The notes under the pieces: model-generated
Seen by the model: only the letters and a program-made list of their open reading frames with translations
Told to the model about the DNA's origin: nothing
Database searches by the model: none
Assembly: GCA_030692565.1 (NCBI GenBank)
Contig: JAUYAO010000058.1
Coordinates: forward strand, 186,001 to 250,000
Direction of reading: 5' to 3'
Source of the DNA: Nitrospira sp.
GTDB taxonomy: Bacteria > Nitrospirota > Nitrospiria > Nitrospirales > Nitrospiraceae
Length of the DNA stretch: 64,000 nucleotides
Made by a program: the position numbers and the translations under genes
Shown: one piece after another, positions 1 to 64,000 of the stretch
How the letters are laid out: every line of letters begins with the position of its first letter
Numbering within the stretch: the stretch's first letter is position 1

Positions 1-69
1 AAAAAATCGTGGAACTCTAACACAGACCAGCAGAGGCAACAACAATGAGGAGGGGAGCGTGGAGCGGGT

Positions 70-101
70 GGGGGCCGGCCGGACCCGATTGGCCGGCCCC
101 C
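70..101 (-). terminator. GC-rich hairpin after the outer-membrane protein gene
   Basis: An 11-bp perfect inverted repeat (arms 70-80 and 91-101, 10-nt loop) lies just past the stop of the minus-strand barrel gene. There is no T-tract on the minus strand after it, so it may be an mRNA-stabilising 3' hairpin instead of a classical intrinsic terminator. Confidence 0.55.
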
Positions 102-110
102 GAAGAAACG

Positions 111-836
111 CTAGAAGTGATACGCAACACCGAACACAAAATGATGGAGTGTCGCAATCGCATTGATGCCGAAATGGTTGACGTCGGCCTGGCCGGGAAG
201 GTTCAGACGTGCGTAGTTGAATTTCCATTCTCCGAACATTGAGACATGGTCGGTCAATCGATAACGCAGTCCAACCTGTGTATTGAGACCGATCCCTGTG
301 TAGGACTGAGAATAGGCCGTTCCGCTCGCCGCCGACGTCAGCTGTTTCTGATGCAGCATAAATAGACCAGGCCCCACACCGACATAAGGCTCGAAGGCCC
401 CGGCTTGGTAGCGCGCCAACAGAACAGGCGACACCACAATAAATCGGTTCGTCGCGCCTCCCTCCTCCAGGGTGACATTGCCGCTTCCTGGGACCCCAAG
501 GGTCAATCGTTGCTGAGGGCGATGAGGTGTCGTGACAAACCCTTCGAGTTCCACGCCGAGCCACGGGACTGACCCGAAATAGTGCCCTACTTTCATGCCA
601 TACATGATTGAGTTGTTTAAACCGACATTGGAGATCGACGTCCCGGTCGGGAAGCCGGAATACGTGGGGTCATTCACCCGGCCGCGAGTGGTATCCTGGG
701 CCAGAGTAAAGCCGACCTGCCCGGCAATATAGGTCTCTGCATGACCGGCGGATGCGGACAGAATCATCAACACACATGTTCCGATCATGAACCAACGGGA
801 CACGTCTGCTCCCTTCCCCTGATGATGCGTGTTCAT
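111..836 (-). CDS. Outer-membrane beta-barrel protein (OmpA/OmpW-like small barrel)
   Basis: The protein has 241 residues. An N-terminal signal peptide ends at about residue 33 (SASAGHA, then ETYIAGQ). The rest alternates aromatic and small residues as in beta-strands (VEPYVGVGPGL, NTQVGLRYRLTDHVSMFGEWKF), and the chain ends in the aromatic-terminated strand VFGVAYHF that the BAM complex recognises. This fits a small eight-stranded outer-membrane barrel. AAGGAT sits just before the ATG and supports this start. The ligand is unknown, and it could equally be a structural porin-like protein. A GC-rich hairpin follows the stop codon. Confidence 0.75.
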   Translation of the reverse strand: MNTHHQGKGADVSRWFMIGTCVLMILSASAGHAETYIAGQVGFTLAQDTTRGRVNDPTYSGFPTGTSISNVGLNNSIMYGMKVGHYFGSVPWLGVELEGFVTTPHRPQQRLTLGVPGSGNVTLEEGGATNRFIVVSPVLLARYQAGAFEPYVGVGPGLFMLHQKQLTSAASGTAYSQSYTGIGLNTQVGLRYRLTDHVSMFGEWKFNYARLNLPGQADVNHFGINAIATLHHFVFGVAYHF

Positions 837-992
837 ATCCTTACCCCCACGCTATTTCGCTAAATCCCCGATGTGACAACCGCTCTGTCCGGTTGCGTTG
901 ATAGAGTAAGGATACGGTATGCTTGGCGATGTGACTATCGTACAGAGGGGGGACCAGGCTCCCACAAAAGAGCTACCCGGAGAGACTGTTCC

Positions 993-1649
993 ATGGGACT
1001 CTACGCGAAACACATCTTCCCCCGCCTCATGGATCGAGTCATGAGGGGAAAAGAATTCCAGCGATTACGGAAGGATTTGCTCAAAAGCGCCGAAGGCGAA
1101 GTCCTTGAAATCGGGCTAGGCACCGGGCTTAATCTGGCGTATTACCCGCCACGCGTCTTACGCCTCCATGCCGTCGATCCGGCCCCGCTGCTCCCGGATC
1201 GCGTAGCGAAACGACGTGCGGCCGTGCACTTTCCTGTTGAAATCACACACCTTAGTGCGGAACGGCTCCCCTATGACAACCACTCCTTCGATTGCGCGGT
1301 CAGCACCTGGACCCTCTGCACCATCCCTGACCCAGTACGGGCCTTACAAGAAGTACGGCGCGTGCTGAAGCCAACGGGACGATTCCTGTTTCTCGAGCAT
1401 GGCCGGAGCGACGAGACCACCATCGCGACGTGGCAGGATCGACTGAACCCGATTCAGAACGTGATCGGCTGTGGCTGCAACCTGAACCGGCGGATCGATC
1501 GGCTCATCAGCGAGGCGGGGCTACACATCGTGCAACTCGATCGCTTCGTGATGGAGGGAGTGCCACGGATCGGGGGAGAACTGTACCGCGGAGTCGCCAC
1601 GCCAAACCGGATAAACGTCAGCGCCCTGTCGGAAACGGATGGCCGTTGA
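993..1649 (+). CDS. Class I SAM-dependent methyltransferase
   Basis: The protein has 218 residues counted from the ATG at 993, which is preceded by GGAGAG. The frame is open back to 873, but that extension is unlike the family. Motif I is EIGLGTGLN (about residues 39-47), followed by the acidic motif II region (HAVDPAP) and the post-motif LPYDNHSFDCAVSTWTLC typical of the UbiE/Methyltransf_11 group. The Cys-rich segment GCGCNLNR near residue 165 is shared with phosphatidylethanolamine-methyltransferase-like proteins. The substrate cannot be told from sequence. Its 3' end overlaps the convergent nucleotidase gene by 32 nt. Confidence 0.8.
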   Translation: MGLYAKHIFPRLMDRVMRGKEFQRLRKDLLKSAEGEVLEIGLGTGLNLAYYPPRVLRLHAVDPAPLLPDRVAKRRAAVHFPVEITHLSAERLPYDNHSFDCAVSTWTLCTIPDPVRALQEVRRVLKPTGRFLFLEHGRSDETTIATWQDRLNPIQNVIGCGCNLNRRIDRLISEAGLHIVQLDRFVMEGVPRIGGELYRGVATPNRINVSALSETDGR

Positions 1650-2304
1650 GCAGCGCCGTCATCTGCTCAATTGAGGTGAACGTGCTCGACGCCTCGGCAG
1701 GGAGTTGAGAGCTGGACTTAGCGCTGTGGATAATCTGAGTCAGGCCGAACCGTTGCGCCGCATGAAGGCAGGCCTCATCATCGTCCACAAACAACGCGCG
1801 CGCCGGATCGAACCCGACCAGCCGCTGGCAGGTCGGCCAATATTCCTGGCGCATCTTAAGATAGCCCACCTCAAACGCGTCGACGATCCGATCCACATAG
1901 CGATCCAGGCCGGTCTTGGCTGTCTTGACCTTGACGCCTGAGGCATGCGCGTTGGTGAGGATCGTGATCCGCTTTCCACGACGACGAACCTCCGTGAGGA
2001 AGGACTCCGCGCCGGGAAGAAACCCGATCATATAGTCCAGTTCCCTGTGCATCGCGACCACATCGATCCCCACCCGTTCGGTCCAATAATGGAGATCGGT
2101 CCAGGCCAATTCCCCTTCCACCGATCGATACATCGCCATCAAGCGATCGCGCGACTCTTCGAACGGGAGGCCCTGCAGGGCCGCGTAGCGGCGAGGCAAC
2201 TCCTCTTCGAAAAAGAAGTTGTCGAAATGCCTGTCCAGCAACGTGCCGTCCATATCGAGCAGGACGTCGTCGATTTCAGCCCAATTGATGCCTAATTGCC
2301 TCAT
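1618..2304 (-). CDS. HAD-family GMP/IMP nucleotidase (YrfG-like)
   Basis: The protein has 228 residues. HAD motif I is LLDMDGTLLD (residues 15-24), motif II is the ILTNAH segment, a Lys lies in KTAKTGLD, and motif IV is LFVDDDEA. The opening (INWAEIDDVLLDMDGTLLD, then an FDN tract and a tryptophan-rich cap) closely follows E. coli YrfG, a purine nucleotide 5'-nucleotidase, so the same reaction is inferred. The start at 2304 is chosen because a TTGGCA-N18-TACACT promoter ends 9 nt before it. A longer frame to 2343 lies under that promoter. It is divergent from der. Confidence 0.75.
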   Translation of the reverse strand: MRQLGINWAEIDDVLLDMDGTLLDRHFDNFFFEEELPRRYAALQGLPFEESRDRLMAMYRSVEGELAWTDLHYWTERVGIDVVAMHRELDYMIGFLPGAESFLTEVRRRGKRITILTNAHASGVKVKTAKTGLDRYVDRIVDAFEVGYLKMRQEYWPTCQRLVGFDPARALFVDDDEACLHAAQRFGLTQIIHSAKSSSQLPAEASSTFTSIEQMTALLNGHPFPTGR

Positions 2305-2313
2305 GACACCGGA

Positions 2314-2343
2314 AGTGTACCTGACGCCGGTTGTGTTTGCCAA
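2314..2343 (-). promoter_or_regulatory. Promoter of the YrfG-like gene, near-leaderless
   Basis: On the minus strand the -35 TTGGCA (2338-2343) and -10 TACACT (2314-2319) are 18 nt apart. The -10 ends 9 nt before the ATG at 2304, so transcription should begin at or within a few nucleotides of the start codon. Its -35 lies next to the -35 of the divergent der promoter. Confidence 0.5.
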
Positions 2344-2360
2344 AATTCCTGTGATACGGT
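2331..2360 (+). promoter_or_regulatory. Promoter of der, extended -10, near-leaderless
   Basis: The -35 TTGTGT (2331-2336), an 18-nt spacer, and an extended -10 TGA-TACGGT (TACGGT 2355-2360) are seen. The -10 ends 9 nt upstream of the ATG at 2370 and no Shine-Dalgarno is present. This supports 2370 as the der start. Confidence 0.45.
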
Positions 2361-2369
2361 CGCAGATCT

Positions 2370-3746
2370 ATGAAAAAGATGCGCGATTCTCCGACGAAGA
2401 CCAAAACCCTGCCGTTCAGCTCCGCTGCCCCGATGCCGCTGGTCGCCATCATCGGCCGGCCAAACGTGGGAAAGTCGACATTGTTCAACAAGATCCTCGG
2501 CGTCAAGACCGCCATCGTGGATGACGTCCCCGGTGTTACCCGCGACCGCAACTACGCGGACGCGACCTATCGCGACCGAAAGTTCCGGCTGGTCGATACC
2601 GGCGGACTCGATCTCTCCTCCTCCGACGGCATGTTGACCTTGATTCGCCGGCAATCCGAACTGGCCATCGCCGAAGCCGACATTCTCATGTTCATCCTGG
2701 ATGGCCGGGCGGGGTTGACGCCTCCGGACCACGAAGTCGTGAAGCTCCTGCGTGGCGTGACCAAGCCCATCTTTTACGTGATCAACAAGATTGATACGCC
2801 GAAAGCCGAGCCGCTCATTGCCGATTTTTATCAGTTGGGAAAGGCCGAGTTCCACGCAGTCTCCGCCGAACACGGCATCGGAGTGTCCGAATTACTGGAC
2901 GAACTCTACCCGCTGCTCCCCCCGCCGGATGAGAGCACTGAAGTCACGCAACTCCCGCGGATCGCCCTTGTCGGCCGCCCGAATGTGGGCAAGTCGACAT
3001 TGACCAACGCCGTCCTGGGTGAGGAACGTGTCGTCGTCAGCGATATGCCCGGCACCACACGCGACCCGATCGATTCGCTCGTCGTACACGACGACCAGCG
3101 CTATATTTTTACGGATACGGCCGGGATCCGCCGGCGCGGCCGCATCGAACCGGGGCTCGAAGGATATAGCGTCATGCGCTCGTTGAGAGCCATCGGCCGC
3201 TCCGATGTCGCCGTCCTGCTGCTCGACGCGGTGGAAGGCGTGACGGAACAGGACACGAAAATCGCCGGAGCAGTGCTCAAGCAAGGACGCGCCTGCATGC
3301 TGCTCGTGAACAAGTGGGACCTCCGCGCCAATGATGCCGAAGCCCGCCAGGAATATGAGCGTGAACTCCATCGGCGCTTCCCATTCCTGACCTGGGCTCC
3401 GGTCTTATTCGGGTCCGCCGCTCAGCCCGATTCCCTGCATCAGCTGTTCCCCAATATCAACAGCGTGTATGCGTCGTTCAATAAGCGTGTGCCGACCGGG
3501 GCGCTCAACCAATGGCTCCAAAAAATCCTGGAGTCTCATCCGCTCCCGGTTCGGAAGGGCAAACCGACGAAAACGTCGAAGGCCGCCTTCATCACCCAAG
3601 TGGCGACGAAGCCGCCCTCCTTTGCCTTGTTTTGCGGGCATCCACAAGACGTGGGCCCGGCCTATATAGGATTTCTGGAACACCAACTCCGCGATGCCTA
3701 CGGGTTTTCCGGCACACCGATTCGTATTCTCGTCCGTAAGAAATAA
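2370..3746 (+). CDS. der: Ribosome-assembly GTPase Der (EngA)
   Basis: The protein has 458 residues with two tandem GTPase domains. The P-loops read GRPNVGKST twice (about residues 29-37 and 202-210). Each is followed by a G3 motif (DTGG and DTAG) and a G4 motif (NKID and NKWD), and the C-terminal third has the KH-like fold of the family. Der acts in late 50S subunit assembly. Family members usually start only a few residues before the first P-loop, so MPLVAII at 2433 is an alternative start. The promoter geometry favours 2370, giving a 21-residue Ser/Thr/Lys-rich extension. It is divergent from the YrfG-like gene. Confidence 0.95.
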   Translation: MKKMRDSPTKTKTLPFSSAAPMPLVAIIGRPNVGKSTLFNKILGVKTAIVDDVPGVTRDRNYADATYRDRKFRLVDTGGLDLSSSDGMLTLIRRQSELAIAEADILMFILDGRAGLTPPDHEVVKLLRGVTKPIFYVINKIDTPKAEPLIADFYQLGKAEFHAVSAEHGIGVSELLDELYPLLPPPDESTEVTQLPRIALVGRPNVGKSTLTNAVLGEERVVVSDMPGTTRDPIDSLVVHDDQRYIFTDTAGIRRRGRIEPGLEGYSVMRSLRAIGRSDVAVLLLDAVEGVTEQDTKIAGAVLKQGRACMLLVNKWDLRANDAEARQEYERELHRRFPFLTWAPVLFGSAAQPDSLHQLFPNINSVYASFNKRVPTGALNQWLQKILESHPLPVRKGKPTKTSKAAFITQVATKPPSFALFCGHPQDVGPAYIGFLEHQLRDAYGFSGTPIRILVRKK

Positions 3747-3811
3747 CCGCCGCCGGCTCGAACTTCATCCAGGCGATCTCCCTCGTCATAGATGAGGCGA
3801 AGGGGATTCAC

Positions 3812-3840
3812 TTGACTCGATTCCAGCCTCATGTTATTCG
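3812..3840 (+). promoter_or_regulatory. Putative promoter of the duplicated-domain secreted protein
   Basis: TTGACT (3812-3817), a 17-nt spacer and TATTCG (3835-3840) precede the gene that starts at 3900. The -35 is strong and the -10 weak. Confidence 0.35.
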
Positions 3841-3899
3841 CAGACTAACTGGATAGAGACTTGAACGGATCATTGTCTGAACCAAATTACCCTACGATC

Positions 3900-4871
3900 A
3901 TGACGCCACTATCGACCATCGTTCGCCTCATGCTCTTCTGCGCTTCCCTGAGCGGACTCTGGTTGCAAGGATTCCCCACGTCGAGTCTCGCCCAAACGCC
4001 CCCGGCCACCCAGCCAGATCCGTCCGCCGCGACCGATCACGATGAGGCCAGCCCGTCCATCGCACTCAAGGGTTCGGTTTGGAGAGCGAAGCCGGGCATC
4101 GTGTTCCTGAAGACGCCCGTGGGGCTGCTGACGCTCAGTTCGACATCGACATTGAAGGACATGCGCGCCTCGCAGAGCGTCTCCTTCTGGATTCACGGGT
4201 CCAGTATGGCCGTTGAGATCCGCAAGCGAGCCGACGATTCTCTCGTCCATCGCTATCTAACCGGTCCCACCACGAGGAGCGCAGAGGAGCAGAAATCGTT
4301 GGTACTCTGGACCCCGGATGGTGAGAAGCCCTTCCACGCCGGGACACATGAGACGGCACTGTCCACCCTACATGACGGTGATCCTGTGACGGTGGAAGTC
4401 GATGACACCGGCACCATCATCGGCGTGCATGACCTCCAATTCGATTTGCAGATCGGCCAAGTGCCCCCCAGCGGATCGGACGCGCATGTACTCTTGAGCG
4501 GGACGGTGTCCAAACTGAAATCGAACTTCATCTTTTTCAAAACGCCGGTCGGCGTCATCAACGTCAATGCCAAAATCGGGATCAAAAACGCCAAGGTCGG
4601 CCAGACCATGACCCTCCATGTTCATCACCACTCGATCGTGGCCGACTTGACCCCGGCCCATGGGACCGCCCCGATACGCCGGTTCATCACCGGCCCGCTC
4701 GAATTCTCCACCCCGGAACGCACCGGGGTGAGATTCTGGACCCCGGCCGGCGAACAGACGCTCCCGACCGATCGCGGGAAATCCGCGCTCGCCGGAGCCA
4801 AAGAAGGCAGTCCGATCACCGTTGAGCTCAATGGCGACGGGACGGTTGTCGACTTTCATCACTTCAATTAG
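3900..4871 (+). CDS. Exported protein with two copies of an unrecognised domain
   Basis: The protein has 323 residues from the ATG at 3900; the frame stays open to a TTG at 3861. A signal peptide ends near SSLAQ, about residue 32. The mature part holds two related blocks of about 110 residues. Each runs from a 'FxKTPVG' start (VFLKTPVGLLTL, then IFFKTPVGVINV), through 'RxxTGP' (HRYLTGPT, RRFITGPL), then 'WTPxGEx' (LWTPDGEKP, FWTPAGEQT), to 'VTVEVDDTGTI / ITVELNGDGTV'. I do not recognise the fold; an OB-like or beta-sandwich unit is possible. It is probably periplasmic. The next gene, an ECF sigma factor, is separated from it by its own promoter. Confidence 0.75.
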   Translation: MTPLSTIVRLMLFCASLSGLWLQGFPTSSLAQTPPATQPDPSAATDHDEASPSIALKGSVWRAKPGIVFLKTPVGLLTLSSTSTLKDMRASQSVSFWIHGSSMAVEIRKRADDSLVHRYLTGPTTRSAEEQKSLVLWTPDGEKPFHAGTHETALSTLHDGDPVTVEVDDTGTIIGVHDLQFDLQIGQVPPSGSDAHVLLSGTVSKLKSNFIFFKTPVGVINVNAKIGIKNAKVGQTMTLHVHHHSIVADLTPAHGTAPIRRFITGPLEFSTPERTGVRFWTPAGEQTLPTDRGKSALAGAKEGSPITVELNGDGTVVDFHHFN

Positions 4872-4892
4872 ACTCCACGCTCCCTCTCGTCC

Positions 4893-4922
4893 TTGACAGT
4901 GTTTTCGATCTCTCCGTAGACT
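4893..4922 (+). promoter_or_regulatory. Promoter of the ECF sigma factor gene
   Basis: A consensus -35 TTGACA (4893-4898), an 18-nt spacer and -10 TAGACT (4917-4922) are present. The -10 ends 13 nt before the ATG at 4936, leaving no room for a Shine-Dalgarno. A housekeeping-type promoter here suggests basal, non-autoregulated expression, unlike many ECF genes. Confidence 0.5.
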
Positions 4923-4935
4923 CTCCGGCACGAGC

Positions 4936-5577
4936 ATGAAAAATCCAGCGCCCGCCAAGAAACCCGCACCGGCCTCACGCAATGAGGCGCGTACCGCGGC
5001 GAGCTTTGATACGTTGTATCGAGACCATGTCGATCAGATGTACCGCTTCGCGACCAGACTCTGCGGGGAACCCGAAGCGGCGAAGGATCTGGTCCAGGAA
5101 ACGTTTCTCAATGCCTATCGAGGCTATCAGACATTCCGCGGAGACGCGCAGGTCTCGACCTGGCTCTATGCCATTGCGGCGCGGGCCTGCTCACGCATGC
5201 GGCGCAAACGGAAAGGCGCGCCTGACCGGGAGCTGTCGCTGGAAGAATTTATCCCGACCTCGGAGGGGGAGTTTCGCCTGCAGATTCCGGTGGACGGACT
5301 CAGCCCGGAAGAGGCGCTGCAAAATAAAGAACTTCGCCAGGCGCTCGATCGGGCGATTGCCAAGCTGCCCAAACACTATCGCATGGTCCTGGTCCTGCGG
5401 GACATGGAAGGGTTGAGCGCCAAAGAAGTGGGCAGCATCGTCGCGCTCAATGAGCGCGCCGTGAAATCCCGGCTGCATCGGGCCCGCTTGTTTGTCCGGC
5501 GCGAGCTCAGCGCTCAGGGAATTGCCACTTCCGAACCATCGCACAACGGCCACCCGTTCAAGCAAGGAGGACGCTAG
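4936..5577 (+). CDS. ECF-type RNA polymerase sigma factor
   Basis: The protein has 213 residues. Region 2 spans about residues 28-95 (YRDHVDQMYRFATRLCG, DLVQETFLNAY, STWLYAIAARACSRMRRK). Region 4 spans about 135-190 (LPKHYRMVLVLRDMEG, then the helix-turn-helix LSAKEVGSIVALNERAVKSR). Regions 1 and 3 are absent, as in ECF (group 4) sigma factors. The first 20 residues are Lys/Ala/Pro-rich. The anti-sigma gene begins 2 nt after the stop, and its ribosome site GGAGG lies inside this gene, so the two are translationally linked. The target regulon is unknown. Confidence 0.9.
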   Translation: MKNPAPAKKPAPASRNEARTAASFDTLYRDHVDQMYRFATRLCGEPEAAKDLVQETFLNAYRGYQTFRGDAQVSTWLYAIAARACSRMRRKRKGAPDRELSLEEFIPTSEGEFRLQIPVDGLSPEEALQNKELRQALDRAIAKLPKHYRMVLVLRDMEGLSAKEVGSIVALNERAVKSRLHRARLFVRRELSAQGIATSEPSHNGHPFKQGGR

Positions 5578-5579
5578 CC

Positions 5580-5879
5580 ATGGCCAAGCGGACGACGACC
5601 CGATCCGTGCAGCGAAAGCCCGCCCGTCCCCATCGTCATGGGAAAGGACGTTGCGTGGCCATCTTAAAAAAACTGTCCGCCTACATCGACGATGAATTGC
5701 CCGGCACGCTGTGCGAGGAGTTGCGCAAGCACCTCGGCGCCTGCCCCAACTGCGAAGAGTTCGTCGCCTCGCTCCGACAAACTGTCGCCCTCTGTCAACA
5801 CCAACCGGCACCGGTCCTCTCGCACACCGAACGAGCCCGCATGCGAAACGACATTCTCCGAGCCGCGCGCCCGCGCTAA
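5580..5879 (+). CDS. Zinc-binding anti-sigma factor (ZAS / zf-HC2)
   Basis: The protein has 99 residues. The core LSAYIDDELP followed by HLGACPNC gives the H-x3-C-x2-C zinc signature of ZAS-type anti-sigma factors, which in characterised cases sequester a partner ECF sigma. The N-terminal 25 residues are Arg/Lys-rich. No membrane segment is visible, so it should be cytosolic, possibly sensing redox or metal through the Cys/His cluster. It directly follows the sigma gene, which strongly suggests it is that factor's inhibitor. Confidence 0.85.
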   Translation: MAKRTTTRSVQRKPARPHRHGKGRCVAILKKLSAYIDDELPGTLCEELRKHLGACPNCEEFVASLRQTVALCQHQPAPVLSHTERARMRNDILRAARPR

Positions 5880-6054
5880 CGACATCACACATTTCAGGAT
5901 TCCCGCCCTGGGCAGCTCGGATGCCGCCGGATCATCATCGGCGGCCCTCACCGCTGAATATCGCCAAATCCGCTCCCCTGGCCTCTTTCAGATTCGTCCG
6001 ACGCCATGCTACAGTGTCGTTCTTTAGCCTTTATTATGTGCGTCCAGGAAATAG

Positions 6055-7779
6055 GTGATGATGATGCTTTGTCGTATCCACAACAACCTTCGTACGCCCA
6101 TCCTGCTTACTCTGATGACCGCCCTCCTGGCAGGGTGGTCCGGAATGGAGGCCGCCTTCGCGGCAACCTCGCACAAGTCCAAACCGGCCGACCATGCCAC
6201 TAGCCCGGCTGCCGATGCCGCGCGGCGTTATACCGAAGCCCTCGCCAAGGGAGACCGCGTCACGGTCGGACAGCTGGACTTTGCCTGTCAATTTCGTCTG
6301 CTGGCAGCTGCGCCGTCGGGATTGAAGGCCTACCCGCCGGCTACCGACCCTTCATATGAATCCTGTTGGGAGGGACTGAAGACCGCCCATGCGCCCGCGT
6401 TGAAACGCGACGACACGGGAATGACGGTCCTCTGGCCGAGCACCGGCCCGCTGGTCTTCTTCAGAGACGAGCTCGCGCGCATGCCGGCATCGGCCTTCGT
6501 CATGGAAGAGCTTGGGGTCTCTCCTCCGGGCAGCGGTCTCCGTGTCAGCGTCACCAAAAGCCACGCCTTGCCCGCCAGCTCCTTCCGATTGAACGCCAAC
6601 GGAAAGATCCTGGCCGTGCCCACCACGCTTGTCTTGTTGAACGTACAGTATCAGGATCCCCTGGCCTCACCGGTCACCTATGCCGAAGGGACAGTCAAGT
6701 GGACGAACACCATCAAGCGGGCGCGCAAGTCGCTGAAGTCCGTCACGACGCAGTGGGTTGTCTTCACAGGGCTGAAGAAACATGGCTTCCCAGGTGACAT
6801 CGCCGTATTCAATCTGCCGGTGGTCACCGAACCGTCCGTCGCGGGAATGGTCGCGGAGAAGATTCCGTTCACAACGGAGATCAGCCGGCCGCTGCCGGAA
6901 TCCATGGTGTGGTGGGGACCGGGCGATCAGCCAGGGACACTCACCGCAGCGGCAGCACGAGCCGCCACATTTCCTGAGTTGCGCGACCGGGTAGCCCTGC
7001 TCAACCGCGTGCTGATTATCGATCCGAATCAACCGGACGCGCTGATCGTCCTCACCAGGAACCTCTACGCTGTCCTGCTGCGCGAGGGGAGCAACGGACA
7101 CAATCTCACGATCAGAGACCCGGCCCTGTCACTGGTCGCCAGCGAGTTCTATTGGAACATCTATGCCCAATCGACGAGGACGGATCTCTCGAACGGGATG
7201 GAGATGGGCGGGCTCTCGCAACCAACGCCGGCCGATTTCCTCTTCCGTCTCTTGCCGGCCGCCGAAGCCCTCGCCAAGGTCCGCCCCGAACAACTCGACA
7301 ACCGGTTCCGATTGGGCGTCGCCTATCGCTGGAATAACGACCAGCAGGCCGCCATTGAAACTCACGAGGCCTTGGCCAAGGAGATTCCCGATACGCGAAG
7401 ATCTGCCAAGGCTGAAGCCTTGCTGCAACTCGCCTGGTCTCGCCTGCATAAATCCGCATGGAACAGAATCCTGCACGATCCTGAAATCAACCGGGCCTAT
7501 GCCGATGCGGACGCCTCGCTGGCGGTGGCCGATCTGCCCCTCGACAAATTCCTGGCAGAATATACGATGGCCTACAGCATGATTTTCATGCCCAACTACG
7601 GGGACAAGGCCAAGCTGCTGCACCACGTCACGGAAGCCAAACGCTGGCTTGACGAAGTCCCGGGCAAAACTGACGACGTCTGGCGCTATTTCCTCCATTC
7701 CGAATTACTCAAAGCCGTGCTGGACGCCGATCCAATGTTCCAGCCGATTCTGGCCACGGCGGAAGAGCATAAGCCATAA
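6055..7779 (+). CDS. Exported protein of unknown function with TPR-like C-terminal helices
   Basis: The protein has 574 residues with a signal peptide cleaved near EAAFA (about residue 36). Residues 45-100 resemble a small helical module (AARRYTEALAKGDRVTVGQLDF). The C-terminal half (about 315-560) is alpha-helical with repeat-like pairs (LRDRVALLNRVLIIDPNQPDALIV, RFRLGVAYRWNNDQQAAIETHEALAKEIP) resembling degenerate tetratricopeptide repeats. This suggests a periplasmic scaffold. I recognise no catalytic motif. Several ATGs stand together at the start (MMMM), so the exact initiation codon is uncertain. A hairpin follows the stop. Confidence 0.7.
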   Translation: MMMMLCRIHNNLRTPILLTLMTALLAGWSGMEAAFAATSHKSKPADHATSPAADAARRYTEALAKGDRVTVGQLDFACQFRLLAAAPSGLKAYPPATDPSYESCWEGLKTAHAPALKRDDTGMTVLWPSTGPLVFFRDELARMPASAFVMEELGVSPPGSGLRVSVTKSHALPASSFRLNANGKILAVPTTLVLLNVQYQDPLASPVTYAEGTVKWTNTIKRARKSLKSVTTQWVVFTGLKKHGFPGDIAVFNLPVVTEPSVAGMVAEKIPFTTEISRPLPESMVWWGPGDQPGTLTAAAARAATFPELRDRVALLNRVLIIDPNQPDALIVLTRNLYAVLLREGSNGHNLTIRDPALSLVASEFYWNIYAQSTRTDLSNGMEMGGLSQPTPADFLFRLLPAAEALAKVRPEQLDNRFRLGVAYRWNNDQQAAIETHEALAKEIPDTRRSAKAEALLQLAWSRLHKSAWNRILHDPEINRAYADADASLAVADLPLDKFLAEYTMAYSMIFMPNYGDKAKLLHHVTEAKRWLDEVPGKTDDVWRYFLHSELLKAVLDADPMFQPILATAEEHKP

Positions 7780-7794
7780 CGTAGACCGCATGCC

Positions 7795-7828
7795 GTGGCG
7801 TCCGCCGGCTCAGCCTGTCGGACGCCAC
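7795..7828 (+). terminator. Hairpin after the TPR-like exported protein gene
   Basis: A perfect 10-bp inverted repeat (7795-7804 and 7819-7828, 14-nt loop) begins 16 nt after the stop at 7779. The T-tract is weak, so termination efficiency is uncertain. Confidence 0.5.
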
Positions 7829-8063
7829 AGGTCGCAATCTGCTTGTCTGAGCGAGCGAGCTTTTGCACCACAGGATTCCCCGCCTGCACGTCTCTCAATC
7901 TACGAAATATCTAGGTGCTTTCCCCAGCGTCCGTTATGATCTGATCTCCTGGAAGATTTCAGCGGCCAGGCGACGATGGTCCAATTGGATAAGAACTGAC
8001 CCACATCCTGAAAGACCCCGATGGCCCGCGGAACCGGCCGGATATTGAGGCATTCGTAGGCGT

Positions 8064-8699
8064 ATGAGCATCCTTCTTGTTGATGATTCTGAGGAAACGC
8101 GCCACCTTCTTCAGATGGTTCTGCACAAGGCCGGTTATGGCCCGGTCATGACTGCCGAGTCGGGGCGCCAGGCGTTGGAACTGCTCGGCATCATGGGGCG
8201 ACGGGTCACTCCCTGCGATCCGGATGTGATCCTGATGGATCTGATGATGCCGGATATCGACGGACTGGAAGCCTGCCGGAAGATTCGCTCGCTCGAACGG
8301 CTGGAACACACCCCGATCCTTGTGATTACTGCCAAGACCGAGACGGCTGATCTGCAAGCCGCCTATACCGCCGGTGCCACCGACTTTCTCCGGAAACCCT
8401 TCACCCCGGTCGAACTCGTCGCTCGAGTCTCCACCGCCCTCAGTCTGAAACAGGAGCTCGATGCCCGCATCGCGCGCGAGCAAGAGCTCGTCGCGAAGAC
8501 TGAAGACCTCGAACGGGCACTCGAAGAGCTGAAAAGCCTGCGCGGCCTGATCGCAATATGCTCAAAATGTAAACGGGTCCGCTCGGATGGAACCTATCGG
8601 AAACGGATCGAAGATTATCTGGAGCAGTGCTTCGAGAGGAAACTGGAACGGGATATCTGTCCTGACTGCATGGAACAGTCCTATCCGAAAGCCGGGTGA
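8064..8699 (+). CDS. Response regulator: receiver domain plus Cys-rich C-terminal module
   Basis: The protein has 211 residues. The receiver spans about 1-120: acidic pair DD at 7-8, phospho-acceptor Asp in VILMDLMMPDIDG, T/S in VITAK, Lys in FLRKPF. A coiled coil (about 130-170, ELVAKTEDLERALEELKSL) leads to IAICSKCKRVRSDG ... ERDICPDCMEQSYP, a C-x2-C...C-x2-C module of the type found at the end of many PAS/GAF signalling proteins. Zinc binding is inferred. There is no DNA-binding domain, so output is probably protein-protein. No Shine-Dalgarno is evident. Confidence 0.85.
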   Translation: MSILLVDDSEETRHLLQMVLHKAGYGPVMTAESGRQALELLGIMGRRVTPCDPDVILMDLMMPDIDGLEACRKIRSLERLEHTPILVITAKTETADLQAAYTAGATDFLRKPFTPVELVARVSTALSLKQELDARIAREQELVAKTEDLERALEELKSLRGLIAICSKCKRVRSDGTYRKRIEDYLEQCFERKLERDICPDCMEQSYPKAG

Positions 8700-8866
8700 C
8701 CATTTCCCCCTCTCGTCCCACGGGAACAACCGACCTGGCTTTCACTGCGCGCATTGAGCCACCCTATCATTCACACGAGCAGCCTGGTTGATCCTCGAGG
8801 GCGCGCGCCGAAACGAGCACCTTCTGAGCCTGCGCGTTCCGCGGGCAGGAAGACGACCAGGCGATC

Positions 8867-10237
8867 CTACGTCTTCCCCATCTTCGCTAATTCTTCGAAG
8901 TAGTGCGCGAAGGCGGTCATGCCGCTGGAGGCCTGACCCCAATCGAAGTATTCGTTCGGCGCATGATAGCCATGCTCGGGGAGGCTGAGGCCCATGAAGA
9001 GGATCGGCACCTTCCAGGCCTTTTGCATCGTCACCACGGCTCCGATCGATCCCCCTTCGCGAATGAATGCAGGCTCTTTGCCGAACCCCGCCTTCGCCGC
9101 CCGCTTCACGGCATCGACATAAGGCCCTTCAAAGAGTCCCTGGAACGGCTGCAACATGCCCTCCGCCTCGACCTTGACGTTGGGATTCAGCTTGGCGACA
9201 AATTTCTTCAGCAGCGCAAAGGCCTTCTCGGGCGTCTGATTGGGCACCAACCGCATGCTGACTTTCAGTTCTCCGTGACCCGGCACGACGGTCTTGACCC
9301 CGGGGCCCTGATAGCCGCCGGCCAGCCCATGTACTTCAAAGGTCGGCGCCGCCCAGATGCGACGCATGATCTCGGCAGGATCCTGCGTGCGCAGTGTTTG
9401 AAACCCGTAGGCCTGTTTGAACTTGGAGACTCGGAAGCCTGACTTGAGAAAGCTCTTGATCTCCGCCTTCGTGGGCTCGACCACGTCGTTGTAGAATCCG
9501 GGGATCTTCACCTTGCCGGTCTTGGCATCCACGCAGGCATGGACAATTTCCATGAGCTCAGCCAGTGGATTTCGAGCCGCTCCACCCGTCACACCCGAAT
9601 GGGCATCCTTCGTTCCCGTCTTGAGGGTCAGGCGCGCGCCGATCAATCCGCGCAGCCCGTAGGGCATGGCCGGTTTGCCTTTGGCGATCCAAATCGTATC
9701 CGACACCACGACGGAGTCGGGCCGTGGAATCGCGATATGATTTTTGAGACCAGCGGAGAAATGCGGACTGCCGATCTCTTCTTCCAGCTCCCATAAAAAG
9801 CGAATGTTGATCGGAACGCCCTGTTCGATCGCATAACGGGCTCCGAGCAATGCCGACAGCGCCGGACCTTTGTCGTCTGTCGCGCCGCGGCCATGATAGA
9901 TGCCGTTGTCTTTGCGGAACGCGAAGGGCGATTCTTTCCATTCCGGCTCCTGCGCCGGCTGCACGTCGAGATGGTTGTAGATTGTGACGGTCGGGTAGTC
10001 GGCTCCCGTTGTCCAGCCTCCGGAAATGATCGGATAGCCGCCCGTTTCGACGACTTGCGCGTCGGCGCTAAGACTCTTCAAATATTGCACGGCCAGCGTC
10101 GCGGCACGCGGCATCTCCCCCGCCCGGGCCGGATCCATGCTGATAGACGGCACTTCGACCAATTGCCCCAAAAGATCTTCAAATCGCGGGCGGCTGTCCG
10201 CAATATATTTCTTGAGCTGCGGCTTATTCACCGGCAT
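8867..10237 (-). CDS. M20-family metallopeptidase (dipeptidase)
   Basis: The protein has 456 residues. The M20/ArgE/DapE signature is complete: NHLDVQP for the first metal and catalytic Asp, GRGATDDKGP for the bridging Asp, ELEEEIGS for the catalytic Glu pair, SDTIW, and a C-terminal LPEHGYHAPNEYF His. Length and motifs fit cytosolic dipeptidases of the CNDP/DapE-like branch. The start at 10237 is preceded by GGAGGG at ideal spacing; the frame runs open to 10519 but without family similarity. It stands alone, with its own TATAAT promoter, divergent from the small exported protein gene at 10343. Confidence 0.9.
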   Translation of the reverse strand: MPVNKPQLKKYIADSRPRFEDLLGQLVEVPSISMDPARAGEMPRAATLAVQYLKSLSADAQVVETGGYPIISGGWTTGADYPTVTIYNHLDVQPAQEPEWKESPFAFRKDNGIYHGRGATDDKGPALSALLGARYAIEQGVPINIRFLWELEEEIGSPHFSAGLKNHIAIPRPDSVVVSDTIWIAKGKPAMPYGLRGLIGARLTLKTGTKDAHSGVTGGAARNPLAELMEIVHACVDAKTGKVKIPGFYNDVVEPTKAEIKSFLKSGFRVSKFKQAYGFQTLRTQDPAEIMRRIWAAPTFEVHGLAGGYQGPGVKTVVPGHGELKVSMRLVPNQTPEKAFALLKKFVAKLNPNVKVEAEGMLQPFQGLFEGPYVDAVKRAAKAGFGKEPAFIREGGSIGAVVTMQKAWKVPILFMGLSLPEHGYHAPNEYFDWGQASSGMTAFAHYFEELAKMGKT

Positions 10238-10264
10238 ACATCCCTCCACATGTTCTGGGCGCGG

Positions 10265-10293
10265 ATTATAGCGGCCTACGGCGTGAAGCGAAA
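10265..10293 (-). promoter_or_regulatory. Promoter of the M20 peptidase gene
   Basis: A perfect -10 TATAAT (complement of 10265-10270) with -35 TTTCGC (10288-10293) at 17 nt. It gives a leader of about 20 nt containing the GGAGGG ribosome site, unlike the near-leaderless promoters elsewhere in the window. Confidence 0.5.
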
Positions 10294-10327
10294 GCGGGGA
10301 GCGGGGCTCTTCATGAGTAAACAATGG

Positions 10328-10333
10328 TAGAAT
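10328..10333 (+). promoter_or_regulatory. -10 box TAGAAT, near-leaderless start
   Basis: TAGAAT ends 9 nt before the ATG at 10343. No convincing -35 and no Shine-Dalgarno were seen. Confidence 0.35.
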
Positions 10334-10342
10334 GCCCGCGCC

Positions 10343-10810
10343 ATGCGATCGTACACGCCATTCCTCCTCCAGCTCAGCACCGCCACAGTTCTCGTTATCA
10401 TGGGGCTTCCGACATTCCTCCTGGCGGAGGAGCCGATTCCCATCCAGCAGATCCTCGAAGAACCCCGGATCTATCATTTGCGGCAGGTCACCCTCCAGGG
10501 CACCGCGCGGGACGTGCAACCGCTCGATCCGTATAAATTACCGAACGAGATCGATGTCTGCTACGGCGCCTATCTCTTCAAGCTGGAGGACGACACCGGG
10601 GTGATGTCCATGGCCGTGCTCGGCATTTGCGGAAGGCCGCTCATCCGTGACCCGGAAATTGAAGACGGCCAACGGGTCGAAGTGAGCGCCACCATTCAAG
10701 CGCCCAGCCACGGCGGCTACTACTTGAGCTTTCAAGGACTCAAGGTCGTGACCGAGCAAGAAGGCTTCGTGCAAGCCGTCGCCACACGTATTCTGCCGGT
10801 TATCGAGTAG
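10343..10810 (+). CDS. Small exported OB-fold-like protein
   Basis: The protein has 155 residues with a signal peptide ending near FLLAEE (about residue 29). The mature part reads as a nucleic-acid-type OB barrel: [22 protein letters not shown], then [17 protein letters not shown], then [13 protein letters not shown]. It probably acts in the periplasm as a small binding domain. Its ligand is unknown. The dehydrogenase gene begins 4 nt after its stop codon, so the two are likely cotranscribed with the lipoprotein that follows. Confidence 0.7.
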
Positions 10811-10814
10811 CACC

Positions 10815-11747
10815 ATGCCGAACGCTGTCCATCCCTCTCATACCACCATCGGCTGGATCGGCACCGGCGTGATGGGTGTTTCGATGTGCGGCCATTTGCA
10901 ACAGGCCGGCTATCCCGTCACCGTCTTTTCCCGCACGAGGGCCAAGGCTCAACCGCTCCTTGACCGCGGGGCGCTCTGGGCGGATCATCCGCGCGGCGTC
11001 GCCGAACAATCGACGGTCATCATCACGATGGTCGGATTTCCTCGCGATGTACGGGAAGTCTACTTTGGTGCTGAGGGAGTTCTGGCGGGAGCCAGACCTG
11101 GCTCAATCCTGATCGATATGACCACGACCGAGCCGACCTTGAGTCGGGAGATCGCGGCCGCCGCGTCAGCCAAAGGACTCCAGGCGATCGACGCGCCGGT
11201 CTCAGGCGGGGATGTCGGTGCCAGAAACGCGACCCTCTCCATCATGACAGGCGGGAATCGTGAAACGGTGGAATGCCTGCGTCCGCTCTTCGAATGCTTG
11301 GGCAAAAAGATGGTCTATCAGGGCGGGCCGGGAGCCGGACAACATGCGAAGCTCTGCAATCAAATCGTGATCGCCGGGACGATGGTGGGAGTGTGTGAAA
11401 GTTTGCTGTACGGATTCAAGGCGGGACTTGATCTGACGCAGATGCTCGAGTCGATCCGCGGAGGCGCCGCCGCCTGTTGGACGTTGGATAACCTGGCCCC
11501 CAGAATCCTACTGCGCAACTTCGACCCCGGATTCTTCGTCGAGCACTTCGTGAAAGACATGGGCATTGCGCTGGACGAGGCCACACGCATGAACCTCACG
11601 TTGCCCGGGCTGACATTGGTGCGTGGGCTCTATCAACGGGCGCAGGCGCTCGGCCAAGGCCGGAGTGGAACCCATGCGCTCATGCTCGCGCTGGAGGAAC
11701 TGTCCCACACCGTAATGCCATCGACTCGTCCGGAAAGGATTCCATGA
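10815..11747 (+). CDS. Beta-hydroxyacid dehydrogenase (3-hydroxyisobutyrate / tartronate-semialdehyde reductase family)
   Basis: The protein has 310 residues. The N-terminal Rossmann motif is [12 protein letters not shown] (residues 13-24). The substrate-binding signature is [22 protein letters not shown], with the catalytic Lys expected in the [12 protein letters not shown] segment; the C-terminal half is helical. This is the family of 3-hydroxyisobutyrate dehydrogenase, GarR and glyoxylate/succinic-semialdehyde reductases. The exact substrate cannot be assigned from sequence. It overlaps the following lipoprotein gene by ATGA, which indicates translational coupling. Confidence 0.85.
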
Positions 11748-12499
11748 GGGCTCAACGCATTCAATGGCTGGTTCCCATCCTTCTCATCACTCTCTTCGCT
11801 TGCTCAAGCCACCAGGGGTTTGACCGAGCCGGGATGCAGGACACATTGCTCCAGCGGATGAGTTTCGTCGGCGCACGTGAGATCAAGACCACCGAGTCCA
11901 AGGACGCGATCGAGATTCGGCCCCCCCTCGCAGAACCGTTCCGTCTCGGTGTCTACTTTGTTCGAACGGAATTCCCCACCCGTCAGTCGATTTACTCAGG
12001 GGAGTGGCTGAGTGCGGAGAAAGACCAGCTGGTGCAACGTCTCGCTCGGTGGCGTAGCGACCAGATCCTTCGCGAGGTCGTGGTCCTTGCAGAACCGACC
12101 GTACGGACCCTCACCCGCCAAGAATTTCGACAAGCCTCCGCACGATATGGAATCGACGTGCTCTTGCTCGTGGATGGAGTCGGCGCGGTGGATCGGCGTA
12201 ACAATGCCTATGCCCTCCTCTACCCGACGGTGATCGGCGCCTGGCTGGCTCCCGGCACCGTGATCGATGCGCTCGTTATCCTCGACGGCATACTCTGGGA
12301 TCTGCGGACCGACCAGCTGCTCGACCAACAGACGGCTGAGGGTCAGGCCCAGCGCACCGGAGCCGCGGTCCTGGTGGAAGATGCAGACGCACTGAAAGAG
12401 GCAAAAGGCCGGGCTATCGAGGCGTTCGGCGCAAGACTCGTCGAACACCTGCACTCACTCGCACGCCCCCAACCCCACCGCCCTTCAACGCTACGGTGA
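11744..12499 (+). CDS. Lipoprotein of unknown function
   Basis: The protein has 251 residues. A lipobox (ITLFAC, Cys about residue 20) ends the signal peptide. Residues 60-190 contain an alternating alpha/beta pattern with [23 protein letters not shown] and [21 protein letters not shown], reminiscent of outer-membrane lipoproteins that carry a DUF799/CsgG-like core; that likeness is weak. It overlaps the dehydrogenase gene upstream by 4 nt, and its 3' end overlaps the convergent porin gene by 9 nt. Confidence 0.7.
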
Positions 12500-13660
12500 A
12501 TCGAATGACCAGAGCAGTCCCAGCAACAGCAAGTGTTGCGCGGGAGCCAATCCCAAGGTTCCCGGACTGATCTCTCCCTTGCGAAAAAATCCTCCCCCAG
12601 CTCCGGTCGACTCATCATAGCGATGCTCGAGCCGGACGATGGTATTGGTCCACCGGTAGAGAAATTTATATTCCACGGTCGAGGTGACCGCTTTCACGAA
12701 CTGCTCTTGCCCGGTCCACCGTCCGTTGCGATCCCAATAGAACTCCGGCCGCACGGCCATGCTCCAGGGACCGGACACGTGCCACTTCGCCAACAGGTTG
12801 CCACCCATAGCGAAGGTACGCGGACTACCAGGCTGGCCGGCGATACGTTCGGTCCCGATATCGTAAGAGACCGCCAGCGTCAGGTCGTCGCCCTTCCACT
12901 CGAGAATATGGTTTCCGTAGAGCCGCCAGAATTCGAATGATGTCTTGGTCTGGTCCGGCCCCCAATAGAGGGTTTGCGTCGCCGTCAACCGTGGCGTCAT
13001 TTTGTACGCCCATTGTCCGCCGTACGACGGCTGATCGTTTGGATGGGAGAGGTGGAAATAGCCGTTGATGACGAAGGCCGCGACCGTCAACTGCTCATTG
13101 ACGGGATACTTGGCATTCACCCCGAACATCATGTAGGGCGAGTAGTCGGCAATCCATGACCGGGTATAGTTTGCATTGTCCTTCGCGTAGAGCGATTCGT
13201 AGCCCATCAAACTGTTGAAGAGGCCGGCGGTAATCGTGAGGCCGTTCCCGACCGGGGCAAGATAGGCCACGTTGGCCCGCTGCAAATGCCGCCAGGTGTC
13301 GGCCCCATCGACCTTGCGCTCTCCTTGGAGATACCCGAAATCTTTCGAGTCATATCCTCCCTGAATGCCAAGCTCCATGCCCCAGCGGGAAGCCTCATTG
13401 GTATCCTTGTGCACATAGACGTACCCCATGTTGGGCGCCAGTTCATTGTGGCGCGAGGCTGTAGATCGGCTGCGCCAGAGGTGATTCTCGGGAAAGTTGA
13501 AATTGACGATGTAGCTGAGATCGACGTAGACGCCGTAATGCCAATTCGACGGGCTCTCGGCAGCGGGAGCAGAGCTCTCACCGGGAGACAACGGGTCAGC
13601 CAGAGCCTGACCGCCTAGGACGACCAGCACGGCCCATAGGACAAGTACGAGAGGGACCAT
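12491..13660 (-). CDS. Outer-membrane beta-barrel porin, Bbp2/OmpL-like
   Basis: The protein has 389 residues with a signal peptide cleaved near GGQALA (about residue 21). The mature chain begins with WHYGVYVDLSYIVNFN and has the Bbp2 pattern of aromatic-rich strands. These include NLLYA-type turns such as GLFNSLMGYESLYAKDNANYTRSW and long amphipathic strands through the C-terminal FLYRWTNTIVRLEHRYDES and LLLLGLLWSF. The family are putative porins of the outer membrane. The substrate is unknown. A DUF1566-type gene ends 13 nt upstream on the same strand, so the two may be one operon. Confidence 0.8.
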   Translation of the reverse strand: MVPLVLVLWAVLVVLGGQALADPLSPGESSAPAAESPSNWHYGVYVDLSYIVNFNFPENHLWRSRSTASRHNELAPNMGYVYVHKDTNEASRWGMELGIQGGYDSKDFGYLQGERKVDGADTWRHLQRANVAYLAPVGNGLTITAGLFNSLMGYESLYAKDNANYTRSWIADYSPYMMFGVNAKYPVNEQLTVAAFVINGYFHLSHPNDQPSYGGQWAYKMTPRLTATQTLYWGPDQTKTSFEFWRLYGNHILEWKGDDLTLAVSYDIGTERIAGQPGSPRTFAMGGNLLAKWHVSGPWSMAVRPEFYWDRNGRWTGQEQFVKAVTSTVEYKFLYRWTNTIVRLEHRYDESTGAGGGFFRKGEISPGTLGLAPAQHLLLLGLLWSFDSP

Positions 13661-13673
13661 GCGCCGGATGCCT

Positions 13674-14159
13674 TTACGGTTTCATCCTGTCCAACACACA
13701 CCACATGCGCCTGGTGCCGGACTTTTGGTCGGTAACCGGTTCGCCGCTGAAAAAACTGACCTGCCAGGCGACAATGTCCTCCGTCGGGTGCGGAGTCGAG
13801 GTCCAATAGATCTCCGACTTGATATTGGAAAAGGGATGGCCGGCCGGTAAGGCCGGGTCATGTTGGGAATGATCAATCAAGGTCTTGAGTTCATCGATCG
13901 TGGGCCCGCGCCAGCTCGATTGTCCACCGACGGTTTTCGTGGCACAGCGTTCGTTCGAACGGCTCCACACATCGTGCTCCCGATCCGGCTCCTGCTCCCA
14001 GATTATTCCGGTCTGGCCGTCTTTGACGGCAGCCCCGTCAAGGACCAGCACAAATCGAACCTCCCGCTGCTCAGCAAGACCCTGATTCGTCACAAGTGCC
14101 AGCGCCAGTCCGACTCCAATAGCCCATAATTTTGCAGAAACGGGTCCGTGCTTCGTCAT
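13674..14159 (-). CDS. Exported DUF1566 / Lcl-C-terminal domain protein
   Basis: The protein has 161 residues from the ATG at 14159, preceded by GGAGG at 6 nt. The signal peptide ends near NQGLAEQ. The core shows the DUF1566 features: WRGPTIDELKTLID, then IYWTSTPH, and RRMWCVLD at the end. Such domains occur in surface or periplasmic proteins and resemble FGE-sulfatase/C-lectin folds. The function is not defined. It is upstream of and codirectional with the Bbp2 porin gene. Confidence 0.75.
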   Translation of the reverse strand: MTKHGPVSAKLWAIGVGLALALVTNQGLAEQREVRFVLVLDGAAVKDGQTGIIWEQEPDREHDVWSRSNERCATKTVGGQSSWRGPTIDELKTLIDHSQHDPALPAGHPFSNIKSEIYWTSTPHPTEDIVAWQVSFFSGEPVTDQKSGTRRMWCVLDRMKP

Positions 14160-14314
14160 GATCGGCCTCCGCAATGTCCGGCACTCCACTGGCATGAGCA
14201 CAAGCAGTCTGCCGGAGGCTGCTTGTCTTTTCAATAGCCCCTGTTGCATGCTGGGGGCCGTTTTGAACGGTCGGAGCGATCGTCGGACGTTGAATCTATC
14301 GAAGGAGGCGGTCT

Positions 14315-14914
14315 ATGAGCGACGTGGAGTATCACCGGCGAATCGACGTGTTGGCGATCGGCCTATTCGGTCTCGCGGTCGGGGCCTTGACGCTGGGCGT
14401 GGCCCAACTCGGCGGCATCCCCGATTCAAATAAAGTCGGCACGCTGGTTATCGCGTTGATCTTCGGCGGGATCGTGCAAATCCTGGCGGGCATTACCGAT
14501 ATTCGCTATCACGAGCAGCTCGGCGGCACCGCGCTCACCATGTACGGATTCTTCTGGCTCACCGTCTCCATTGCCAAGCTGGTCAGCGAAGGCACATCCT
14601 TCCACCTCGACATGGTGCTCTTTGCCCCGATTAACTTTGTCTATGCGGCCTTCTCCCTGGTGATGGTCTATCTCACCGCCTATCGCAATGCCACCCTCTG
14701 CATCCTCCATGTCATCATCACGATCACGTTTTCCTCCACCGTGCTGGCCAGGCTCGACATCATCGGCGAAACCATTCCCGGCCTGCTCCATATCGTCGTC
14801 GGCTTGATGGCCTTCTATCACGCGGTTGCGAGTTTGACGCAGGCCTTCACCGGCCATCAGCTCGTACCGTTAGGCCCGCCATTTCTGCATCAATCCAGGC
14901 TGAAGGCTAAATAG
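14315..14914 (+). CDS. Acetate/succinate-type transporter, GPR1/FUN34/YaaH (SatP) family
   Basis: The protein has 199 residues and is almost entirely hydrophobic, with about six membrane segments. The family motifs are recognisable: an N-terminal GLFGLAVGALTLGVAQLGG, the GGIVQILAGITDI segment, and YGFFWLTVSI. Characterised members (SatP, Ady2) carry acetate or succinate with protons. GAAGGAGG stands 7-8 nt before the ATG. The gene is isolated between the DUF1566 gene and the convergent zinc-ribbon membrane protein, so no context narrows its substrate. Confidence 0.85.
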   Translation: MSDVEYHRRIDVLAIGLFGLAVGALTLGVAQLGGIPDSNKVGTLVIALIFGGIVQILAGITDIRYHEQLGGTALTMYGFFWLTVSIAKLVSEGTSFHLDMVLFAPINFVYAAFSLVMVYLTAYRNATLCILHVIITITFSSTVLARLDIIGETIPGLLHIVVGLMAFYHAVASLTQAFTGHQLVPLGPPFLHQSRLKAK

Positions 14915-14963
14915 CTGATCGGGCAAGACGGTGGAAGGGCGGAAGGAGAGACGACGCCTCTCC

Positions 14964-15713
14964 TCATTCCCGTTGTCGCTGATAGTGGCGCGCCAGGATG
15001 ACCCCACCCCAGGCGAAAGACACGAGCATCAAAAGAATTCCGATGTTGTAGGTAAGATGGGCCAAGCGGTGGTCCCACTGCAGCAAGCCCGTCATCGTCA
15101 GCAGATTATTCCAATCGTGGCTGTCGGTTTCTTTGCCGGTCACGCCGCCTAACAGCATCAGCTCCATGTCGCGGGCGTCGTTGATATAGGGCGCTACGTC
15201 CATAAGGCTTTCGGCCGTCCACCAGAGCGCGACCGAGGCGCCGAAGGGGTCGCGCGTCTTGATGAGGAAGGTGCCCAGACAGATCATCGGCATCAGCACT
15301 TGGCCAAGGCTTCCGCCGAGAATCATCATGAAGCGGCCGAACGGACTAAAGATCAGATGCCCGGCTTCGTGAAACGGCAGGTTGATCAGATGGAGAAACG
15401 ATTCGCCGGTGTAGTTGGTTTCCAGCGGCGTCATGATAAAGATCCGCCCCCACCAGAGCAGCCCCAGGTAGACGGCCAGCCGCCCGTAGAAGGTCGGAGA
15501 ATCGGACGCCATGTCGGATTCGATCATCCAGTCTTTGGCAGTCAGCCACCACAAGGACCCGGTGGATGATCCGGCAGTCGCGGTCGACGGGCGGGGCGCC
15601 GGGGCCCGATACTTGGAGAAAATAATCCCGCACCGGGCGCACTCAGTCGCGGCCTCCGAGCGATCGGCCTGACACTTGGGACATGAGCCCGTTGATACCC
15701 CTGTCGCCTCCAT
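14964..15713 (-). CDS. Zinc-ribbon membrane protein with an HEAGH metalloprotease-like motif
   Basis: The protein has 249 residues. The N-terminus carries a zinc ribbon (CPKC at about 11-14, CARC at about 26-29). After a linker come hydrophobic segments containing LPFHEAGHLIF (about residue 113), an HExxH motif inside a membrane helix as in M50 proteases. Further helices include a WNNLL loop and an SFAWGGVILARH end. The second M50 motif (NxxPxxxLDGG) is not seen, so catalysis is uncertain. A classical site-2 protease gene begins on the same strand 1 kb upstream. Confidence 0.7.
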   Translation of the reverse strand: MEATGVSTGSCPKCQADRSEAATECARCGIIFSKYRAPAPRPSTATAGSSTGSLWWLTAKDWMIESDMASDSPTFYGRLAVYLGLLWWGRIFIMTPLETNYTGESFLHLINLPFHEAGHLIFSPFGRFMMILGGSLGQVLMPMICLGTFLIKTRDPFGASVALWWTAESLMDVAPYINDARDMELMLLGGVTGKETDSHDWNNLLTMTGLLQWDHRLAHLTYNIGILLMLVSFAWGGVILARHYQRQRE

Positions 15714-15800
15714 GTCTGCATGCTAGGGCCAACCGGACGATCCGACAAGAATTTGCCGTAAATCGCCATCGCAAGGCCGGGGCTCAATCCCGAGTCCCCA

Positions 15801-16727
15801 TCAGCGGACAACGATAGGAAACGGTGTGAAGATGAGAATGAAGAGCAGGACGGTCGCCCGTCCAAGCCAGGTTCGCGTCGAGCCCAGCGGCGAAGTCGGA
15901 TCGGGGATCGGCGGATGGCCGACTCCAAGCAGGGTCGAGAGGAACACCCACAACCACCAACCTTGCCAGCCGAGATAGCCGAGCACCAGAAGGACGGGAA
16001 TGACCCAGAAGGCGATAGTCCGCTGCCTCCCGCCCCAGAGGGCGTAGGCAACATGACCCCCGTCAAGTTGTCCGATAGGAATCAGGTTTAAACAGGTGAC
16101 GAAGAGCCCGAACCAGGCCGCTTCAGCGATCGGATGCAGATTGACACTCGCCCCTCTCGGCAAGTCCCCCAAGACCAGGGAGATGCACCAATCAATGAGT
16201 ATGGATCGCCCGACATAGAAGGGACTTGCCGAACTGATCCCCACCTCCACCTGCGACCAATGCAATCCGACAACGAGCGCGACGAGCGCCACGGCAAATC
16301 CGGCCAATGGTCCGGAGATCCCGATATCGAAGAGGGCCTTCCGCTCCACAATTTGACCACGCACACGAATGATCGCCCCAAAGGTTCCCACTAACAGCGG
16401 CAACCCTGGAATGAACAACGGAAGCGACGCCGGAACACGATGCCGCTTCGAGTAGACATAGTGTGCCAGCTCATGGGTGACGAGAATCAGGAGCAGCGTG
16501 GCCGCAAAGGGAATCCCGTTGACCAGTTCACCCGGCCGCTCGGTAAGCAACTCCCAGGCTCCTCGAAACGGGTGAAACAGATTGGGATGGTCTTGATAGG
16601 CACCCGCCCACAGCGTGGTAAAGATCGTCAGACCGAACAGGCCGATCGGAAGGAGGTAGCGCGAAAATGTCGATTCTTCGAATTCGTCGGCATCGTCGGC
16701 GTCCACATCCTGCTGGTCGCCGTTCAT
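15801..16727 (-). CDS. Site-2 protease family zinc metalloprotease (M50)
   Basis: The protein has 308 residues with about six to seven membrane helices. The catalytic motif VTHELAHYVYSKRH (about residues 85-98) and the second metal-ligand motif NLIPIGQLDGGHV (about 212-224) are both intact. The cytoplasmic N-terminus is acidic (DDADEFEE). Such enzymes cut substrates within the membrane, but no substrate can be inferred. The ribosome site AGGAG precedes the ATG. The HTH-MBL gene ends 8 nt upstream, so the two are probably cotranscribed. Confidence 0.85.
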   Translation of the reverse strand: MNGDQQDVDADDADEFEESTFSRYLLPIGLFGLTIFTTLWAGAYQDHPNLFHPFRGAWELLTERPGELVNGIPFAATLLLILVTHELAHYVYSKRHRVPASLPLFIPGLPLLVGTFGAIIRVRGQIVERKALFDIGISGPLAGFAVALVALVVGLHWSQVEVGISSASPFYVGRSILIDWCISLVLGDLPRGASVNLHPIAEAAWFGLFVTCLNLIPIGQLDGGHVAYALWGGRQRTIAFWVIPVLLVLGYLGWQGWWLWVFLSTLLGVGHPPIPDPTSPLGSTRTWLGRATVLLFILIFTPFPIVVR

Positions 16728-16735
16728 GCGCGCTC

Positions 16736-17578
16736 CTAGGCGGATGCGTAGAAAGGGTTATGAGCCAATTCTTCTTCGACGGTCGTCGCGGGGCCATGGC
16801 CCGGCAACAACCGATACTCCGGCGGGAGGCCAAGCACGGTGGCCCGGACGGAAGCCAGATGGATCCGATAGAGCGTACTGGGATTCGAGCGGCCGATCGA
16901 TCCCGCAAACAACGTATCGCCCACAAAACACACCGGCATCTGTGCATCATCCACCCGGTAGCAGATTCCGCCTGGCGTATGACCCGGCGTCATCAAGCAC
17001 TGAACCGCCAGACGGCCGACAGCAATGGTCTGCCCGTGAACCGGCGTCCTCAGCTGCGCCTGAGGCGGCCGCCAGCTGAGCAACTCGACATCCTCGGCTC
17101 CCAGATAGACCGGTGCCGGATGGGACTGGAGAATCTGTTCGATGCCATCGGCATGATCCGTATGGCCGTGCGTCAAACAAATCCCGACCAGCCGAAGACG
17201 ATGCGTAGACAAAGACTCGATCATCGCCGGCGCATTGTAGGCCATATCGATCAGCAGCGCCTCGCCTCCGTCATGGAGAATGTAACCCTGTACCCCGTAG
17301 CCGTTGATCGATCCTTGAATCGTCTTGAGCCAGGCTGGCGATGACTGGACAACCGGCACCCATTGCTCGATCGCTATCTGCGCGAGCGGTTCGTCCCGCA
17401 AGCCTAAGGCCAGGGCCAACGCCCGCACTTCCGTGCGATCACGCGGGCGATCCCCGCGCTCCAGCGCCGTGATATCGCCACCCGGCAAACCCGTCATCTT
17501 CGCCAGATCAACCACCGATATTCCCTGGCCGATGCGGGACTTTTTCAGAATGTCACAGAGTTCATCTTCCAACGGCAT
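16736..17578 (-). CDS. HTH (XRE-type) domain fused to a metallo-beta-lactamase-fold hydrolase
   Basis: The protein has 280 residues. Residues 1-65 form an XRE-like helix-turn-helix (GISVVDLAKMTGLPGGDITALERGDRPRD). Residues 75-275 form an MBL-fold domain with the zinc signature THGHTDHADG, then TPGHTPGG, FVGDTLF and LPGHGPATT. The ligand set matches the glyoxalase-II-like branch of the fold, which hydrolyses thioesters. The DNA-binding domain could regulate its own operon or respond to the metabolite. It is the first gene of a pair with the M50 protease. A large inverted repeat lies upstream. Confidence 0.85.
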   Translation of the reverse strand: MPLEDELCDILKKSRIGQGISVVDLAKMTGLPGGDITALERGDRPRDRTEVRALALALGLRDEPLAQIAIEQWVPVVQSSPAWLKTIQGSINGYGVQGYILHDGGEALLIDMAYNAPAMIESLSTHRLRLVGICLTHGHTDHADGIEQILQSHPAPVYLGAEDVELLSWRPPQAQLRTPVHGQTIAVGRLAVQCLMTPGHTPGGICYRVDDAQMPVCFVGDTLFAGSIGRSNPSTLYRIHLASVRATVLGLPPEYRLLPGHGPATTVEEELAHNPFYASA

Positions 17579-17626
17579 GTCGAATTCTCACTCCGTCTAC
17601 AGACTTTCTCACCCAATTCTTCTCAA

Positions 17627-17743
17627 GGCCGGTGGTGGGGAGCGTTCTTACGGCCCGCATGCACCGAGCACCGCCCGTTCTAGCCTAGCGTCGCATCTTG
17701 CATGCGCGGGGCGCGGGCAAGAGAACGCTCCCCACCACCGGCC
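17627..17743. repeat. 117-nt element with 22-bp perfect terminal inverted repeats
   Basis: The arms 17627-17648 and 17722-17743 are perfect 22-bp complements. A second stem (17656-17663 / 17699-17706, 8 bp) nests inside. The whole element could fold as one long imperfect hairpin. It fills the gap between the HTH-MBL gene and the M16 operon. A MITE or REP-like element is possible, as is an unusually large transcription terminator. No target-site duplication was recognised. Confidence 0.7.
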
Positions 17744-17752
17744 ACTCCCGCT

Positions 17753-19222
17753 TCATCCCTCCGGGGAGAGCTTGATCTCTTTCACTTCTCCGAAGGTCGA
17801 GAGCACTTTCGGCAGCATGTCGCCGGAACCGACGGCGATGATCTTCAATCGGTCTGGGTGCAGATGCTTCTTCGCCGCTGCCAGCACGTCTTCCTTGGTC
17901 AGCTTGACCACTTTCTCCCGTACCTGCTGAAGAAAGTCCTTGGGCAATCCGTCGTTCTCCAGCTCCACGAGCCGGCTGACGATCGCCGAGGGGCTGCTGA
18001 ACGAAAACACGAACGAATTCACATAAGCTTCTTTCGCCTCGGCCAGCTCCTGGTCCGTGACCAGTTCCGTCCGCATCCGTTCGATATTGGCGATGAACCG
18101 GCTCACCACTTCCTGCGTGGAGACCTGCTTCGTCTCCGCCCGCATGAGCCAGACGCCTTGATCATGCACGCCCGCCATCAAACGGCTGCCGACCGAGTAG
18201 GCCAGCCCGCGCTTCGTTCGCACGTCGTTGAAGAGCCGGCTCCGGAAAGAACTCCCTCCCAGGATATCGTTGGCGATGGCCAGGGCCACGTAGTCCGGAT
18301 CATTTTCTCGGATCGTGAGATGACCGACCCGCATATGCGTCTGCGAGGTCTCTTTGTTGACGAACCGGATGGCCGGCGTCGCGCTCTGACTGTCCGGCAC
18401 ATCGGCAATCTTCAGTTCCGGTACCGTTCCCTTGGCCCAATCTCCGAACACCTCGCGCAACGCCGCCAGCATGTCCGCTTTCTGGAAATCACCGGTCACC
18501 CCCAAAATGATGCCGTTGGGATGGATCGTGCTCCGGTGAAAGGCCACGAGATCGTCACGGGTAATGCCGGTGACCGACGCGATGGATGTTTCACGGGCGG
18601 ACGGATGGTCGGGGCCGTACAACAACTTCATGAACTCTCGCCCCACCACGGAGCCGGGATTGTCCTGACGGCGGCGGATGCCCTCAAGCGCCTGCAACTT
18701 CGCAATCTCGACCCGCGCCGGCTCGAAGGCCGGCTTCCGGAGCAGACCGGAAAAAATCTGGAGCCCGCGCTTCAGATCCTTCTTCAGCACATCGAGCGAC
18801 GCAGCCCCGGACTCGTGCCCGATCGACACACTGACATCCCCTGCGAAGTACTCTAATTCTTCATCCACTTGTTCCGGCGTGAGCCCGCCGCCGCCGCCCG
18901 TCCGCATGAGGGCGCCCGTGAGCGCCGCGAGGCCGATCTTATCTGCCGGATCAAGCCAGGTGCCGGTTTTCATCGTGGCCGTCACTGTAATGAGCGGCAG
19001 CTCATGATCTTCGAGGAGATACACGACCATGCCGTTGTCGAGCACCACGCGATTAGGCTCCGGCGGGATAAACTCCACCGGCTTGAACGTCATGGCGCGC
19101 GGGTCGCTGAGCGTCGGCCCTCCCGCGCAAGCCGTCACAGTGAGTGACAGCATGAATACGCTGAACAGGCCGGCCACTGCGATCCCGCTCACCCTTAACC
19201 GCTTACCCTTCGCCTGCCTCAT
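17753..19222 (-). CDS. M16-family peptidase homologue, lipoprotein, lacking HxxEH (non-catalytic partner)
   Basis: The protein has 489 residues. The signal peptide ends in a lipobox (VTAC, Cys about residue 32). The M16 fold is clear (LDNGMVVYLLEDHELPLITVTATMKTG, then GVTGDFQKADMLAALREVFGDW), but the zinc-binding HxxEH is replaced in the GLAALTGALMRTGG region. The substrate-binding R...Y motif is retained (FRSRLFNDVRTKRGLAYSVGS). In M16B heterodimers one subunit carries the zinc site and the other the R/Y pair, which matches this gene and its upstream neighbour. They overlap by ATGA. It is probably periplasmic and membrane-anchored. Confidence 0.85.
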   Translation of the reverse strand: MRQAKGKRLRVSGIAVAGLFSVFMLSLTVTACAGGPTLSDPRAMTFKPVEFIPPEPNRVVLDNGMVVYLLEDHELPLITVTATMKTGTWLDPADKIGLAALTGALMRTGGGGGLTPEQVDEELEYFAGDVSVSIGHESGAASLDVLKKDLKRGLQIFSGLLRKPAFEPARVEIAKLQALEGIRRRQDNPGSVVGREFMKLLYGPDHPSARETSIASVTGITRDDLVAFHRSTIHPNGIILGVTGDFQKADMLAALREVFGDWAKGTVPELKIADVPDSQSATPAIRFVNKETSQTHMRVGHLTIRENDPDYVALAIANDILGGSSFRSRLFNDVRTKRGLAYSVGSRLMAGVHDQGVWLMRAETKQVSTQEVVSRFIANIERMRTELVTDQELAEAKEAYVNSFVFSFSSPSAIVSRLVELENDGLPKDFLQQVREKVVKLTKEDVLAAAKKHLHPDRLKIIAVGSGDMLPKVLSTFGEVKEIKLSPEG

Positions 19223-20808
19223 CGTGCCACCTCATTCCCTGCCGTCAGATTCTTCTCGCGCGCATGCTTGACGAGCGTGCCTACGGTTCGGTTGGACTTC
19301 GTGAAATACTGTCTGGCAACCCGCTGAATATCGGCCGGTGTGACCGCGGCGATCCGGTCGCGGGATTTCAAGACATGCCGCCAATCACCCGCCACCGTCT
19401 GAAACAGCGCCAGCTGCGATGCGAGCCCGCTGTTCGAGCGCAGGGCCCGCACGAGGTCCGCGTCGATATTGTTGACGATCTTCTGTAGTTCTTTCGCCGG
19501 CACCGGTTCGGTCTTGAGCCGTTCCAATTCCGCATAGATCGCCGTCTCCACCTCCCCCGTCGTATGAGGCGCCAGCGGCGTGGCGGTCAGGATGAAGAGA
19601 TTCGGGGCGCGCACGCCGGGGTAGTTGGCATCGGACCCGACGGACCCGGCCAGCCGTTTCCCCCTGACGATGGTAGTCTGCAGACGGGACGTCAGCCCGT
19701 CGGTCAGAATTTCATCGATCACATCGAAGACATCGTCGTCCGGATGGCCCAGGCCCGGCTTGTGATACCCGATCGCCACGATCGGTTCGGCATCGAACTC
19801 GACCTCGACGCGGCGCTCGCCCCGCTGCTCCGGCTCCACCGTCACGATCTCAGGCGTGGCGCTCGCGGCCGGAATCTTTCCGAACGTCCCCTCGATCAAG
19901 GCAATGACCTCTTTCGGATTGATATCCCCCACGAGGGCGATCGTCGCGTTGTTCGGCCCATAGTAGGTTTTGAAGAAAGCCTCGGTCGCTGCCGGAGTCA
20001 GCGACAGAATGTCCGATCCCCATCCAATGGTCGGCACGCCATAGGGATGCGCCCGAAAGGCCGCCGAGGTAAAGGTTTCGAAGAGGAGTCCGTTCGGACT
20101 GTCGTCGTTGCGCAGGCGGCGTTCTTCCATCACCACGCCGCGCTCTTTGTAGAATTCGCGGAGGACCGGATTCGCCATCCGGTCGGCTTCGATGGCCGCC
20201 CAGACCGGCAACCGGTTGGCCGGGAGGCTGATCGTATAGCGGGTGAGATCTTTCCCGGTGGAGGCGTTGAGCCCCACACCGCCGTGGCGCTGATAGAGCA
20301 AGGCCATTTCGTTGCCGACCACATACTGGCCCGCTTGCGCTTGCAGGTCCGTGACCTGTTTCTGCAAGGTATCAAGCGCGGCCTGCTCCTCCGGCGTCAC
20401 CGCAGCGCCCTTCTTGGCCAACTCGCGCTGCCGTTGATCGAGGAGGGTCCCCACGCGAGACAGCTCGTCGAGCGTCAGCTTCTCTTTGTCATAGTCCTTC
20501 GTCCCGACGGTCCGCGTCCCCTTGAAAGCCATATGCTCATACAGGTGAGCCAAGCCGGTCTGGCCGACCTGCTCATTCACCCCGCCCACCGCGAACGTGA
20601 TGTTGACCGAGACCACCGGCGTTTGATGGCGCTCGACCATCAGCACGGTCAGGCCGTTCGCCAGTTTGTGTTCGATCACCCGGTCGGCAAGACTCGGGCC
20701 CTCTGCCACCGCTGGAACGAGGTACAGCGTCAGGCTGACGACCAGCCCGAGGCACAACGCCGTGACGCGTGACGCGTCACGTGATCCGTGAAGCAATTCA
20801 GCAATCAT
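19219..20808 (-). CDS. M16-family zinc peptidase, catalytic subunit
   Basis: The protein has 529 residues from the ATG at 20808, which overlaps the stop of the upstream phosphatase gene (ATGA) and is preceded by GGAGATAT. A signal peptide ends near VPAVAEG (about residue 36). HLYEHMAFKGT gives the HxxEH zinc motif, with the downstream Glu expected in the NASTGKDLTRY to ADRMANPVLREF stretch. An inserted coiled segment (about residues 110-150, EEQAALDTLQKQVTDLQAQ) is present. With the downstream HxxEH-less homologue it should form an exported M16B heterodimer degrading peptides. Confidence 0.85.
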   Translation of the reverse strand: MIAELLHGSRDASRVTALCLGLVVSLTLYLVPAVAEGPSLADRVIEHKLANGLTVLMVERHQTPVVSVNITFAVGGVNEQVGQTGLAHLYEHMAFKGTRTVGTKDYDKEKLTLDELSRVGTLLDQRQRELAKKGAAVTPEEQAALDTLQKQVTDLQAQAGQYVVGNEMALLYQRHGGVGLNASTGKDLTRYTISLPANRLPVWAAIEADRMANPVLREFYKERGVVMEERRLRNDDSPNGLLFETFTSAAFRAHPYGVPTIGWGSDILSLTPAATEAFFKTYYGPNNATIALVGDINPKEVIALIEGTFGKIPAASATPEIVTVEPEQRGERRVEVEFDAEPIVAIGYHKPGLGHPDDDVFDVIDEILTDGLTSRLQTTIVRGKRLAGSVGSDANYPGVRAPNLFILTATPLAPHTTGEVETAIYAELERLKTEPVPAKELQKIVNNIDADLVRALRSNSGLASQLALFQTVAGDWRHVLKSRDRIAAVTPADIQRVARQYFTKSNRTVGTLVKHAREKNLTAGNEVAR

Positions 20809-21452
20809 GTAAATATCTCCATCAGTTGTTCCGGTCGTTCGATGAACCAATCGGGCTCGCACGCCGCCATCTTCTCCCGATTCCCCATTCCATAGCCGAC
20901 GGCGCAGACCCGAATACCGGCGTTGTGCCCGCCGTTGATGTCGTTGGTACTGTCGCCCACCAAAACGGCTCGCTCTTTAGGGACCTTCACCTGCTCAAGC
21001 AGATGCAACAGCATACCAGGCTCCGGTTTCAGGCCAAACCCGTTGTCTCCCCCGACGACCCAGGGGAAATGCCCCGCGCCCAACCCGTTGAGAATGACGC
21101 GCGTGTATTCGATCGATTTATTCGTCGCCACGGCTTTGTGCTTATCGGAGAAGTGCTGCAACATCGGCTCGATCCCCGGAAAGAAGACCGTGCGGTCCAG
21201 ACAATGTTCGAGATAGTGCCCGCGAAAGACGGCGAGGGCCTCGTCGAAACTCACCCGGTTGCTCTCACCGACGGCCAGCCGCAGGAGTTTCTTGACCCCG
21301 TCGCCGACGAATCCGAAAATTTCTTCAAGCGGCCGTTCCGGCAGCCCCAACTCGACCAGCGTGAGGTTGACCGAATGGGCGATGTCCCACTTCGACTCGA
21401 TCAACGTGCCGTCCAAATCAAAAATCAACAAATCAACCGGGGTCTTCGTCAT
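20805..21452 (-). CDS. HAD-family phosphatase, phosphoglycolate phosphatase-like
   Basis: The protein has 215 residues. Motif I is IFDLDGTLIESKWD (residues 10-23), a helical cap follows, motif II is VATNKS, the Lys is in FGLKPEP, and motif IV is LVGDSTNDINGG. This is the Gph-like subgroup; substrate could be phosphoglycolate, pyrophosphate or another small phosphate ester. It overlaps its upstream neighbour at 21449-21452 and its downstream neighbour at 20805-20808, both as ATGA. It is therefore the second gene of a tightly coupled four-gene operon. Confidence 0.85.
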   Translation of the reverse strand: MTKTPVDLLIFDLDGTLIESKWDIAHSVNLTLVELGLPERPLEEIFGFVGDGVKKLLRLAVGESNRVSFDEALAVFRGHYLEHCLDRTVFFPGIEPMLQHFSDKHKAVATNKSIEYTRVILNGLGAGHFPWVVGGDNGFGLKPEPGMLLHLLEQVKVPKERAVLVGDSTNDINGGHNAGIRVCAVGYGMGNREKMAACEPDWFIERPEQLMEIFT

Positions 21453-21994
21453 GGTTTGACCTTTCGCAATGTCTCTCCCAGGGCCGCCAGGATGCCGCGC
21501 TTCTCGGCATCAGTTTCTTTGACCTCCGCTTCGCGCACCAGGTCGATCATCCGCTTTAACCCGATATGTGGCGGAATCACCGGCTCCACGATCCGCCACT
21601 TGCTTCGAACGGCCTTCACGCGAAACCGGACTTCTTCGGTGATCGCTTCAGGCACAAACGCCGCCGTTTCCAAATACACCGAGCCAAGAACCGTAAACGT
21701 GGCCGGAATCACCACTTCGAGCTGGTTCACCACTTCCCATTTCCGGTAATCCTCCGGCACCGTGACGTCTTGAATCACCACGACCCGCCCCCACAACGGC
21801 TCCTCCGCCCAGTCAATGTAGGGCACCAGCGTTTCGAACGACATGGCGTCCATGCGGGCGCCCTTCTTGTCGAGCGTCACATAGCGCTTCACGACGGCGG
21901 TCGGAGATTGATCGAGCGATCCACTCTGGGCAAGCGCCAGCACGGGACTGCACAGCAGGACAAGCAGAGCGATGAGTGCAGATGATCGTCGCAT
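21449..21994 (-). CDS. Exported protein, first gene of the M16 operon
   Basis: The protein has 181 residues from the ATG at 21994, where a clean signal peptide begins (MRRSSALIALLVLLCSPVLALAQ). The mature part (SPTAVVKRYVTLDKKGARM, WAEEPLWGRVVVIQDVTVPE, VRFRVKAVRSKWRIVEPVIPPHIG) resembles NTF2/MlaC-like small alpha-beta exported domains. I do not assign a family. It is translationally coupled to the Gph-like phosphatase by a 4-nt overlap. A role supporting the periplasmic M16 peptidases is a guess from position only. Confidence 0.7.
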   Translation of the reverse strand: MRRSSALIALLVLLCSPVLALAQSGSLDQSPTAVVKRYVTLDKKGARMDAMSFETLVPYIDWAEEPLWGRVVVIQDVTVPEDYRKWEVVNQLEVVIPATFTVLGSVYLETAAFVPEAITEEVRFRVKAVRSKWRIVEPVIPPHIGLKRMIDLVREAEVKETDAEKRGILAALGETLRKVKP

Positions 21995-22223
21995 GTGCTG
22001 GCGTTTCTCTTGGGTGACGGGCGGGTTCAGCACAATGTTGGCTCCTCGCATGGCGCTCGTCATGCGTCCCTCATGGGCATCACGATGGAGTCGAATCTTT
22101 CTGATTTGATATCGCGATCGGATGACAACCCGCCCCGGATTCGTGCTGTGAACAATCCGCTCACATTCTAACCTACGTACTGAGTGACCGCAAAGCGATC
22201 ATACCTCTCCCGCTGAAGGCGGT

Positions 22224-22253
22224 TTGACCTCCCCAAAATGCGCATGCTACGGT
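22224..22253 (+). promoter_or_regulatory. Promoter of the RNase-barstar operon
   Basis: TTGACC (22224-22229), an 18-nt spacer and an extended -10 TGC-TACGGT (TACGGT 22248-22253) lie 37 nt before the ATG at 22291. Confidence 0.45.
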
Positions 22254-22290
22254 CGATCGGTCTTTAAGACGGACGAACAGGATTCTCGTC

Positions 22291-22701
22291 ATGCCCTTCC
22301 CCCTGATCCGGCGTTTCTCACAATGCCTCGTGACCGCCCTCCTGCTCGGACTGGTGATCTGCGCTGGGCTGAACGCGGGAACCGGCCTGGCAGACCCTCT
22401 CATTCAATCACCGCCAGCGGTGACGCAGGATCACGATGCCGTCTCAATGGCGCCTCTCAAAGCGCAGGACCTGCTCAAGCGTTTGCAGGAACGGGACGGA
22501 GCCCCGCTGCCCGGATATATCGGCGGGCGGGAATTTCAGAATCGAGAGCGCCGGTTGCCGCGCGGCCGCTATCGCGAGTATGACGTGAACCCCAAGATCC
22601 GGGGTCGGTCGCGTGATGCGGAACGGCTGGTGATCGAACAGCGCACCGGCAAAGCCTACTATACAGGCGATCATTACCGAACCTTTACACCGCTCAACTA
22701 G
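22291..22701 (+). CDS. Secreted guanyl-specific ribonuclease (barnase / RNase Sa type)
   Basis: The protein has 136 residues. An N-terminal hydrophobic segment (about 12-35) looks like a signal peptide. The C-terminal 65 residues match microbial RNase N1/Sa: YIGGREFQNRERRLP, then YREYDV with the catalytic Glu (E96), RGRSRDAERLV supplying the Arg pair (R108, R112), and YYTGDHYRTF with the catalytic His (H128). All active-site positions expected for guanyl-specific cleavage are present. The barstar-like gene follows after 15 nt, so this is a toxin-inhibitor pair. It may act outside the cell as a nutrient or antagonistic RNase. Confidence 0.88.
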   Translation: MPFPLIRRFSQCLVTALLLGLVICAGLNAGTGLADPLIQSPPAVTQDHDAVSMAPLKAQDLLKRLQERDGAPLPGYIGGREFQNRERRLPRGRYREYDVNPKIRGRSRDAERLVIEQRTGKAYYTGDHYRTFTPLN

Positions 22702-22716
22702 GACACTGATCATTCC

Positions 22717-23271
22717 ATGACACCACCACGCACCTTGATGAGTTATCTCCAGACTCCGAAAGCCCCCTGGTCGTCCTTGCTCGTCCTTCCTGCCGGGACG
22801 ACGGCCACCGCTTTGGTCAAAGCCCCGACCGGATTCGCCCTGCGCGTAGTCCACGGCAAAAAATGCTCGACCCCGGCCGGCCTGTTCACGGAATTCGCTC
22901 GCGTCTTAGGGTTCCCCGACTATTTCGGTCACAACTGGGACGCGATGGAAGAATGTCTCGCGGATTTGGAATGGCTGCCGGCCAAGGGCTATGTGCTGCT
23001 CCTCACCGATGCACAAGCCGTCTTGGCCGACGACGAGGACGAGTACGAAACGCTGCTCGAGATTCTGAGCGATGCCGGGGAAGCCTGGAGCAAAGGCCAG
23101 GCCGGCGGAGGGTCCAAGGCGATTGCCTTTCATGCCCTCTTTGCAGTAACACACCAGGAAGCACCTAGGAGAAAACATTGGGGGATTGAGCCGGCGCCAA
23201 TGCCGGACCTCTCCCCCCCGACGAAAGGACGATCGCCTCGTCCCGCAAAGAATGGGAGGACACCGCAATGA
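22717..23271 (+). CDS. Barstar-family ribonuclease inhibitor
   Basis: The protein has 184 residues. Residues 40-135 show the barstar fold: TPAGLFTEFARVLGFPDYFGHNWDAMEECLADL matches the inhibitory helix region, and the acidic VLADDEDEYETLLEIL helix follows. Barstar binds the active site of cognate guanyl RNases, and the RNase gene lies 15 nt upstream, so immunity to it is strongly suggested. It is cytoplasmic with no signal peptide. A Pro/Arg/Lys-rich tail of about 35 residues extends beyond usual barstars. The stop overlaps the YidB-like gene by ATGA. Confidence 0.88.
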   Translation: MTPPRTLMSYLQTPKAPWSSLLVLPAGTTATALVKAPTGFALRVVHGKKCSTPAGLFTEFARVLGFPDYFGHNWDAMEECLADLEWLPAKGYVLLLTDAQAVLADDEDEYETLLEILSDAGEAWSKGQAGGGSKAIAFHALFAVTHQEAPRRKHWGIEPAPMPDLSPPTKGRSPRPAKNGRTPQ

Positions 23272-23669
23272 GTCTCATGGATCAATTAGGGCAAGCGGTC
23301 GGCGGCATGCTCGGCGGAAGCAGCAACCAGAACCCTTTGATGCAGGCTTTGACCGGCTTGCTCGGCCAAAATGGCTCGGTGGGAGGGCTCGCTGGACTGG
23401 TCCAAACCCTCCAAAAGAACGGCCTGGGCGAGATCGTGAACTCCTGGGTGGGTACCGGCAAGAATCTTCCTGTGACCCCCCAGCAGATTCAACAGGGCCT
23501 CGGCGGCGACCTGCTCAAACAACTGGCGACCAAAGCCGGGATCTCGACCGAGGCCGCCGGCACGCAACTCGCCGGCTTGTTGCCAGATCTCGTCGACAAG
23601 CTGACACCGACCGGAAAGATTGAAGCCGGCGGACTCGATCAATTACTGAAGATGTTTCAGGGAAAATAG
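23268..23669 (+). CDS. YidB-like (DUF937) protein
   Basis: The protein has 133 residues, Gly/Gln/Leu-rich. The N-terminus MSLMDQLGQAVGGMLGG and the core VTPQQIQQGLGGDLLKQLATKAGIS with AGTQLAGLLPDLVDKLTP match YidB/DUF937 proteins, small helical proteins of undefined function. Its start codon overlaps the barstar stop (ATGA), making it the third gene of the RNase operon. Whether that link is functional is unknown, because YidB-like genes also occur in unrelated contexts. Confidence 0.8.
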   Translation: MSLMDQLGQAVGGMLGGSSNQNPLMQALTGLLGQNGSVGGLAGLVQTLQKNGLGEIVNSWVGTGKNLPVTPQQIQQGLGGDLLKQLATKAGISTEAAGTQLAGLLPDLVDKLTPTGKIEAGGLDQLLKMFQGK

Positions 23670-23700
23670 TACCCGTGCAGGAAACGTAAGGCTGGGGAAC

Positions 23701-23964
23701 CTATAGCCCGGCTTTCCGCGAGAGATTCCGCAGTTCGCCCCAGAGGTGGGCTGCGGAACGCACGACATACCCGCCGACTTCTTGGGTCGTTGATCCCTGA
23801 GTGCCGTTAACCTGACCGAAGCGTGACTCCATCCACCCGGCACGAACCTGGATCCGATGTGACGGACAAATCCCATGGGTCTCCCGCCGATCCTCAAAAG
23901 GAGCTTTTTCTCCAAAGACTCCGGCTAATCCTTCATGCCGGCACCACGAACACACCACCGTCAT
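23701..23964 (-). CDS. Small zinc-ribbon-like protein
   Basis: The protein has 87 residues from the ATG at 23964, with AGGAG 5 nt upstream; a GTG at 23970 is an alternative. The N-terminus reads VVCSWCRHEG ... RETHGICPSHR, a C-x2-C...C-x2-H pattern related to the Cys module ending the response regulator at 8064 and to standalone 'THGIC' proteins. Zinc binding is inferred. The C-terminal half is basic (RSAAHLWGELRNLSRK). A possible partner ORF ends 9 nt upstream. Confidence 0.65.
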   Translation of the reverse strand: MTVVCSWCRHEGLAGVFGEKAPFEDRRETHGICPSHRIQVRAGWMESRFGQVNGTQGSTTQEVGGYVVRSAAHLWGELRNLSRKAGL

Positions 23965-23973
23965 GGTCACTCC

Positions 23974-24210
23974 TCACTTTTCTGATACACCGCTACGCAA
24001 CACGAACAGCAAAAGTTGGGCCGGAATATCCCGCGCCGTTACCCACTCAATTCCCAGTGATTCGCCCCACTCTTGGTATGACCGAACTGGGCCAATCGTA
24101 TCTAAATCGATAGGGCCGTATCTCATGAGACACTTTTTGCCCCTCAATGAGGCAACGAACGGCAGCTCCGCTTCTCTAATCCGGCTTTCTTGACCCGTGC
24201 AGAGGAGCAT
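23974..24210 (-). CDS. Possible small hypothetical protein
   Basis: The protein would have 78 residues from the ATG at 24210 (open frame to 24294). The composition is protein-like (KKCLMRYGPIDLDTIGPVRSY, EWGESLGIEWVTARDIPAQLL), but I know no family. The stop sits just before the ribosome site of the zinc-ribbon gene, as in an operon. Against it, the start lies under the hemL promoter and no Shine-Dalgarno is visible. Confidence 0.4.
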   Translation of the reverse strand: MLLCTGQESRIREAELPFVASLRGKKCLMRYGPIDLDTIGPVRSYQEWGESLGIEWVTARDIPAQLLLFVLRSGVSEK

Positions 24211-24218
24211 GTTAGGGT
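24190..24218 (+). promoter_or_regulatory. Promoter of hemL, near-leaderless
   Basis: TTGACC (24190-24195), a 17-nt spacer and extended -10 TGT-TAGGGT (TAGGGT 24213-24218). It ends 11 nt before the ATG at 24230, with no Shine-Dalgarno between. Confidence 0.5.
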
Positions 24219-24229
24219 GCGCCCCCGTC

Positions 24230-25513
24230 ATGAAAACGACTCGATCAGCCCAACTCTTTGCCGCAGCCCAACTGCTCATTCCCGGTGGGGTCAATAGCCC
24301 TGTCCGAGCGTTCCGCTCTGTCGGGGGTCAGCCCCGGTTCATCAAGCGCGCCAAAGGAGCCAAGCTCTACGACGTCGACGGCAACACCTATCTCGACTAT
24401 GTCCTCTCCTGGGGCCCCATGATCCTGGGGCATGCCGCTCCGGCGGTCATCCGGGCTATTAAGAAAGCCGCCGACAACGGCACCAGCTATGGCGCACCCA
24501 CGGAATTGGAAGTCACCCTTGCCCGCATGATCCGCGACGCCTTCCCGTCCATGGAGAAAGTGCGTCTGGTCAGTTCCGGAACTGAAGCCGTCATGAGCGC
24601 CATTCGCGTGGCCCGGGGCTTCACCAAGCGGGACAGCATCCTGAAATTCGAGGGCTGCTACCACGGACACAGCGACTACTTACTCGCCAAAGCCGGTTCT
24701 GGTCTGGCCACCTTGGGCATCCCCGATTCACCCGGCGTCCCGGCCGACTTTGCCAAGCACACCCTGACGGCCCCTTATAACGACATCGACACGGTGCGAC
24801 GAATGGTGGCCGAACATCGCAAAGACCTGGCCTGCATTATTCTGGAGCCGATCGCAGGCAATATGGGCGTCGTGCCCCCGGCCCCGGAATTTCTCTCCGC
24901 TCTTCGCCGGCTGACGGCAGAGAATGACATTCTTCTCGTCTTTGACGAAGTGATTTCAGGATTTCGCGTGAACTACGGAGGCGCGCAGGCGCTCTATGGC
25001 ATTACGCCGGATCTCACCATCCTCGGGAAAATCATCGGCGGGGGGCTGCCGGTCGGCGCCTACGGCGGGCGGAAAGACATCATGGATCTGATCGCGCCAT
25101 CCGGGCCGGTCTATCAGGCAGGAACCTTGTCGGGAAATCCGTTGGCCGTCTCGGCGGGGATCGAAACGCTGAAACAGCTCAAGAAGAAGGGTGTCTACAA
25201 GAAGCTTGAGGCGCAATCCGCGGCCCTGGCGAACGGCATCGGCGAAGCGGCGAAGAAAGCGGGCGTGCCGCTCATCCAAACCCGCGTGGGCTCCATGCTC
25301 ACCGCATTCTTTACTTCCACGCCTGTCAGTGATTGGAATACCGTGAAACAGGCGGATACAGCGCGCTACGGCAAGTACTTTCACAAGATGCTGGACCAGG
25401 GCATCTATCTGGCTCCGTCGCAATTCGAAGCCGCGTTCCTCTCCACCGCTCACACCTCAGCCGACATCGACAAAACCATCCGCGCCGCGCATTCCGCCTT
25501 CAAGAGCTTATAG
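24230..25513 (+). CDS. hemL: Glutamate-1-semialdehyde 2,1-aminomutase
   Basis: The protein has 427 residues, the normal family length, from the ATG at 24230. It converts glutamate-1-semialdehyde to 5-aminolevulinate in the C5 haem/siroheme pathway using PLP. The N-terminus (AAQLLIPGGVNSPVRAFRSVGG) and YLDYVLSWGPMILGHA are diagnostic. VSSGTEAVMSAIR forms the cofactor pocket, VFDEVISGFR is the PLP-binding Asp motif, and the Schiff-base Lys is in TILGKIIGGGLPVGAYGG. It is monocistronic with its own promoter, and a hairpin-rich stretch follows the stop. Confidence 0.96.
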   Translation: MKTTRSAQLFAAAQLLIPGGVNSPVRAFRSVGGQPRFIKRAKGAKLYDVDGNTYLDYVLSWGPMILGHAAPAVIRAIKKAADNGTSYGAPTELEVTLARMIRDAFPSMEKVRLVSSGTEAVMSAIRVARGFTKRDSILKFEGCYHGHSDYLLAKAGSGLATLGIPDSPGVPADFAKHTLTAPYNDIDTVRRMVAEHRKDLACIILEPIAGNMGVVPPAPEFLSALRRLTAENDILLVFDEVISGFRVNYGGAQALYGITPDLTILGKIIGGGLPVGAYGGRKDIMDLIAPSGPVYQAGTLSGNPLAVSAGIETLKQLKKKGVYKKLEAQSAALANGIGEAAKKAGVPLIQTRVGSMLTAFFTSTPVSDWNTVKQADTARYGKYFHKMLDQGIYLAPSQFEAAFLSTAHTSADIDKTIRAAHSAFKSL

Positions 25514-25575
25514 TGCGTCTCCCGTGAAGTGTCGTTCGTATCTCACGGGATACAGACGGAGTCCATTCGATACAG

Positions 25576-25668
25576 CTACGGCCTTGCGGGTCGATCAAAA
25601 CGATCGTCCGGCAAGGCCGTAGCGAGTGAAAAACTCAGGCGTACTTCCTAGTACGTTGAAGTCTTGAG
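25576..25668. repeat. Structured intergenic region with several hairpins after hemL
   Basis: A 12-bp perfect inverted repeat (25576-25587 / 25611-25622) encloses a nested CGATC/GATCG stem. It is followed by GAGT/ACTC (25624-25636) and CGTAC/GTACG (25640-25655) stems, the latter wrapped by CTCA/TGAG (25634-25637 / 25665-25668). The region lies between convergent genes and may terminate both. No T-tract is present, so an intergenic repeat element is also possible. Confidence 0.6.
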
Positions 25669-25708
25669 CGACGTGAGAACGCCGCCCGCGATTGTTTTCA
25701 TCGACCGC

Positions 25709-25939
25709 CTATTCGTCGTCCTCGTCCTCCATATCCAAGACTTCCTGCCGCTTTTGCTCTTCCATCGCGTTATGCAGGAGCATCCGGATAAACATCGAAT
25801 AGAGCGAGCCTTTTTCCAAGGTCCCTCCTGGAGGAATGGCGATTTTGTTTTCCTTAATCATGCGATCCAACCAGATTTTTTGATCAGGCGCGATCAAGAT
25901 TGGAATCTCGATCAGCCCCACCCGTCCCATCATATCCAT
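25709..25939 (-). CDS. Small acidic-tailed hypothetical protein
   Basis: The protein has 76 residues from the ATG at 25939, which has GGAGG 8 nt upstream. The sequence MDMMGRVGLIEIPILIAPDQ and WLDRMIKENKIAIPPGGTL, with an amphipathic helix (SLYSMFIRMLLHNAMEEQKR) and a strongly acidic tail (LDMEDEDDE), suggests a compact cytosolic protein. I recognise no family. It is convergent with hemL and alone on its strand. Confidence 0.65.
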   Translation of the reverse strand: MDMMGRVGLIEIPILIAPDQKIWLDRMIKENKIAIPPGGTLEKGSLYSMFIRMLLHNAMEEQKRQEVLDMEDEDDE

Positions 25940-26048
25940 CGTAAAACCTCCGTGATTCGTGGTTCGTGAAACATCGGCATTCCAGCACGCCGTTTTGATC
26001 GTTGTCAACCGAGTGGCTCATGGCACGCACCCTGCTTAGCACTGAGAC

Positions 26049-26627
26049 ATGCGGCTCAAACGAACATCCAGCATGACGCTCTGTGTTCTCACCGTGGCAA
26101 CCTGTTGGTTAAACTCGGTCCAAGCCTCCCGACTCACTACGTCCAGTGGAGAATCAACGGTTCAGAAAAACTGTGACCTCTGCTGGTCGCCCTCGATCAA
26201 CGAGTCATCTCCTCCTTCGACGCTGCAGCCGCATCGCCCACACCGTCCGTCAGGGAGCCGACCCCATCGATTGCCTAAGGGCCGGTACAAAATCGCGCCG
26301 TACAGGAAACAGGCGCAGTCCTCGGCGTTGGGCCGGATCTCCGGAAGAAGAATTCCCACCAGCCAACCCATCCACACCGTCGACGGCGATACATTGCGCG
26401 TGGGCTCTGAACGCATCAGACTACGCGGCATCGACACGCCGGAACTGAACGAGCCACGCGGACCAGAAGCCCGACAGCGGCTGGAGCAACTTCTCAAAGA
26501 AGGACCGATCCGTATCGTGCCCCATGGCCAGGATGTCTACGGCCGTACCGTCGCCGATGTATTTGTGAATGGAAAAAACGTAGCGGAGGTGCTGAAACAG
26601 GAAGGGTTCGAAAAGCCACAGTCCTAA
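26049..26627 (+). CDS. Exported thermonuclease-like protein (SNase family)
   Basis: The protein has 192 residues. A short signal-like segment (about 8-26) is followed by a long basic Pro/Arg/Ser-rich linker. Residues 112-190 form a staphylococcal nuclease domain: VDGDTLRVGSERIRLRGIDTPELNEP carries the first catalytic Arg, the metal-binding Asp and the Glu. YGRTVADVFVNGKNVAEVLKQEGF carries the second Arg. These match R35, E43 and R87 of SNase, so calcium-dependent nuclease activity is plausible. The domain is short at its N-terminal strand. It is probably periplasmic or extracellular. Confidence 0.8.
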   Translation: MRLKRTSSMTLCVLTVATCWLNSVQASRLTTSSGESTVQKNCDLCWSPSINESSPPSTLQPHRPHRPSGSRPHRLPKGRYKIAPYRKQAQSSALGRISGRRIPTSQPIHTVDGDTLRVGSERIRLRGIDTPELNEPRGPEARQRLEQLLKEGPIRIVPHGQDVYGRTVADVFVNGKNVAEVLKQEGFEKPQS

Positions 26628-26736
26628 TTGAGTTCTCCCCCGCAAGAAATCACTTGGCCTCAGGTCCCAATCCTGCCAGGATGCCGTTGAGGTCTTTCCC
26701 GGCACCCGATGCAAAGGCATCTGGTCCTGAACCGAT

Positions 26737-26750
26737 CTATCGATCGATAG
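26737..26750. promoter_or_regulatory. 14-bp perfect palindrome, candidate operator
   Basis: CTATCGATCGATAG is fully self-complementary and continues imperfectly for 3 nt on each side. It lies 37 nt before the ATG of the ABM-domain gene, where a repressor dimer could bind. It could also be chance. Confidence 0.3.
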
Positions 26751-26787
26751 GTCGCACACCTATCCACCCGTTCATAAGGAGATCGGC

Positions 26788-27159
26788 ATGCTTCCACTGA
26801 AACCTCTCGATGAAACCGTTCCGATTTTTCTCCAACTCAATGCCGATGCGTCACCGGTTGTGCTCGTGAATGTATTTACCGTTGCAGAGTCCGATATCCC
26901 TGCATTGCTGAAAGCCTGGGCCGATGACGCCACCTGGATGAAACAACAGCCGGGCTATATCTCCACTCAGCTACATCGCGGGATTGCGGGAAGCACCGTT
27001 TTCATGAATTACGCCGTATGGGAATCGGTGGCCCATTTTCGAGCGGCCTTCAGCCATCCCGACTTCAAACAAGCCTTAGAACGCTACCCTTCATCTGCCG
27101 TAGCCTCACCACACTTGTTCACACGCCTCACAGTCCCAAATCTGTGCGTCGGTCCCTAA
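26788..27159 (+). CDS. Antibiotic biosynthesis monooxygenase (ABM) domain protein
   Basis: The protein has 123 residues. The ABM ferredoxin-like fold is recognisable: VVLVNVFTVAESDIPALLKAWADDATWMKQQPGYISTQLHR, then FMNYAVWESVAHFRAAFSHPDF. This dimeric fold includes quinol monooxygenases and haem-degrading enzymes as well as proteins with no known activity, and nothing here fixes the role. AAGGAG stands 8 nt before the ATG. A palindrome lies just upstream. The membrane protein gene that follows may share the transcript. Confidence 0.8.
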   Translation: MLPLKPLDETVPIFLQLNADASPVVLVNVFTVAESDIPALLKAWADDATWMKQQPGYISTQLHRGIAGSTVFMNYAVWESVAHFRAAFSHPDFKQALERYPSSAVASPHLFTRLTVPNLCVGP

Positions 27160-27248
27160 CAACACCGCGCAGTCGACCGGTACAGGAGCGGCCGCCAGTG
27201 ACGATAGCATCTCAGGATGATCGGGGTACTGAAACCAAGGGAAACACC

Positions 27249-27596
27249 GTGAGTGATGCCCGGATTCTTGCGCTCGTCCGTGGCGTTCACTCGGCGGTCT
27301 ACATCTTGATGGTCGCTGCGATCTTTCTTCTGCTCTATGCCGCTGCCACGGGATACGTCGGCCCCTGGCTGTGGGGTGCGCTAGGGCTCCTCGCTATTGA
27401 AGCAGCCGTCTTCGCGGGCAACGGGCTAAAGTGTCCGTTGACCGCGCTGGCCGTCCGCTATGGCGCTACAACCGGCTATGCCTTCGATACGATCCTGACG
27501 GAACGCACGATACGACTCACGTTCAGGTTTTTCAGTAGCCTAATGGTGCTTGGGCTGGTGCTATTGGCGCTACGCTGGGCCGGCGTCCTCGGATAA
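27249..27596 (+). CDS. Small membrane protein, unknown function
   Basis: The protein has 115 residues if translation begins at the GTG at 27249, preceded by AAGGGAA. The frame is open upstream but lacks a start there. About three membrane helices are seen (VYILMVAAIFLLLYAAATG, WGALGLLAIEAAVFAG, FSSLMVLGLVLLALRWAG). A conserved-looking loop NGLKCPLTALAVRYGA between them recalls the CPLT motif of DUF2784-like membrane proteins. No function is inferred. Confidence 0.6.
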   Translation: MSDARILALVRGVHSAVYILMVAAIFLLLYAAATGYVGPWLWGALGLLAIEAAVFAGNGLKCPLTALAVRYGATTGYAFDTILTERTIRLTFRFFSSLMVLGLVLLALRWAGVLG

Positions 27597-27695
27597 CAGC
27601 TGGCGACGATGTGAGGCAGTGGGAACGAGCACAGCTCAGCGGCCAGGGCATCGAGTGCACGGCATGAGATACATCCGGGGCAGGAAAGAGGAGAG

Positions 27696-27809
27696 TTACG
27701 GCTTCTTCTTGTTCTTCTCCGACGGGTTTTCTGAGAACAGCAGCCAGCCGAGGACGATAAATCCGATCGCAACGCCGGTGACGGCGAGCCAGGTTCCGAG
27801 CTTATCCAT
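27696..27809 (-). CDS. 37-residue single-span membrane peptide
   Basis: This short ORF (MDKLGTWLAVTGVAIGFIVL, then a helix end and the Lys-rich tail NPSEKNKKKP) would form one membrane span with a cytoplasmic basic tail. Its ATG lies inside the last codons of the thioesterase gene (8-nt overlap, 27802-27809), and AAGGAG is 8 nt upstream, a classic coupled arrangement. Function unknown. YbgC genes often lie near Tol-Pal, and small single-span proteins are common there, so an envelope role is a guess. Confidence 0.65.
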   Translation of the reverse strand: MDKLGTWLAVTGVAIGFIVLGWLLFSENPSEKNKKKP

Positions 27810-28212
27810 TCAATGACTCCTTATCGGCTCCGGACTGTAGTACGGCGACGACCGCCTTGTCGAGACGTTTCACCTTGCCGTTGCCATCTGTCGAGGCCAG
27901 TCGAGCAGACCCCTCCACGATCACCCGTCCGCTCGCCTTTTCTTTCACCACATGCGCGAAAGTCATGGAGGCGGCGCTCAGATCGGACACCACCGTATCG
28001 ATGAGCAGCGTGTCGCCGTACCGTGCGGGAGACCGATAGTCCAGCTCCGCGCGCACGACCACAAACACCGTCCCCTGGTTCATTAGCCCGGAGACCGATA
28101 GCCCCCGCGCTTCAAGATAGTGCGTCCGCGCCCTCTCAAAATACTTGAGGTAGTTGGCGTAGTAGACCACTCCGCCGCAGTCTGTATCCTCATAGTAGAT
28201 TCGAATTTCCAT
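27802..28212 (-). CDS. ybgC: Acyl-CoA thioesterase, YbgC / 4-hydroxybenzoyl-CoA thioesterase family
   Basis: The protein has 136 residues from the ATG at 28212. The hot-dog-fold signature IYYEDTDCGGVVYYANYLKYFERARTHYLE contains the catalytic Asp of the YbgC group; FVVVRAELDYRSPARYGDTL follows. These enzymes hydrolyse acyl-CoA or acyl-ACP thioesters and are often linked to Tol-Pal and phospholipid metabolism; no tol genes lie here. It is downstream of the 108-residue conserved protein and overlaps the 37-residue peptide. Confidence 0.88.
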   Translation of the reverse strand: MEIRIYYEDTDCGGVVYYANYLKYFERARTHYLEARGLSVSGLMNQGTVFVVVRAELDYRSPARYGDTLLIDTVVSDLSAASMTFAHVVKEKASGRVIVEGSARLASTDGNGKVKRLDKAVVAVLQSGADKESLNG

Positions 28213-28262
28213 TGAAATGAAGTGCCCGGAGCGCTTCTCGAACGAACGAGAGATTAGTCGCT

Positions 28263-28589
28263 CTACCAAATCCTCGTCTTCTTGCTGTTCTCCGGTTCGG
28301 CCCTGATAACAGTCCAGTATTCCTCGCGAACATCTTCGTCTATTTCAATGGGTAGTCTTTCACCATACAGCCTATCCTGACCGTTTTTCTTCGGGCCAGA
28401 AATCCAATACTCCTCACCAGTCTCTTCATCGAAGTAGTTGGCCTTAAAGCCATTACCCTTTAACGTCTTGAATGTCTTTCCGTTGTAATAGATAGACTGA
28501 CCCGTCTTTGAAAATGTGACGCGACCAATCCTAGCATCACCAACCAATCCCCCCGCTTTGCATTCTATGAACATGATCCGGCTTTTCAT
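28263..28589 (-). CDS. Conserved small protein of unknown function
   Basis: The protein has 108 residues. The sequence (FIECKAGGLVGDARIGRVTFSKTG, then IYYNGKTFKTLKG, EETGEEYWISGPKKNGQDRLYG and IEIDEDVREEYW) is highly ordered, with beta-strands and a short helix. I recall close relatives as widespread standalone proteins of no known function, but could not check this. It is less GC-rich than its neighbours. It lies 9 nt after the CARF gene on the same strand, so they are probably cotranscribed. ATG at 28574 (MFIECK) is an equally good start. Confidence 0.75.
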   Translation of the reverse strand: MKSRIMFIECKAGGLVGDARIGRVTFSKTGQSIYYNGKTFKTLKGNGFKANYFDEETGEEYWISGPKKNGQDRLYGERLPIEIDEDVREEYWTVIRAEPENSKKTRIW

Positions 28590-28598
28590 TCCCTAGCC

Positions 28599-29855
28599 TC
28601 ACAGGACTAACACCGGGAACTTCGGCAACGATGACTCTGTCACCCCGGTCAGCTTCACCACAACATCGTACAGCTGCTGCACACGCTCCGATTTGACCGG
28701 CTCAAAACCGTGGCCGAGCACGCCATGATTCGCCGCATCGAGCAGCGGCTTCATGGTCGGCCATTCACGCAGGAAGGCCTGGCCGAGTGGATCGTCCAGC
28801 GCCGCCAGTACGCGGAACTGGCCTTGTAACGGGGCTTTGTACTTGCCGTCGACGTCGTCTAACCAAGCCCTCCGGCAGGTTTCCTGAATGGCCTGCGGGA
28901 GCTGCTCCGGCGGCACATCCCAGGTCTTGATCTGATACTGCTTGAACAACTGCCGCTGGGCGAACGATTCGAGGGCGCGCATCAGGACGATCATCGCCGA
29001 CTCCGGATCGTGGCCGGCACGCTGCCGTCGCCCGGCATGGGCGAGCAAATCAAGGGCGAGGGAGTCTTTGACGGCCGCGGGATCGAGCACCAGCTTTTCG
29101 AGGAACGTCGCGTTGGCCTTGATGGACGGAAGCACCGTCTTCAATCCCGGTGGCCCGCCCCACAACGAGGCCATCTCCAGCGCTTTCGCCGCAGTCTTCA
29201 GTTTGTCCCACGCCTGCCGGTAGTGCAATCGCTCCCAGAACTCATAGCCCTCGGCGAGATCGGCGAAAGCACGATACGTCGGCTTCTGCCCGCCGCTCAC
29301 CCTGGTCTCGATCTCACGAAACCGTCTGATCGCAGCCGAGTACATCCCGCGATTGAACAGCTCGGCGGCCTCATGACGTGAAACCAGCGCCATATCATCC
29401 CAAAGATTGCCCTGTGCCCAGCGCATCGGCCGGCTCCCCACCATAATCGGCTCGCTCTCCTGCCCCTCAATCCATGGCAGCAGCGCAACGGTCCGGGAAC
29501 TCGTCGGCAAGGTCACCAGCGTCAATGCGCCCGCCATCGCCGGGGTCGCCCCGGTGAGATCGAGCACCAGATCGCCGGAGTGCACATCCCAGGTTGTCAG
29601 CAGGTCCGGCAACACACCAGCCAGCGCATGATGACAGGCTGCGACATCGACCGTATCGGCCAGCGTGACCCAATCCCATCGCCTGGGCATGTGCTCGATA
29701 TGGGGTTGCACGGCCGACTCCACCAGGTCCTTCGCGGACTCCGGCAGCACGAAACAGAGCGCCTCAGGCTGGAGGCGATTGATGAGAGAGACCGCCGCCG
29801 CCGCATCGTCGGTAAACGCGACCACCAGTGCTTTGGTTGGTTGTTCGTGCGCCAT
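28599..29855 (-). CDS. CARF-domain protein, TIGR02710 (Cas02710)-like
   Basis: The protein has 418 residues. Residues 8-175 form a Rossmann-like CARF domain beginning KALVVAFTDDAAAAVSLINRL. The motif that reads GGTK in active members is here DLTGATPAMAGAL (about residue 103). The C-terminal helical half (about 270-405) ends DAANHGVLGHGFEPV, in the place where relatives carry a HEPN R-x4-6-H motif; the Arg is absent. CARF proteins bind cyclic oligoadenylates in type III CRISPR immunity, but no cas genes or array lie in this window. Family recognition is from memory. Confidence 0.7.
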   Translation of the reverse strand: MAHEQPTKALVVAFTDDAAAAVSLINRLQPEALCFVLPESAKDLVESAVQPHIEHMPRRWDWVTLADTVDVAACHHALAGVLPDLLTTWDVHSGDLVLDLTGATPAMAGALTLVTLPTSSRTVALLPWIEGQESEPIMVGSRPMRWAQGNLWDDMALVSRHEAAELFNRGMYSAAIRRFREIETRVSGGQKPTYRAFADLAEGYEFWERLHYRQAWDKLKTAAKALEMASLWGGPPGLKTVLPSIKANATFLEKLVLDPAAVKDSLALDLLAHAGRRQRAGHDPESAMIVLMRALESFAQRQLFKQYQIKTWDVPPEQLPQAIQETCRRAWLDDVDGKYKAPLQGQFRVLAALDDPLGQAFLREWPTMKPLLDAANHGVLGHGFEPVKSERVQQLYDVVVKLTGVTESSLPKFPVLVL

Positions 29856-29864
29856 TGCGCGCGG

Positions 29865-29893
29865 ACTATAACATCGGCCAGAGAGGCGATCAA
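29865..29893 (-). promoter_or_regulatory. Promoter of the CARF operon, near-leaderless
   Basis: On the minus strand TTGATC (29888-29893), a 17-nt spacer and TATAGT (29865-29870), ending 9 nt before the ATG at 29855. No Shine-Dalgarno. Confidence 0.55.
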
Positions 29894-29920
29894 TTCTCGG
29901 CCGGGTAATATGCGTTCTGC

Positions 29921-29949
29921 TTGACGGTCTCCGGAAACCGGCTTAGACT
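29921..29949 (+). promoter_or_regulatory. Promoter of the nfeD-stomatin operon
   Basis: TTGACG (29921-29926), a 17-nt spacer and TAGACT (29944-29949). The leader is about 48 nt and has GAGG before the start codon, so this transcript is not leaderless. Confidence 0.55.
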
Positions 29950-30004
29950 TTCCTCCATTGCGCAGGCCTCTTTCCTCGCTCACCGCCCACGCTGAGGTTT
30001 TACA

Positions 30005-30439
30005 ATGATCTGGTGGTACTGGCTCTTGCTTGGGTTGCTCCTGTTGGGCGCCGAGATGATGACCCCCGGGGGATTCTACATTCTCTTTTTCGGCCTCGCC
30101 GCCCTGGTGGTCGGAGCGATCGCGTGGCTGGAACTCGTCCCGGGAGAATCCGCCCAATGGCTGCTCTTCTCCGGCATGGCCGTCGCATTCCTGTTGTTGT
30201 TTCGCGGCCCCTTGCTGGCCCGCATCAATGCCTCGGAAGTGAAACATCCCGACGTTGATTCGATGACGGGCGAAATCGCCATTCCCGTAGACACGCTGGC
30301 CGCCGGAGCCGTCGGAAAAGTCGAACTCCGAGGCACCACCTGGTCGGCCAGAAACACCGGCCCCAACCCATTGGCGAAGGGGCAGCGGAGCAAAGTCACC
30401 GGCATGGACGGCCTCACATTGCTGATCACGGGCGAATAG
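30005..30439 (+). CDS. NfeD-family membrane protein
   Basis: The protein has 144 residues. Two to three N-terminal membrane helices (WYWLLLGLLLLGAEMMTPGGFYILFFGLAALVVG and WLLFSGMAVAFLLLF) are followed by a small OB-fold (about 85-144; GAVGKVELRGTTWSARN, GMDGLTLLI). This is the short NfeD type, a partner of stomatin/SPFH proteins in membrane quality control. The SPFH gene follows after 28 nt, the standard pairing. GAGG precedes the ATG. Confidence 0.88.
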   Translation: MIWWYWLLLGLLLLGAEMMTPGGFYILFFGLAALVVGAIAWLELVPGESAQWLLFSGMAVAFLLLFRGPLLARINASEVKHPDVDSMTGEIAIPVDTLAAGAVGKVELRGTTWSARNTGPNPLAKGQRSKVTGMDGLTLLITGE

Positions 30440-30467
30440 CGGAGACCTATCACGTGGAGACTACATT

Positions 30468-31418
30468 ATGGATGGTGGTATGAGCGGCGGATTTCTCGTC
30501 ACACTCTTATTGGCCCTGTTCGTCCTCTATGTCATCTCAAAGTTGGCCGTCGTCGTCCCGCAACAAAGCGCCTATGTCGTCGAGCGTCTCGGCAAATATT
30601 CGGCGACGCTGGACGCCGGGTTTCACATCCTGCTCCCCTTTGTCGATAACATCCGTTACAAGCACTCGCTCAAAGAAACAGCCATCGATATTCCCGAGCA
30701 GGTTTGCATCACCCGCGACAACGTGCAGGTGTCGGTCGACGGCATCCTGTACCTCAAAGTGCTGCATCCGCAGCGCGCGTCCTATGGCATCAGCGACTAT
30801 GGATTCGCCTTGATCCAGCTGGCCCAAACGACCTTGCGAAGCGAGATCGGGAAGATCGAACTTGATCGGACCTTTGAAGAACGGACCAATATCAATATCC
30901 AGGTCGTGAATGAGCTCGACAAGGCCTCGGACCCCTGGGGCGTCAAAGTCCTGCGCTATGAGATCAAGAACATCACGCCGCCCAAGGACGTGCTCAATGC
31001 GATGGAAAAGCAGATGCGGGCGGAGCGGGAAAAGCGCGCCGTGATTCTCACGTCAGAAGGCGAGCGCGACGCCGCGATCAACCAGGCCGAGGGCGAGAAG
31101 CAGCAAGTGATCAAGGCCTCGGAAGCGAAGAAACAGCAACAGATCAATGAAGCCGAAGGCGCCGCCTCAGCCATCCTCGCGATCGCCCAAGCGACCGCCG
31201 AAGGACTCCGGAAGGTGGCCGAGACCATTCAAGTGCCCGGCGGACAGGAAGCGGTCCAGCTGCGCGTAGCAGAACAGTACATCACGAAATTCGGTGAGCT
31301 GGCCAGGACCAATAACACGCTCATTCTCCCGGCCACCGTCTCCGACGTCGGCTCCATGATCGCGCTGGCCATGAGCGCCATCAAGCAGGGTTCGCCGACC
31401 CCGCCACCGAAGGCCTAG
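30468..31418 (+). CDS. qmcA: SPFH/band-7 stomatin-like protein (QmcA type)
   Basis: The protein has 316 residues. One N-terminal membrane helix (about 7-28) precedes the SPFH domain (VVPQQSAYVVERLGKYSATLDAGFHILLPFVDNI). A long charged coiled coil with ERDAAINQAEGEKQQVIKAS follows, and a C-terminal hydrophobic stretch ends it. Stomatins oligomerise into membrane cages and influence proteases such as FtsH; NfeD is the usual partner and is encoded just upstream. The ATG follows GGAGA at 9-10 nt. Confidence 0.9.
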   Translation: MDGGMSGGFLVTLLLALFVLYVISKLAVVVPQQSAYVVERLGKYSATLDAGFHILLPFVDNIRYKHSLKETAIDIPEQVCITRDNVQVSVDGILYLKVLHPQRASYGISDYGFALIQLAQTTLRSEIGKIELDRTFEERTNINIQVVNELDKASDPWGVKVLRYEIKNITPPKDVLNAMEKQMRAEREKRAVILTSEGERDAAINQAEGEKQQVIKASEAKKQQQINEAEGAASAILAIAQATAEGLRKVAETIQVPGGQEAVQLRVAEQYITKFGELARTNNTLILPATVSDVGSMIALAMSAIKQGSPTPPPKA

Positions 31419-31435
31419 CGTCCGAGCAGCCGCGT

Positions 31436-31464
31436 TTGACAGTCTCACCGCGCTTGCCTAGAAT
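31436..31464 (+). promoter_or_regulatory. Promoter of gmhA, near-leaderless
   Basis: A consensus -35 TTGACA (31436-31441), a 17-nt spacer and -10 TAGAAT (31459-31464). It ends 9 nt before the ATG at 31474 with no ribosome site between. It is one of the best promoter matches in the window. Confidence 0.65.
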
Positions 31465-31473
31465 CGCGGACTA

Positions 31474-32052
31474 ATGAAAGATTTTGTCCTCAAGGCCTTC
31501 TCCGACAGCGCGGCCGTCAAACAACAATTTGCGCGCGACCACGCCGACCGCATCGCCCAAGTCGCCGCACTGCTGGTGACCGCGTTCCGCGAAGGACACA
31601 AAGTCCTGCTGTTCGGCAATGGTGGCAGCGCCACGGACGCCGCGCATATCGCAGCGGAGTTTGTCGGCCGCTATAAGCGCGAGCGCAAGCCGTTGCCGGC
31701 CATCGCCCTCGCGACCGACATCGCCGCCATCACCTGCATCGCCAACGACTACGGGTTCGACGAACTCTTCGCCCGGCAGGTACGAGCTCACGGCCAGAAA
31801 GGCGATATCGCCATCGGCATCAGCACCAGCGGCAATTCGCCGAATGTACTCAAAGGGATCGAGGCCGCGCGCGAATGCGGCCTGATCACTATCGCTTGGA
31901 CCGGCGGCACCGGCGGGAAACTCGCCGGCCTCGTCGATCATCCTTTCGTCGTACCCTCCACCGTCACGGCGCGCATCCAGGAAAGCCATATCACGCTCGG
32001 CCATGTCCTGTGCGAACTCGTAGAGGAAACACTCCTTGGCACAGCGTCCTAA
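31474..32052 (+). CDS. gmhA: Phosphoheptose isomerase
   Basis: The protein has 192 residues. The SIS-fold signature LLFGNGGSATDAAHIAAEFVGRY is diagnostic of GmhA, which converts sedoheptulose 7-phosphate to glycero-manno-heptose 7-phosphate, the first step of ADP-heptose for LPS inner core. IGISTSGNSPNVLKGIEAA forms the phosphate pocket, and RIQESHITLGHVLCELVEE carries the catalytic His-Glu region. It overlaps the following gene by 17 nt. The adenylyltransferase step (RfaE2) is encoded at 40653. Confidence 0.93.
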   Translation: MKDFVLKAFSDSAAVKQQFARDHADRIAQVAALLVTAFREGHKVLLFGNGGSATDAAHIAAEFVGRYKRERKPLPAIALATDIAAITCIANDYGFDELFARQVRAHGQKGDIAIGISTSGNSPNVLKGIEAARECGLITIAWTGGTGGKLAGLVDHPFVVPSTVTARIQESHITLGHVLCELVEETLLGTAS

Positions 32053-33028
32053 CCGGACTCCCCCGCAACGTCCCGCGCGTCCGTTGATTCCTCCGATCGA
32101 TGTGTCGGATCTGACGACGTATCCGTTGAAAAAACGTCATAGCAAAGTGCGGGTAGCCGACTTTGCCCGGCCGTGGACACGCGGAGGGTCGTTCGAGCAG
32201 TTTTTCGCATCGCTGCCCGATCTGCTTGCCGTCAAGACATTGCGCGCCGTGGCGACCGCCATCGCGACAGCCCATCGCCAGAAGCGGCCGGTCATCGTCG
32301 GTATCGGCGCCCATGTGATCAAGGTGGGCCTCGCGCCGCTGCTCGTCGATCTGATGGAACGCGGCATCGTCACCGCTGTGGCCATGAACGGAGCCGGCAT
32401 CATCCACGACTTCGAGCTGGCGCTCATGGGGCACACCTCGGAAGAAGTGGACGCCGAGATCGACGAAGGCCGCTTCGGCATGGCCGAAGACACCGGCCGC
32501 ATCTTGAACGAGGCCATCACGCTCGGCGCACAACACGGTCAGGGGCTCGGAGAGGCCGTCGGACACTACATCAATCGCTATCAAGGCCAGTTTCCCAACC
32601 GCGCGACGAGCATTCTCGCCACCGGCGCAAAGCTCGGCATTCCCGTCACCGTGCACGTCGCGATCGGAACGGATATCATCCATATGCACCCTGCCGCCGA
32701 TGGCGCCGCCATCGGAGCCACGTCTCTGCTGGATTTTCGACGGCTGGCCGCCGTGGTCGCCGGCATGGAAGGCGGGGTCTATCTGAATGTGGGATCGGCC
32801 GTCATTCTGCCCGAAGTGTTTTTGAAAACGGTGTCGCTCGGGCGTAATCTCGGCCATCCTCTCGCCAAGATCACCACAGTGAACATGGATTTCCTCTCGC
32901 ACTATCGGCCGCTGACGAATGTGGTGAGACGCCCGACCCAAAAAGGCGGGAAGGGCTATACCCTGACCGGGCATCATGAGATTATGTTGCCGCTCCTGGC
33001 CGCAGCGGTACTCGAGCAGATCCGCTAA
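32036..33028 (+). CDS. Deoxyhypusine-synthase-like protein of uncertain function
   Basis: The protein has 330 residues and is cytosolic. A Rossmann-like core begins PVIVGIGAHVIKVGLAPLLVDLMERGIVTAVAMNGAGIIHDFELALMG, similar in layout to deoxyhypusine synthase's N-terminal strand-turn-helix. Further on are KLGIPVTVHVAIGTDIIHMHP and a C-terminal GSAVILPEVFLKTVSLGRNLG. The catalytic Lys of true deoxyhypusine synthases is not identified, and bacteria lack eIF5A, so another NAD-dependent reaction is likely. It overlaps gmhA by 17 nt, linking it loosely to heptose metabolism. Confidence 0.55.
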   Translation: MAQRPNRTPPQRPARPLIPPIDVSDLTTYPLKKRHSKVRVADFARPWTRGGSFEQFFASLPDLLAVKTLRAVATAIATAHRQKRPVIVGIGAHVIKVGLAPLLVDLMERGIVTAVAMNGAGIIHDFELALMGHTSEEVDAEIDEGRFGMAEDTGRILNEAITLGAQHGQGLGEAVGHYINRYQGQFPNRATSILATGAKLGIPVTVHVAIGTDIIHMHPAADGAAIGATSLLDFRRLAAVVAGMEGGVYLNVGSAVILPEVFLKTVSLGRNLGHPLAKITTVNMDFLSHYRPLTNVVRRPTQKGGKGYTLTGHHEIMLPLLAAAVLEQIR

Positions 33029-33082
33029 CGTCGATTGCCGCCTCTGAGTCGCTATGCTCCCGGCAAGACGGAGCCTGTAACT

Positions 33083-33760
33083 ATGAATCCCTCCATCGAA
33101 CGGTTACAAGCAGAGTGGCGCACCCTGAACGAGCGCTACTTCGACGGGCTCCTGCCGGAAATTTCCATTGCCTGGAGCCGCCGCCTGACGTCGTCCGTCG
33201 GCATGTTCGTCAGTCGCGGAGGCCCGCGTCCACGGCAATTCGACGAATCGACTCCGCAGCGATCCAAACGGGAAATACGCTTGTCCGAGCCTCTGATGGC
33301 ACGCCTGGCTGAACGAACCCCCTATGCCGAGCAGGAACTGCTGAATACGCTCGCCCATGAGATGATTCATCAATGGCAGTTCGACATCCTGAAACGGAAG
33401 CCGAACCATGGCCCTGATTTTGTGCGGAAGATGACCGAGATGAACCGGAGCGGGCTGGTCTCGATTACGATCTATCACTCGCTTCACAAAGAAGTGCTGG
33501 CGCTGGCGCAATTTGCGTGGCGCTGCAAGGATTGCGGAAGGGTGTATCGCCGTCAACGCAAGACGATTCAACCTCGCCGGCATCTCTGCGGAACCTGCCG
33601 GGGAGCGTTGCAGGAATTGCCGATGGTGCATCGTGGGGCGGTGCCCATGCCGCTGACGCCCTTCATCACTCCGCCGCCATCTGCCCCCCTGCTGTCCGAG
33701 GCCGGGCAACTCTCGCTCGGCTGGGGAGCGTCGATTCGCGCGCTCTTCTCCGGCCGCTAA
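33083..33760 (+). CDS. SprT-like zinc metalloprotease-fold protein
   Basis: The protein has 225 residues from the ATG at 33083; a GGAG lies 11 nt before. The SprT core is LQAEWRTLNERYFDGLLPEISIAW, with the HExxH motif in TLAHEMIHQWQF (about residue 93) and a third His in NHGPDF. A zinc ribbon follows (WRCKDCGRVY ... HLCGTCRG). Eukaryotic SPRTN cuts DNA-protein crosslinks; the bacterial role is unclear. The stop overlaps the convergent sensor gene by 4 nt. Confidence 0.88.
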   Translation: MNPSIERLQAEWRTLNERYFDGLLPEISIAWSRRLTSSVGMFVSRGGPRPRQFDESTPQRSKREIRLSEPLMARLAERTPYAEQELLNTLAHEMIHQWQFDILKRKPNHGPDFVRKMTEMNRSGLVSITIYHSLHKEVLALAQFAWRCKDCGRVYRRQRKTIQPRRHLCGTCRGALQELPMVHRGAVPMPLTPFITPPPSAPLLSEAGQLSLGWGASIRALFSGR

Positions 33761-36063
33761 GCGACCCTGCGCTCCTCTTCCGGCCACGCATCGGCATCGG
33801 CATCGACCCCGTTCAGTGAGACCGATACTACGACCTGATTGCCGGACCCCTGAAAATCTAGCTGGTCAAAACTCACGGCTTTGGCCATCGCAATACCGCG
33901 GCCGTGAGATTCGTCTGCCCGCCTATGATCCAGATCGAGATACTGTCTCCAGTCAAACCCGCTGCCGTCATCGAAAATCGTCATCTCGAGATTCCTGTCG
34001 GTCCGCTCCACCGTGATATGGACACGCTTGTCCCTATGTTCCGGTAACGCCGATCGCCGGATCAGTTCAGCCTCGAACCGGCCTTGGTCCAAGAGTGTGG
34101 ATTTCTCATCATAGGAAATACCCAGGTTCCCATGCTCAACTCCATTGACGAGCAATTCCGTCAAGCCCAGCTGCGTACGGGATGGATCGGGGAAAGCGTA
34201 GGCCAGCAATTCTGCGAGATGTCTGGCTTCGTCGAGAGTCCTTAATTCAAACTGGCCGTGGTGCATCAACTGCATCGTATGTGCAATGGTCTTTTTACGA
34301 ACCGTAATATCTTCCATCACGCCCAAATAGCGCAGACCACTATCGGTCGCAAGCGGCCAGACCGACACCTGCACCCAACAAGGCTCTGATCCAGGTAGAG
34401 CCAGACGGCTTTCAAGATGGATCGGCGCCATTGTCACCAACATACATGACCAGGCTTCAGCCACGGACTTCCGATCATCATCGCGAATCCACTCCGTCCA
34501 GGAAGAAGCGATCACCGATCCGTCCGCGGTTATCAGGTTGTCCTCGTGCTGTTCACCGAGCAAGCGTTGCAACGCCCGATTGCGGTACAGACACCGCCCT
34601 TGCGCATCCAGCTCGAAGAGGCTCAACGGCAACAGCTCGGACAACATGCGGAAATAGACAGCCCCTTCCTCCAGTTGTTTCACCATTGCCTTCCGCTCGG
34701 TGATGTCACGAAGAAACGCACTGAAGATCGTGGTTCCTTCAAACTTGATCGGAAGGATCGTCAATTCCACCGGAAACTCCGAACCATTTTTCCGTAATCC
34801 GGTGATCTCGATCCGCTGATTCAAGACCGGCCCCTCGCCGGTTGCCAGGTAATGTCTCACGCCATTTGCATGGGCCTCGCGCAGCGTCGGCGGAACGATC
34901 GTCTCACCAAGGTTGCGTCCCAGGGCCTCCTGACGGGACCAGCCGAAGATCCGTTCAGCAGGCCGGTTCCATTCGATGATGCGCCCCTCCCGATCCATCA
35001 TCACCACAGCATCCAACGCGCTCTCAATGACGCTTCTGGCCCGCATCTCGCTTTCCCGAAGAGACCGTTCCGCCTGCTTTGATCGCTCATGTTCCTTCCG
35101 CTGGCCAACCCCAGCCCACAAGATCGCGGCAAGCATGAGAAGAAAACCCACGATCCCGCCAAACCCTAGCTTTATCAGCAGGCTGCGAACACTGGCGAGC
35201 ACATCCGCATGGTCGGCACGTACCACCAGCCCCCATTGCAAAGCCTTGGATCGGACTCCGCTCATACGCGCATAACCGCTAATGATCGGGACCTTTCTGA
35301 TCAGATGCTCTTCTTCAACGTAACCAGACCGCCCCATGGTCACCTTGAGCGCCGACGGCAGCCCTGCCAGTTGGACGTTTCGCCCCCAGTCGTCCTGTTC
35401 TGAGGTCAGCAAGAGGCTGCCCTCGGCGCTCAACACTTGGTAGTGCACCGTCCCAAAGTTTTGCGCCTGCACAGAAAACTGATGGACCGTCTCTTCCACG
35501 AGCTGGTACCAGATAGCGCGGTCAACCTCGGTCATAATGGCACCGAGGAATGTGCCATCCACGCCCTTGATCGGAGCTGAAAACACCACCGCCGTCAACG
35601 CTCCCCCCCTTCGACCTGAGTCGCTGATAGTCTCCGCGTGCACACGTGGCGCATGCGATACCGACTGGAACCACGAGGCCTGATGCAAATCCAGGCCGAT
35701 CAATCCTTCATCCGTAGAGGCCACAACATGTCCCGCCCGGTCCACAACCGCAAGCCGCGAATAGACCGGATAGGCTCGTTGAACCGCTTCCAGGTGGGCG
35801 CGGATCATCATCGGGTCAGTGCCCAGCACCTGGGGAGCTGCTGCGAGGACGTGGATATCTCCATCCCGCTCAAGGAACATCACATCAAGCTTCCCTGCAA
35901 CCTCAGCCGCCCCAAGTGCCAAGCTGACTCCCGTCCGTGTAATGAGCTCCCGCTCCACCAATCGTACACTCACAGCACCAAGCAAGGCCGCGCCAAGAAT
36001 AACAACCAGCAGAGCAAATGATCCCTTCGAAACGATCGTCTGCATCTTTCGCAAACACGCCAT
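33757..36063 (-). CDS. Membrane sensor: Cache, two PAS domains and an RsbW-type ATPase, no HisKA
   Basis: The protein has 768 residues. A membrane helix (about 14-35) and a second near 300-320 flank an extracytoplasmic dCache domain. PAS1 (about 345-460, VMMDREGRIIEWNRPAERIFGW ... GSEFPVELTILPIKFEG) and PAS2 (about 470-590) follow. The C-terminal domain (about 610-760) is a HATPase_c_2 of the SpoIIAB/RsbW class: ELLVNGVEHGNLG is the N-box, FDDGSGFDW the G1 box. No phospho-accepting His is visible, so it may act as an anti-sigma-like kinase. It is coupled (TGATG) to the hybrid kinase upstream. Confidence 0.85.
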   Translation of the reverse strand: MACLRKMQTIVSKGSFALLVVILGAALLGAVSVRLVERELITRTGVSLALGAAEVAGKLDVMFLERDGDIHVLAAAPQVLGTDPMMIRAHLEAVQRAYPVYSRLAVVDRAGHVVASTDEGLIGLDLHQASWFQSVSHAPRVHAETISDSGRRGGALTAVVFSAPIKGVDGTFLGAIMTEVDRAIWYQLVEETVHQFSVQAQNFGTVHYQVLSAEGSLLLTSEQDDWGRNVQLAGLPSALKVTMGRSGYVEEEHLIRKVPIISGYARMSGVRSKALQWGLVVRADHADVLASVRSLLIKLGFGGIVGFLLMLAAILWAGVGQRKEHERSKQAERSLRESEMRARSVIESALDAVVMMDREGRIIEWNRPAERIFGWSRQEALGRNLGETIVPPTLREAHANGVRHYLATGEGPVLNQRIEITGLRKNGSEFPVELTILPIKFEGTTIFSAFLRDITERKAMVKQLEEGAVYFRMLSELLPLSLFELDAQGRCLYRNRALQRLLGEQHEDNLITADGSVIASSWTEWIRDDDRKSVAEAWSCMLVTMAPIHLESRLALPGSEPCWVQVSVWPLATDSGLRYLGVMEDITVRKKTIAHTMQLMHHGQFELRTLDEARHLAELLAYAFPDPSRTQLGLTELLVNGVEHGNLGISYDEKSTLLDQGRFEAELIRRSALPEHRDKRVHITVERTDRNLEMTIFDDGSGFDWRQYLDLDHRRADESHGRGIAMAKAVSFDQLDFQGSGNQVVVSVSLNGVDADADAWPEEERRVA

Positions 36064-39000
36064 CAGGCCGCCTCCCTGAGATCCTGCTCCAACTCTCCGC
36101 GGGCTCGCTGAAATTCAAGTTCCAATTCAGCCAAAAGGGCGGGGACCGTCTCCAGTTCCTCACGGGCGGCCAAAACGACCTGGTCGCACATTCTGGCCAG
36201 GCCCAACGCGCCCAGATTCGCTGCGCTCCCCTTTAAACTGTGTGCAATCCGCTGGACATCTTCCGCTCGTCCCTTGCGGCAAGCCGCCCCCAGCGCCGTC
36301 AGCCGGGTCGGAGTATCGGCAAGAAAATGGCCGATGATCCGGGATAAAAATCCGGGATCATCCTCGTCGCTCAACACGCGAAGCCCGTCAAACACCAGCG
36401 GGTCAATCGTGGGGCCATCGCTCCTCGCCGCTGCAGACACCGGCTCAACCCCACGCGGACGCCACCGCTCAAACACCACGGCTAAGGCATCGCTCGTCAC
36501 CGGCTTGGAGACATAGTCATCCATGCCCGCTTGCAGGCAGGCTTCACGGTCCCCCTGCATCGCATTAGCCGTCATCGCGATGATAGGAGTCCGGTGGTGA
36601 GCGTTCGGAGAGGGATGCAGCCCCGAGCCGCTGCCCGACCGCTCACGCGATCGAATCTTGCGGGTCGCTTCAAATCCGTCCATCTCCGGCATCTGGCAAT
36701 CCATGAACACCAGGTCATACGGGATGCGCGACAGGGCCTCGACGGCCTCAAGCCCGTTTGCCACGACATCGACCCGATGGCCCAGCCGCTCAAACATCCG
36801 GACGGCGACCTTCTGATTGATGATGTTGTCTTCGGCGAGCAAAATCTTCATCCCCGCCGATGTGGCCGCTTCGGCAAGCGTATGGCGGGTGACCAACTCC
36901 GCTCCCGGCTGCGTCCGGCCTCCGGCGGAGGCAGCCGTCGACGGGTCCAACACCATCGCCAGACAACGCACGAGCTGACTTTCCCTGAGCGGTTTGGTGA
37001 GATAGGCCGACACGCCCAACGCCTTGGCCGCTTTCGCGTCTCCCCGTTTCCCGACAGACGTCAGCAGGATCACGCGCGGCGCGGACGCCCCGATTGCCAC
37101 CACCGTTTGCGCAAGCTGGAGTCCGTCGACGTCGGCCAGATCGGCATCAATGATCGCGACGTCATACGGGATCCCCTTGCGAATCTGCGCCTGAAGATGA
37201 GGAACGACGGCCGCGTAGTCGCTGACCACCGTGGGCACGACCTCCCATTTTCTCATGAGGAGGTCAAGGATCCGGCAGTTGATCGGCTTATCGTCGACGA
37301 TCAACGCACGTTTCCCCCGTACCGAGAGCGCTTCCGGCACGACGGCTTCAACCGCTTCCCCTTGCAGTTCAAATCGAGCGGTGAACCAGAAGGCACTGCC
37401 GGTTCCCGGTTGACTGGCGACCCCGATCTCCCCGCCCATTATTTCCACGAGACGTTTACAAATGGCCAACCCCAATCCGGTTCCGCCATACTTTCGCGTG
37501 GTGGACCCATCGGCCTGGCTGAACGCCTGGAATAAGCGGGCCTGTTGCGCCTCGGTCAAGCCGATGCCGGTATCCGTGACATCGAACCGGACGACGACCG
37601 CGCCGTCCTGCTGCGAGCCGAGCCGCACCTGAACGACGACATCCCCCTGCTCGGTAAACTTAATGGCATTCCCCACGAGGTTAGTCAGCACCTGGCGCAC
37701 GCGCCCGGGATCGCCGCGCAGAGCGCTCGGCACCTCGGCGTGAAACAGGCAGGCGAGATTCAGATGCTTGCTCGAGGCCCGCTCTCCAAAGAGATCCAAC
37801 GCATCTTCGACCGCATGACGCAGATCGAAGTCGATGATCTCCAAGTTCATCTTGCCGGCCTCGATCTTCGAAAAGTCCAGAATGTCATTAATAATTGTCA
37901 GCAGATGATCGCCGCAATTCCGCACCGCTTCGCCATACTCCCGTTGCTCCGCCGTCAGCTCCGTGTCGAGCAGCAGCCCGGTCATCCCGATCACCCCGTT
38001 CATCGGCGTCCGGATTTCGTGACTCATCGTGGCGAGAAACGCTGATTTCGCCTCGGTGGCGGCACGGGCCTGGCCCAGGGCTGCGTCGAGATCGTGATTG
38101 CTGCGCTCCAACTGCTGCGCATAGGACGAGAGGGCCTGCTCCGACTCCTTGCGCTGCGAGATATCCCGGATGAACGCGCTGAACACGACCGTATCATTCA
38201 GGCGCAGATGCGCAATGGAGACCTCCGCCGGGAACACCCGGCCATCACGATGACAGGCCTGCACCTCCACCAGTTTCCCGAGAATGCTCACCTGGCCCGT
38301 CTTGAGATAGCGGGCCAGCCCGGCGCGATGCGCCGCCCGTTGGCCGGCCGGGATGATCGTATCGGCCAGATCTCTGCCGATCGCTTCGTGCGCCTGCCAT
38401 CCAAAGAGCAACTCCGCTTGCGCATTCCATTCGGTAATCATCCCGTCCCGATCCATCGTGACGATGGCGTCCAGCGCCGTATCAATGATGAGACGCGTCC
38501 GGCTCTCGTTCTCTCGCAAGGAGGCTTCGACCTCCGCCCGCTCCAGAAAGAGCCCGATCTGGCTCCCGATCGTCGCCAGTGTCCGCAAGAGATCCGCATC
38601 GCGGGGATGCACGTCCCGGCTGAAAAACTCCATGATGCCGAACACGCTCGCCCGGAGCCACACGGGAAATACACAACCGGCATGCAAGCCGTTCTTCGAG
38701 GCCGCAGCCGTTCGCACGAAGTCATGGCCCCGCAGGACATCCGGCTCCCAGAGCGACTCGCCCCGCGCCCAACAGCGACCGGGAAATCCCACACCGGATG
38801 AAAAGATCTCCCGGCGACTGGCCTCCAAAAACTCCTCCACCGGATGCGGATGGGCGCCCCACGTGTGCAGGCAGCGAAGCGTTCTGGCCCTCTCCTGCAC
38901 CCGCCAAAACATGCCGACCTGCCATTCCAGGCTCGTTCCGATCACGCGCAGCAACTCAGGGATCGCCTGCTCGACCGTCGAGGCTTCGGCCAGGACTTTC

Positions 39001-40475
39001 GCCACCGCATGCTGCAGCGCCTGACGGCGCTGCGCATGCTTCTGATCCGTAATGTCCCGCGTCACGCTCAAGACCGACGGCGGGATACCCTGCTCTCCCG
39101 GCAACAACACCGACGTCATCTCAAACCAGCGCGATTGTCCCGAGAGGCCCTGCAGCCGGCCGCTCATCAAGACGCTCCGGCCTTGGAGCGCGGCGGCATG
39201 CGCATCCTCGTACGCCCGACGATCGTCCTCGTGCACCCAGCGGCCGATATCCCGGCCAAGAATCTCTTCCGGAAACCCGGCATCGAAGAGCGCGCACCCG
39301 GCCGGATTGATCTGCAGAACACGACGACCGTCATCCGTCACCAGCACTCCCTCCGGCTCCACCTCCAGGATCGTCTGCAGCCGGCGCTCATTCGCGCGCG
39401 CATGCATCCGCTCCTCCTGCGTCTCCTTCCACTCCCGCTGGGCGCGACGGGTTACATTGAGCAAGAGCCCGATGAGCGGCCCGACGATCAGAAGGCCGGC
39501 GGCGCCCGCCGTCCAGAGAAAGCGATGGACCGGTTCCACGACTTCCGCCCGGTCCACCCGCAGCAGGACCGTCCATTTCGGACTCTCGACCCCCTCTGCC
39601 CCCTGGGTGCGGGCATACCCCGTCAACACCGGCACCCGGCGGACGAAATGCTGCTCTTCGACGAAGCCCGACTCCCCTGAGCCGGCACGTTGAACCGACG
39701 GCAGGTTTCCCTGCGCGAGATTCAAACGCCCCTGGCGCGCACCGTCCGAATCGATGAACACCCCGCCGTCTGCCCGGAGCACTTTATATTCGACTGTATG
39801 AAAGAAAGACGTCTTCTGTTGGAACAACCGAATCGCTTCGGTCACCAAGCGCTCCAGCTGCTTGGCACTCACCCGGGTCGTCACCGCGCCGCGAAAGGAC
39901 CGGCGGGCGGCATCCACCCGATGATCCACGATCGGGGCAGTGAAAGAGACGGCCTCTGCGCCGGGACTCGCCTCATCGACGGCGATGTCGCCCACGTACA
40001 GACCGACTCGTTCTTCGCGCACCGCCTGGAACCAGTCGGCGGCCCGGACATCGAGCCGGCGGGCCTGAGGCATCGTGGCTTCGACGATCCGGCCGGCCGG
40101 GTCGACAATGCCGATCCAGAGATAGAGGGGATAGGCTTGATGAAACGTGGACAGAATATGGCTCCGCGCCGCCGATGTTCCCCCGTTCATCGCCAGCGAT
40201 TCTGCCAGGAACTGCACGTCACCGACCCGCTCATTCAGCAGCAGATCGAGCTTGGCGGACACTTCCGCCGCCATGATGGAGACCGCCTCCCCTGACGTCG
40301 CCACTGTCCGCCGTTCCAGCCAGGTGCCCCCCCCAAGCACCGCCATCAGTGTGGCCGCGGTAATGAGTCCGATCAGCATGAACTGATGCCGGTGCGTAAA
40401 CGCGCGGGAGCCGCGACCTGATGCCGTGCGATGATCCGAAACTCTCAGTCCCACGCCTGTTGATCCCCTCTTCAC
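36063..40475 (-). CDS. Giant hybrid sensor histidine kinase (Cache-PAS-GAF-PAS-HisKA-HATPase-REC-REC-HPt)
   Basis: The protein has 1470 residues. Order: TM about 30-52, dCache, TM about 325-345, PAS about 375-480, GAF about 490-650, PAS about 660-780. Next are HisKA with the acceptor His in [13 protein letters not shown] (about 818), HATPase with [11 protein letters not shown] and [10 protein letters not shown] (to about 1040), and REC1 ([10 protein letters not shown]; Asp in [11 protein letters not shown], about 1108). REC2 ([10 protein letters not shown]; Asp in [11 protein letters not shown], about 1257) and HPt ([11 protein letters not shown], about 1410) close the chain. All phosphorelay residues are present, as in BarA/EvgS. 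The gene overlaps the second sensor by one base; no partner regulator is adjacent. Confidence 0.9.
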
Positions 40476-40615
40476 CGGTTCTTGTCCGCGCGCAAACCGT
40501 GGATGCGGCCTGTCTTGCGCAGACCTTTCCCTGCTCCCGGTTCACGTCTGTATCGGGTCGTTGTTTCACGAACTTAAGGAATCCTGGGCAAAATAGTCGG
40601 GCCGCAGCGCGTGGC

Positions 40616-40644
40616 TTCCCATCAGCCGGCGCGACAGGTATGAT
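40616..40644 (+). promoter_or_regulatory. Promoter of rfaE2, near-leaderless
   Basis: -35 TTCCCA (40616-40621), a 17-nt spacer and -10 TATGAT (40639-40644), ending 8 nt before the ATG at 40653. Confidence 0.4.
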
Positions 40645-40652
40645 GGGGCGCC

Positions 40653-41135
40653 ATGCCGAACAAGATTGTGACCAAAGAACAACTGGTTGAGCAGCTCAAA
40701 CCCCTCCGTGCCCGAGGGTCCCGGTTCGTCTTCACGAACGGCTGTTTCGACCTGATGCATGTCGGCCACACCCGCTATCTGCAAGCCGCCAGAGCCTTAG
40801 GTGATCTCCTGATCGTCGGGGTCAATTCAGACGACTCCGTCCGCAGCCTGGAGAAAGCCCCGGACCGGCCGATTGTCCACGAGGCACAGCGGGCGGAAGT
40901 GGTGGCCGCGCTAGGATGTGTCGATTTCGTCGTGATATTCTCCGAACCCGATCCCAAGGCGCTTATCACCGCCGTTCAGCCGGACGTGCTGGTCAAAGGC
41001 GGTGACTGGCCTCTGGATCGCATTATCGGTCGGGACGTTGTCGAAGCGCGCGGAGGCAGGGTACAGACCATCCCCCTGGTTCCAGGGTTCTCCACAACGG
41101 CATTGATTCACCGTATTCGCTCAGCCTCAGCTTAA
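40653..41135 (+). CDS. rfaE2: D-glycero-beta-D-manno-heptose 1-phosphate adenylyltransferase
   Basis: The protein has 160 residues, the separate C-terminal (RfaE domain II) form of HldE. FVFTNGCFDLMHVGHTRYLQAAR carries the nucleotidyltransferase HxGH motif, VGVNSDDSVRSL follows, and VKGGDWPLDRIIG is typical of the heptose enzyme. It makes ADP-heptose for LPS. In E. coli this is fused to the kinase domain; here the kinase is not in the window. mfd begins 3 nt after its stop, so the two are probably cotranscribed. Confidence 0.93.
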   Translation: MPNKIVTKEQLVEQLKPLRARGSRFVFTNGCFDLMHVGHTRYLQAARALGDLLIVGVNSDDSVRSLEKAPDRPIVHEAQRAEVVAALGCVDFVVIFSEPDPKALITAVQPDVLVKGGDWPLDRIIGRDVVEARGGRVQTIPLVPGFSTTALIHRIRSASA

Positions 41136-41138
41136 TCC

Positions 41139-44100
41139 GTGTCACACACACCCTCTCCCGCAGAAGCATGGTTTGCCCCGCTCGTGTCTGCGCTCAAGCA
41201 GGCTTCGGCGCGCCCCTGTGTCACGGGGTTACATGGATCGACCGCCGCATTTGTGCTCACCAGTCTGACCAACGCCCCATCGCTGGCCGCATACCGGAAC
41301 CGCCCCTGGATCGTCGTGACGGCCAACAATGAGACGGCCGAACGGCTCTTTGACGACCTCCAGTTCTGCCATCAGCTCATGGGCGCCCCGAGTGACCGGC
41401 TGACGCTCTTTCCGCAATGGGAAACGCTGCCCTATGAGGCCACGGCGCCCCATGTCAGTCTGGTTGCGCACCGCATGCAGACGCTCCATCGATTGCAATC
41501 CAGCCCGGATACGACTCTCGTCACGTCGGTTGCGGCCCTGATGCACCGTCTCCTGCCGAAAGACACCTGGACCCACGCCACCCTCCAGTTGGAGCGCAAC
41601 GGCACCGTCGAACGCGATACGCTGTTGGCCAAACTCCTGCGCCTTGGCTACCGGCGCGTGTCGGTCGTGGAGATTCCCGGCGAATTCAGTATTCGCGGCG
41701 GCCTGGTGGACATTTTTTCGACCGCCTACTCCGATCCGCTCCGCATCGAGTTTCTCGGGGATTCGATCGAAGCCCTCCGGCTGTTTGACGCCGCCACACA
41801 GACCTCGATCCGGCAGGTCGATGAAGCCACGATCTTGCCGGCGCGGGAATATCTCCGGCCAGAGGACAGCGCGGAGGCCTATGCCCCGATCGCACCGGAT
41901 GCGGAATGGCGTGCGCCGGATCTGTATCCACTGATGGGCACGTTGTTCGACTATCTTCCCAAAGAGCCGATTCTTATTTTCGACCAGCCCGCCACGCTCC
42001 AAGCAACTTGCGCGACACTCTGGTCCAAGATCGAAGACGGTTACCTCCGCCATGGCGAACGGGACGCAGCCAATCCTTATCCCAGCCCCGAACGGCTCTT
42101 CCAAACCTGGGATGAAATTGAAATCGGCGCAGCCGGCTGGTCGACGCTCGCCTTAGAGCCGCTGACCCCATCCGACGACACCTGGAGTCCCGTGGTGCCG
42201 TTCCCGGCACAGATTCCGGCCAGCGCCGGCCTGGGGATTCGCGGAACCCCGTTCAGCCAGACCCTGTCCATCCTCGATCAGTTGCGGAGCGGACACCGTG
42301 TGGTGCTGATCGCGCGCAGCCGCGGACAAGTCGATCGGCTGCTGGCCCTGCTCCGAGAACACGATCTGCCGGCCGCGGAATGGTCCCCAGCGGCCTGGGC
42401 CAAACGGGAAAGCGGCAAACCGCCCATCGCCGTTATGCATGGCGACCTGTCGGCCGGCTGGCTGTCGGAAACGTTTCACCTCGCGCTCCTGACGGAAGAA
42501 GAACTCTTTGCCAAAGGCACGCGCCATAAGACGCAGCCGAAGAGCAAAACCGCGACGTTCCTCTCCTCACTCGAGGATCTGAATGTCGGCGACTATGTCG
42601 TCCACGTACAGCATGGCATCGGCCGCTATCTCGGCCTCAAACGGCTGACCGTGCAGGAGTTCGAGAGCGACTTCCTCATCCTGGAATTCGCCGGGGCCGA
42701 CACGCTCTACGTTCCGCTCGACCGCCTGAGCCAGGTCCAGCGATACAGCGGCGCCGACGGACATGTACCCAGGCTTGATCGCCTGGGCGGCACCAGCTGG
42801 GCCAAAACCACGGCCCGGGTCAAAAAAGATATCGAGGAGATGGCGCAGGATCTCATCGACCTCTACGCGAATCGTGAACTGGTCAAGCGGGACGGGTACG
42901 GCAGACCCAGCACGCTGTACCACGAATTCGAGGCGGCGTTCGAATACGAAGAAACGCCGGATCAGCTGACGGCGATCCAGGACATCGCACGGGATCTGGA
43001 GTCGGGAAAGCCGATGGACCGGCTGGTCTGCGGCGATGTCGGCTACGGCAAGACGGAAGTGGCGATGCGGGCGGCGTTCAAGGCAATCGAGAGCGGACGG
43101 CAGGTCGCCGTCTTGGTCCCAACAACCCTGCTCGCCCATCAACATTATGAAAATTTCGCCGAACGCTTTGCGCCGTTCCCGACGAAAGTGGCGGTCCTGT
43201 CCCGCATGCAGTCTCCCAAGGACACCAAAGCAACGCTGAAGGACCTCGCCGCGGGCGTCATCGACGTGATCATCGGCACCCACCGGCTGCTGCAGAAGAG
43301 TGTGGCGTTCCACAATCTGGGCCTCGTCATCATCGACGAGGAGCAGTGGTTCGGAGTCAAGCATAAGGAACGGCTGAAGCAACTGCGGACGCAGGTCGAT
43401 GTGCTCACCCTTACCGCCACGCCGATTCCGCGCACACTACAGATGGCGATGGCGAGCGTGCGGGACCTGTCGATCATCGACACACCCCCGGCCAGCCGGC
43501 TGGCGATTCGCACCTCCGTCATCAAGTCCAACGATAAGGCCATACGCGACGCGATCCTGCGCGAACTGGGCCGCGGCGGACAGACTTACTTCATTCACAA
43601 TCGTGTGGAGACGATGTCCGCCACCGGGGCTTGGCTCCAACAGTTGGTCCCGGAAGCGCGGATGGTGATGGCCCACGGACAGATGGACCCCAAGTTGCTT
43701 GAAGCGGTGATGCTGAAATTCGTCAAGCACGAGGTGGATGTGCTCATTGCCTCGGCCATCATTCAGTCGGGCATCGACGTGCCGAATGCCAACACGATCA
43801 TCGTGAATCGGGCCGACACGTTCGGGCTGGCTCAGCTCTATCAACTCCGGGGGCGCGTAGGACGCGGCGGGGAACAGGCGTATGCGTACTTGCTCATTCC
43901 GGACGAAGGCCGCCTCACCGAGGATGCCCAAAAGCGACTGATGGCGATTCAGCAATTTACGGAGCTGGGATCCGGTTTTCGCATCGCCGCGGCCGATCTT
44001 GAAATCCGCGGAGCCGGCAATCTGCTGGGTAAAGCGCAGTCCGGCCACATCGCCGCCATCGGCCTGGACCTGTACCTCAAGATGGTCGAGGACGCCGTAC

Positions 44101-44612
44101 AGCGGCTCAAAGGTCATACGGTCGAAGAAGAACCGGACCCCACGCTGCGCGTCCCGGTCTCGGCCTTCATTCCGGAAGCGTATGTGGAGGATCCACACCA
44201 TCGACTCTCGTGGTACAAGCGCCTGACGGCCTGCAAGCAAGTCGGTGAACTGGCCCTGCTCCATGGCGAAATCCAGGACCGGTACGGACTGCCGCCGGAA
44301 CCGGTAGAGCGGCTCCTGGAAGTGATGCAGCTGCGCGTGCTGGCCAAATTGCTCCATATCAACGCGATCGAGGTGACCCACCAGTCGGCCATCGTCACGC
44401 TGGGATCCAAGGCCGCGATCCCTGAACCGGCCGTCCATGCCATGATGGATCGGCTGAAAAAGCGGCTTCGCTTCCTCTCTCCACAGGCTTTTGAGATCCA
44501 GATGCCGCATGACGACTGGGGTTCGACCTTTGCCGAACTCAACACAACCTTGCAAAGCCTGGGACACTGTGATACCAACAAATCAACGACACAGCCGAAA
44601 TCGGGCGCCTGA
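41139..44612 (+). CDS. mfd: Transcription-repair coupling factor Mfd
   Basis: The protein has 1157 residues, a full-length Mfd, starting at GTG 41139. The N-terminal UvrB-like module (about 10-330) includes RVSVVEIPGEFSIRGGLVDIF. The RNA-polymerase-interacting domain follows (VGDYVVHVQHGIGRYLG, about 484-545). The SF2 translocase has Walker A GDVGYGKTEVAMRA (about 630), DEEQ (about 732), TATPIPRT, and TRG-like GSGFRIAAADLEIRGAGNLLG. The C-terminal domain is present. Mfd removes stalled RNA polymerase and recruits UvrA. It lies between rfaE2 and two PpiC-type genes. Confidence 0.96.
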   Translation: MSHTPSPAEAWFAPLVSALKQASARPCVTGLHGSTAAFVLTSLTNAPSLAAYRNRPWIVVTANNETAERLFDDLQFCHQLMGAPSDRLTLFPQWETLPYEATAPHVSLVAHRMQTLHRLQSSPDTTLVTSVAALMHRLLPKDTWTHATLQLERNGTVERDTLLAKLLRLGYRRVSVVEIPGEFSIRGGLVDIFSTAYSDPLRIEFLGDSIEALRLFDAATQTSIRQVDEATILPAREYLRPEDSAEAYAPIAPDAEWRAPDLYPLMGTLFDYLPKEPILIFDQPATLQATCATLWSKIEDGYLRHGERDAANPYPSPERLFQTWDEIEIGAAGWSTLALEPLTPSDDTWSPVVPFPAQIPASAGLGIRGTPFSQTLSILDQLRSGHRVVLIARSRGQVDRLLALLREHDLPAAEWSPAAWAKRESGKPPIAVMHGDLSAGWLSETFHLALLTEEELFAKGTRHKTQPKSKTATFLSSLEDLNVGDYVVHVQHGIGRYLGLKRLTVQEFESDFLILEFAGADTLYVPLDRLSQVQRYSGADGHVPRLDRLGGTSWAKTTARVKKDIEEMAQDLIDLYANRELVKRDGYGRPSTLYHEFEAAFEYEETPDQLTAIQDIARDLESGKPMDRLVCGDVGYGKTEVAMRAAFKAIESGRQVAVLVPTTLLAHQHYENFAERFAPFPTKVAVLSRMQSPKDTKATLKDLAAGVIDVIIGTHRLLQKSVAFHNLGLVIIDEEQWFGVKHKERLKQLRTQVDVLTLTATPIPRTLQMAMASVRDLSIIDTPPASRLAIRTSVIKSNDKAIRDAILRELGRGGQTYFIHNRVETMSATGAWLQQLVPEARMVMAHGQMDPKLLEAVMLKFVKHEVDVLIASAIIQSGIDVPNANTIIVNRADTFGLAQLYQLRGRVGRGGEQAYAYLLIPDEGRLTEDAQKRLMAIQQFTELGSGFRIAAADLEIRGAGNLLGKAQSGHIAAIGLDLYLKMVEDAVQRLKGHTVEEEPDPTLRVPVSAFIPEAYVEDPHHRLSWYKRLTACKQVGELALLHGEIQDRYGLPPEPVERLLEVMQLRVLAKLLHINAIEVTHQSAIVTLGSKAAIPEPAVHAMMDRLKKRLRFLSPQAFEIQMPHDDWGSTFAELNTTLQSLGHCDTNKSTTQPKSGA

Positions 44613-44655
44613 ACCACACCGCGCTCTCGTACTGACTGGAAATAGAACATCGCCC

Positions 44656-45525
44656 ATGCGCACTTTTCGCTCGTCACTCGCCCTCGCCGCCCTGCTTTCC
44701 GGCTCCCTCTGGATCCTGCCCGGCTGCACGCCGCCGCAGGAAGAGCCGGTCCTGGCGCTCGTCAATGGTCGTGCCATCACGCAATATGAGTTCGATGTTC
44801 GTTGGAACGAACTCTCCGAGGCCACTCGGGTCAAGTATGACAAGGAAGGCGGCAAGCGACGGTTTCTTGATGAATTGATCACCCGCGAACTGCTGATGCA
44901 GGAAGCCCGTCGCCAGGGACTGGATCAGAATGATGCGATTCGTGACCGGGCACAACGCTACAAAGAACAGCTCGTGCTGGACGAACTCCTGAAAGATCGT
45001 CTCAGGGCTAAAGTCGAGCTCTCCCAGGCCGAGCTGGATGCCTACTACGAAAAGCACGCCCACCAGCTGCTGGCGCCGCTCAAAGTCCAAGTCTCGCAGA
45101 TGTTGCTGAATAATTATCCGGCGGCCAAAGATTTGAAGAAGCAGATCGAAGCCGGCGGCGATTTCGCCAAGTTCGCCCAGCGCTATTCCATCGACGACAA
45201 AACCAAAGCCAAAGGCGGGGATCTCGGCCCCTATCGGAAAGGCCTCCTCAACCCCGACGTCGATGCCGTCGTCCAAACCCTCAGGCACGGCGTGATCAGT
45301 GAACCCATCAAAACCGACGCGGGCTACTACCTGGTCAAGGTCAGTCCGCTGGAAAAAGAGACCATCCAGGCGGATCTCGCCACCCGGGAGCGGCTGCGTC
45401 AGGAATTGCTGGCGGACAAACGCCGGAAACAGTTCGAAGAAGTGATCGCGGATATCCGAACCAAGGCGACCGTTCGCCTGGCCGACGCGTCTCGCTACAT
45501 CACCGAAGACATCGGAAAACCGTAG
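44656..45525 (+). CDS. PpiC-type peptidyl-prolyl isomerase lipoprotein
   Basis: The protein has 289 residues from the ATG at 44656. A signal peptide ends in the lipobox LPGC (Cys about residue 24). A SurA-like N-terminal helical region (VNGRAITQYEFDVRWNEL ... DELITRELLMQEARRQGL) precedes a parvulin domain (about 135-230; PLKVQVSQMLLNN, FAKFAQRYSIDDKTKAKGGDLGPYRKG). This is the PrsA/SurA class, assisting folding of exported proteins from the membrane. The surA-like gene follows after about 80 nt. Confidence 0.88.
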   Translation: MRTFRSSLALAALLSGSLWILPGCTPPQEEPVLALVNGRAITQYEFDVRWNELSEATRVKYDKEGGKRRFLDELITRELLMQEARRQGLDQNDAIRDRAQRYKEQLVLDELLKDRLRAKVELSQAELDAYYEKHAHQLLAPLKVQVSQMLLNNYPAAKDLKKQIEAGGDFAKFAQRYSIDDKTKAKGGDLGPYRKGLLNPDVDAVVQTLRHGVISEPIKTDAGYYLVKVSPLEKETIQADLATRERLRQELLADKRRKQFEEVIADIRTKATVRLADASRYITEDIGKP

Positions 45526-45605
45526 AGCTCGCGCTTCCGTCTCCTCAAGACCCCTTCATTTCGTGTACAATCCGCTGATCTCCCCCGCACTCACCGAGGA
45601 GCATC

Positions 45606-46571
45606 GTGCCCGTGCATCTGAATCCGGTTTCCCGCACAATCGTCCCTGTCGCGTTCGGACTGCTGATCTCTCTGCTCTGCTTCAGCCCGGCCCCTTCGGC
45701 CTTTTCTGCCACTCAGCTGGAGGATCGGATCGTGGCGGTCGTAAACACGGACCTCATCATGCAATCCGACGTCAGACGTGAGCTGGCCCCCGAGCAGGAG
45801 CGCATTCGCCAGCAATATCATGGCGACGAATTGGGCCAACGACTGAAGACCGCCGAATACATGGCTCTGACGAAAATGATCGAGCGACGGCTGCAGCTGC
45901 AGGAAGCCAAAGCCAAGAGCGTGGATGTCTCGGATCAGGAAGTGAAGCAAGCCATCCAGCAGATGAAGCAGCAGGGCGAGAAGGTCAACGAGAAAGATCC
46001 GCTGAGCGTGCGAAACGTGCGCGATCAGCTCGCGCTCCTCAAAGTCGTCGACCGGGAAGTCCGGAGCGGCGTGATGGTCGGGGACGCGGAGATGAAACGA
46101 TATTACAAGGAGCACCAGACGCGCTTCGCGCTTCCGGAAGAATACACGCTGAGTCAGATCTTGATTCAACCCCGCTCGGCCGACGGAACCGCGGAGGCGT
46201 TGGAGAAAGCGCGGCTCGTGATGGCGGAATTGAAGCGCGGGGAAAAGTTTGAGGATGCCGCGTTGCGCTATTCAGATGGGCCGAACGCCTCGCGCGGGGG
46301 TCGGCTCGGATTGGTCAGGCAGGGGGAGCTTCTCCCGGCGATTGAGCGCGCGATCGCCCCGCTGGTGCCAGGCGGGATCTCCGAGATCGTCGAAACCTCC
46401 GAGGGCTACCATATCGTCCGAGTCGATGAGCGGACACCGAAACAGTTTCGCCCGTTTGATGAAGTCAAATTCGAAATCCAGTCGCTGGTGTTCCAGCAAA
46501 AGAGCGAAGACGTCTTTCAATCCTGGCTGGTCGACTTGAAAAACAAGGCGTACATTGAAATTAAGTTTTGA
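45606..46571 (+). CDS. surA: SurA-like periplasmic chaperone with one parvulin domain
   Basis: The protein has 321 residues, starting at GTG 45606 behind GAGGAG. A signal peptide ends near SAFSA (about 36). The SurA N-terminal domain (VAVVNTDLIMQSDVRREL, LTKMIERRLQLQEAKAKSV) leads to a single PpiC domain (about 175-275; EYTLSQILIQP, EDAALRYSDGPNASRGGRLGLVRQGELLP, GYHIVRVDER). E. coli SurA has two parvulin domains; one is normal in many phyla. It should deliver outer-membrane barrels to BAM. Its end overlaps the convergent engB by 11 nt. Confidence 0.88.
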   Translation: MPVHLNPVSRTIVPVAFGLLISLLCFSPAPSAFSATQLEDRIVAVVNTDLIMQSDVRRELAPEQERIRQQYHGDELGQRLKTAEYMALTKMIERRLQLQEAKAKSVDVSDQEVKQAIQQMKQQGEKVNEKDPLSVRNVRDQLALLKVVDREVRSGVMVGDAEMKRYYKEHQTRFALPEEYTLSQILIQPRSADGTAEALEKARLVMAELKRGEKFEDAALRYSDGPNASRGGRLGLVRQGELLPAIERAIAPLVPGGISEIVETSEGYHIVRVDERTPKQFRPFDEVKFEIQSLVFQQKSEDVFQSWLVDLKNKAYIEIKF

Positions 46572-47163
46572 CGAGGTCCCGTAAGACGCCCCAGAGCGGA
46601 TCCCGCCCCTCCCCGGTGACCACTGAATAGGGAATGAGCTGCTGCCCTTCCGGCAAGCCGAGATCGCGGTGGGTTTGACGAAGCGTCCGGACCCGTTCGC
46701 TGGGCTTGAGCTTATCGACCTTGGTCGCCACAATGACCGGGGCACGTCCGATCGATTGCAACCACGCCACCGTCTGGCGATCCTGTTCCGTGACGACCCG
46801 GCATTCCACTAACAGGACGACCGCGATCAATGAGGGCTGCTCCGCCACATAGGACTCGATCAGAGGTCCCCATTCCGCACGAATGGATTTCGAGACCTTC
46901 GCGTATCCATAGCCCGGAAGATCCACCAGATAAAACTTCGCCAGCGCCGGGTCTGAGGTGGCAATCTGAAACAAGTTCACCGCCCTCGTCTTACCGGGCG
47001 TCCGACTCACTTTGGCAAGCCCTCTCCTGTTGAGCAGAGAATTGATCAGCGAGGACTTTCCGACATTCGATCGTCCCGCGACGGCAATCTCAAGCAACTC
47101 CCCTTGAGGAAATTGTTCTGCCGACGCGCAACTTTTGATAAACTCAGATGAAAGAATTTTCAT
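46561..47163 (-). CDS. engB: Ribosome biogenesis GTPase EngB (YihA/YsxC)
   Basis: The protein has 200 residues, the usual length. G1 is AGRSNVGKSSLINSLL (about 29-44), G2 SRTPGKTRAVNLF, G3 VDLPGYGYAKVS, and G4 TKVDKLKP. EngB helps assemble the large ribosomal subunit and was long linked to cell division. The gene is divergent from mtgA and its 3' end overlaps surA. Together with Der at 2370 the window holds two assembly GTPases. Confidence 0.95.
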   Translation of the reverse strand: MKILSSEFIKSCASAEQFPQGELLEIAVAGRSNVGKSSLINSLLNRRGLAKVSRTPGKTRAVNLFQIATSDPALAKFYLVDLPGYGYAKVSKSIRAEWGPLIESYVAEQPSLIAVVLLVECRVVTEQDRQTVAWLQSIGRAPVIVATKVDKLKPSERVRTLRQTHRDLGLPEGQQLIPYSVVTGEGRDPLWGVLRDLVKT

Positions 47164-47244
47164 AGTAATGACGCAACCCCGTGACTCAACCGCCGTGAAC
47201 CTCTACACAGTAGCAGAATGACGGGCGAGTAACACCCCCTTCTT

Positions 47245-47979
47245 ATGCCCAAAGCCAAGAAACAACGGACCGTCGCCAGGGTACTGCTCTGGACGACTTT
47301 ACTCCTCGGCATCCCACTGGGCCTCCTCGCCTTGACCTGGCTGCTGACCTTGCCGGATGTGGCGCTTCTCGCCAAGACCAATCCTGGCCCGACCGCGTTG
47401 ATGGAACACCGGCAGACTCTTGCACGCAATCAACGACACCCGGTCCCGCGACAGTGGACCTGGGTGCCGCTTTCACGCATGTCCCGCCATCTGCAACATG
47501 CCGCCATCGCGGCGGAAGATGCGTCATTCTTCATTCACGAAGGATTTGACTGGGAAGGGATCAAAGATGCCGCAATCCATAACCTCGAAGCCGGAGAGCT
47601 GAAACGGGGCGGCAGTACGATCACACAACAACTGGCAAAGAACCTGTATCTGTCGACCGAGCGTTCACTGATACGGAAGGCCCGCGAAGCTCTGATCACC
47701 AGGTCATTGGAACACCATCTGACCAAGGAGCGGATTCTCGAGCTGTATCTCAATGTCGCAGAATGGGGAAACGGCGTGTACGGCGCGGAAGCGGCGGCGC
47801 GCCACCACTTCGGGAAATCCGCCCAAGACCTCACCGCAGAGGAGGCGGCATGGCTCGCCGCTATCCTGCCTTCTCCGCGCCGGTACGACCCGCTCCGAAA
47901 GACGGCGTTTCTCAGCAAACGCCATCAGCGCATCCTGAAAAGCATGAACAGGATTCCCACCTCACCCCCGGCGCATTGA
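47245..47979 (+). CDS. mtgA: Monofunctional peptidoglycan glycosyltransferase
   Basis: The protein has 244 residues with one N-terminal membrane anchor (about 10-33). The GT51 motifs are all present: AAIAAEDASFFIHEGFDW with the catalytic Glu, KRGGSTITQQLAKNLYLS, RKAREALITRSLEHHLTKERILELYLN, and YGAEAAARHHFGKSA. It polymerises lipid II into glycan strands in the periplasm. No transpeptidase domain follows. It is divergent from engB. MurJ, the lipid II flippase, is encoded 8.7 kb away. Confidence 0.93.
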   Translation: MPKAKKQRTVARVLLWTTLLLGIPLGLLALTWLLTLPDVALLAKTNPGPTALMEHRQTLARNQRHPVPRQWTWVPLSRMSRHLQHAAIAAEDASFFIHEGFDWEGIKDAAIHNLEAGELKRGGSTITQQLAKNLYLSTERSLIRKAREALITRSLEHHLTKERILELYLNVAEWGNGVYGAEAAARHHFGKSAQDLTAEEAAWLAAILPSPRRYDPLRKTAFLSKRHQRILKSMNRIPTSPPAH

Positions 47980-48013
47980 CGCAAGGCTGAGACCGATCCA
48001 GCGAAGACAGGCT

Positions 48014-48445
48014 TCACTCGGAATCGCCGACGGCGCTGACATCTCGCTCACCGAAGATCGCCGACTCGTGAGTGTAGTGTTTGAATTCGAGCAAATTACG
48101 CGACGGGTCTTCGAGAAAAAAGGTCCGATGCTCGATTCGCATACCGGGAAAGCGGACGCGCGGCTGTTGATAGAACGACAGGCCCTGCTGACGGGCTCGT
48201 TCGGCCAAGGCCTCCCAGTCTGATTGTTCGAGGAAGACCAGTCCGAAGTGACGCGGATAGATCCCTCGTTGAGAAGGTGGCGGTTCCGTCGTCAGATGGG
48301 CCACGAGTTGGTGCCCCGCGAGTCCGAACATGACGGCATGACTCGACTCCCGACCCAACGTACAACCAAGCCCATCGACATAGAAACGTTTTGCCGCCGC
48401 CACATCGTAATTCGGAAAGGCAAGATGGAAAAGAGTTTTCGACAT
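48014..48445 (-). CDS. VOC-family (glyoxalase/dioxygenase fold) protein
   Basis: The protein has 143 residues. The opening LFHLAFPNYDVAAAKRFYVDGLGCTLGRE, with HFGLVF in the middle and RTFFLEDPSRNLLEFKHY at the end, gives the paired beta-alpha-beta-beta-beta units and metal-ligand positions (His, His, Glu) of vicinal-oxygen-chelate enzymes. The substrate is unknown. A truncated copy of its first 33 codons lies 0.7 kb upstream (49054-49155). Confidence 0.85.
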   Translation of the reverse strand: MSKTLFHLAFPNYDVAAAKRFYVDGLGCTLGRESSHAVMFGLAGHQLVAHLTTEPPPSQRGIYPRHFGLVFLEQSDWEALAERARQQGLSFYQQPRVRFPGMRIEHRTFFLEDPSRNLLEFKHYTHESAIFGERDVSAVGDSE

Positions 48446-48462
48446 TGCTCAATCCAAATGAA

Positions 48463-48594
48463 TTATGTCTGGACTAGTGAGACTGAAAAATCCTGAATGC
48501 CCAATTGTACCTTTTCAAGTTTCCGAAAGCCGCACCGGCCACAGACCTTATAGGAAATGCGGCGGCGTTTCTCGGCATCGGCTCGAACAACTAA
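48463..48594 (-). pseudogene. Coding-like remnant with a CxxC motif
   Basis: Translating the minus strand in the frame that follows the stop of the broken nuclease gene gives a 40-codon stretch with no start, containing KRRRISYKVCGRCGFRKLEK. The CxxC in a basic context resembles half of a zinc ribbon. It may be the tail of the nuclease gene cut off by a nonsense mutation, or a piece of another lost gene. Confidence 0.35.
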
Positions 48595-49015
48595 TTATGT
48601 GGAGAGCATCAGATTGCCACATAACTCGACGGTACCGTCTCGACGCACAAAGAATATGAGGAGCCCCAGCCCTACTAGAAGCTCCGTTAGAGCTTCGTCA
48701 AGATATGTTCGATAGTGCTCATTCTCCTGAAACGCAAGCCCATAAATATCCGTCCTGCCTTTCTTCTTGCTAACGCATAGACTCCTGAGTTGGTTGAACA
48801 CTGCAGGTGCCACCTTCTGGTAAATCTCGCCTTGCGTCCAAGCCTTAGTATATCCATCGCCTTTTGCTTCGATCCGTAACGTCCTCCCCTTGCAGGGAAC
48901 GGGCCACGATATCATCACCATGAGAGCTTCAAAGGGCTTGGCCAAGAATTTCAAACTTGTTCTTGCGTAGAAATTCGGCAATAAACTGATTCACTTTGTC
49001 CTCACGCAAGAACAT
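48595..49015 (-). pseudogene. Broken PD-(D/E)XK-type gene (in-frame stop plus frameshift)
   Basis: From the ATG at 49015 (GGAG upstream) the frame reads MFLREDKVNQFIAEFL and FEILGQAL, then hits TGA. The same frame continues SSHGDIVARSLQG, and then coding sense moves to another frame with GRTLRIEAKGDGYTKAWTQ, ending GTVELCGNLMLST. Joined, the order (helical start, 'HGxDIVA', 'LRIEAKG', then 'YQKVAPAVFNQL') is that of a restriction-endonuclease-fold protein family. Two lesions argue for decay unless they are sequencing errors. The intact C-terminal part could still be translated from an internal start at 48981. Confidence 0.65.
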
Positions 49016-49053
49016 TTGGCTCTCCTCACTGGCCATATACGTAACCGTTAAGT

Positions 49054-49155
49054 CTACTGCGGCCTACCCGTACAGCCGAGTCCGTCCACGGAGAGTTTCT
49101 TTGTGGCCTCAAGATCGGTGACCGGAAAAGCGAGATGGAATAGTACGCGTAGCAT
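49054..49155 (-). pseudogene. Truncated copy of the VOC gene 5' end
   Basis: Minus-strand translation from the ATG at 49155 gives 33 residues including LFHLAFPVTDLEATKKL and SVDGLGCTGR before a stop. This aligns residue for residue with the start of the intact VOC protein at 48445 (LFHLAFPNYDVAAAKRF, YVDGLGCTLGR). Similarity ends abruptly at codon 31-32, so this is a fragment, not a diverged full gene. Confidence 0.8.
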
Positions 49156-49288
49156 GGACCACCCGTTCGTGGGGAGGGTTAGGCCCAAGGAGATGGCAGC
49201 TCACAACAGAACATCCGAAGATCCCAGAGACTCTCCCTCAATAGTCAATGTCAAGACGCGAGTTCCATGCCTGGTACGTTTGGTTGGC

Positions 49289-50575
49289 CTACGCTGTGGT
49301 TCCGGTTAGTGCGTCTTTGCGTGTCGAAACATCAAGGGATGAATAGGGATAATTTCGATTGAGATTCTCGAGTTCTATCCTACACCTCTCGAATATTTCC
49401 CAGAGTCCCTTTGCCGCCTGTTCTCCAATTTGATGCTCTCCGCCGAGATGTTCGTTTATCAAATCCTTGACGCCTATTGTCTTTCTCCCCAGCAAGTCCC
49501 TCAGGTCAAAGTAGCCAATCCACCATGGGGATTTTCGAAGTCTCAGGTCATCTTTCTCTGAAAGCATTCGAAAAACCTCCTTGTCCGGCTCGGCCAGCTT
49601 ATCCTCCTGGATCTGAACGCCACGGTAAATACCAATAATTACTTCGTTCCAGCTGGAATCCTGAGTCTCGCATAACACAGCGAATTGCAACGAATTCTCT
49701 CTTCGGCCTCTCCATAGGATGCCAACTTTTGCGTACTTCCCAATATGAGTCGCGTCTAACACATCCCAATTGTCGCCCAGGTTGCTTTGATGCAGTCTGT
49801 TCTTGAGGTCTTTTTGAACCCGAACCAAGAACTGCCACTTCGCCTGATTTTTAATCTCTTCGACCGCCATTGAGATACGCTCGGAGGTCTCGAAGTTTCT
49901 AGGGTCTCGCAGCAACGCAATTATTTCCTGATTCATTGGCATATCTCTCCAAAGATTTACATACTGGCTCAGGACCACTTCCAAGCGAGGAGGAACCTTG
50001 TCTTTCAGCCTATCGAGCCAAGCTGCAATGTCCCCATAGGACACAAGTTTCACTTTTTTCACTTCAGCCGGGCTGCATGAAGATGGACGCCTTCCATTTG
50101 GTGTTAAGAAGACAAGATGGTGGGGTCTCCCTGATTTTGCATGAGGTTGGATCTGCAACCAACTTCGGTAGCGCTCAAGTTGCTCTTCTCCCTCAACAGC
50201 GTCTACTTTATTTTCGATAATGATTATCTGCTTGTCAGGCAAGGTCACCAGAATGTCCAACCGACCTTTCTCGATAGGAACTTCTGTTCTGACTTCTGAA
50301 CTCTCTAAATCGAGTCCTTCGGTCTCTTCCTGAATGACAACTCGGAGAAATGCCCGCAGAAAAAGATCCTCTTGGGCATGGATACCTTTGGGGTCAAGCA
50401 AGCACGCGAGAAACCGGGAATGTGCCAGCTCTGCACGTTCGACCCCGAGCGCGTTAAAGACATTGAACCGGCACGCAGTAATCTTGTCTCTTTCCTGTTC
50501 CTCGCGAAGTATCTCCCCCGCCTTTTCAAGTAGCTCCTGGGCCGCCTTGACTTGATCGTTCGAAGCCAGATCCAT
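49289..50575 (-). CDS. PD-(D/E)XK nuclease superfamily protein (PDDEXK_4-like)
   Basis: The protein has 428 residues from the ATG at 50575, preceded by AGAGGA. The N-terminal block FNVFNALGVERAELAHSRFLACLLDPKG and the nuclease core GRLDILVTLPDKQIIIIENKVDAVEGEEQLERYRSWL (about 105-145) contain Asp and E-x-K of the active site. The remainder is helical with a beta-rich end (GIYRGVQIQEDKLAEPD). Such proteins occur widely in defence islands, though activity is rarely tested. It is the last gene of a minus-strand row with an AAA+ ATPase and WYL regulator. GC content is lower than in the flanking core genes. Confidence 0.82.
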   Translation of the reverse strand: MDLASNDQVKAAQELLEKAGEILREEQERDKITACRFNVFNALGVERAELAHSRFLACLLDPKGIHAQEDLFLRAFLRVVIQEETEGLDLESSEVRTEVPIEKGRLDILVTLPDKQIIIIENKVDAVEGEEQLERYRSWLQIQPHAKSGRPHHLVFLTPNGRRPSSCSPAEVKKVKLVSYGDIAAWLDRLKDKVPPRLEVVLSQYVNLWRDMPMNQEIIALLRDPRNFETSERISMAVEEIKNQAKWQFLVRVQKDLKNRLHQSNLGDNWDVLDATHIGKYAKVGILWRGRRENSLQFAVLCETQDSSWNEVIIGIYRGVQIQEDKLAEPDKEVFRMLSEKDDLRLRKSPWWIGYFDLRDLLGRKTIGVKDLINEHLGGEHQIGEQAAKGLWEIFERCRIELENLNRNYPYSSLDVSTRKDALTGTTA

Positions 50576-50673
50576 TGTCAATCCTCTAGGTCAAAGCCTC
50601 CGCCACTGGTCCGTAATCTTGCGCCGCCTCAAAGCCGAATGTCCAGACAGCGCGCTCATGGTTACTGAAAATT

Positions 50674-51003
50674 CTAGCAAGGACTATCTTCCATAGTCCC
50701 AGACCGCACATCGAGTCCCAAAGCGGCACAGCCGTTCCTGAGATTCTTAAGTTGCTTGTGCATCTTTGCAAGAACCTGCCGGTCAGCGACTTCAACCCCG
50801 CACAGGACCCCGCAGAGGCAGTCGATGCGATAGATGTCAGCCCCGACGTGAGCGGTCCCGACGACGATTACCAGCAGGACGGGGCTCATCGCACTCGCCC
50901 GTCGGCGCTCTGCGACTCGGACAATGCCCCTGTCCACCTGCCGGCTGTCTTTCCGCAGCTCGGCGAGAAACTTGCTGGAATTTGCAAATTTGACTGTGGT
51001 CAT
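50674..51003 (-). CDS. Small protein linked to the AAA+ ATPase, possibly frameshifted
   Basis: The protein has 109 residues from the ATG at 51003, 38 nt after the ATPase stop. It begins VKFANSSKFLAELRKDSRQVDRGIVRVAERR, then PVLLVIVVGTAHVGADIYRIDCLCG and ALGLDVRSG before ending SPC. No family is known to me. A second frame beginning near the end (50586-50795) reads LARIFSNHERAVWTFGFE and DYGPVAEALT and stops 10 nt before the next gene, so the real C-terminus may be longer and separated by a frameshift. Confidence 0.55.
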   Translation of the reverse strand: MTTVKFANSSKFLAELRKDSRQVDRGIVRVAERRRASAMSPVLLVIVVGTAHVGADIYRIDCLCGVLCGVEVADRQVLAKMHKQLKNLRNGCAALGLDVRSGTMEDSPC

Positions 51004-51041
51004 CAAAGCGGCAGTTCCACCTCCAGTTCTGGTCTTCGCGG

Positions 51042-52319
51042 TTATCGGTCTCCATTGTTCGACTGGCAAAATCCGACGCTCTCTCGTTCATCCATTGATT
51101 CCCCTGGCTTCGAGGCCGATTTTCGCTGGATGCAAAGCGTTTCGACGCTTTTCAGAAGGGCCTCGTCTCCAGGCGTGTCGCCATTGTGCGCACTGGAGAG
51201 GAGCGCATTCACAACGATTTCCTGAACGTAGGCCATTGAGAAGTGCTCCGACTTGCGCGCCGCTTCTTCCATGGCCCCTTCGGAGAAAAACGTCCCGCCA
51301 CACTTCCGCAGGAGTGCAAGACGCTGCTCATAGCGAGGCAGGGGAAACTTCCAAATCCGGTCGAACCGGCTGGGCCGATGGAGCAAGGCCTGGTCCAACT
51401 TCTCAGGCGCATTTGAGGTCGCGATAATCAAGATGCCGGATGCCGGCTTCAGGACATCCACCGTTCGGAGGAAATGTGCCAGGGAACATTCGCGACTCTC
51501 AAGCAGCTTGTCCAAATCCTCGATGACGACCACCGCCGGTGCATGCATGACCGCCCAATCGAATGCCCGCTCCACGCACTGATCATCCACATCGGAACGT
51601 TGTATAACCGTGATGAACGTTGCTTTCACGTTGTTGGCCAGTGCGCTAATCGTCAGCGTTTTGCCGCATCCCGGAGGACCGACGAACAATAGCCCCCTCC
51701 TGAACGGCAGACCGAGCCTTCGATAGTTGTCCACTCCCGCGAAAAATCCCTCGACGTTGCCCCGGATCTCTTCCGCGAGTCCGCTCGGCAAGACCACCTC
51801 ATCCCACGAGACGGGCGGTTTGGGCAGATTCGGCCCGTTGACGACCAGAACCTCACGGTTGTCGTGTCGCTCTCGCATCAGCCCATACTCCTTCAGTCCG
51901 TGGAGGAGGTGTCGGAGTGCGGCGTTCGACCTTGTGGCGATAAGAGTGAGCGGTTCATGGGCTAGACACTGCTCCATAAATGGCGAGCAGAAATGGATTG
52001 CCGAGCCCTTCCATTCGATTTCAACGGACCCGATCCAGCCTTCGCTCTCAAGGTCTTTTTGAGTGTCCGATTTGGTGTCGAGTTCAATCGCTTGAGAGTT
52101 TCCTTCTACACCACGCAACTCCTGGACGGTTGGCTCTTTTCCAACGGCCGATGCTTTCAATGACTCAGGATGTTTGTCCTGCAGCCAATCCAAGAGATAG
52201 CGCAGAAAGAAACTGCGCACTAACGGCGTGCAACAGTGATAAATTTTCCAGCCGTCTTCGCGCGGATGAGAATTCATGAACGACTGAATTTGTTGGTTGA
52301 CGGATAAGAAACTCTGCAT
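51042..52319 (-). CDS. AAA+ ATPase (SpoVK-like) with an unknown N-terminal domain
   Basis: The protein has 425 residues from the ATG at 52319, behind GAGGAGG. Residues 1-190 are an N-terminal region of no recognised family. The AAA+ module (about 195-375) has Walker A VGPPGCGKTLTI, Walker B VVVIEDLDKLL, sensor 1 IIATSNAPEKL, and an arginine finger in RPSRFDRIW, followed by a C-terminal lid. It should form a hexameric remodelling ATPase. It lies between the WYL regulator and the small protein plus PD-(D/E)XK gene on the same strand, the pattern of a multi-gene defence operon; no function is demonstrated. Confidence 0.85.
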   Translation of the reverse strand: MQSFLSVNQQIQSFMNSHPREDGWKIYHCCTPLVRSFFLRYLLDWLQDKHPESLKASAVGKEPTVQELRGVEGNSQAIELDTKSDTQKDLESEGWIGSVEIEWKGSAIHFCSPFMEQCLAHEPLTLIATRSNAALRHLLHGLKEYGLMRERHDNREVLVVNGPNLPKPPVSWDEVVLPSGLAEEIRGNVEGFFAGVDNYRRLGLPFRRGLLFVGPPGCGKTLTISALANNVKATFITVIQRSDVDDQCVERAFDWAVMHAPAVVVIEDLDKLLESRECSLAHFLRTVDVLKPASGILIIATSNAPEKLDQALLHRPSRFDRIWKFPLPRYEQRLALLRKCGGTFFSEGAMEEAARKSEHFSMAYVQEIVVNALLSSAHNGDTPGDEALLKSVETLCIQRKSASKPGESMDERESVGFCQSNNGDR

Positions 52320-52396
52320 GGCTGTGCCTCCTCTATTCGTTGAGCGCAGCCTAGCATGGGGGTGCGACAGAATAAGTCGCTGGTCGCAGGAAAGCG

Positions 52397-53386
52397 CTAA
52401 CGGGAGGATTGATACGGCCTGGCGGCCAACGTCAGTTGGCTGGACACGTTGTCTATCAACGCTTGCGGACCGAGCACCCGAGCCCCTGGTCCGAAAGAAA
52501 GTACCCAGGCGGTCAGTTCGTCTATACCGCCGCACCGCATGGTCAGAATCACGGAGCCATCCTTCCGAGTCTGGAGGGTCTGAGTCGGATGCCAGCGTCG
52601 TTCTTTGACGAAATATGCCCAATCGGATGAGATCCAGATCTTCACTTCCTGCAGAGGGTCATCAATCAGGCCGAAACCGTGTTCAAATCGCTCCGCAAGA
52701 GAAAATGAGCCTGGAATTTCGAACATATCCTCCGCAAGTTCGACCCCTTTGACCCTCTCCACCGCGAAAGTCCTAATATCTTTTGCCTTATGCGAATAGC
52801 CGACCAGATACAGACCATACTGGTACAGAACCAGCCCGTAGGGATCAACTCGATAGTCGTTCGGATGCCCGGCGCCCGGTTTCTGATAGCCCCGCAGCAC
52901 CACTGTGTGCTGGCGGAGCAACGCTTTACGCAAGGGATCGAGAATGCTTTTTTTCTCGGCATAGGCACGGGCTGGCCGTTGAAGTGGAGCAAAGGAGGTG
53001 ACAATCCGCTCGATATGGTTTTTTACCCTGTCGGGAAGTCCCGCTTCCACTTTGTGAAGGACGGTTTCCAAATCGTCGAGCAATGGTGTGCCCTTCAAAT
53101 AATCCAAATGGCTCTTGGCAAGGTAGAGCGACATCAACTCGTAAGGGGACACCACGATCTCCGTCCCCTTGAAGCCATGCGGCAGCTTATATATGCCGTC
53201 TTCCTGGACAAGGGGATATCCCGATTCTTCGAGATGTTGAAGATCCCGGTGCACCTGCCGCTTGGTGATTTGAAACTCCTCAGCCAACTCCACAACCGTT
53301 GCTCCCCTCGTGAGCCGCCTCGCCATGAGGCTGACACGTGCGGCTTGGCTGTAGGGTTTGGGCTTGCGCCCTTTACGGCTGGGCAT
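52397..53386 (-). CDS. HTH-WYL transcriptional regulator
   Basis: The protein has 329 residues from the ATG at 53386 (a TTG at 53407 is possible). The N-terminus is basic (PSRKGRKPKPYS). The winged HTH follows (ATVVELAEEFQITKRQVHRDLQHLEESGYPL), then the WYL domain (about 150-235; HTVVLRGYQKPG, DYRVDPYGLVLYQYGLYLVGYS) and a C-terminal WCX-like segment (DWAYFVKERRWHPTQTLQ). WYL proteins sense nucleotide-type ligands and frequently repress defence operons (BrxR, CapW). It is upstream of the AAA+ gene by 77 nt, so control of that cassette is likely. Confidence 0.85.
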   Translation of the reverse strand: MPSRKGRKPKPYSQAARVSLMARRLTRGATVVELAEEFQITKRQVHRDLQHLEESGYPLVQEDGIYKLPHGFKGTEIVVSPYELMSLYLAKSHLDYLKGTPLLDDLETVLHKVEAGLPDRVKNHIERIVTSFAPLQRPARAYAEKKSILDPLRKALLRQHTVVLRGYQKPGAGHPNDYRVDPYGLVLYQYGLYLVGYSHKAKDIRTFAVERVKGVELAEDMFEIPGSFSLAERFEHGFGLIDDPLQEVKIWISSDWAYFVKERRWHPTQTLQTRKDGSVILTMRCGGIDELTAWVLSFGPGARVLGPQALIDNVSSQLTLAARPYQSSR

Positions 53387-53403
53387 AATGCAGTGTGACT
53401 CGT

Positions 53404-54342
53404 TCAACGTTCAAACTTGTCCTTGACGACCGGTTCGCCCTTCCCATCCCACCAACCGGCAGCCATGCGCGGGGTGACATGGGTGATGGCGAATCGCCCG
53501 TTTGGAGCCAGTACGAGGGAGCCGGCGGCACCGTTGATCCGTCGAACCAGTTTCTGCAAGACATGCGTCGCCGCCGAGGCCGGGCGCTCGCCCCGCTCCA
53601 GGCGGTCACAGATTTCTTTCGCCACGGCGATGCGGATAATCCCCTCGCCCAACCCGGTCATGGATACGGCGCCGCTCTCGTTGTCGGCATAGACCCCGCA
53701 GCCGATGATCGGCGTGTCGCCGACACGGCCCGGCAACATCAGGTCGATTCCGCCGGTCGAGGCCCCGGCCGCGACCGTCCCGGTGTGATCGAGCGCCGCC
53801 GCACCGACGGTTTCCTTCCCGGCTCGCTTCCGCAATGCCGGCCCGCTCGACATCATCGCCCGATAGAGTTCCAACGTTTTTGGAGACCACGCCCGCGTCA
53901 TCGTCGCTTTGCGAACGGCATGACCCGAAGGCCGAATCGGCTGCCGCTCCAACTTGCAATGCCGGGCAAAGGCCGACGCCGGCTTCCCGACCAGCAAGAC
54001 GTGCGTCGTCTGCTCCATCACCAACCGCGCCGCTGAAATGGGATGGACGATGCCTTCGACCGATGCGACGGCTCCGGCCTGCAAATCCTGCCCTTCCATG
54101 ATCGACGCATCCATACGGCGCACCCCGTCCAGTTGCACATGCGCGCCGCGGCCCGCATTGAACAATCCGCTCTGCTCCAACACACAAATGACCTGCTCGA
54201 CAGCGGTCAGTGCCGGGGCGCCGCGATCCAGAAGATGATAGCCGATTTCCAATGCCGCCTTGAGACAACCAGCCTGAGCTGACGTCATGCGACGAAGACC
54301 GGCACCGCCATGGACGAGGAGAACGGGATGGACAGATTTCAA
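53404..54342 (-). CDS. Isoaspartyl peptidase / L-asparaginase (Ntn hydrolase)
   Basis: The protein has 312 residues if it begins at the TTG at 54342, which overlaps the upstream stop (TTGA). The N-terminus VHPVLLVHGGAG is that of the family. NAGRGAHVQLDG and MEGQDLQAGAVASV follow, and the autocatalytic Thr is in KETVGAAALD, with AAGASTGG completing the pocket. It is made as a precursor that cleaves itself before that Thr and removes isoaspartyl residues or hydrolyses asparagine. It is coupled to the upstream hypothetical gene. Confidence 0.88.
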   Translation of the reverse strand: MKSVHPVLLVHGGAGLRRMTSAQAGCLKAALEIGYHLLDRGAPALTAVEQVICVLEQSGLFNAGRGAHVQLDGVRRMDASIMEGQDLQAGAVASVEGIVHPISAARLVMEQTTHVLLVGKPASAFARHCKLERQPIRPSGHAVRKATMTRAWSPKTLELYRAMMSSGPALRKRAGKETVGAAALDHTGTVAAGASTGGIDLMLPGRVGDTPIIGCGVYADNESGAVSMTGLGEGIIRIAVAKEICDRLERGERPASAATHVLQKLVRRINGAAGSLVLAPNGRFAITHVTPRMAAGWWDGKGEPVVKDKFER

Positions 54343-54998
54343 TTGAGCAACAGGCCCTTCACACGCTGGTAGGCAGGATCGCTCATGCGATCGAGATCGG
54401 AGCGGACAAATCCCAGCCCGGTGACACAAAGCTCGAAGTTATCGGAGAGCTTCCGGAACAGCGGAGGATCGGCCTCGGCGCCATGCTCGCCGAATTCGGC
54501 CACGATGCCGTACGAGCGCTTGCCGGTTTTCATGTACTCCACGAGAAAATCCTTATGATAGATCAATCCGGCTGTTTTCAATCGCCGCAAGTATTCCGGA
54601 AAGAGCCCGGCCATAAACAACGTGAAGTCCCCGATATGCCGGTGCACGTCCCGCTGACGTTCGAAGGATTGCGCATCCAGCATCACCTCGGACTCGAACA
54701 ACAAATCCACCACCGTGTCGACGGGCTGATCCTGTCTGGTGCGAATCTTATACAACTGGTCGGTGTGGGTAAAGTCGACGAGAAGATTGGACACATAACC
54801 CGCCACATTGAGATCGGGCCACCCGAGATGCTCGGTGAAACTCCGTTCGGTCAGAGCGCCGAACAGCTGCCGGAGGGGATGTTGTGGAGGAACTGCCGTC
54901 CCCATCTCCACCTCATCGAGTAAACGACATACGTCTATGCTGAGTATAGCAGACTCGCCGTGACCCGGATCGCCAGACGTCTCTTCTATCGGTTCCAC
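54339..54998 (-). CDS. Conserved hypothetical protein, unknown function
   Basis: The protein has 219 residues; the first 20-30 may be untranslated, and MGTAVPP at 54905 is an alternative start. The sequence is helical and charged (HPLRQLFGALTERSFTEHLGWPD, FERQRDVHRHIGDFTLFMAGLFPEYLRRLK, RSYGIVAEFGEHG, FELCVTGLGFVRSDLDRM). I recognise no catalytic motif. It overlaps the isoaspartyl peptidase start by 4 nt, which indicates cotranslation. Confidence 0.65.
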   Translation of the reverse strand: MEPIEETSGDPGHGESAILSIDVCRLLDEVEMGTAVPPQHPLRQLFGALTERSFTEHLGWPDLNVAGYVSNLLVDFTHTDQLYKIRTRQDQPVDTVVDLLFESEVMLDAQSFERQRDVHRHIGDFTLFMAGLFPEYLRRLKTAGLIYHKDFLVEYMKTGKRSYGIVAEFGEHGAEADPPLFRKLSDNFELCVTGLGFVRSDLDRMSDPAYQRVKGLLLN

Positions 54999-55022
54999 GA
55001 TTCCGGACTTGAGCGTTCGTCG

Positions 55023-55475
55023 TCAAGAAGGCCTGTCACGGCTATCCAATGCGAAGGTCACCGGCCCATCATTCACCAAGGCCACCCGCATGTGTGCGGC
55101 GAAAATCCCGGTTTGAACCGAAGTCCCCGCCGTCCGCAGATCCTCAGCAACCTGCTCATACAACCGCTTTGCCTCCTCCGGAGGCGCCGCATCGTCAAAA
55201 CTGGGACGGCGGCCGTTCGTCGTGCAGCCCAGCAAGGTAAATTGGGAGACGAGTAGGACCGACCCCCCGATGTCTACCAACGACCGGTTCATCTTTCCCT
55301 GTTCATCAGAAAAGATCCGGAAGGTACGGAGCTTCTCAACGAGATAGCGGCAATCCAGTTCCCCATCGCCTTTGGCCACTCCCACGAACACCAGCAATCC
55401 CGCTCCGATCCGCCCGACAACGGTCCCAGCCACCTCCACCGACGCACTGGTCACCCGCTGCAGAATCGCCTTCAT
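55023..55475 (-). CDS. dtd: D-aminoacyl-tRNA deacylase
   Basis: The protein has 150 residues, the standard length. [15 protein letters not shown] opens it; the active-site SQFTL motif is in [13 protein letters not shown], and the Gly-cisPro motif lies in LVNDGPVTF. Dtd hydrolyses D-amino acids (and misloaded glycine) from tRNA, protecting translation. It ends 24 nt upstream of the next minus-strand frame and follows ogt by 3 nt, so it is cotranscribed with murJ and ogt. Confidence 0.95.
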
Positions 55476-55478
55476 CGA

Positions 55479-56003
55479 TCACGTCCGCCCGCGCTGCAGC
55501 TGGACCAGCGTGCCTTCAAGGGTCAGAAGCTTGCGCTTGGTCGGCAGCCCACCGGAGAACCCGCCCAGCGACGCGTCGTGGGCCACAATGCGATGGCACG
55601 GAACGATTATAGGCAACGGGTTGGCTCCCACCGCGTTGCCGACCGCACGGGCATACTGCCGGCCTCCGACGCGCGCGGCGACCCATTGGTACGACCGAAG
55701 TTTGCCATACGGCACTTTCAACAATGTTCGCCACACCTGCCGCTGAAACGCGGTGCCCCGCGAAAGATCCAATGGCACATCAAAGGTCATCCGCTTGCCC
55801 CCAAGGTAATCGAGCAGCTGTCCCTGCGCCAGCTCCAGCTGTGGAGACGGTTCCATGACGAGAGGGGCGGGTGCCTGCTCGCGGAGAACGGCGATCGCCC
55901 GCTGCTTCGATGGCTGGGGCAACGCGACGCCGTCGACGCCTTTGCCGGCTTCGGCAATCCCCATCCAACCCCAGGATGACTTGAACAAGACGGCTCGTCG
56001 CAT
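55479..56003 (-). CDS. ogt: Methylated-DNA--protein-cysteine methyltransferase
   Basis: The protein has 174 residues from the ATG at 56003, 8 nt after the murJ stop; a longer frame to 56159 overlaps murJ and is rejected. The Ada/Ogt domain has GTAFQRQVWRTLLKVPYGKLRSYQWVA (helix-turn-helix wing) and the acceptor-Cys motif IIVPCHRIVA. The enzyme takes O6-alkyl groups from guanine onto that Cys, in a suicide reaction. The N-terminal half is short and divergent, as usual. Confidence 0.92.
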   Translation of the reverse strand: MRRAVLFKSSWGWMGIAEAGKGVDGVALPQPSKQRAIAVLREQAPAPLVMEPSPQLELAQGQLLDYLGGKRMTFDVPLDLSRGTAFQRQVWRTLLKVPYGKLRSYQWVAARVGGRQYARAVGNAVGANPLPIIVPCHRIVAHDASLGGFSGGLPTKRKLLTLEGTLVQLQRGRT

Positions 56004-56011
56004 ACGCGTCC

Positions 56012-57628
56012 TTACCGGCCGGCTACTCGACCGAGTTTTCTTCGGACCATGCCCCACACCACATCCAATTCGTCGGATTTCAACAGGACGTGAACTCCCA
56101 GATAGCCGGCCACACTGAACCCGATCGCGACGGCCAGTAACACCGCTTTCTCGATCCACTCACCGGGATGGGTCCAGAGCGAGGCGCTTGCGGCCCAGAA
56201 ACACGTCACGATCAACGGGAGGCAGGCGAGCACAACCCTGAGGAACGACCGTCCGACCGATCCCCACTCCACGCCGCCCAGCCGGCGATTCAAGACGATG
56301 ATGAGAAGGCTCCCGTTTATCATGGCCGCGAGTGCCGTCGCCAGAGCCAAGCCTGCGGCGCCAAGCATCGGCATCAGCGCCAGGGAGAGCAGGATGTTCG
56401 CCGCCACGGCGACCGCAGCGGAAATCGCCGGAAGCTTGGTATCCTGCATGGAGTAAAATGCCGCCACAATGATTCGCACGCCGCCGAATGCCCAGAGGCC
56501 GACGGCATAACACAACACTGCCAGCGCCGTCTCCGCCGTGTCATGCGCCGTGAAGGTCCCATGCTCGAAAAACAATTGCACAATCGGCGTGCGTAAAAGA
56601 ATCAGGCCGGCCATCGCCGGCAGGATGATGAAGAGAATCATCCGGAGCCCAAATCCGAACGTCGTCCGTAATTCGTTCATCGCACCCCGCGCGGCCTGGG
56701 CAGAGAGGGTCGGAAGAATCGCCGTCGCCAGCGCCACGCCGAAGATACCCAGTGGAAACTGAATCAGCCGCATCCCATAAAACAGATAGGTGGGCCCTCC
56801 CACAAAGAACGAAGCGAGAATCGTGCTCACGGTCAGATTGATCTGCGTCACTGACAGGCCCAGCAACGAGGGCACCATCAGGCGGCCGATCCGTTTGACC
56901 CCTGGATGGCCCGGTTCGAAGCGCCAGCCGAACAGAAATCCCCGGCGAGCCAATCCCGGCAGCTGCATCGCAAACTGCGCCGCGCCCCCGGCGACGACGC
57001 CGACGGCGACGCCGACAATCGGCTCCGGCAGCTGCGGCGACAGGAACAGCGCACATCCGATCATAAACACATTCAGAAACAGCGGCGAGAAGGCGGGAGC
57101 CGCAAAGGCCCGCAGCGAATTCAGGATCCCCATGGCCAGCGCGGCAAGGCTGATGAACAGGAGATAGGGAAACATCACGCGTGAGAGGACAACGGCCAAG
57201 GTGAGCTTGGCTGGATCGTCATGAAAGCCCGGCGCGAGATACCAGACAATGACGGGAGTCACGGCAATGCCGAGAAGCACCGTCCCCGTCACGATTGTCA
57301 GAAGCGTCGTGAAGACGGCACTGGCCAGTTCCCACGCCTCACGCTTGGTCTTCTGCTGATGATATTCGGTGAAAACAGGAATGAAGGCCGCCGACATGGA
57401 GCCTTCGGCGAAGAGCTCGCGCAGCAGACTGGGAACCCGGAACGCGACGTAAAAGGCATCGGCCGCTGCCGTCGCACCGAAGAGACTGGCCATGACCATG
57501 TCACGGATAAATCCGAGAATCCGGCTGGCGAAAGTACCGATGCCGATGATGCCGGCGGCTTTCACCACCGAACGTTGATCGCTTGAAGCTGATTGTGCGG
57601 AAGTCGCAGGTGTGCTCGATTCGGACAT
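56012..57628 (-). CDS. murJ: Lipid II flippase MurJ (MviN)
   Basis: The protein has 538 residues from the ATG at 57628. The N-terminal SVVKAAGIIGIGTFASRILGFIRDMVMASLFG and FRVPSLLRELFAEGSMSAAFIPVF are diagnostic of MurJ, which turns lipid II across the inner membrane; about 14 membrane helices follow. The N-terminal 18 residues are Ser/Thr-rich. A promoter with -10 TAGAAT ends 8 nt before the ATG. It heads an operon with ogt and dtd. Confidence 0.93.
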   Translation of the reverse strand: MSESSTPATSAQSASSDQRSVVKAAGIIGIGTFASRILGFIRDMVMASLFGATAAADAFYVAFRVPSLLRELFAEGSMSAAFIPVFTEYHQQKTKREAWELASAVFTTLLTIVTGTVLLGIAVTPVIVWYLAPGFHDDPAKLTLAVVLSRVMFPYLLFISLAALAMGILNSLRAFAAPAFSPLFLNVFMIGCALFLSPQLPEPIVGVAVGVVAGGAAQFAMQLPGLARRGFLFGWRFEPGHPGVKRIGRLMVPSLLGLSVTQINLTVSTILASFFVGGPTYLFYGMRLIQFPLGIFGVALATAILPTLSAQAARGAMNELRTTFGFGLRMILFIILPAMAGLILLRTPIVQLFFEHGTFTAHDTAETALAVLCYAVGLWAFGGVRIIVAAFYSMQDTKLPAISAAVAVAANILLSLALMPMLGAAGLALATALAAMINGSLLIIVLNRRLGGVEWGSVGRSFLRVVLACLPLIVTCFWAASASLWTHPGEWIEKAVLLAVAIGFSVAGYLGVHVLLKSDELDVVWGMVRRKLGRVAGR

Positions 57629-57636
57629 GGATGCGG

Positions 57637-57665
57637 ATTCTAGCGGAACAACGGCGAGGCGTCTA
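57637..57665 (-). promoter_or_regulatory. Promoter of murJ, near-leaderless
   Basis: Minus-strand -35 TAGACG (57660-57665), a 17-nt spacer and -10 TAGAAT (57637-57642), ending 8 nt before the ATG. Confidence 0.4.
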
Positions 57666-57677
57666 TCACCGGAACAA

Positions 57678-58340
57678 TTACCGTTCGTCGATGACCTGAT
57701 CGGACAATTCATTGGGGTTGTCGCCGGGGCGTGCCGGATAAGCATCTGCAAGAACGCCCCCGCACGCATGAATCGCGTGTGAGAGCCCCCCGGGAATATC
57801 GCCGTCTCGCAGGCGCTCGACCGCCGCTTGCACGACCTGCTTCCATCGTTCTGCCGACACCAGCCCCGCTAACGAACGATCCGGCAAGACATAGATCTGC
57901 TTCTCTAAAATTGACAGCATGATCAGCACGCCTGTGCGCTCGCGGGTCTGCGAGATGGCCTGTTGCGCAAAGGCCCGTTCGGCTCGTAGCGCAACCTTGT
58001 GTCGCAAACGAATCGGCGAGGTCAGCAGGCGGATAACCGGCGGCCAGATCCCGATCCAGGTCCCACACAGATAGGCGAGCGTGACAGCAAGAACCAACCA
58101 GGCACCATTCGAGGCATGCCATCCCCAGGGAACCCAGGAGACCTCGATGGTCAGCAACGCGGCCAGCGTCGCGAGCGCGGCGATCAGCCCCGCCCAATGT
58201 TGGGCGTCCCGATAGAGCCCGGACCGCGCGACGATCATCGGCACGATTTCCGCCCTGGTCTGCTGTTCAGCTGCATGGACCGCCTGCCGGATGCGTTCTC
58301 GATCGGCTTCCGACAACGCCGCCGCTTTACCAGTCGCCAC
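57678..58340 (-). CDS. TPM-domain membrane protein
   Basis: The protein has 220 residues starting at GTG 58340, which has GGAGGAGG upstream and overlaps the previous gene by 14 nt. The N-terminal ALSEADRERIRQAVHAAEQQTRAEIVPMIV matches the TPM fold, two membrane helices follow (about 60-105), and the C-terminal part returns to TPM sequence (RTGVLIMLSILEKQIYVLPD, HAIHACGGVLADAYP). In this split arrangement the helices interrupt the TPM domain. It is downstream of the YgcG-like protein and LemA, a common trio of unclear function. Confidence 0.8.
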   Translation of the reverse strand: MATGKAAALSEADRERIRQAVHAAEQQTRAEIVPMIVARSGLYRDAQHWAGLIAALATLAALLTIEVSWVPWGWHASNGAWLVLAVTLAYLCGTWIGIWPPVIRLLTSPIRLRHKVALRAERAFAQQAISQTRERTGVLIMLSILEKQIYVLPDRSLAGLVSAERWKQVVQAAVERLRDGDIPGGLSHAIHACGGVLADAYPARPGDNPNELSDQVIDER

Positions 58341-59220
58341 TCGCGCCTCCTCCTCCGAAATCTCCACCCCCGCCGCTGAATCCTCCGCCGCCGCTATCAC
58401 CGAACGAGCCACCGCCCCAGCCCCCACCTCGGCTGCTGTACGAGGTCCAGTCGTCAAAGCCAGAGCCCCTTCGGCCCGACATGGCGCGTCCTAACACCAG
58501 AACCAGCAGCAAGGTGACGACGGCCGTTGCGATGGCCGGAATCAGCCAGGGGGACAGCCACAATGAGAGGGCAGTGCCGGCTAAAGCGCCGACCAGACGA
58601 TTCACATTCGACAAAGCCAGACCAAAGACCACACCGACCATCAGGGCTATCAGGATCTGACCGACTATGTCCCCGCCGCCTGCGGACATCGCTGGCCTCT
58701 CCGGCGCCTGATAGGTGCCTTCGATGGTCTTCAGAATCGCAGCGACCCCGGCGACAATCCCGCCCGGCAGATCCCCGGAGCGAAACCGCGGCCCAATTTC
58801 GTTTCGAATGATCTGTGCCGACTTGGCGTCCGTCAAGGTTCCCTCAAGTCCATAGCCCACTTCGATCCGGACTTTGCGCTCCTTCAACGCCACCAGCAGC
58901 AACGCCCCGTCGTCCGTTCCCTTCCGGCCAAGCTTCCACGTGGTGGCGACGCGATGGGCAAAGGGCTCGAGCGGTTCGCCTTCGAGCGACGGCAGCGTCA
59001 GTACGACGACTTGATTGCCGCTGGTCGTCTCGTGCGTCTGAAGATCGGCCGCCAGCCGATCTATAGCACTCGCCGATAAGACATGCGCCAGATCCATTAC
59101 GCGCCCGGTCAGCGGTGGCACCTCGAGCGGCCAGGCCAAGCCCGGGCTCAGGAGCATCGCAAGAAAAACAAAGAGCCGCGCCGGCTTGCGCCAGACACGG
59201 CTCATGTTGATGAGATGCAT
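58327..59220 (-). CDS. TPM-domain protein, YgcG type, with Gly-rich tail
   Basis: The protein has 297 residues. A signal peptide ends near GLAWPLE (about 32). The TPM domain follows (about 36-165; LTGRVMDLAHVLSASAIDRLAADLQTHE, NQVVVLTLPSLEG, RIEVGYGLEGTLTDAKSAQI, and FRSGDLPGGIV). Membrane helices at about 185-245 precede a Gly/Ser-rich tail (GGGGFSGGGGDFGGGG). TPM proteins are periplasmic domains sometimes with phosphatase activity; PSII repair in plants is the known case. It lies 14 nt after lemA. Confidence 0.85.
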   Translation of the reverse strand: MHLINMSRVWRKPARLFVFLAMLLSPGLAWPLEVPPLTGRVMDLAHVLSASAIDRLAADLQTHETTSGNQVVVLTLPSLEGEPLEPFAHRVATTWKLGRKGTDDGALLLVALKERKVRIEVGYGLEGTLTDAKSAQIIRNEIGPRFRSGDLPGGIVAGVAAILKTIEGTYQAPERPAMSAGGGDIVGQILIALMVGVVFGLALSNVNRLVGALAGTALSLWLSPWLIPAIATAVVTLLLVLVLGRAMSGRRGSGFDDWTSYSSRGGGWGGGSFGDSGGGGFSGGGGDFGGGGASGDW

Positions 59221-59234
59221 CGCTTTGATCGGGT

Positions 59235-59840
59235 TCAGTTAAACTTCACCTCAGGCGGCTTCGCCACGGCTTTCTCGTCCGCCACAGTGAAATTCGGCTT
59301 CTCTTCCATGTGGAGAAGAAACTTTGCCGTTAAGTTGGTCGGGAAAAAGCGGACCATTTTGTTGTACTCCGCCACCCGATCGATATAGCGCTTGCGTGCG
59401 ACGGCAATGCGGTTCTCCGTCCCTTCCAACTGACTCTGCAAATCCCGGAAACTTTGATCGGCTTTCAAGTTCGGATAGTTCTCGGCGATGGCAATGAGCC
59501 GTCCCAGCGCTGTGGTGAGTCCGGCCTGAGCCTTCTGGAACTGTTCGAATGCGGCCGGATCTTTCAAGGTCTCGGGTGTAACCTGGATACCGGTTGCCTG
59601 GGCCCGCGCCTTCACCACGCCTTCAAGCGTCTCCTTTTCATGCTCGGCATAGCCCTTCACCGTCGCAACCAGGTTGGGAATCAGATCGGCCCGGCGTTGA
59701 TACTGATTGATGACCTCGCTCCAAGCCGCCTTGGTGTCTTCGTCCAATCCCTGGAGATCGTTATAGCCGCAGCCCGACGTCACTCCTGCGAACAGGATCA
59801 CGAGGCCGACGGCCAGATTCCTCACAGACGTACGTCTCAT
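59235..59840 (-). CDS. lemA: LemA-family lipoprotein
   Basis: The protein has 201 residues. A lipobox (VTSGC, Cys about residue 24) precedes the LemA helical bundle: YNDLQGLDEDTKAAWSEVINQYQRRADLIPNLVATVKGYAEHE, NYPNLKADQSFRDLQSQLEGTENRIAVARKRYIDRVAEYN, and RFFPTNLTAKF. AAGGAGGAG stands before the ATG. It forms the usual lemA-TPM-TPM operon. LemA proteins are membrane-associated and of unknown exact function. Confidence 0.92.
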   Translation of the reverse strand: MRRTSVRNLAVGLVILFAGVTSGCGYNDLQGLDEDTKAAWSEVINQYQRRADLIPNLVATVKGYAEHEKETLEGVVKARAQATGIQVTPETLKDPAAFEQFQKAQAGLTTALGRLIAIAENYPNLKADQSFRDLQSQLEGTENRIAVARKRYIDRVAEYNKMVRFFPTNLTAKFLLHMEEKPNFTVADEKAVAKPPEVKFN

Positions 59841-59939
59841 AGACTCCTCCTTTTCCCGGCTCAGTCCGGACTGTAGTCCGGTCCGGGGATCATGCTACCA
59901 TGGCAATAGTCATTAAGATATGTGCGTCAAGAGGTCTCG

Positions 59940-60245
59940 ATGTCGCTGGAGTCGTCGTCTCATCTACCGGGCGGGTTTCAAGTGCGGCACCGCTCGCTGG
60001 GCATCTATCAAGGCAGTGCGATCGAGTTGGCCTTCTGGCACCCGTCCTCAGGAATGCCGGAGTATGGCCTGTGTCGTTTCTCCACAGAGATGAAGGCCCA
60101 GGCTCTTGTCGATTTTCTCTGCTCGCCGATGTGCGGGGAACCAATGGATCGAGGTGATCTGACCGTCGAGCCCTACGATCTCACCGAACACAACCGCTTG
60201 ATCGACGAACACCCGCTTCCCTCAGCCTGGGAAACGCCGACCTAG
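59940..60245 (+). CDS. Small hypothetical protein
   Basis: The protein has 101 residues from the ATG at 59940, behind GAGG at 6 nt; a -10-like TGC-TACCAT lies at 59896-59901. The sequence (SLGIYQGSAIELAFWHPSSGMPEYGLCRFSTEMKAQALVDFL, then DLTVEPYDLTEHNRLID) looks folded and soluble. I recognise no family. It is divergent from lemA. Confidence 0.55.
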   Translation: MSLESSSHLPGGFQVRHRSLGIYQGSAIELAFWHPSSGMPEYGLCRFSTEMKAQALVDFLCSPMCGEPMDRGDLTVEPYDLTEHNRLIDEHPLPSAWETPT

Positions 60246-60301
60246 AGTCGGTACTCCCTGTCTCACGCTTTTGTTGGATATTGGTGTGCTGGAGAGATTC
60301 G

Positions 60302-60826
60302 TTAGCGGGCGACCGAAGATGCAACCGCTTTGGACAGAACCGTTGAGGTCGCCCCGGCGTTGGATTGAATGAAGGCGAGCAGCTGCTTGTTGTCTTGCGC
60401 CTTCCGCAGAAATTTGAAGGCAATGCCACGGGAACTGATCGATCGAACCATCGCCGCCACTTCGATCGGAGATTCCTGATCCGAGATCGCAATTTCAAGA
60501 TAGAAAATATCATCGACGTGGACCTGTGCGTCGCTCTTGATGATGCAGCCGCCCATCGACAGATCCATCACAATCCCTTCGCCCCGAACCTTGCCCCCTG
60601 AAAAAGAGAGAAACAGCCGTACCGGAATCCGGAGATGCTCTCGGCGATCGATGGCATGCTTTGGCTCCTCAAGCCCGATGCGGCAGGCCAGAAACCGATA
60701 GCTGCACTCCTGGCAGTGAAACGGCGAGATCCAAATCCAGGATGCGACATGCTCCCGCGGCGACTGTGGGCATGACCGCAAGACCGTATCCTTCTGGCAT
60801 TGCGGACAGGTGAGCTGGCGAGCCAT
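60302..60826 (-). CDS. PilZ-domain protein with an N-terminal zinc ribbon
   Basis: The protein has 174 residues from the ATG at 60826. A treble of Cys pairs (CPQC about 7-10; CQEC about 38-41) forms a zinc ribbon. The PilZ domain follows with the c-di-GMP motifs in RREHLRIPVRLFLSF and DLSMGGCI; the RxxxR is partly matched and D-x-S-x-x-G is complete. It should bind cyclic di-GMP and act on an unknown partner. A serine/alanine-rich tail ends the protein. Confidence 0.85.
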   Translation of the reverse strand: MARQLTCPQCQKDTVLRSCPQSPREHVASWIWISPFHCQECSYRFLACRIGLEEPKHAIDRREHLRIPVRLFLSFSGGKVRGEGIVMDLSMGGCIIKSDAQVHVDDIFYLEIAISDQESPIEVAAMVRSISSRGIAFKFLRKAQDNKQLLAFIQSNAGATSTVLSKAVASSVAR

Positions 60827-61085
60827 CCTAAGCGATCCCTTCCCCACCGTGCGAGGCCCCATGGGCGAGAACGATGCCTGCGAGTCTTGCTCCGTTCGAC
60901 CCATCACGCCTGCCCCGAAGATCTTCGTCAACAGGCACAGGCTCTCGCAACTCACTATAAATGTGTTTGACGCTCAGTCAAGCTGATTGCCAAGTTCCGC
61001 AGCCGGTCCACACTCATACCTCCACCTTTCCATATCGCGTCCGGGATCCTCCCTTGGTGAGGGACATCAATAATCGTAAATATTC

Positions 61086-61114
61086 TTGGACGATTTCATA
61101 CCCCGTGCAAATAT
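61086..61114 (+). promoter_or_regulatory. Putative promoter of the TPR protein gene
   Basis: TTGGAC (61086-61091), a 17-nt spacer and AAATAT (61109-61114); the start codon lies 23 nt further on behind AGGAGGGG. Confidence 0.35.
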
Positions 61115-61137
61115 CGTGGAAGTGCTAAGGAGGGGTT

Positions 61138-62058
61138 GTGTACCGTCGCGATATTTCATCCACACTACGGATCCTGGCTGTGCTGTTAGGAGCGTTTGTC
61201 TTCTACCACGTCTGGACACAGCCCCCGACAACGCCGATACCCACCCCCGCATCGTTGCCCGCGACGAATATCGATGCCACGCCCAATTTCCCTCCGGCGC
61301 TGCTTGAACCGACTCCGCCGCAAGACATCCCTCGGACCCGACTCATCGAATTCGGCGAGGCTCCGCGCCCTGTCCATCAGGCCATCAGGGACGCCCTTGA
61401 TCGAAACGAATACGCTGAAACAGAGTCGGCCCTGCGGACGCTCGGCAAGACGCAGATCACCACGTCCCGTGACAAAGCCTACGTGGCGGCTCTGTGGAAC
61501 AACCTTGGTGTCCAACAGGAAAAGAGTGGCGGGATCGAGGTCTCCGTCAAGGCCTTCAAGCGGGCGGTCGATTTAGCGCCACGTAATCCGACCGCCCTCT
61601 TAAATCTTACGCAAGCCTATTGGGGGCTCCGACATCCATCCCTCACGCCTCCCTTCCTAGAAGGGGTAATTCAGGTCGTACCGGATGACCCGTTCCCTCA
61701 TCTCGCACTGGCCGAACTGCTGATAGACAAAGGGCGTCACCTGGATGCCGTGCAGCATCTGAAACGGGCAAGAGCAAGAATCCACCGTGATTCCAATCTC
61801 ACAGCGCTTCTCGACAAGTTGGAAGGGAAAACCGCGAAGGTTGCTCTCAGGGCACAACCGGCTCAGGCGCTCATTCCAACGACGAAACCGGCCAAAGAGG
61901 CGCCGGTGCAAGAACTCCCTCCGCCCCCGGCGGACACCCCTACACCAGCTTCAAAGGAAAAAGCAGAGCCGCCCCCGGCTGCTGAGCTGTTGCCTCCGGC
62001 CAATCCTACAAGCGACGTGGTGCAACCGGTTCCTACTCCGGCTGAGCCCACACCTTAA
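61138..62058 (+). CDS. Membrane-anchored TPR protein with a Pro-rich tail
   Basis: The protein has 306 residues starting at GTG 61138 behind AGGAGGGG. One N-terminal helix (about 10-25) anchors or exports it. A Pro/Thr-rich spacer leads to TPR-like helices (about 75-235; YVAALWNNLGVQQEKSGGIEVSVKAFKRAVDLAPRNPTALLNL, LALAELLIDKGRHLDAVQHLKRA). The tail (about 240-306) is rich in Pro, Ala and Glu. It is probably a periplasmic adaptor. Coding-like sequence continues beyond the stop in the same frame, so the gene may once have been longer. Confidence 0.7.
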   Translation: MYRRDISSTLRILAVLLGAFVFYHVWTQPPTTPIPTPASLPATNIDATPNFPPALLEPTPPQDIPRTRLIEFGEAPRPVHQAIRDALDRNEYAETESALRTLGKTQITTSRDKAYVAALWNNLGVQQEKSGGIEVSVKAFKRAVDLAPRNPTALLNLTQAYWGLRHPSLTPPFLEGVIQVVPDDPFPHLALAELLIDKGRHLDAVQHLKRARARIHRDSNLTALLDKLEGKTAKVALRAQPAQALIPTTKPAKEAPVQELPPPPADTPTPASKEKAEPPPAAELLPPANPTSDVVQPVPTPAEPTP

Positions 62059-62604
62059 CAGTGTCGTCCTGCGGAAAACCCACGCAGACCCCGTCGCCCA
62101 AGCCCACTGGAAGTTAAAGCCGCCGATCCGCCCATCGCAACTGAGGATTTCTTCCACAAGAAGGTTGAGATCTGGACGTTCTCATCACCGCTAACACTTA
62201 TGCAGCTCGCGTCTACCGAAACTCTGAACCCCACTTGAGAATAGAGTTAATCGCTCATGTACCAGAAAGTTCGCCGCGTACACTGTTCCAGATTGGAGGG
62301 GATCCGACAATCCGAGACTAACTCGCACGAGTGAACGTCCAAACACGCTTCATTACACCGGGGGAATCTCTTGGGAAACAGCTTATTGCTTTGTTAGGTC
62401 CAGAGCGGACTCAGATATTCTGCAAGGCAAAGGCACTTGCGGAACGCTGACGAGAGACCTAGAAGGGTACTGACCGCAAAGAGCCCTAGTCTATCGTCTC
62501 CCGCAGCTGAATTGTGCCGTTGAGCGATGTGTAACCCATATTACGGTAGGCAGACTACAGAAGGATGGTGGGTCAGTATAGTTTCCTTCGTTCCAAGTCT
62601 CGCG
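62059..62604. other. 546-nt gap with decayed coding-like sequence
   Basis: No intact gene is seen. The TPR frame continues past its stop with KAADPPIATEDFFHKKVEIW. A shifted frame from about 62174 reads LDVLITANTYAARVYR, HLRIELIAHVPESSP, and after a stop LARVNVQTRFITPGESLG. These fragments look like a degraded OmpA-like or similar domain, but the likeness is weak. The rest (62450-62604) shows nothing I can name. Confidence 0.3.
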
Positions 62605-63192
62605 CTAGTCCACACCCAGATCAGCCATGAATGAAAATCGCGTCTTCATAGAGACACGAGCGCTCGCTGTGTAGTTGGGATGGTCAATGCTGATGGCCAC
62701 TGGCACATACGGATTCCGCATCGGCTCAATGAGTTCCTCCGGTATCTGAAAGCGCACATAGTGAACGGCACTGATCTTTTCCTCGCTACTCCGCCCCCCT
62801 TCGAAAACACCGTTGATCCTGTACGGTCCAATGCATATCGCGACCCACTGGCCTTGATCAATGCCGCGAAGCGCATCGAGGGACTCTTTGACCTTTTCAG
62901 AATCCGTAATTTCGATGAACATCGTGGCGCTCAATTCGCCCGCCGCCGGCAAGAGCGCATTGTAAGCATCTACCTCTTCCTGAATCCGCTTAAGATCCAC
63001 AATCCCTTCCGCCCGGAGGATCTCATGAATTTGAAAGAGCAGTGTGTCGCGATTCTCAAACACAAGCGAAATACTTTCGCCGACCGTGATTCGGCGATAC
63101 TCCTTTAGTTCAATCACTCGACGTCGGACGAGCGTGCGCTCACGCTCATACTCCTCGCAAGCTTTCACATCTTCGATCCCTAAGGGCTGCAT
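62605..63192 (-). CDS. DUF3501-family protein
   Basis: The protein has 195 residues from the ATG at 63192, 10 nt after the GlpC-like stop. The N-terminus (LGIEDVKACEEYERERTLVRRRVIELKEYRRITVG) and SLVFENRDTLLFQIHEILRAEGI match DUF3501, which habitually follows a GlpC-like iron-sulfur protein and rubrerythrin in anaerobe-type operons. It has no recognised cofactor motif. A role in oxidative-stress redox chemistry is inferred only from that context. Confidence 0.88.
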   Translation of the reverse strand: MQPLGIEDVKACEEYERERTLVRRRVIELKEYRRITVGESISLVFENRDTLLFQIHEILRAEGIVDLKRIQEEVDAYNALLPAAGELSATMFIEITDSEKVKESLDALRGIDQGQWVAICIGPYRINGVFEGGRSSEEKISAVHYVRFQIPEELIEPMRNPYVPVAISIDHPNYTASARVSMKTRFSFMADLGVD

Positions 63193-63202
63193 AATTGCAC
63201 CT

Positions 63203-64000
63203 CTACAATCCATATGCCTGCTGAATAACTTGAATGGGGTGAAGCGTCGGGGTCTTCCTGCCGCTAGCCTGATCAAGCTGGAGCGCGGCGAGGGGACAGT
63301 CAGACACGAAGAGATCCGGTTCGTTTTCAGACAACTGCCGAACCGCCTTGGACGCGATCTTCATGGACAAATCGAAAAACTCTACCTTGACGCCCCAGGT
63401 ACCATCATGTCCGGAACATCGCTCCACAAGCTCGACCGACGCCCCCGTGAGCTCCATCAGTTCTTTGGATTTAAAACCGATGTTTTGGTCTCGAAGATGG
63501 CAGGGCACCTGATATGAGATCTTCAAAGGCCGATGCTGAAACTCCATATTGAGAGCCCCTTGCCGTTTCATTCTCATGAGATACTCGCAGACATCGAACG
63601 TCCGTTCCGCAACCGCCTTGGCAAGATCACTTTTCAGCAGATGCGGGTATTCTCGCTTCAGCATGAGGCTGCAACTAGGGATCGGGGCGATGACGTCATA
63701 CCCCTGCAGAACCCACGGTTCTAGTTTCCGAAGATTTGCTTCCGCCTTCTTCTTAATCATGGCGATGTCACCCGTATCGAAGAAGGGCATGCCGCAACAT
63801 TCTTGCTCCGGCAACACCACTTCCACACCGTTCTTTTCCAAGACCTTGACTGTTGCCTGCCCAATCTCAGTGCAGTGGTAATTCACCGTGCAGGTGGAAA
63901 AGAGCGCGACCTTCCCCGTCGGCTGACGTGCGCCAGCAGAGCGGCCGTGAGCTGTACGCGTGCGACTCCACCAGCGAGAGAACGTTTCCGATTGAAACTG
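63203..64000 (-). CDS. GlpC-like (Fe-S)-binding heterodisulfide-reductase-related protein, 5' end missing
   Basis: The frame runs open to the window edge, so the N-terminus and any ferredoxin part are cut off; 265 residues are visible. Two CCG domains are seen: LFSTCTVNYH with LPEQECCGMPFFDTGD, then YQVPCHLRDQNIG with ERCSGHDGTWGV. These Cys sets bind non-canonical iron-sulfur clusters in GlpC, HdrB and GlcF. The adjacent DUF3501 gene suggests the rubrerythrin-GlpC-DUF3501 operon type. In the second CCG domain one Cys position reads CSGHDG, unlike the CCG of the first. Confidence 0.85.
   Translation of the reverse strand, partial: QFQSETFSRWWSRTRTAHGRSAGARQPTGKVALFSTCTVNYHCTEIGQATVKVLEKNGVEVVLPEQECCGMPFFDTGDIAMIKKKAEANLRKLEPWVLQGYDVIAPIPSCSLMLKREYPHLLKSDLAKAVAERTFDVCEYLMRMKRQGALNMEFQHRPLKISYQVPCHLRDQNIGFKSKELMELTGASVELVERCSGHDGTWGVKVEFFDLSMKIASKAVRQLSENEPDLFVSDCPLAALQLDQASGRKTPTLHPIQVIQQAYGL

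Follow-up and report, generated by a model that had tools for sequence, protein, structure and literature searches.

A Csm6-like CARF-HEPN protein lacking its signature residues is a near-core protein of Nitrospiraceae

A gene in the window, by which we mean the whole 64,000-nucleotide stretch of Nitrospira DNA analysed here, encodes a CARF-6H-HEPN protein that lacks both the CARF lysine and the HEPN arginine kept by its canonical relatives. The double loss is restricted to one clade, in which the gene is inherited vertically at a fixed locus, is under purifying selection and has a conserved promoter, and the host shows no sign of type III machinery. We consider it likely that an ancestral Csm6-like effector was disarmed and retained for another, non-nuclease role; its present job is probably a new one, outside CRISPR.

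Table 1. Features of the CARF-HEPN locus, in window coordinates
Feature	Position	Strand	Remarks
YbgC-type thioesterase	27802..28269	-	co-directional downstream neighbour, conserved
Putatively disarmed CARF-6H-HEPN protein	28599..29855	-	418 aa, ATG start
Csm6 HEPN domain, residues 268-403	28647..29054	-	Pfam PF09670, 1.4e-18, above cut-off
HEPN motif remnant A375-H382 (ANHGVLGH)	28710..28733	-	Ala375 replaces catalytic Arg; aligns to Csm6 R415
Csm6 6H domain, residues 157-225	29181..29387	-	Pfam PF22205, 1.5e-14, above cut-off
CARF (Rossmann-like) domain, residues 1-150	29406..29855	-	model strands and helices, structural matches about 7-150
Altered CARF motif II, D99-M107 (DLTGATPAM)	29535..29561	-	P105 at the position of Csm6 K137
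W60-D61-W62, specific to the Nitrospirales clade	29670..29678	-	core rows 89/89, 89/89, 86/89; canonical rows 0/13
Predicted promoter	29865..29893	-	-35 TTGATC, extended -10 TGTTATAGT, near-leaderless
GmhA-like SIS protein	31474..32052	+	divergent upstream neighbour, conserved; named by eye

Fold and motif losses

The preliminary description, made from the sequence alone, had recognised a TIGR02710-type CARF protein, and this identification is borne out: the TIGR02710 profile scores 107.1 bits against a curated cut-off of 83.9, in what is its one match in the source genome, and PF09670 and PF22205 are both present. The PADLOC model PDLC01812 (CARF1--CARF_HEPN, 418 positions) matches residues 1-418 at 725.7 bits, an end-to-end match from which it follows that this family was built on the Nitrospirales clade and that the protein, or a near-copy of it, is already in public CARF catalogues. 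Structure prediction, which had been proposed as a check, returned a CARF-6H-HEPN fold with Csm6 as the top match. The AlphaFold2 model, made from 39 orthologues (pLDDT 86.6, pTM 0.74), finds its best solved structural matches in Thermus Csm6 chains (Foldseek E 5.5e-12), with a VIA-align Z of 20.3 over 382 residues, an rmsd of 6.8 and 19% identity; the match to E. italicus Csm6 has a Z of 17.3 over 348 residues and an rmsd of 4.8. The high whole-chain rmsd suggests that domain angles differ. A single-sequence phmmer search against PDB sequences gave nothing meaningful, either for the window protein or for its relative L118.

Motif losses were judged on an alignment of 92 core rows (76 from Nitrospiraceae and 16 from the sister families f2 and f3; 89 distinct), four rows from the group f21 and nine other CARF-HEPN rows of the phylum, with six partial named loci, the pieces of L135 and one 83-aa fragment omitted; the four f21 rows and the nine others form a canonical set of 13. 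The preliminary description had read DLTGATPAM in place of the GGTK form in the CARF loop and, in the C-terminal segment NHGVLGHG, a HEPN motif without its arginine. Both readings stand, and both changes belong to the whole clade, not to a single strain: Lys at position 105 occurs in 0/92 core rows and Arg at position 375 likewise in none of the 92 (Ala in 89, as in the window protein, whose residues 373-384 read DAANHGVLGHGF; Ser in 2 and Thr in 1), against 13/13 canonical rows at either position. A scan of the whole protein rules out a canonical motif hidden elsewhere. The 418 residues contain no GGTK-like motif, and the sole R-x4-6-H strings, R276/R277-H282, lie away from the HEPN motif site and are retained in 44 and 41 of 68 orthologues, respectively; no other R-x4-6-H is conserved. 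The alignment that had been called for as a check on relocated motifs similarly shows canonical motifs at no other position.

The losses are not limited to these two residues. The 13 canonical rows share 42 invariant positions, and 19 of these are conserved at less than 80% in the core, including G103 and K105 of CARF motif II, R375 and S378 of the HEPN motif, and S13, Y124, D286 and R290, which would be placed in or near the CARF and HEPN sites; CARF motif I (residues 13-17) is lost in the core as well. Another 21 positions are conserved at 95% or more in the core, the core residue occurring in each case in at most 1/13 canonical rows: these include A103, A375 and G381, that is, the altered motif residues themselves, along with W60, D61, W62, W146, W232, K263, W312, Q346 and Q394. 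With 19 of 42 canonical positions eroded and 21 core-specific ones conserved, the old sites have therefore been dismantled and a new pattern is strictly held.

The closest biochemical reference is Thermus thermophilus Csm6 (5fsh, 8jbb, 8jbc, 8jh1), which shares with the window protein the CARF-6H-HEPN order and the fold over its whole length. The profiles built from the two sets, canonical and core (A1, A2), align to it, and both pair its K137 with position 105 and its R415, N416 and H422 with A375, N376 and H382. His422, Asn416 and the motif frame thus have counterparts in the Nitrospirales protein, whereas K137, G135 and R415 are replaced by Pro105, Ala103 and Ala375 in the window, and the Nitrospira host genome differs further in having no type III locus. 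In the Thermus study (PMC10897365), K137A loses cA4 binding and RNase activity completely, and R415A, N416A or H422A abolishes RNase activity. Together with the profile pairing, these mutant data mean that the Nitrospirales substitutions (Lys to Pro and Arg to Ala in the window) are fixed at exactly the positions where function is lost.

Might the protein nevertheless still be a ribonuclease, with a rearranged site that uses His382, Asn376 and another basic residue, and with a non-cOA ligand as its switch? In Nitrospiraceae His382 is present throughout (76/76 rows) and Asn376 in most rows (59/76), which leaves some activity at the HEPN site possible; Gly383 is invariant in the same 76 rows, and E296 and R293 are retained. 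Motif-less HEPN proteins can, moreover, still act as toxins, according to a paper on these domains (PMC3710099). However, R415A alone is enough to abolish the RNase activity of Thermus Csm6 (PMC10897365), D286, R290 and S378 have disappeared along with R375, no other R-x4-6-H is conserved, and His382 itself, found in 9/16 f2/f3 rows as assembled, is lost in the other 7/16 although the gene is retained. On balance we regard a rearranged ribonuclease as unlikely.

CRISPR machinery and the ancestry of the clade

The genome from which the window comes, on contig C58, has a size of 4.17 Mb and a listed completeness of 100%. The preliminary description had stated that there is no cas gene or repeat array in the 64 kb, and we agree: no array-like direct repeats were found within the window, and searches of the genome for Cas1 and Cas10 gave no match on C58. 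A genome-wide check for type III loci, which it had also proposed, found none in the source genome. The Cas10 palm profile has no match there, and the one Csm1 match (contig C54, 27.4 bits against a cut-off of 170) is to an ORF that reads, by eye, as RNase Y. A CBASS-type cyclase as an alternative source of signal was rejected as well, as far as the SMODS cyclase family (PF18144) is concerned, which has no match in the genome. There is a Cas1 match on contig C43, in a locus (L145, G000:C43:1-20000) where repeats with a 61-nt period run in at least 21 copies at the end of the contig and the ORFs were identified by eye as those of Cas2, Cas1, Cascade and Cas3 of type I-E. From this locus and the Cas10 and Csm1 results it follows that the genome has CRISPR immunity, with no sign of the cOA-making kind. 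Across Nitrospiraceae a Cas10 palm match occurs in 11/175 genomes. Genomes with Cas10 can have a separate CARF-HEPN protein with both motifs (G098, G448, G374), and the core copy stays degenerate in them.

These results bear on the earlier suggestion of a ligand-binding decoy, that is, a cOA sponge that damps type III signalling. Such a sponge would be consistent with a Csm6-like fold whose HEPN domain is dead, but the lysine without which Thermus Csm6 (K137A) has no measurable cA4 binding (PMC10897365) is absent in 92/92 rows, motif I and Y124 have been lost as well, and most hosts, the source genome among them, have no Cas10 match. The decoy is accordingly disfavoured, and we think it very improbable.

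In a maximum-likelihood tree of 44 rows (SH-aLRT support only, with the nine rows of type III or paralogue proteins as root) one branch holds the core clade, with an SH-aLRT of 100 and a long stem of 0.76, and its sister is f21 (97). The f21 proteins (L118-L121), which come from another class of the same phylum, are thus the closest relatives in the tree, and like the core genes they have no recognised cas gene beside them. They differ in that both motifs are intact (with C for the first G in one of the four), in their housekeeping neighbours (by eye rho, prfA, murA, hisG, NAD kinase or hem genes) and in the Cas10 content of their genomes, 5/5 of those searched having matches elsewhere, one of them weak. 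Because f21 is intact but in a non-cas context, exit from the cas locus may have preceded disarming, sampling beyond the phylum being thin. L118-L121 are themselves likely to be in-trans cOA effectors, and provide a natural control for the disarmed clade. As for the nine other canonical rows, four (L123, L127, L130, L131) have a Cas10 match no more than about 6 kb away, L124, L126 and L128 are flanked by Cas1- or Cas2-like ORFs (by eye), and no clear cas gene was found on the contigs of L125 and L129. The four beside Nitrospirota type III loci, of TIGR02710/Csx1-Csm6 type, are homologous to the query over their full length, at 24-28% identity, but keep TGGTK and R-N-x-S-x-L-A-H-G.

Could the window protein, then, be an ordinary Csm6 that serves, in trans, a type III locus lying far away or missing from the assembly? 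Its TIGR02710 score is above cut-off, and the canonical sister gene in f21 does occur in a non-cas context in genomes with Cas10 matches elsewhere. However, the source genome, complete as listed, has no Cas10 and, for Csm1, only the RNase Y-like ORF, and where Cas10 is present, the intact motifs can be found in a separate CARF-HEPN protein, as in G098, G448 and G374. Action in trans is thus already largely refuted, and we give it hardly any credence.

Distribution, locus and selection

A match to the gene is found in 159/175 Nitrospiraceae genomes, in 110/114 of high quality (at least 90% complete, at most 5% contamination) and in 22/22 genera. When nine weak cases were searched again, two genomes (G100, G102) proved to match solely through a 24% paralogue, and subtracting these leaves the core gene, whole or partial, in 157/175; the gene is near-core in the family. 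The other weak matches are contig-end fragments or damaged copies, the latter with two in-frame TGA codons in G141, one TAG in G002, a truncation in G033 and a gene in pieces in G061. Four of the 114 good genomes have no match. One of them, G132 (1.7 Mb), has lost the stretch between p99 and gmhA, which elsewhere holds an SNase gene, ybgC and the CARF-HEPN gene; in G093 and G139 gmhA is unmatched too, and in G166 its match falls at the end of a contig, so that of the four G132 alone allows a judgement at the locus. With no match in these four genomes, and with the damaged copies in G033, G141, G002 and G061, the gene is dispensable. In a phylum-wide sample of 395 genomes it is present in 25/27 genomes of the second Nitrospirales family, f2, in 1/3 of f3 and in 0/3 of f4; among the matching genomes listed none belongs to the same class outside Nitrospirales, further matches being in other classes, and the loci found on GTDB contigs carry Nitrospir- titles in 66/66 cases.

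The surroundings of the gene are conserved too (GmhA, DHS and SPFH were named by eye from sequence, NfeD from Pfam). At least one of the genes that flank it in the window adjoins it in 65/66 named loci, the exception (L069) being a short contig, and the 14 f2/f3 loci (L103-L105, L107-L117) have gmhA in 11 cases and ybgC in 12. Where both were measured, ybgC starts within 150 nt of the end of the CARF-HEPN gene in 15/24 loci, a proximity that makes co-transcription possible in many of them. Pairwise protein distances of CARF-HEPN follow those of GmhA (correlation r 0.90, 68 loci) and DHS (r 0.93, 61 loci) as do those of GmhA and DHS each other (r 0.90, 62 loci), and 0/500 permutations reached values as high: the gene has been passed on vertically, at a locus of housekeeping genes.

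Some further observations concern the neighbourhood. Two adjacent large PAS/sensor-kinase ORFs lie close by (33757-40475, minus strand), and similar kinases, of varying identity, flank the gene in many relatives. On the plus strand (22291-23271) a guanyl-specific RNase-like ORF is followed by a barstar-like ORF, both named by eye and both present in several Nitrospira loci; they are possibly a barnase-barstar pair. In L136 (G124:C56) a second C-terminal fragment, an 83-aa frame, lies about 1.3 kb downstream of the end of the intact copy, and ybgC is displaced further. Finally, a 108-aa ORF (28263-28589, minus strand) sits between the CARF-HEPN gene and ybgC. As a partner or antitoxin it was rejected, being present in 3/77 genus genomes and absent from the 97%-identical relative G120, and for the same reasons it is probably a recent insertion.

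Against 84% orthologues dN/dS is 0.09-0.11, a value of purifying and not of relaxed selection, and 95 columns are invariant among 39 orthologues. Synonymous divergence of the CARF-HEPN gene from L033/L034 is 0.86-0.88, compared to 0.36-0.52 for SPFH, GmhA, DHS and HemL in the same genome pairs, and this roughly twofold excess may point to allelic exchange in the lineage that the window comes from.

Upstream of the gene there is a predicted promoter, TTGATC-17-TATAGT with an extended -10, that ends 9 nt before the ATG, so that a transcript starting from it would have a leader of a few bases. TGnTATAGT is found 14-16 nt before the ATG in 63/64 distinct Nitrospiraceae upstream sequences and in 5/6 from f2/f3, and a -35-like TTGA[AT][CG] at a spacing of 15-19 nt is also present in 42/64 of the Nitrospiraceae sequences; upstream DNA outside the promoter elements is variable. 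The strong promoter that had been taken to argue for expression is thus recovered, and its conservation supports that argument. A decaying pseudogene, to which the missing active-site residues and the truncated or interrupted copies in G033, G141, G002 and G061 might point, has already been refuted at the level of the clade by the low dN/dS, the invariant columns, the conserved promoter and the match kept in 110/114 good genomes, and is scarcely to be entertained for the window gene.

A retained protein and its possible role

Repurposing away from CRISPR, the other fate raised in the preliminary description, is what the combined results favour: loss of both Lys and Arg is fixed throughout the order, the gene is inherited vertically among housekeeping genes, there is no type III locus in the source genome, and the motifs have not been relocated. 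The new signal may, as suggested there, be a nucleotide. We envisage that the protein descends from a Csm6/TIGR02710-type CARF-HEPN effector, in which the lysine that holds cOA and the arginine that cuts RNA would have been lost in the Nitrospirales ancestor or earlier. Other positions invariant in relatives would have been lost alongside, with the fold and the order-specific invariant residues (W60-D61-W62, W146, W232, K263, W312, Q346, Q394) kept. The product would be a non-nuclease that acts through binding, its most likely form being a Csm6-like dimer, and such a dimer would sense a non-cOA ligand, or an RNA or protein partner, and then pass on a conformational change. On a fuller version of this account our confidence is evenly balanced: a CRISPR signalling effector would have become a near-universal cellular protein of a whole order, its second-messenger pocket and nuclease site dismantled, its dimeric allosteric frame kept with a new surface (W60-D61-W62 and the other order-specific residues) and now sensing something else, perhaps related to the adjoining envelope/sugar-phosphate genes.

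A CARF domain also occurs in RtcR, where it is not known to be fused to HEPN. In two papers (PMC9650030, PMC7790460) this domain is described as binding tRNA fragments and RtcA/RtcB, not cOA, which makes RtcR the nearest described precedent for a CARF domain in non-CRISPR use with a non-cOA signal; it differs in that it activates transcription, its target being the rtcBA RNA repair operon. For motif-less HEPN domains, RNA binding has been proposed as the mode of action (PMC3710099). Neither precedent pairs a CARF-HEPN protein with order-wide loss of both activities. A search of the open literature, a scope beyond which lie the main CARF classification paper (Makarova 2020), subscription papers and supplements, found no earlier account of an inactive or a Nitrospira CARF-HEPN protein.

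In defence, CARF-HEPN proteins are known as accessories of type III CRISPR. If the reading of a disarmed and retained effector is true, the Nitrospirales protein would clearly exemplify the takeover of a CRISPR effector by the cell for its own use, and its clade a natural set for studying how a CARF domain changes its ligand. Annotation is affected, because under curated models the protein is labelled as a CARF protein associated with CRISPR. Nitrospira are key nitrite oxidisers, and those of their core genes that lack an assigned role merit resolving.

Follow-up and report, generated by a model that had tools for sequence, protein, structure and literature searches.

Gene content of the locus

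The window analysed here is a stretch of 64,000 nucleotides of Nitrospira sp. DNA, and within it lie four open reading frames that, as an earlier reading made from the sequence alone had described, are co-directional on the minus strand; open reading frame analysis and the Pfam domains confirm this. The first encodes a transcription regulator (52397..53386) whose wHTH, WYL and WCX domains extend across the full length of the protein, the second an AAA+ ATPase of 425 residues (51042..52319), the third a small protein of 109 residues (50674..51003) and the fourth a PDDEXK_4 nuclease-fold protein (49289..50575). Pfam E-values are 2.9e-18 for the WYL domain, 1.2e-16 for WCX, 8.4e-21 for AAA and 2.2e-28 for PDDEXK_4. 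Between the regulator and ATPase genes, on the same strand, are a dyad with a 7-bp spacer, referred to below as the WYL box (GCGACTTATTCTGTCGC, 52364..52380) and recognised by motif comparison across loci, and an extended -10 element (TGCTAGGCT, 52348..52356).

The left flank is an isoaspartyl peptidase/asparaginase gene (Asparaginase_2; 53438..54363), assigned by Pfam and by comparison of the junctions, and the right flank a glyoxalase-family gene (48014..48445), both again on the minus strand. The GC content of the block (48-57%) is, as previously noticed, lower than that of its flanks (58-64%), and the decaying genes that had been suspected at its edge can be specified: they are a truncated, decayed second start of a glyoxalase gene (49054..49155, minus strand) and a broken open reading frame (about 48595..49015, minus strand), the frame of which is interrupted near 48930. 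The latter gives no match in a Pfam scan, includes an E-x-K-like motif (RIEAKGD) and is probably older cargo.

The insertion site and its occupants

In relatives that lack the block, the asparaginase and glyoxalase genes lie head to tail with overlapping stop and start codons (ATGA). A comparison of close genomes for presence or absence of the block, as the sequence-only reading had suggested, was made using the 57 same-genus genomes that have both of these genes on one contig; the two are adjacent, i.e. the site is empty, in 47, while nine carry an insert of 3.3-6.4 kb (in a tenth genome a run of N mimics a gap, and this was not counted as an insert). The nearest genome, G128, a sister of the present one, is about 98% identical on both sides of the site and lacks the cassette. 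Relative to G128 the foreign tract runs on the minus strand from 53437 to 48269 and reaches into both flanking genes, comprising the end of the asparaginase gene (of which the last 33 bp or so are foreign), the cassette itself, and some 178 bp from the start of the glyoxalase gene, which is thus a mosaic, the rest of it being about 98% like G128. The block is a mobile insertion at one fixed chromosomal site.

The window block yielded no recognisable recombinase gene, so the cassette is likely to have entered by homologous recombination via its flanks. The glyoxalase-start remnant at 49155-49054, which is 62-67% identical over about 30 residues to the N-termini of glyoxalases (E as low as 5e-12), is a scar of cassette exchange; further scars are the broken frame at about 49015-48595 and, in genome G132, a second AAA fragment that is C-terminal. 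In two WYL-AAA loci, transposase-like genes have inserted within the locus, either separating WYL from AAA or lying between AAA and the cargo (L031, 5513-6690; L036, 7466-10559).

All nine inserts at the asparaginase/glyoxalase site begin with the WYL gene followed by the AAA gene. This bears directly on the view that the block is a chance neighbourhood of unrelated accessory genes, a view to which the confinement of the small protein to one genome lends something. A two-gene core found at the same site, with both flanks, in nine same-genus genomes speaks strongly against it, as do the recurrence of that core at a paralogous locus in the same genome and the sharing of a contig by WYL and AAA genes in two distant families; for WYL-AAA a chance association is already contradicted, and for the block overall we regard it as scarcely credible.

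A conserved core with exchangeable cargo

At this site the WYL proteins are 67-78% identical to that of the window and the AAA proteins 46-61%. What follows the AAA gene varies by species: it may be PDDEXK_4, a UDG-like gene together with PDDEXK_4, either of two kinds of GmrSD-type gene, a UDG/DUF6942-like gene, or a member of a family of 206-211 residues. In terms of profile families the cargo comprises GmrSD (HEC-05 and Orf5/HEC-06), PDC-S26 and UDG/DUF6942, and its content is of defence type. In two pairs of loci (L032/L036 and L029/L030) the cargo is unrelated despite AAA proteins that are 93-94% identical. WYL and AAA therefore form a conserved core, downstream of which genes are swapped among species.

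The four genes of the window are accordingly one version of a modular locus and no fixed four-gene system. The proposal of a candidate defence cassette stands insofar as there is a cassette, horizontally moved and with defence-like content, and fails as regards the exact set of four as a unit, the unit being WYL plus AAA, with a small protein peculiar to this genome and an exchangeable PDDEXK component. Conservation of gene order in other genomes is found for WYL-AAA and also for WYL-AAA-PDDEXK_4, the nuclease gene occurring at the locus at more than 50% identity in three genomes. An AAA homologue and a WYL gene also share a contig, about 2-10 kb apart, in two of the phylum's distant families; beyond the order, few genomes support the linkage. 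Beside AAA homologues of distant families there are small proteins that have Tat-like leaders (L169, 8535-9050; L170, 5221-5802), and the bodies of these proteins have no match among the loci compared.

The PDDEXK_4 protein, the present effector cargo, matches the PADLOC profile PDC-S26 over residues 12-362 (E=3.3e-55). Its predicted active-site Asp and E-x-K, previously described as intact, are indeed so, D107, E121 and K123 (the last two within E121-N-K123) being invariant in five homologues. Among the 236 genomes of the order, the gene is present at >50% identity in three, and every copy is at this same locus, behind AAA.

Whether the 109-residue protein co-occurs with its neighbours in unrelated genomes had been raised as a question; of the 236 genomes it is present in its own only, at both of the WYL-AAA loci there. 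The homologue at the second locus (32-33% identity), which is preceded by its own WYL box, rules out a spurious open reading frame. Neither a scan of IMG/VR nor a search of plasmids yielded any relative.

The AAA+ ATPase

An alignment of 14 AAA homologues shows that Walker A, the ED pair, the sensor-1 Asn and the arginine finger (SRFDR) are all invariant. The N-terminal domain for which a length of 190 residues had been given does exist as a region and is conserved within the family in the full-length alignment; its size is nearer 165 residues, and from about residue 103 onward it aligns with distant homologues. A single-sequence AlphaFold prediction of the protein had a mean pLDDT of 38 and was unusable. 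Searches with the AAA protein gave merely generic AAA proteins in IMG/VR, AAA-module matches with none spanning 80% among plasmids, and one AAA-domain match (30%) in a scan of genome contigs.

The closest solved structure with a single module is YjoB, a Bacillus AAA+ protein (PDB 7w42) of about the same length that likewise has one C-terminal AAA module, but the similarity is limited to that module and the genomic context is unrelated. Assignment as IetA, the ATPase of the IetAS anti-phage system, was considered and rejected: the PADLOC IetA match is weak (3.4e-15, 46.3 bits, compared with an NCBIfam cut-off of 510), and the subtilisin-like partner IetS is absent, a Pfam scan of the genes of the window block having revealed no protease family.

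As to what the ATPase does, it may load, remodel or control the effector, in a form of AAA-nuclease cooperation. PADLOC, however, also lists the nuclease families as single-gene candidates, so AAA and effector might share a locus yet be independent of each other. In that case the restriction-like enzymes would stand alone, nesting in a permissive WYL-regulated locus, and the AAA protein would be a separate chaperone or remodeler that does not cooperate with the nuclease. The listing of PDC-S26, HEC-05 and HEC-06 by PADLOC as candidates in their own right suits this explanation, as do the change of effectors while AAA remains 93-94% identical and the position of YjoB as nearest single-module solved relative; against it, each AAA locus at the site has a single promoter box, such that AAA and cargo appear to be co-expressed, and within the order the PDDEXK gene is found exclusively behind AAA. 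We consider it possible, though doubtful.

The regulator and its operator

Among solved structures the WYL protein is closest to chains of DriD (9pfq/8tp8), with E-values of about 1.6e-16 to 1.7e-16 and residues 27-324 aligned. The WYL and AAA genes are separated by a gap of nearly constant length (77 bp in the window, 76-79 bp at most loci), within which lies the dyad GYGAC-N7-GTCRC, which also precedes DnaG-like genes at related loci (see below) and some internal cargo genes. In the window the dyad (52380-52364) is perfect, its arms deviating from the usual GTGAC/GTCAC by matched changes on the two sides.

This pattern was derived from the WYL loci themselves, and hence was tested genome-wide. 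Across 175 genomes of the family the pattern has 93 exact matches, of which 41 fall within 6.5 kb of genes of this WYL family, where about 0.24 would be expected; all 41 are on the WYL strand, and 40 of them are downstream of the WYL gene. The present genome (4.17 Mb) contains three exact matches in total, all at its two WYL-AAA loci. Of the operator-like matches remote from WYL genes, at least one that recurs falls within the rpoA coding sequence and was discounted. Positions downstream of the dyad lay outside the search pattern, and at 40 of 48 sites they contain TAnnnT exactly 10 bp past the dyad (in extended form, TGnTAnnnT), as does the window. There is no -35 box: given a 17-bp spacer the -35 hexamer coincides with the centre of the dyad, which is unlike TTGACA. 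Two outlying cases may be mentioned, namely a locus of another genus in which the WYL box upstream of AAA is degenerate or differently placed (L035, near 5804), and one of a distant family in which an exact dyad lies some 60 bp upstream of the AAA gene with no fixed -10 (L093, 2411-2427).

DriD, from Caulobacter, is a wHTH-WYL-WCX protein; SiwR and PafBC are other WYL activators. Its operator, ATACGAC(X)7GTCGTAT, is centred on a poor -35 at a constant distance from the -10, with G-14 conserved (PMC12340889), so that both systems have a GAC-N7-GTC dyad over a missing -35 and a fixed distance to an extended -10 that includes G-14. DriD activates transcription after binding ssDNA, its targets, in an SOS-independent damage regulon, including the endonuclease gene bapE, recJ and dnaG (PMC12340889), and ssDNA is the activating signal for both DriD and PafBC (PMC12340889, PMC11804915). 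Since half-site, 7-bp spacer and placement are as in the DriD operator, and DriD is the nearest solved relative, activation by ssDNA would be expected here too. By this analogy the WYL protein is more likely to be a damage- or infection-triggered activator than a repressor, with ssDNA as its putative trigger. It must be remembered that, in contrast to DriD, the present regulator lies within a mobile cassette and would control adjacent AAA and nuclease genes, and that it is only distantly similar to DriD in sequence, ssDNA binding being proposed by analogy.

WYL repressors of defence systems are established (PMC9122601, PMC9122588), and the sequence-only reading had cast the regulator as one of these, akin to BrxR or CapW. 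Those regulators are, like the present one, encoded beside defence genes. A repressor of that type would silence a toxic cassette until repression is relieved by a nucleotide ligand, and what speaks for it, besides precedent, is that polymerase could be obstructed by a dyad lying at the -35; a WYL site placed there might equally serve a repressor. However, CapW palindromes overlap the -10 (PMC9122588) and the BrxR site, located downstream of the -10, consists of 11-bp repeats separated by 5 bp (PMC9122601), whereas the present dyad stops 10 bp upstream of that element. There is moreover no -35 to block, the spacer and half-site agree with the DriD operator, and the arrangement of regulator, short palindrome-bearing gap and target is shared by SiwR, a WYL activator (PMC10693628); nor does the locus contain BREX or CBASS genes. 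The operator geometry is thus that of the activators DriD and SiwR, and repression of this kind seems unlikely.

Related WYL loci

WYL proteins of 45-54% identity usually precede, instead of AAA, a DnaG-like protein with a CHC2 zinc finger, DNAG_N, a degenerate Toprim domain and a Tat-like leader. Loci of this type often continue with a protein of about 79 residues and then variable genes, some of them of nuclease families (Mrr_cat, NOV_C, DUF2779, PDDEXK_4). Nearly all the DnaG-like proteins of loci L041-L054, L056 and L058 open with a Tat-type leader ([ST]RRxxFK and a hydrophobic stretch), and export would be most unexpected for a primase-like protein. Some loci contain two or three DnaG-like genes, and each of these copies lies close to a WYL box.

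The second locus of the present genome (L025, contig C24:22000-36000) mixes both kinds, with WYL, AAA split into two open reading frames, a protein of about 99 residues, a UDG-like protein, a small protein and a DnaG-like fragment, the last behind a near-match to the WYL box. A third WYL family, about 32% identical, is found on contig C43 of the same genome and in relatives (L199-L201), where the genes behind it encode a VWA-like protein and a short protein with NPF repeats; in the relatives the same box occurs just downstream of the WYL gene, and in the present genome a Cas3-like open reading frame is nearby.

A proposed mechanism

Taken together, we judge the block to be, on balance probably, an inducible, modular, DNA-targeting defence-like locus at a fixed site. 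A DriD-type WYL homodimer would be made along with the upstream operon and remain idle until its WYL domains bind ssDNA arising from phage replication or DNA damage. Thus activated, the dimer would bind its box, GYGAC-N7-GTCRC, where the -35 would lie in a promoter having only an extended -10, and recruit RNA polymerase; AAA, small protein and nuclease would be produced, and the nuclease would attack DNA. The AAA+ ring would be the constant part and the DNA-acting effector (here PDDEXK_4) the variable one, new effectors being acquired by homologous recombination with AAA or asparaginase as one arm and the glyoxalase start as the other. A point against this picture is that some loci have a DnaG-like gene in place of AAA behind WYL.

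An anti-phage purpose is suggested by the cargo and its turnover. The same machinery could instead be a DNA-damage or programmed-death module, in which ssDNA from damage turns on the nuclease much as DriD turns on BapE in Caulobacter. The control of bapE, recJ and dnaG by DriD (PMC12340889) would fit such a role, as would the DnaG-like protein behind the same box in the sister loci, but presence/absence polymorphism, rapid exchange of cargo and its restriction-type character better fit defence than core repair, and we think this alternative rather unlikely.

A more far-reaching version of the favoured, defence-like reading, which we advance only tentatively, is that an ssDNA-triggered activator arms a universal AAA+ ring (in sister loci, a DnaG-like protein with a Tat-like leader), which would cooperate with any nuclease or glycosylase effector that happens to occupy the final position, the whole forming a transcriptionally gated immune chassis with plug-in effectors, exchanged by recombination at a fixed site.

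Significance

Each part of the locus belongs to a known family; what appears to be new is the combination of a DriD-type operator, an AAA or DnaG-like second gene, exchangeable DNA-acting effectors and a fixed site. No named system with the present gene set, nor any combining such an operator and second gene with swappable effectors, was found in the PADLOC profiles or the literature searched, in keeping with the initial impression; PDC-S26 and HEC-05/HEC-06, to whose profile families the effector genes belong, are separate defence candidates in PADLOC, whereas here they are linked to WYL and AAA.

The best-known WYL regulators of defence, BrxR and CapW, are repressors, while the known WYL activators act in DNA damage responses. 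A DriD-type activator in a mobile effector cassette would, if the proposal is correct, join these two roles, and would imply a simple rule of inducible immunity in which ssDNA derived from an invader switches on enzymes that attack DNA. The operator is specific enough to serve as a search tag, and its occurrence near WYL genes flags further uncharacterised effector cassettes.
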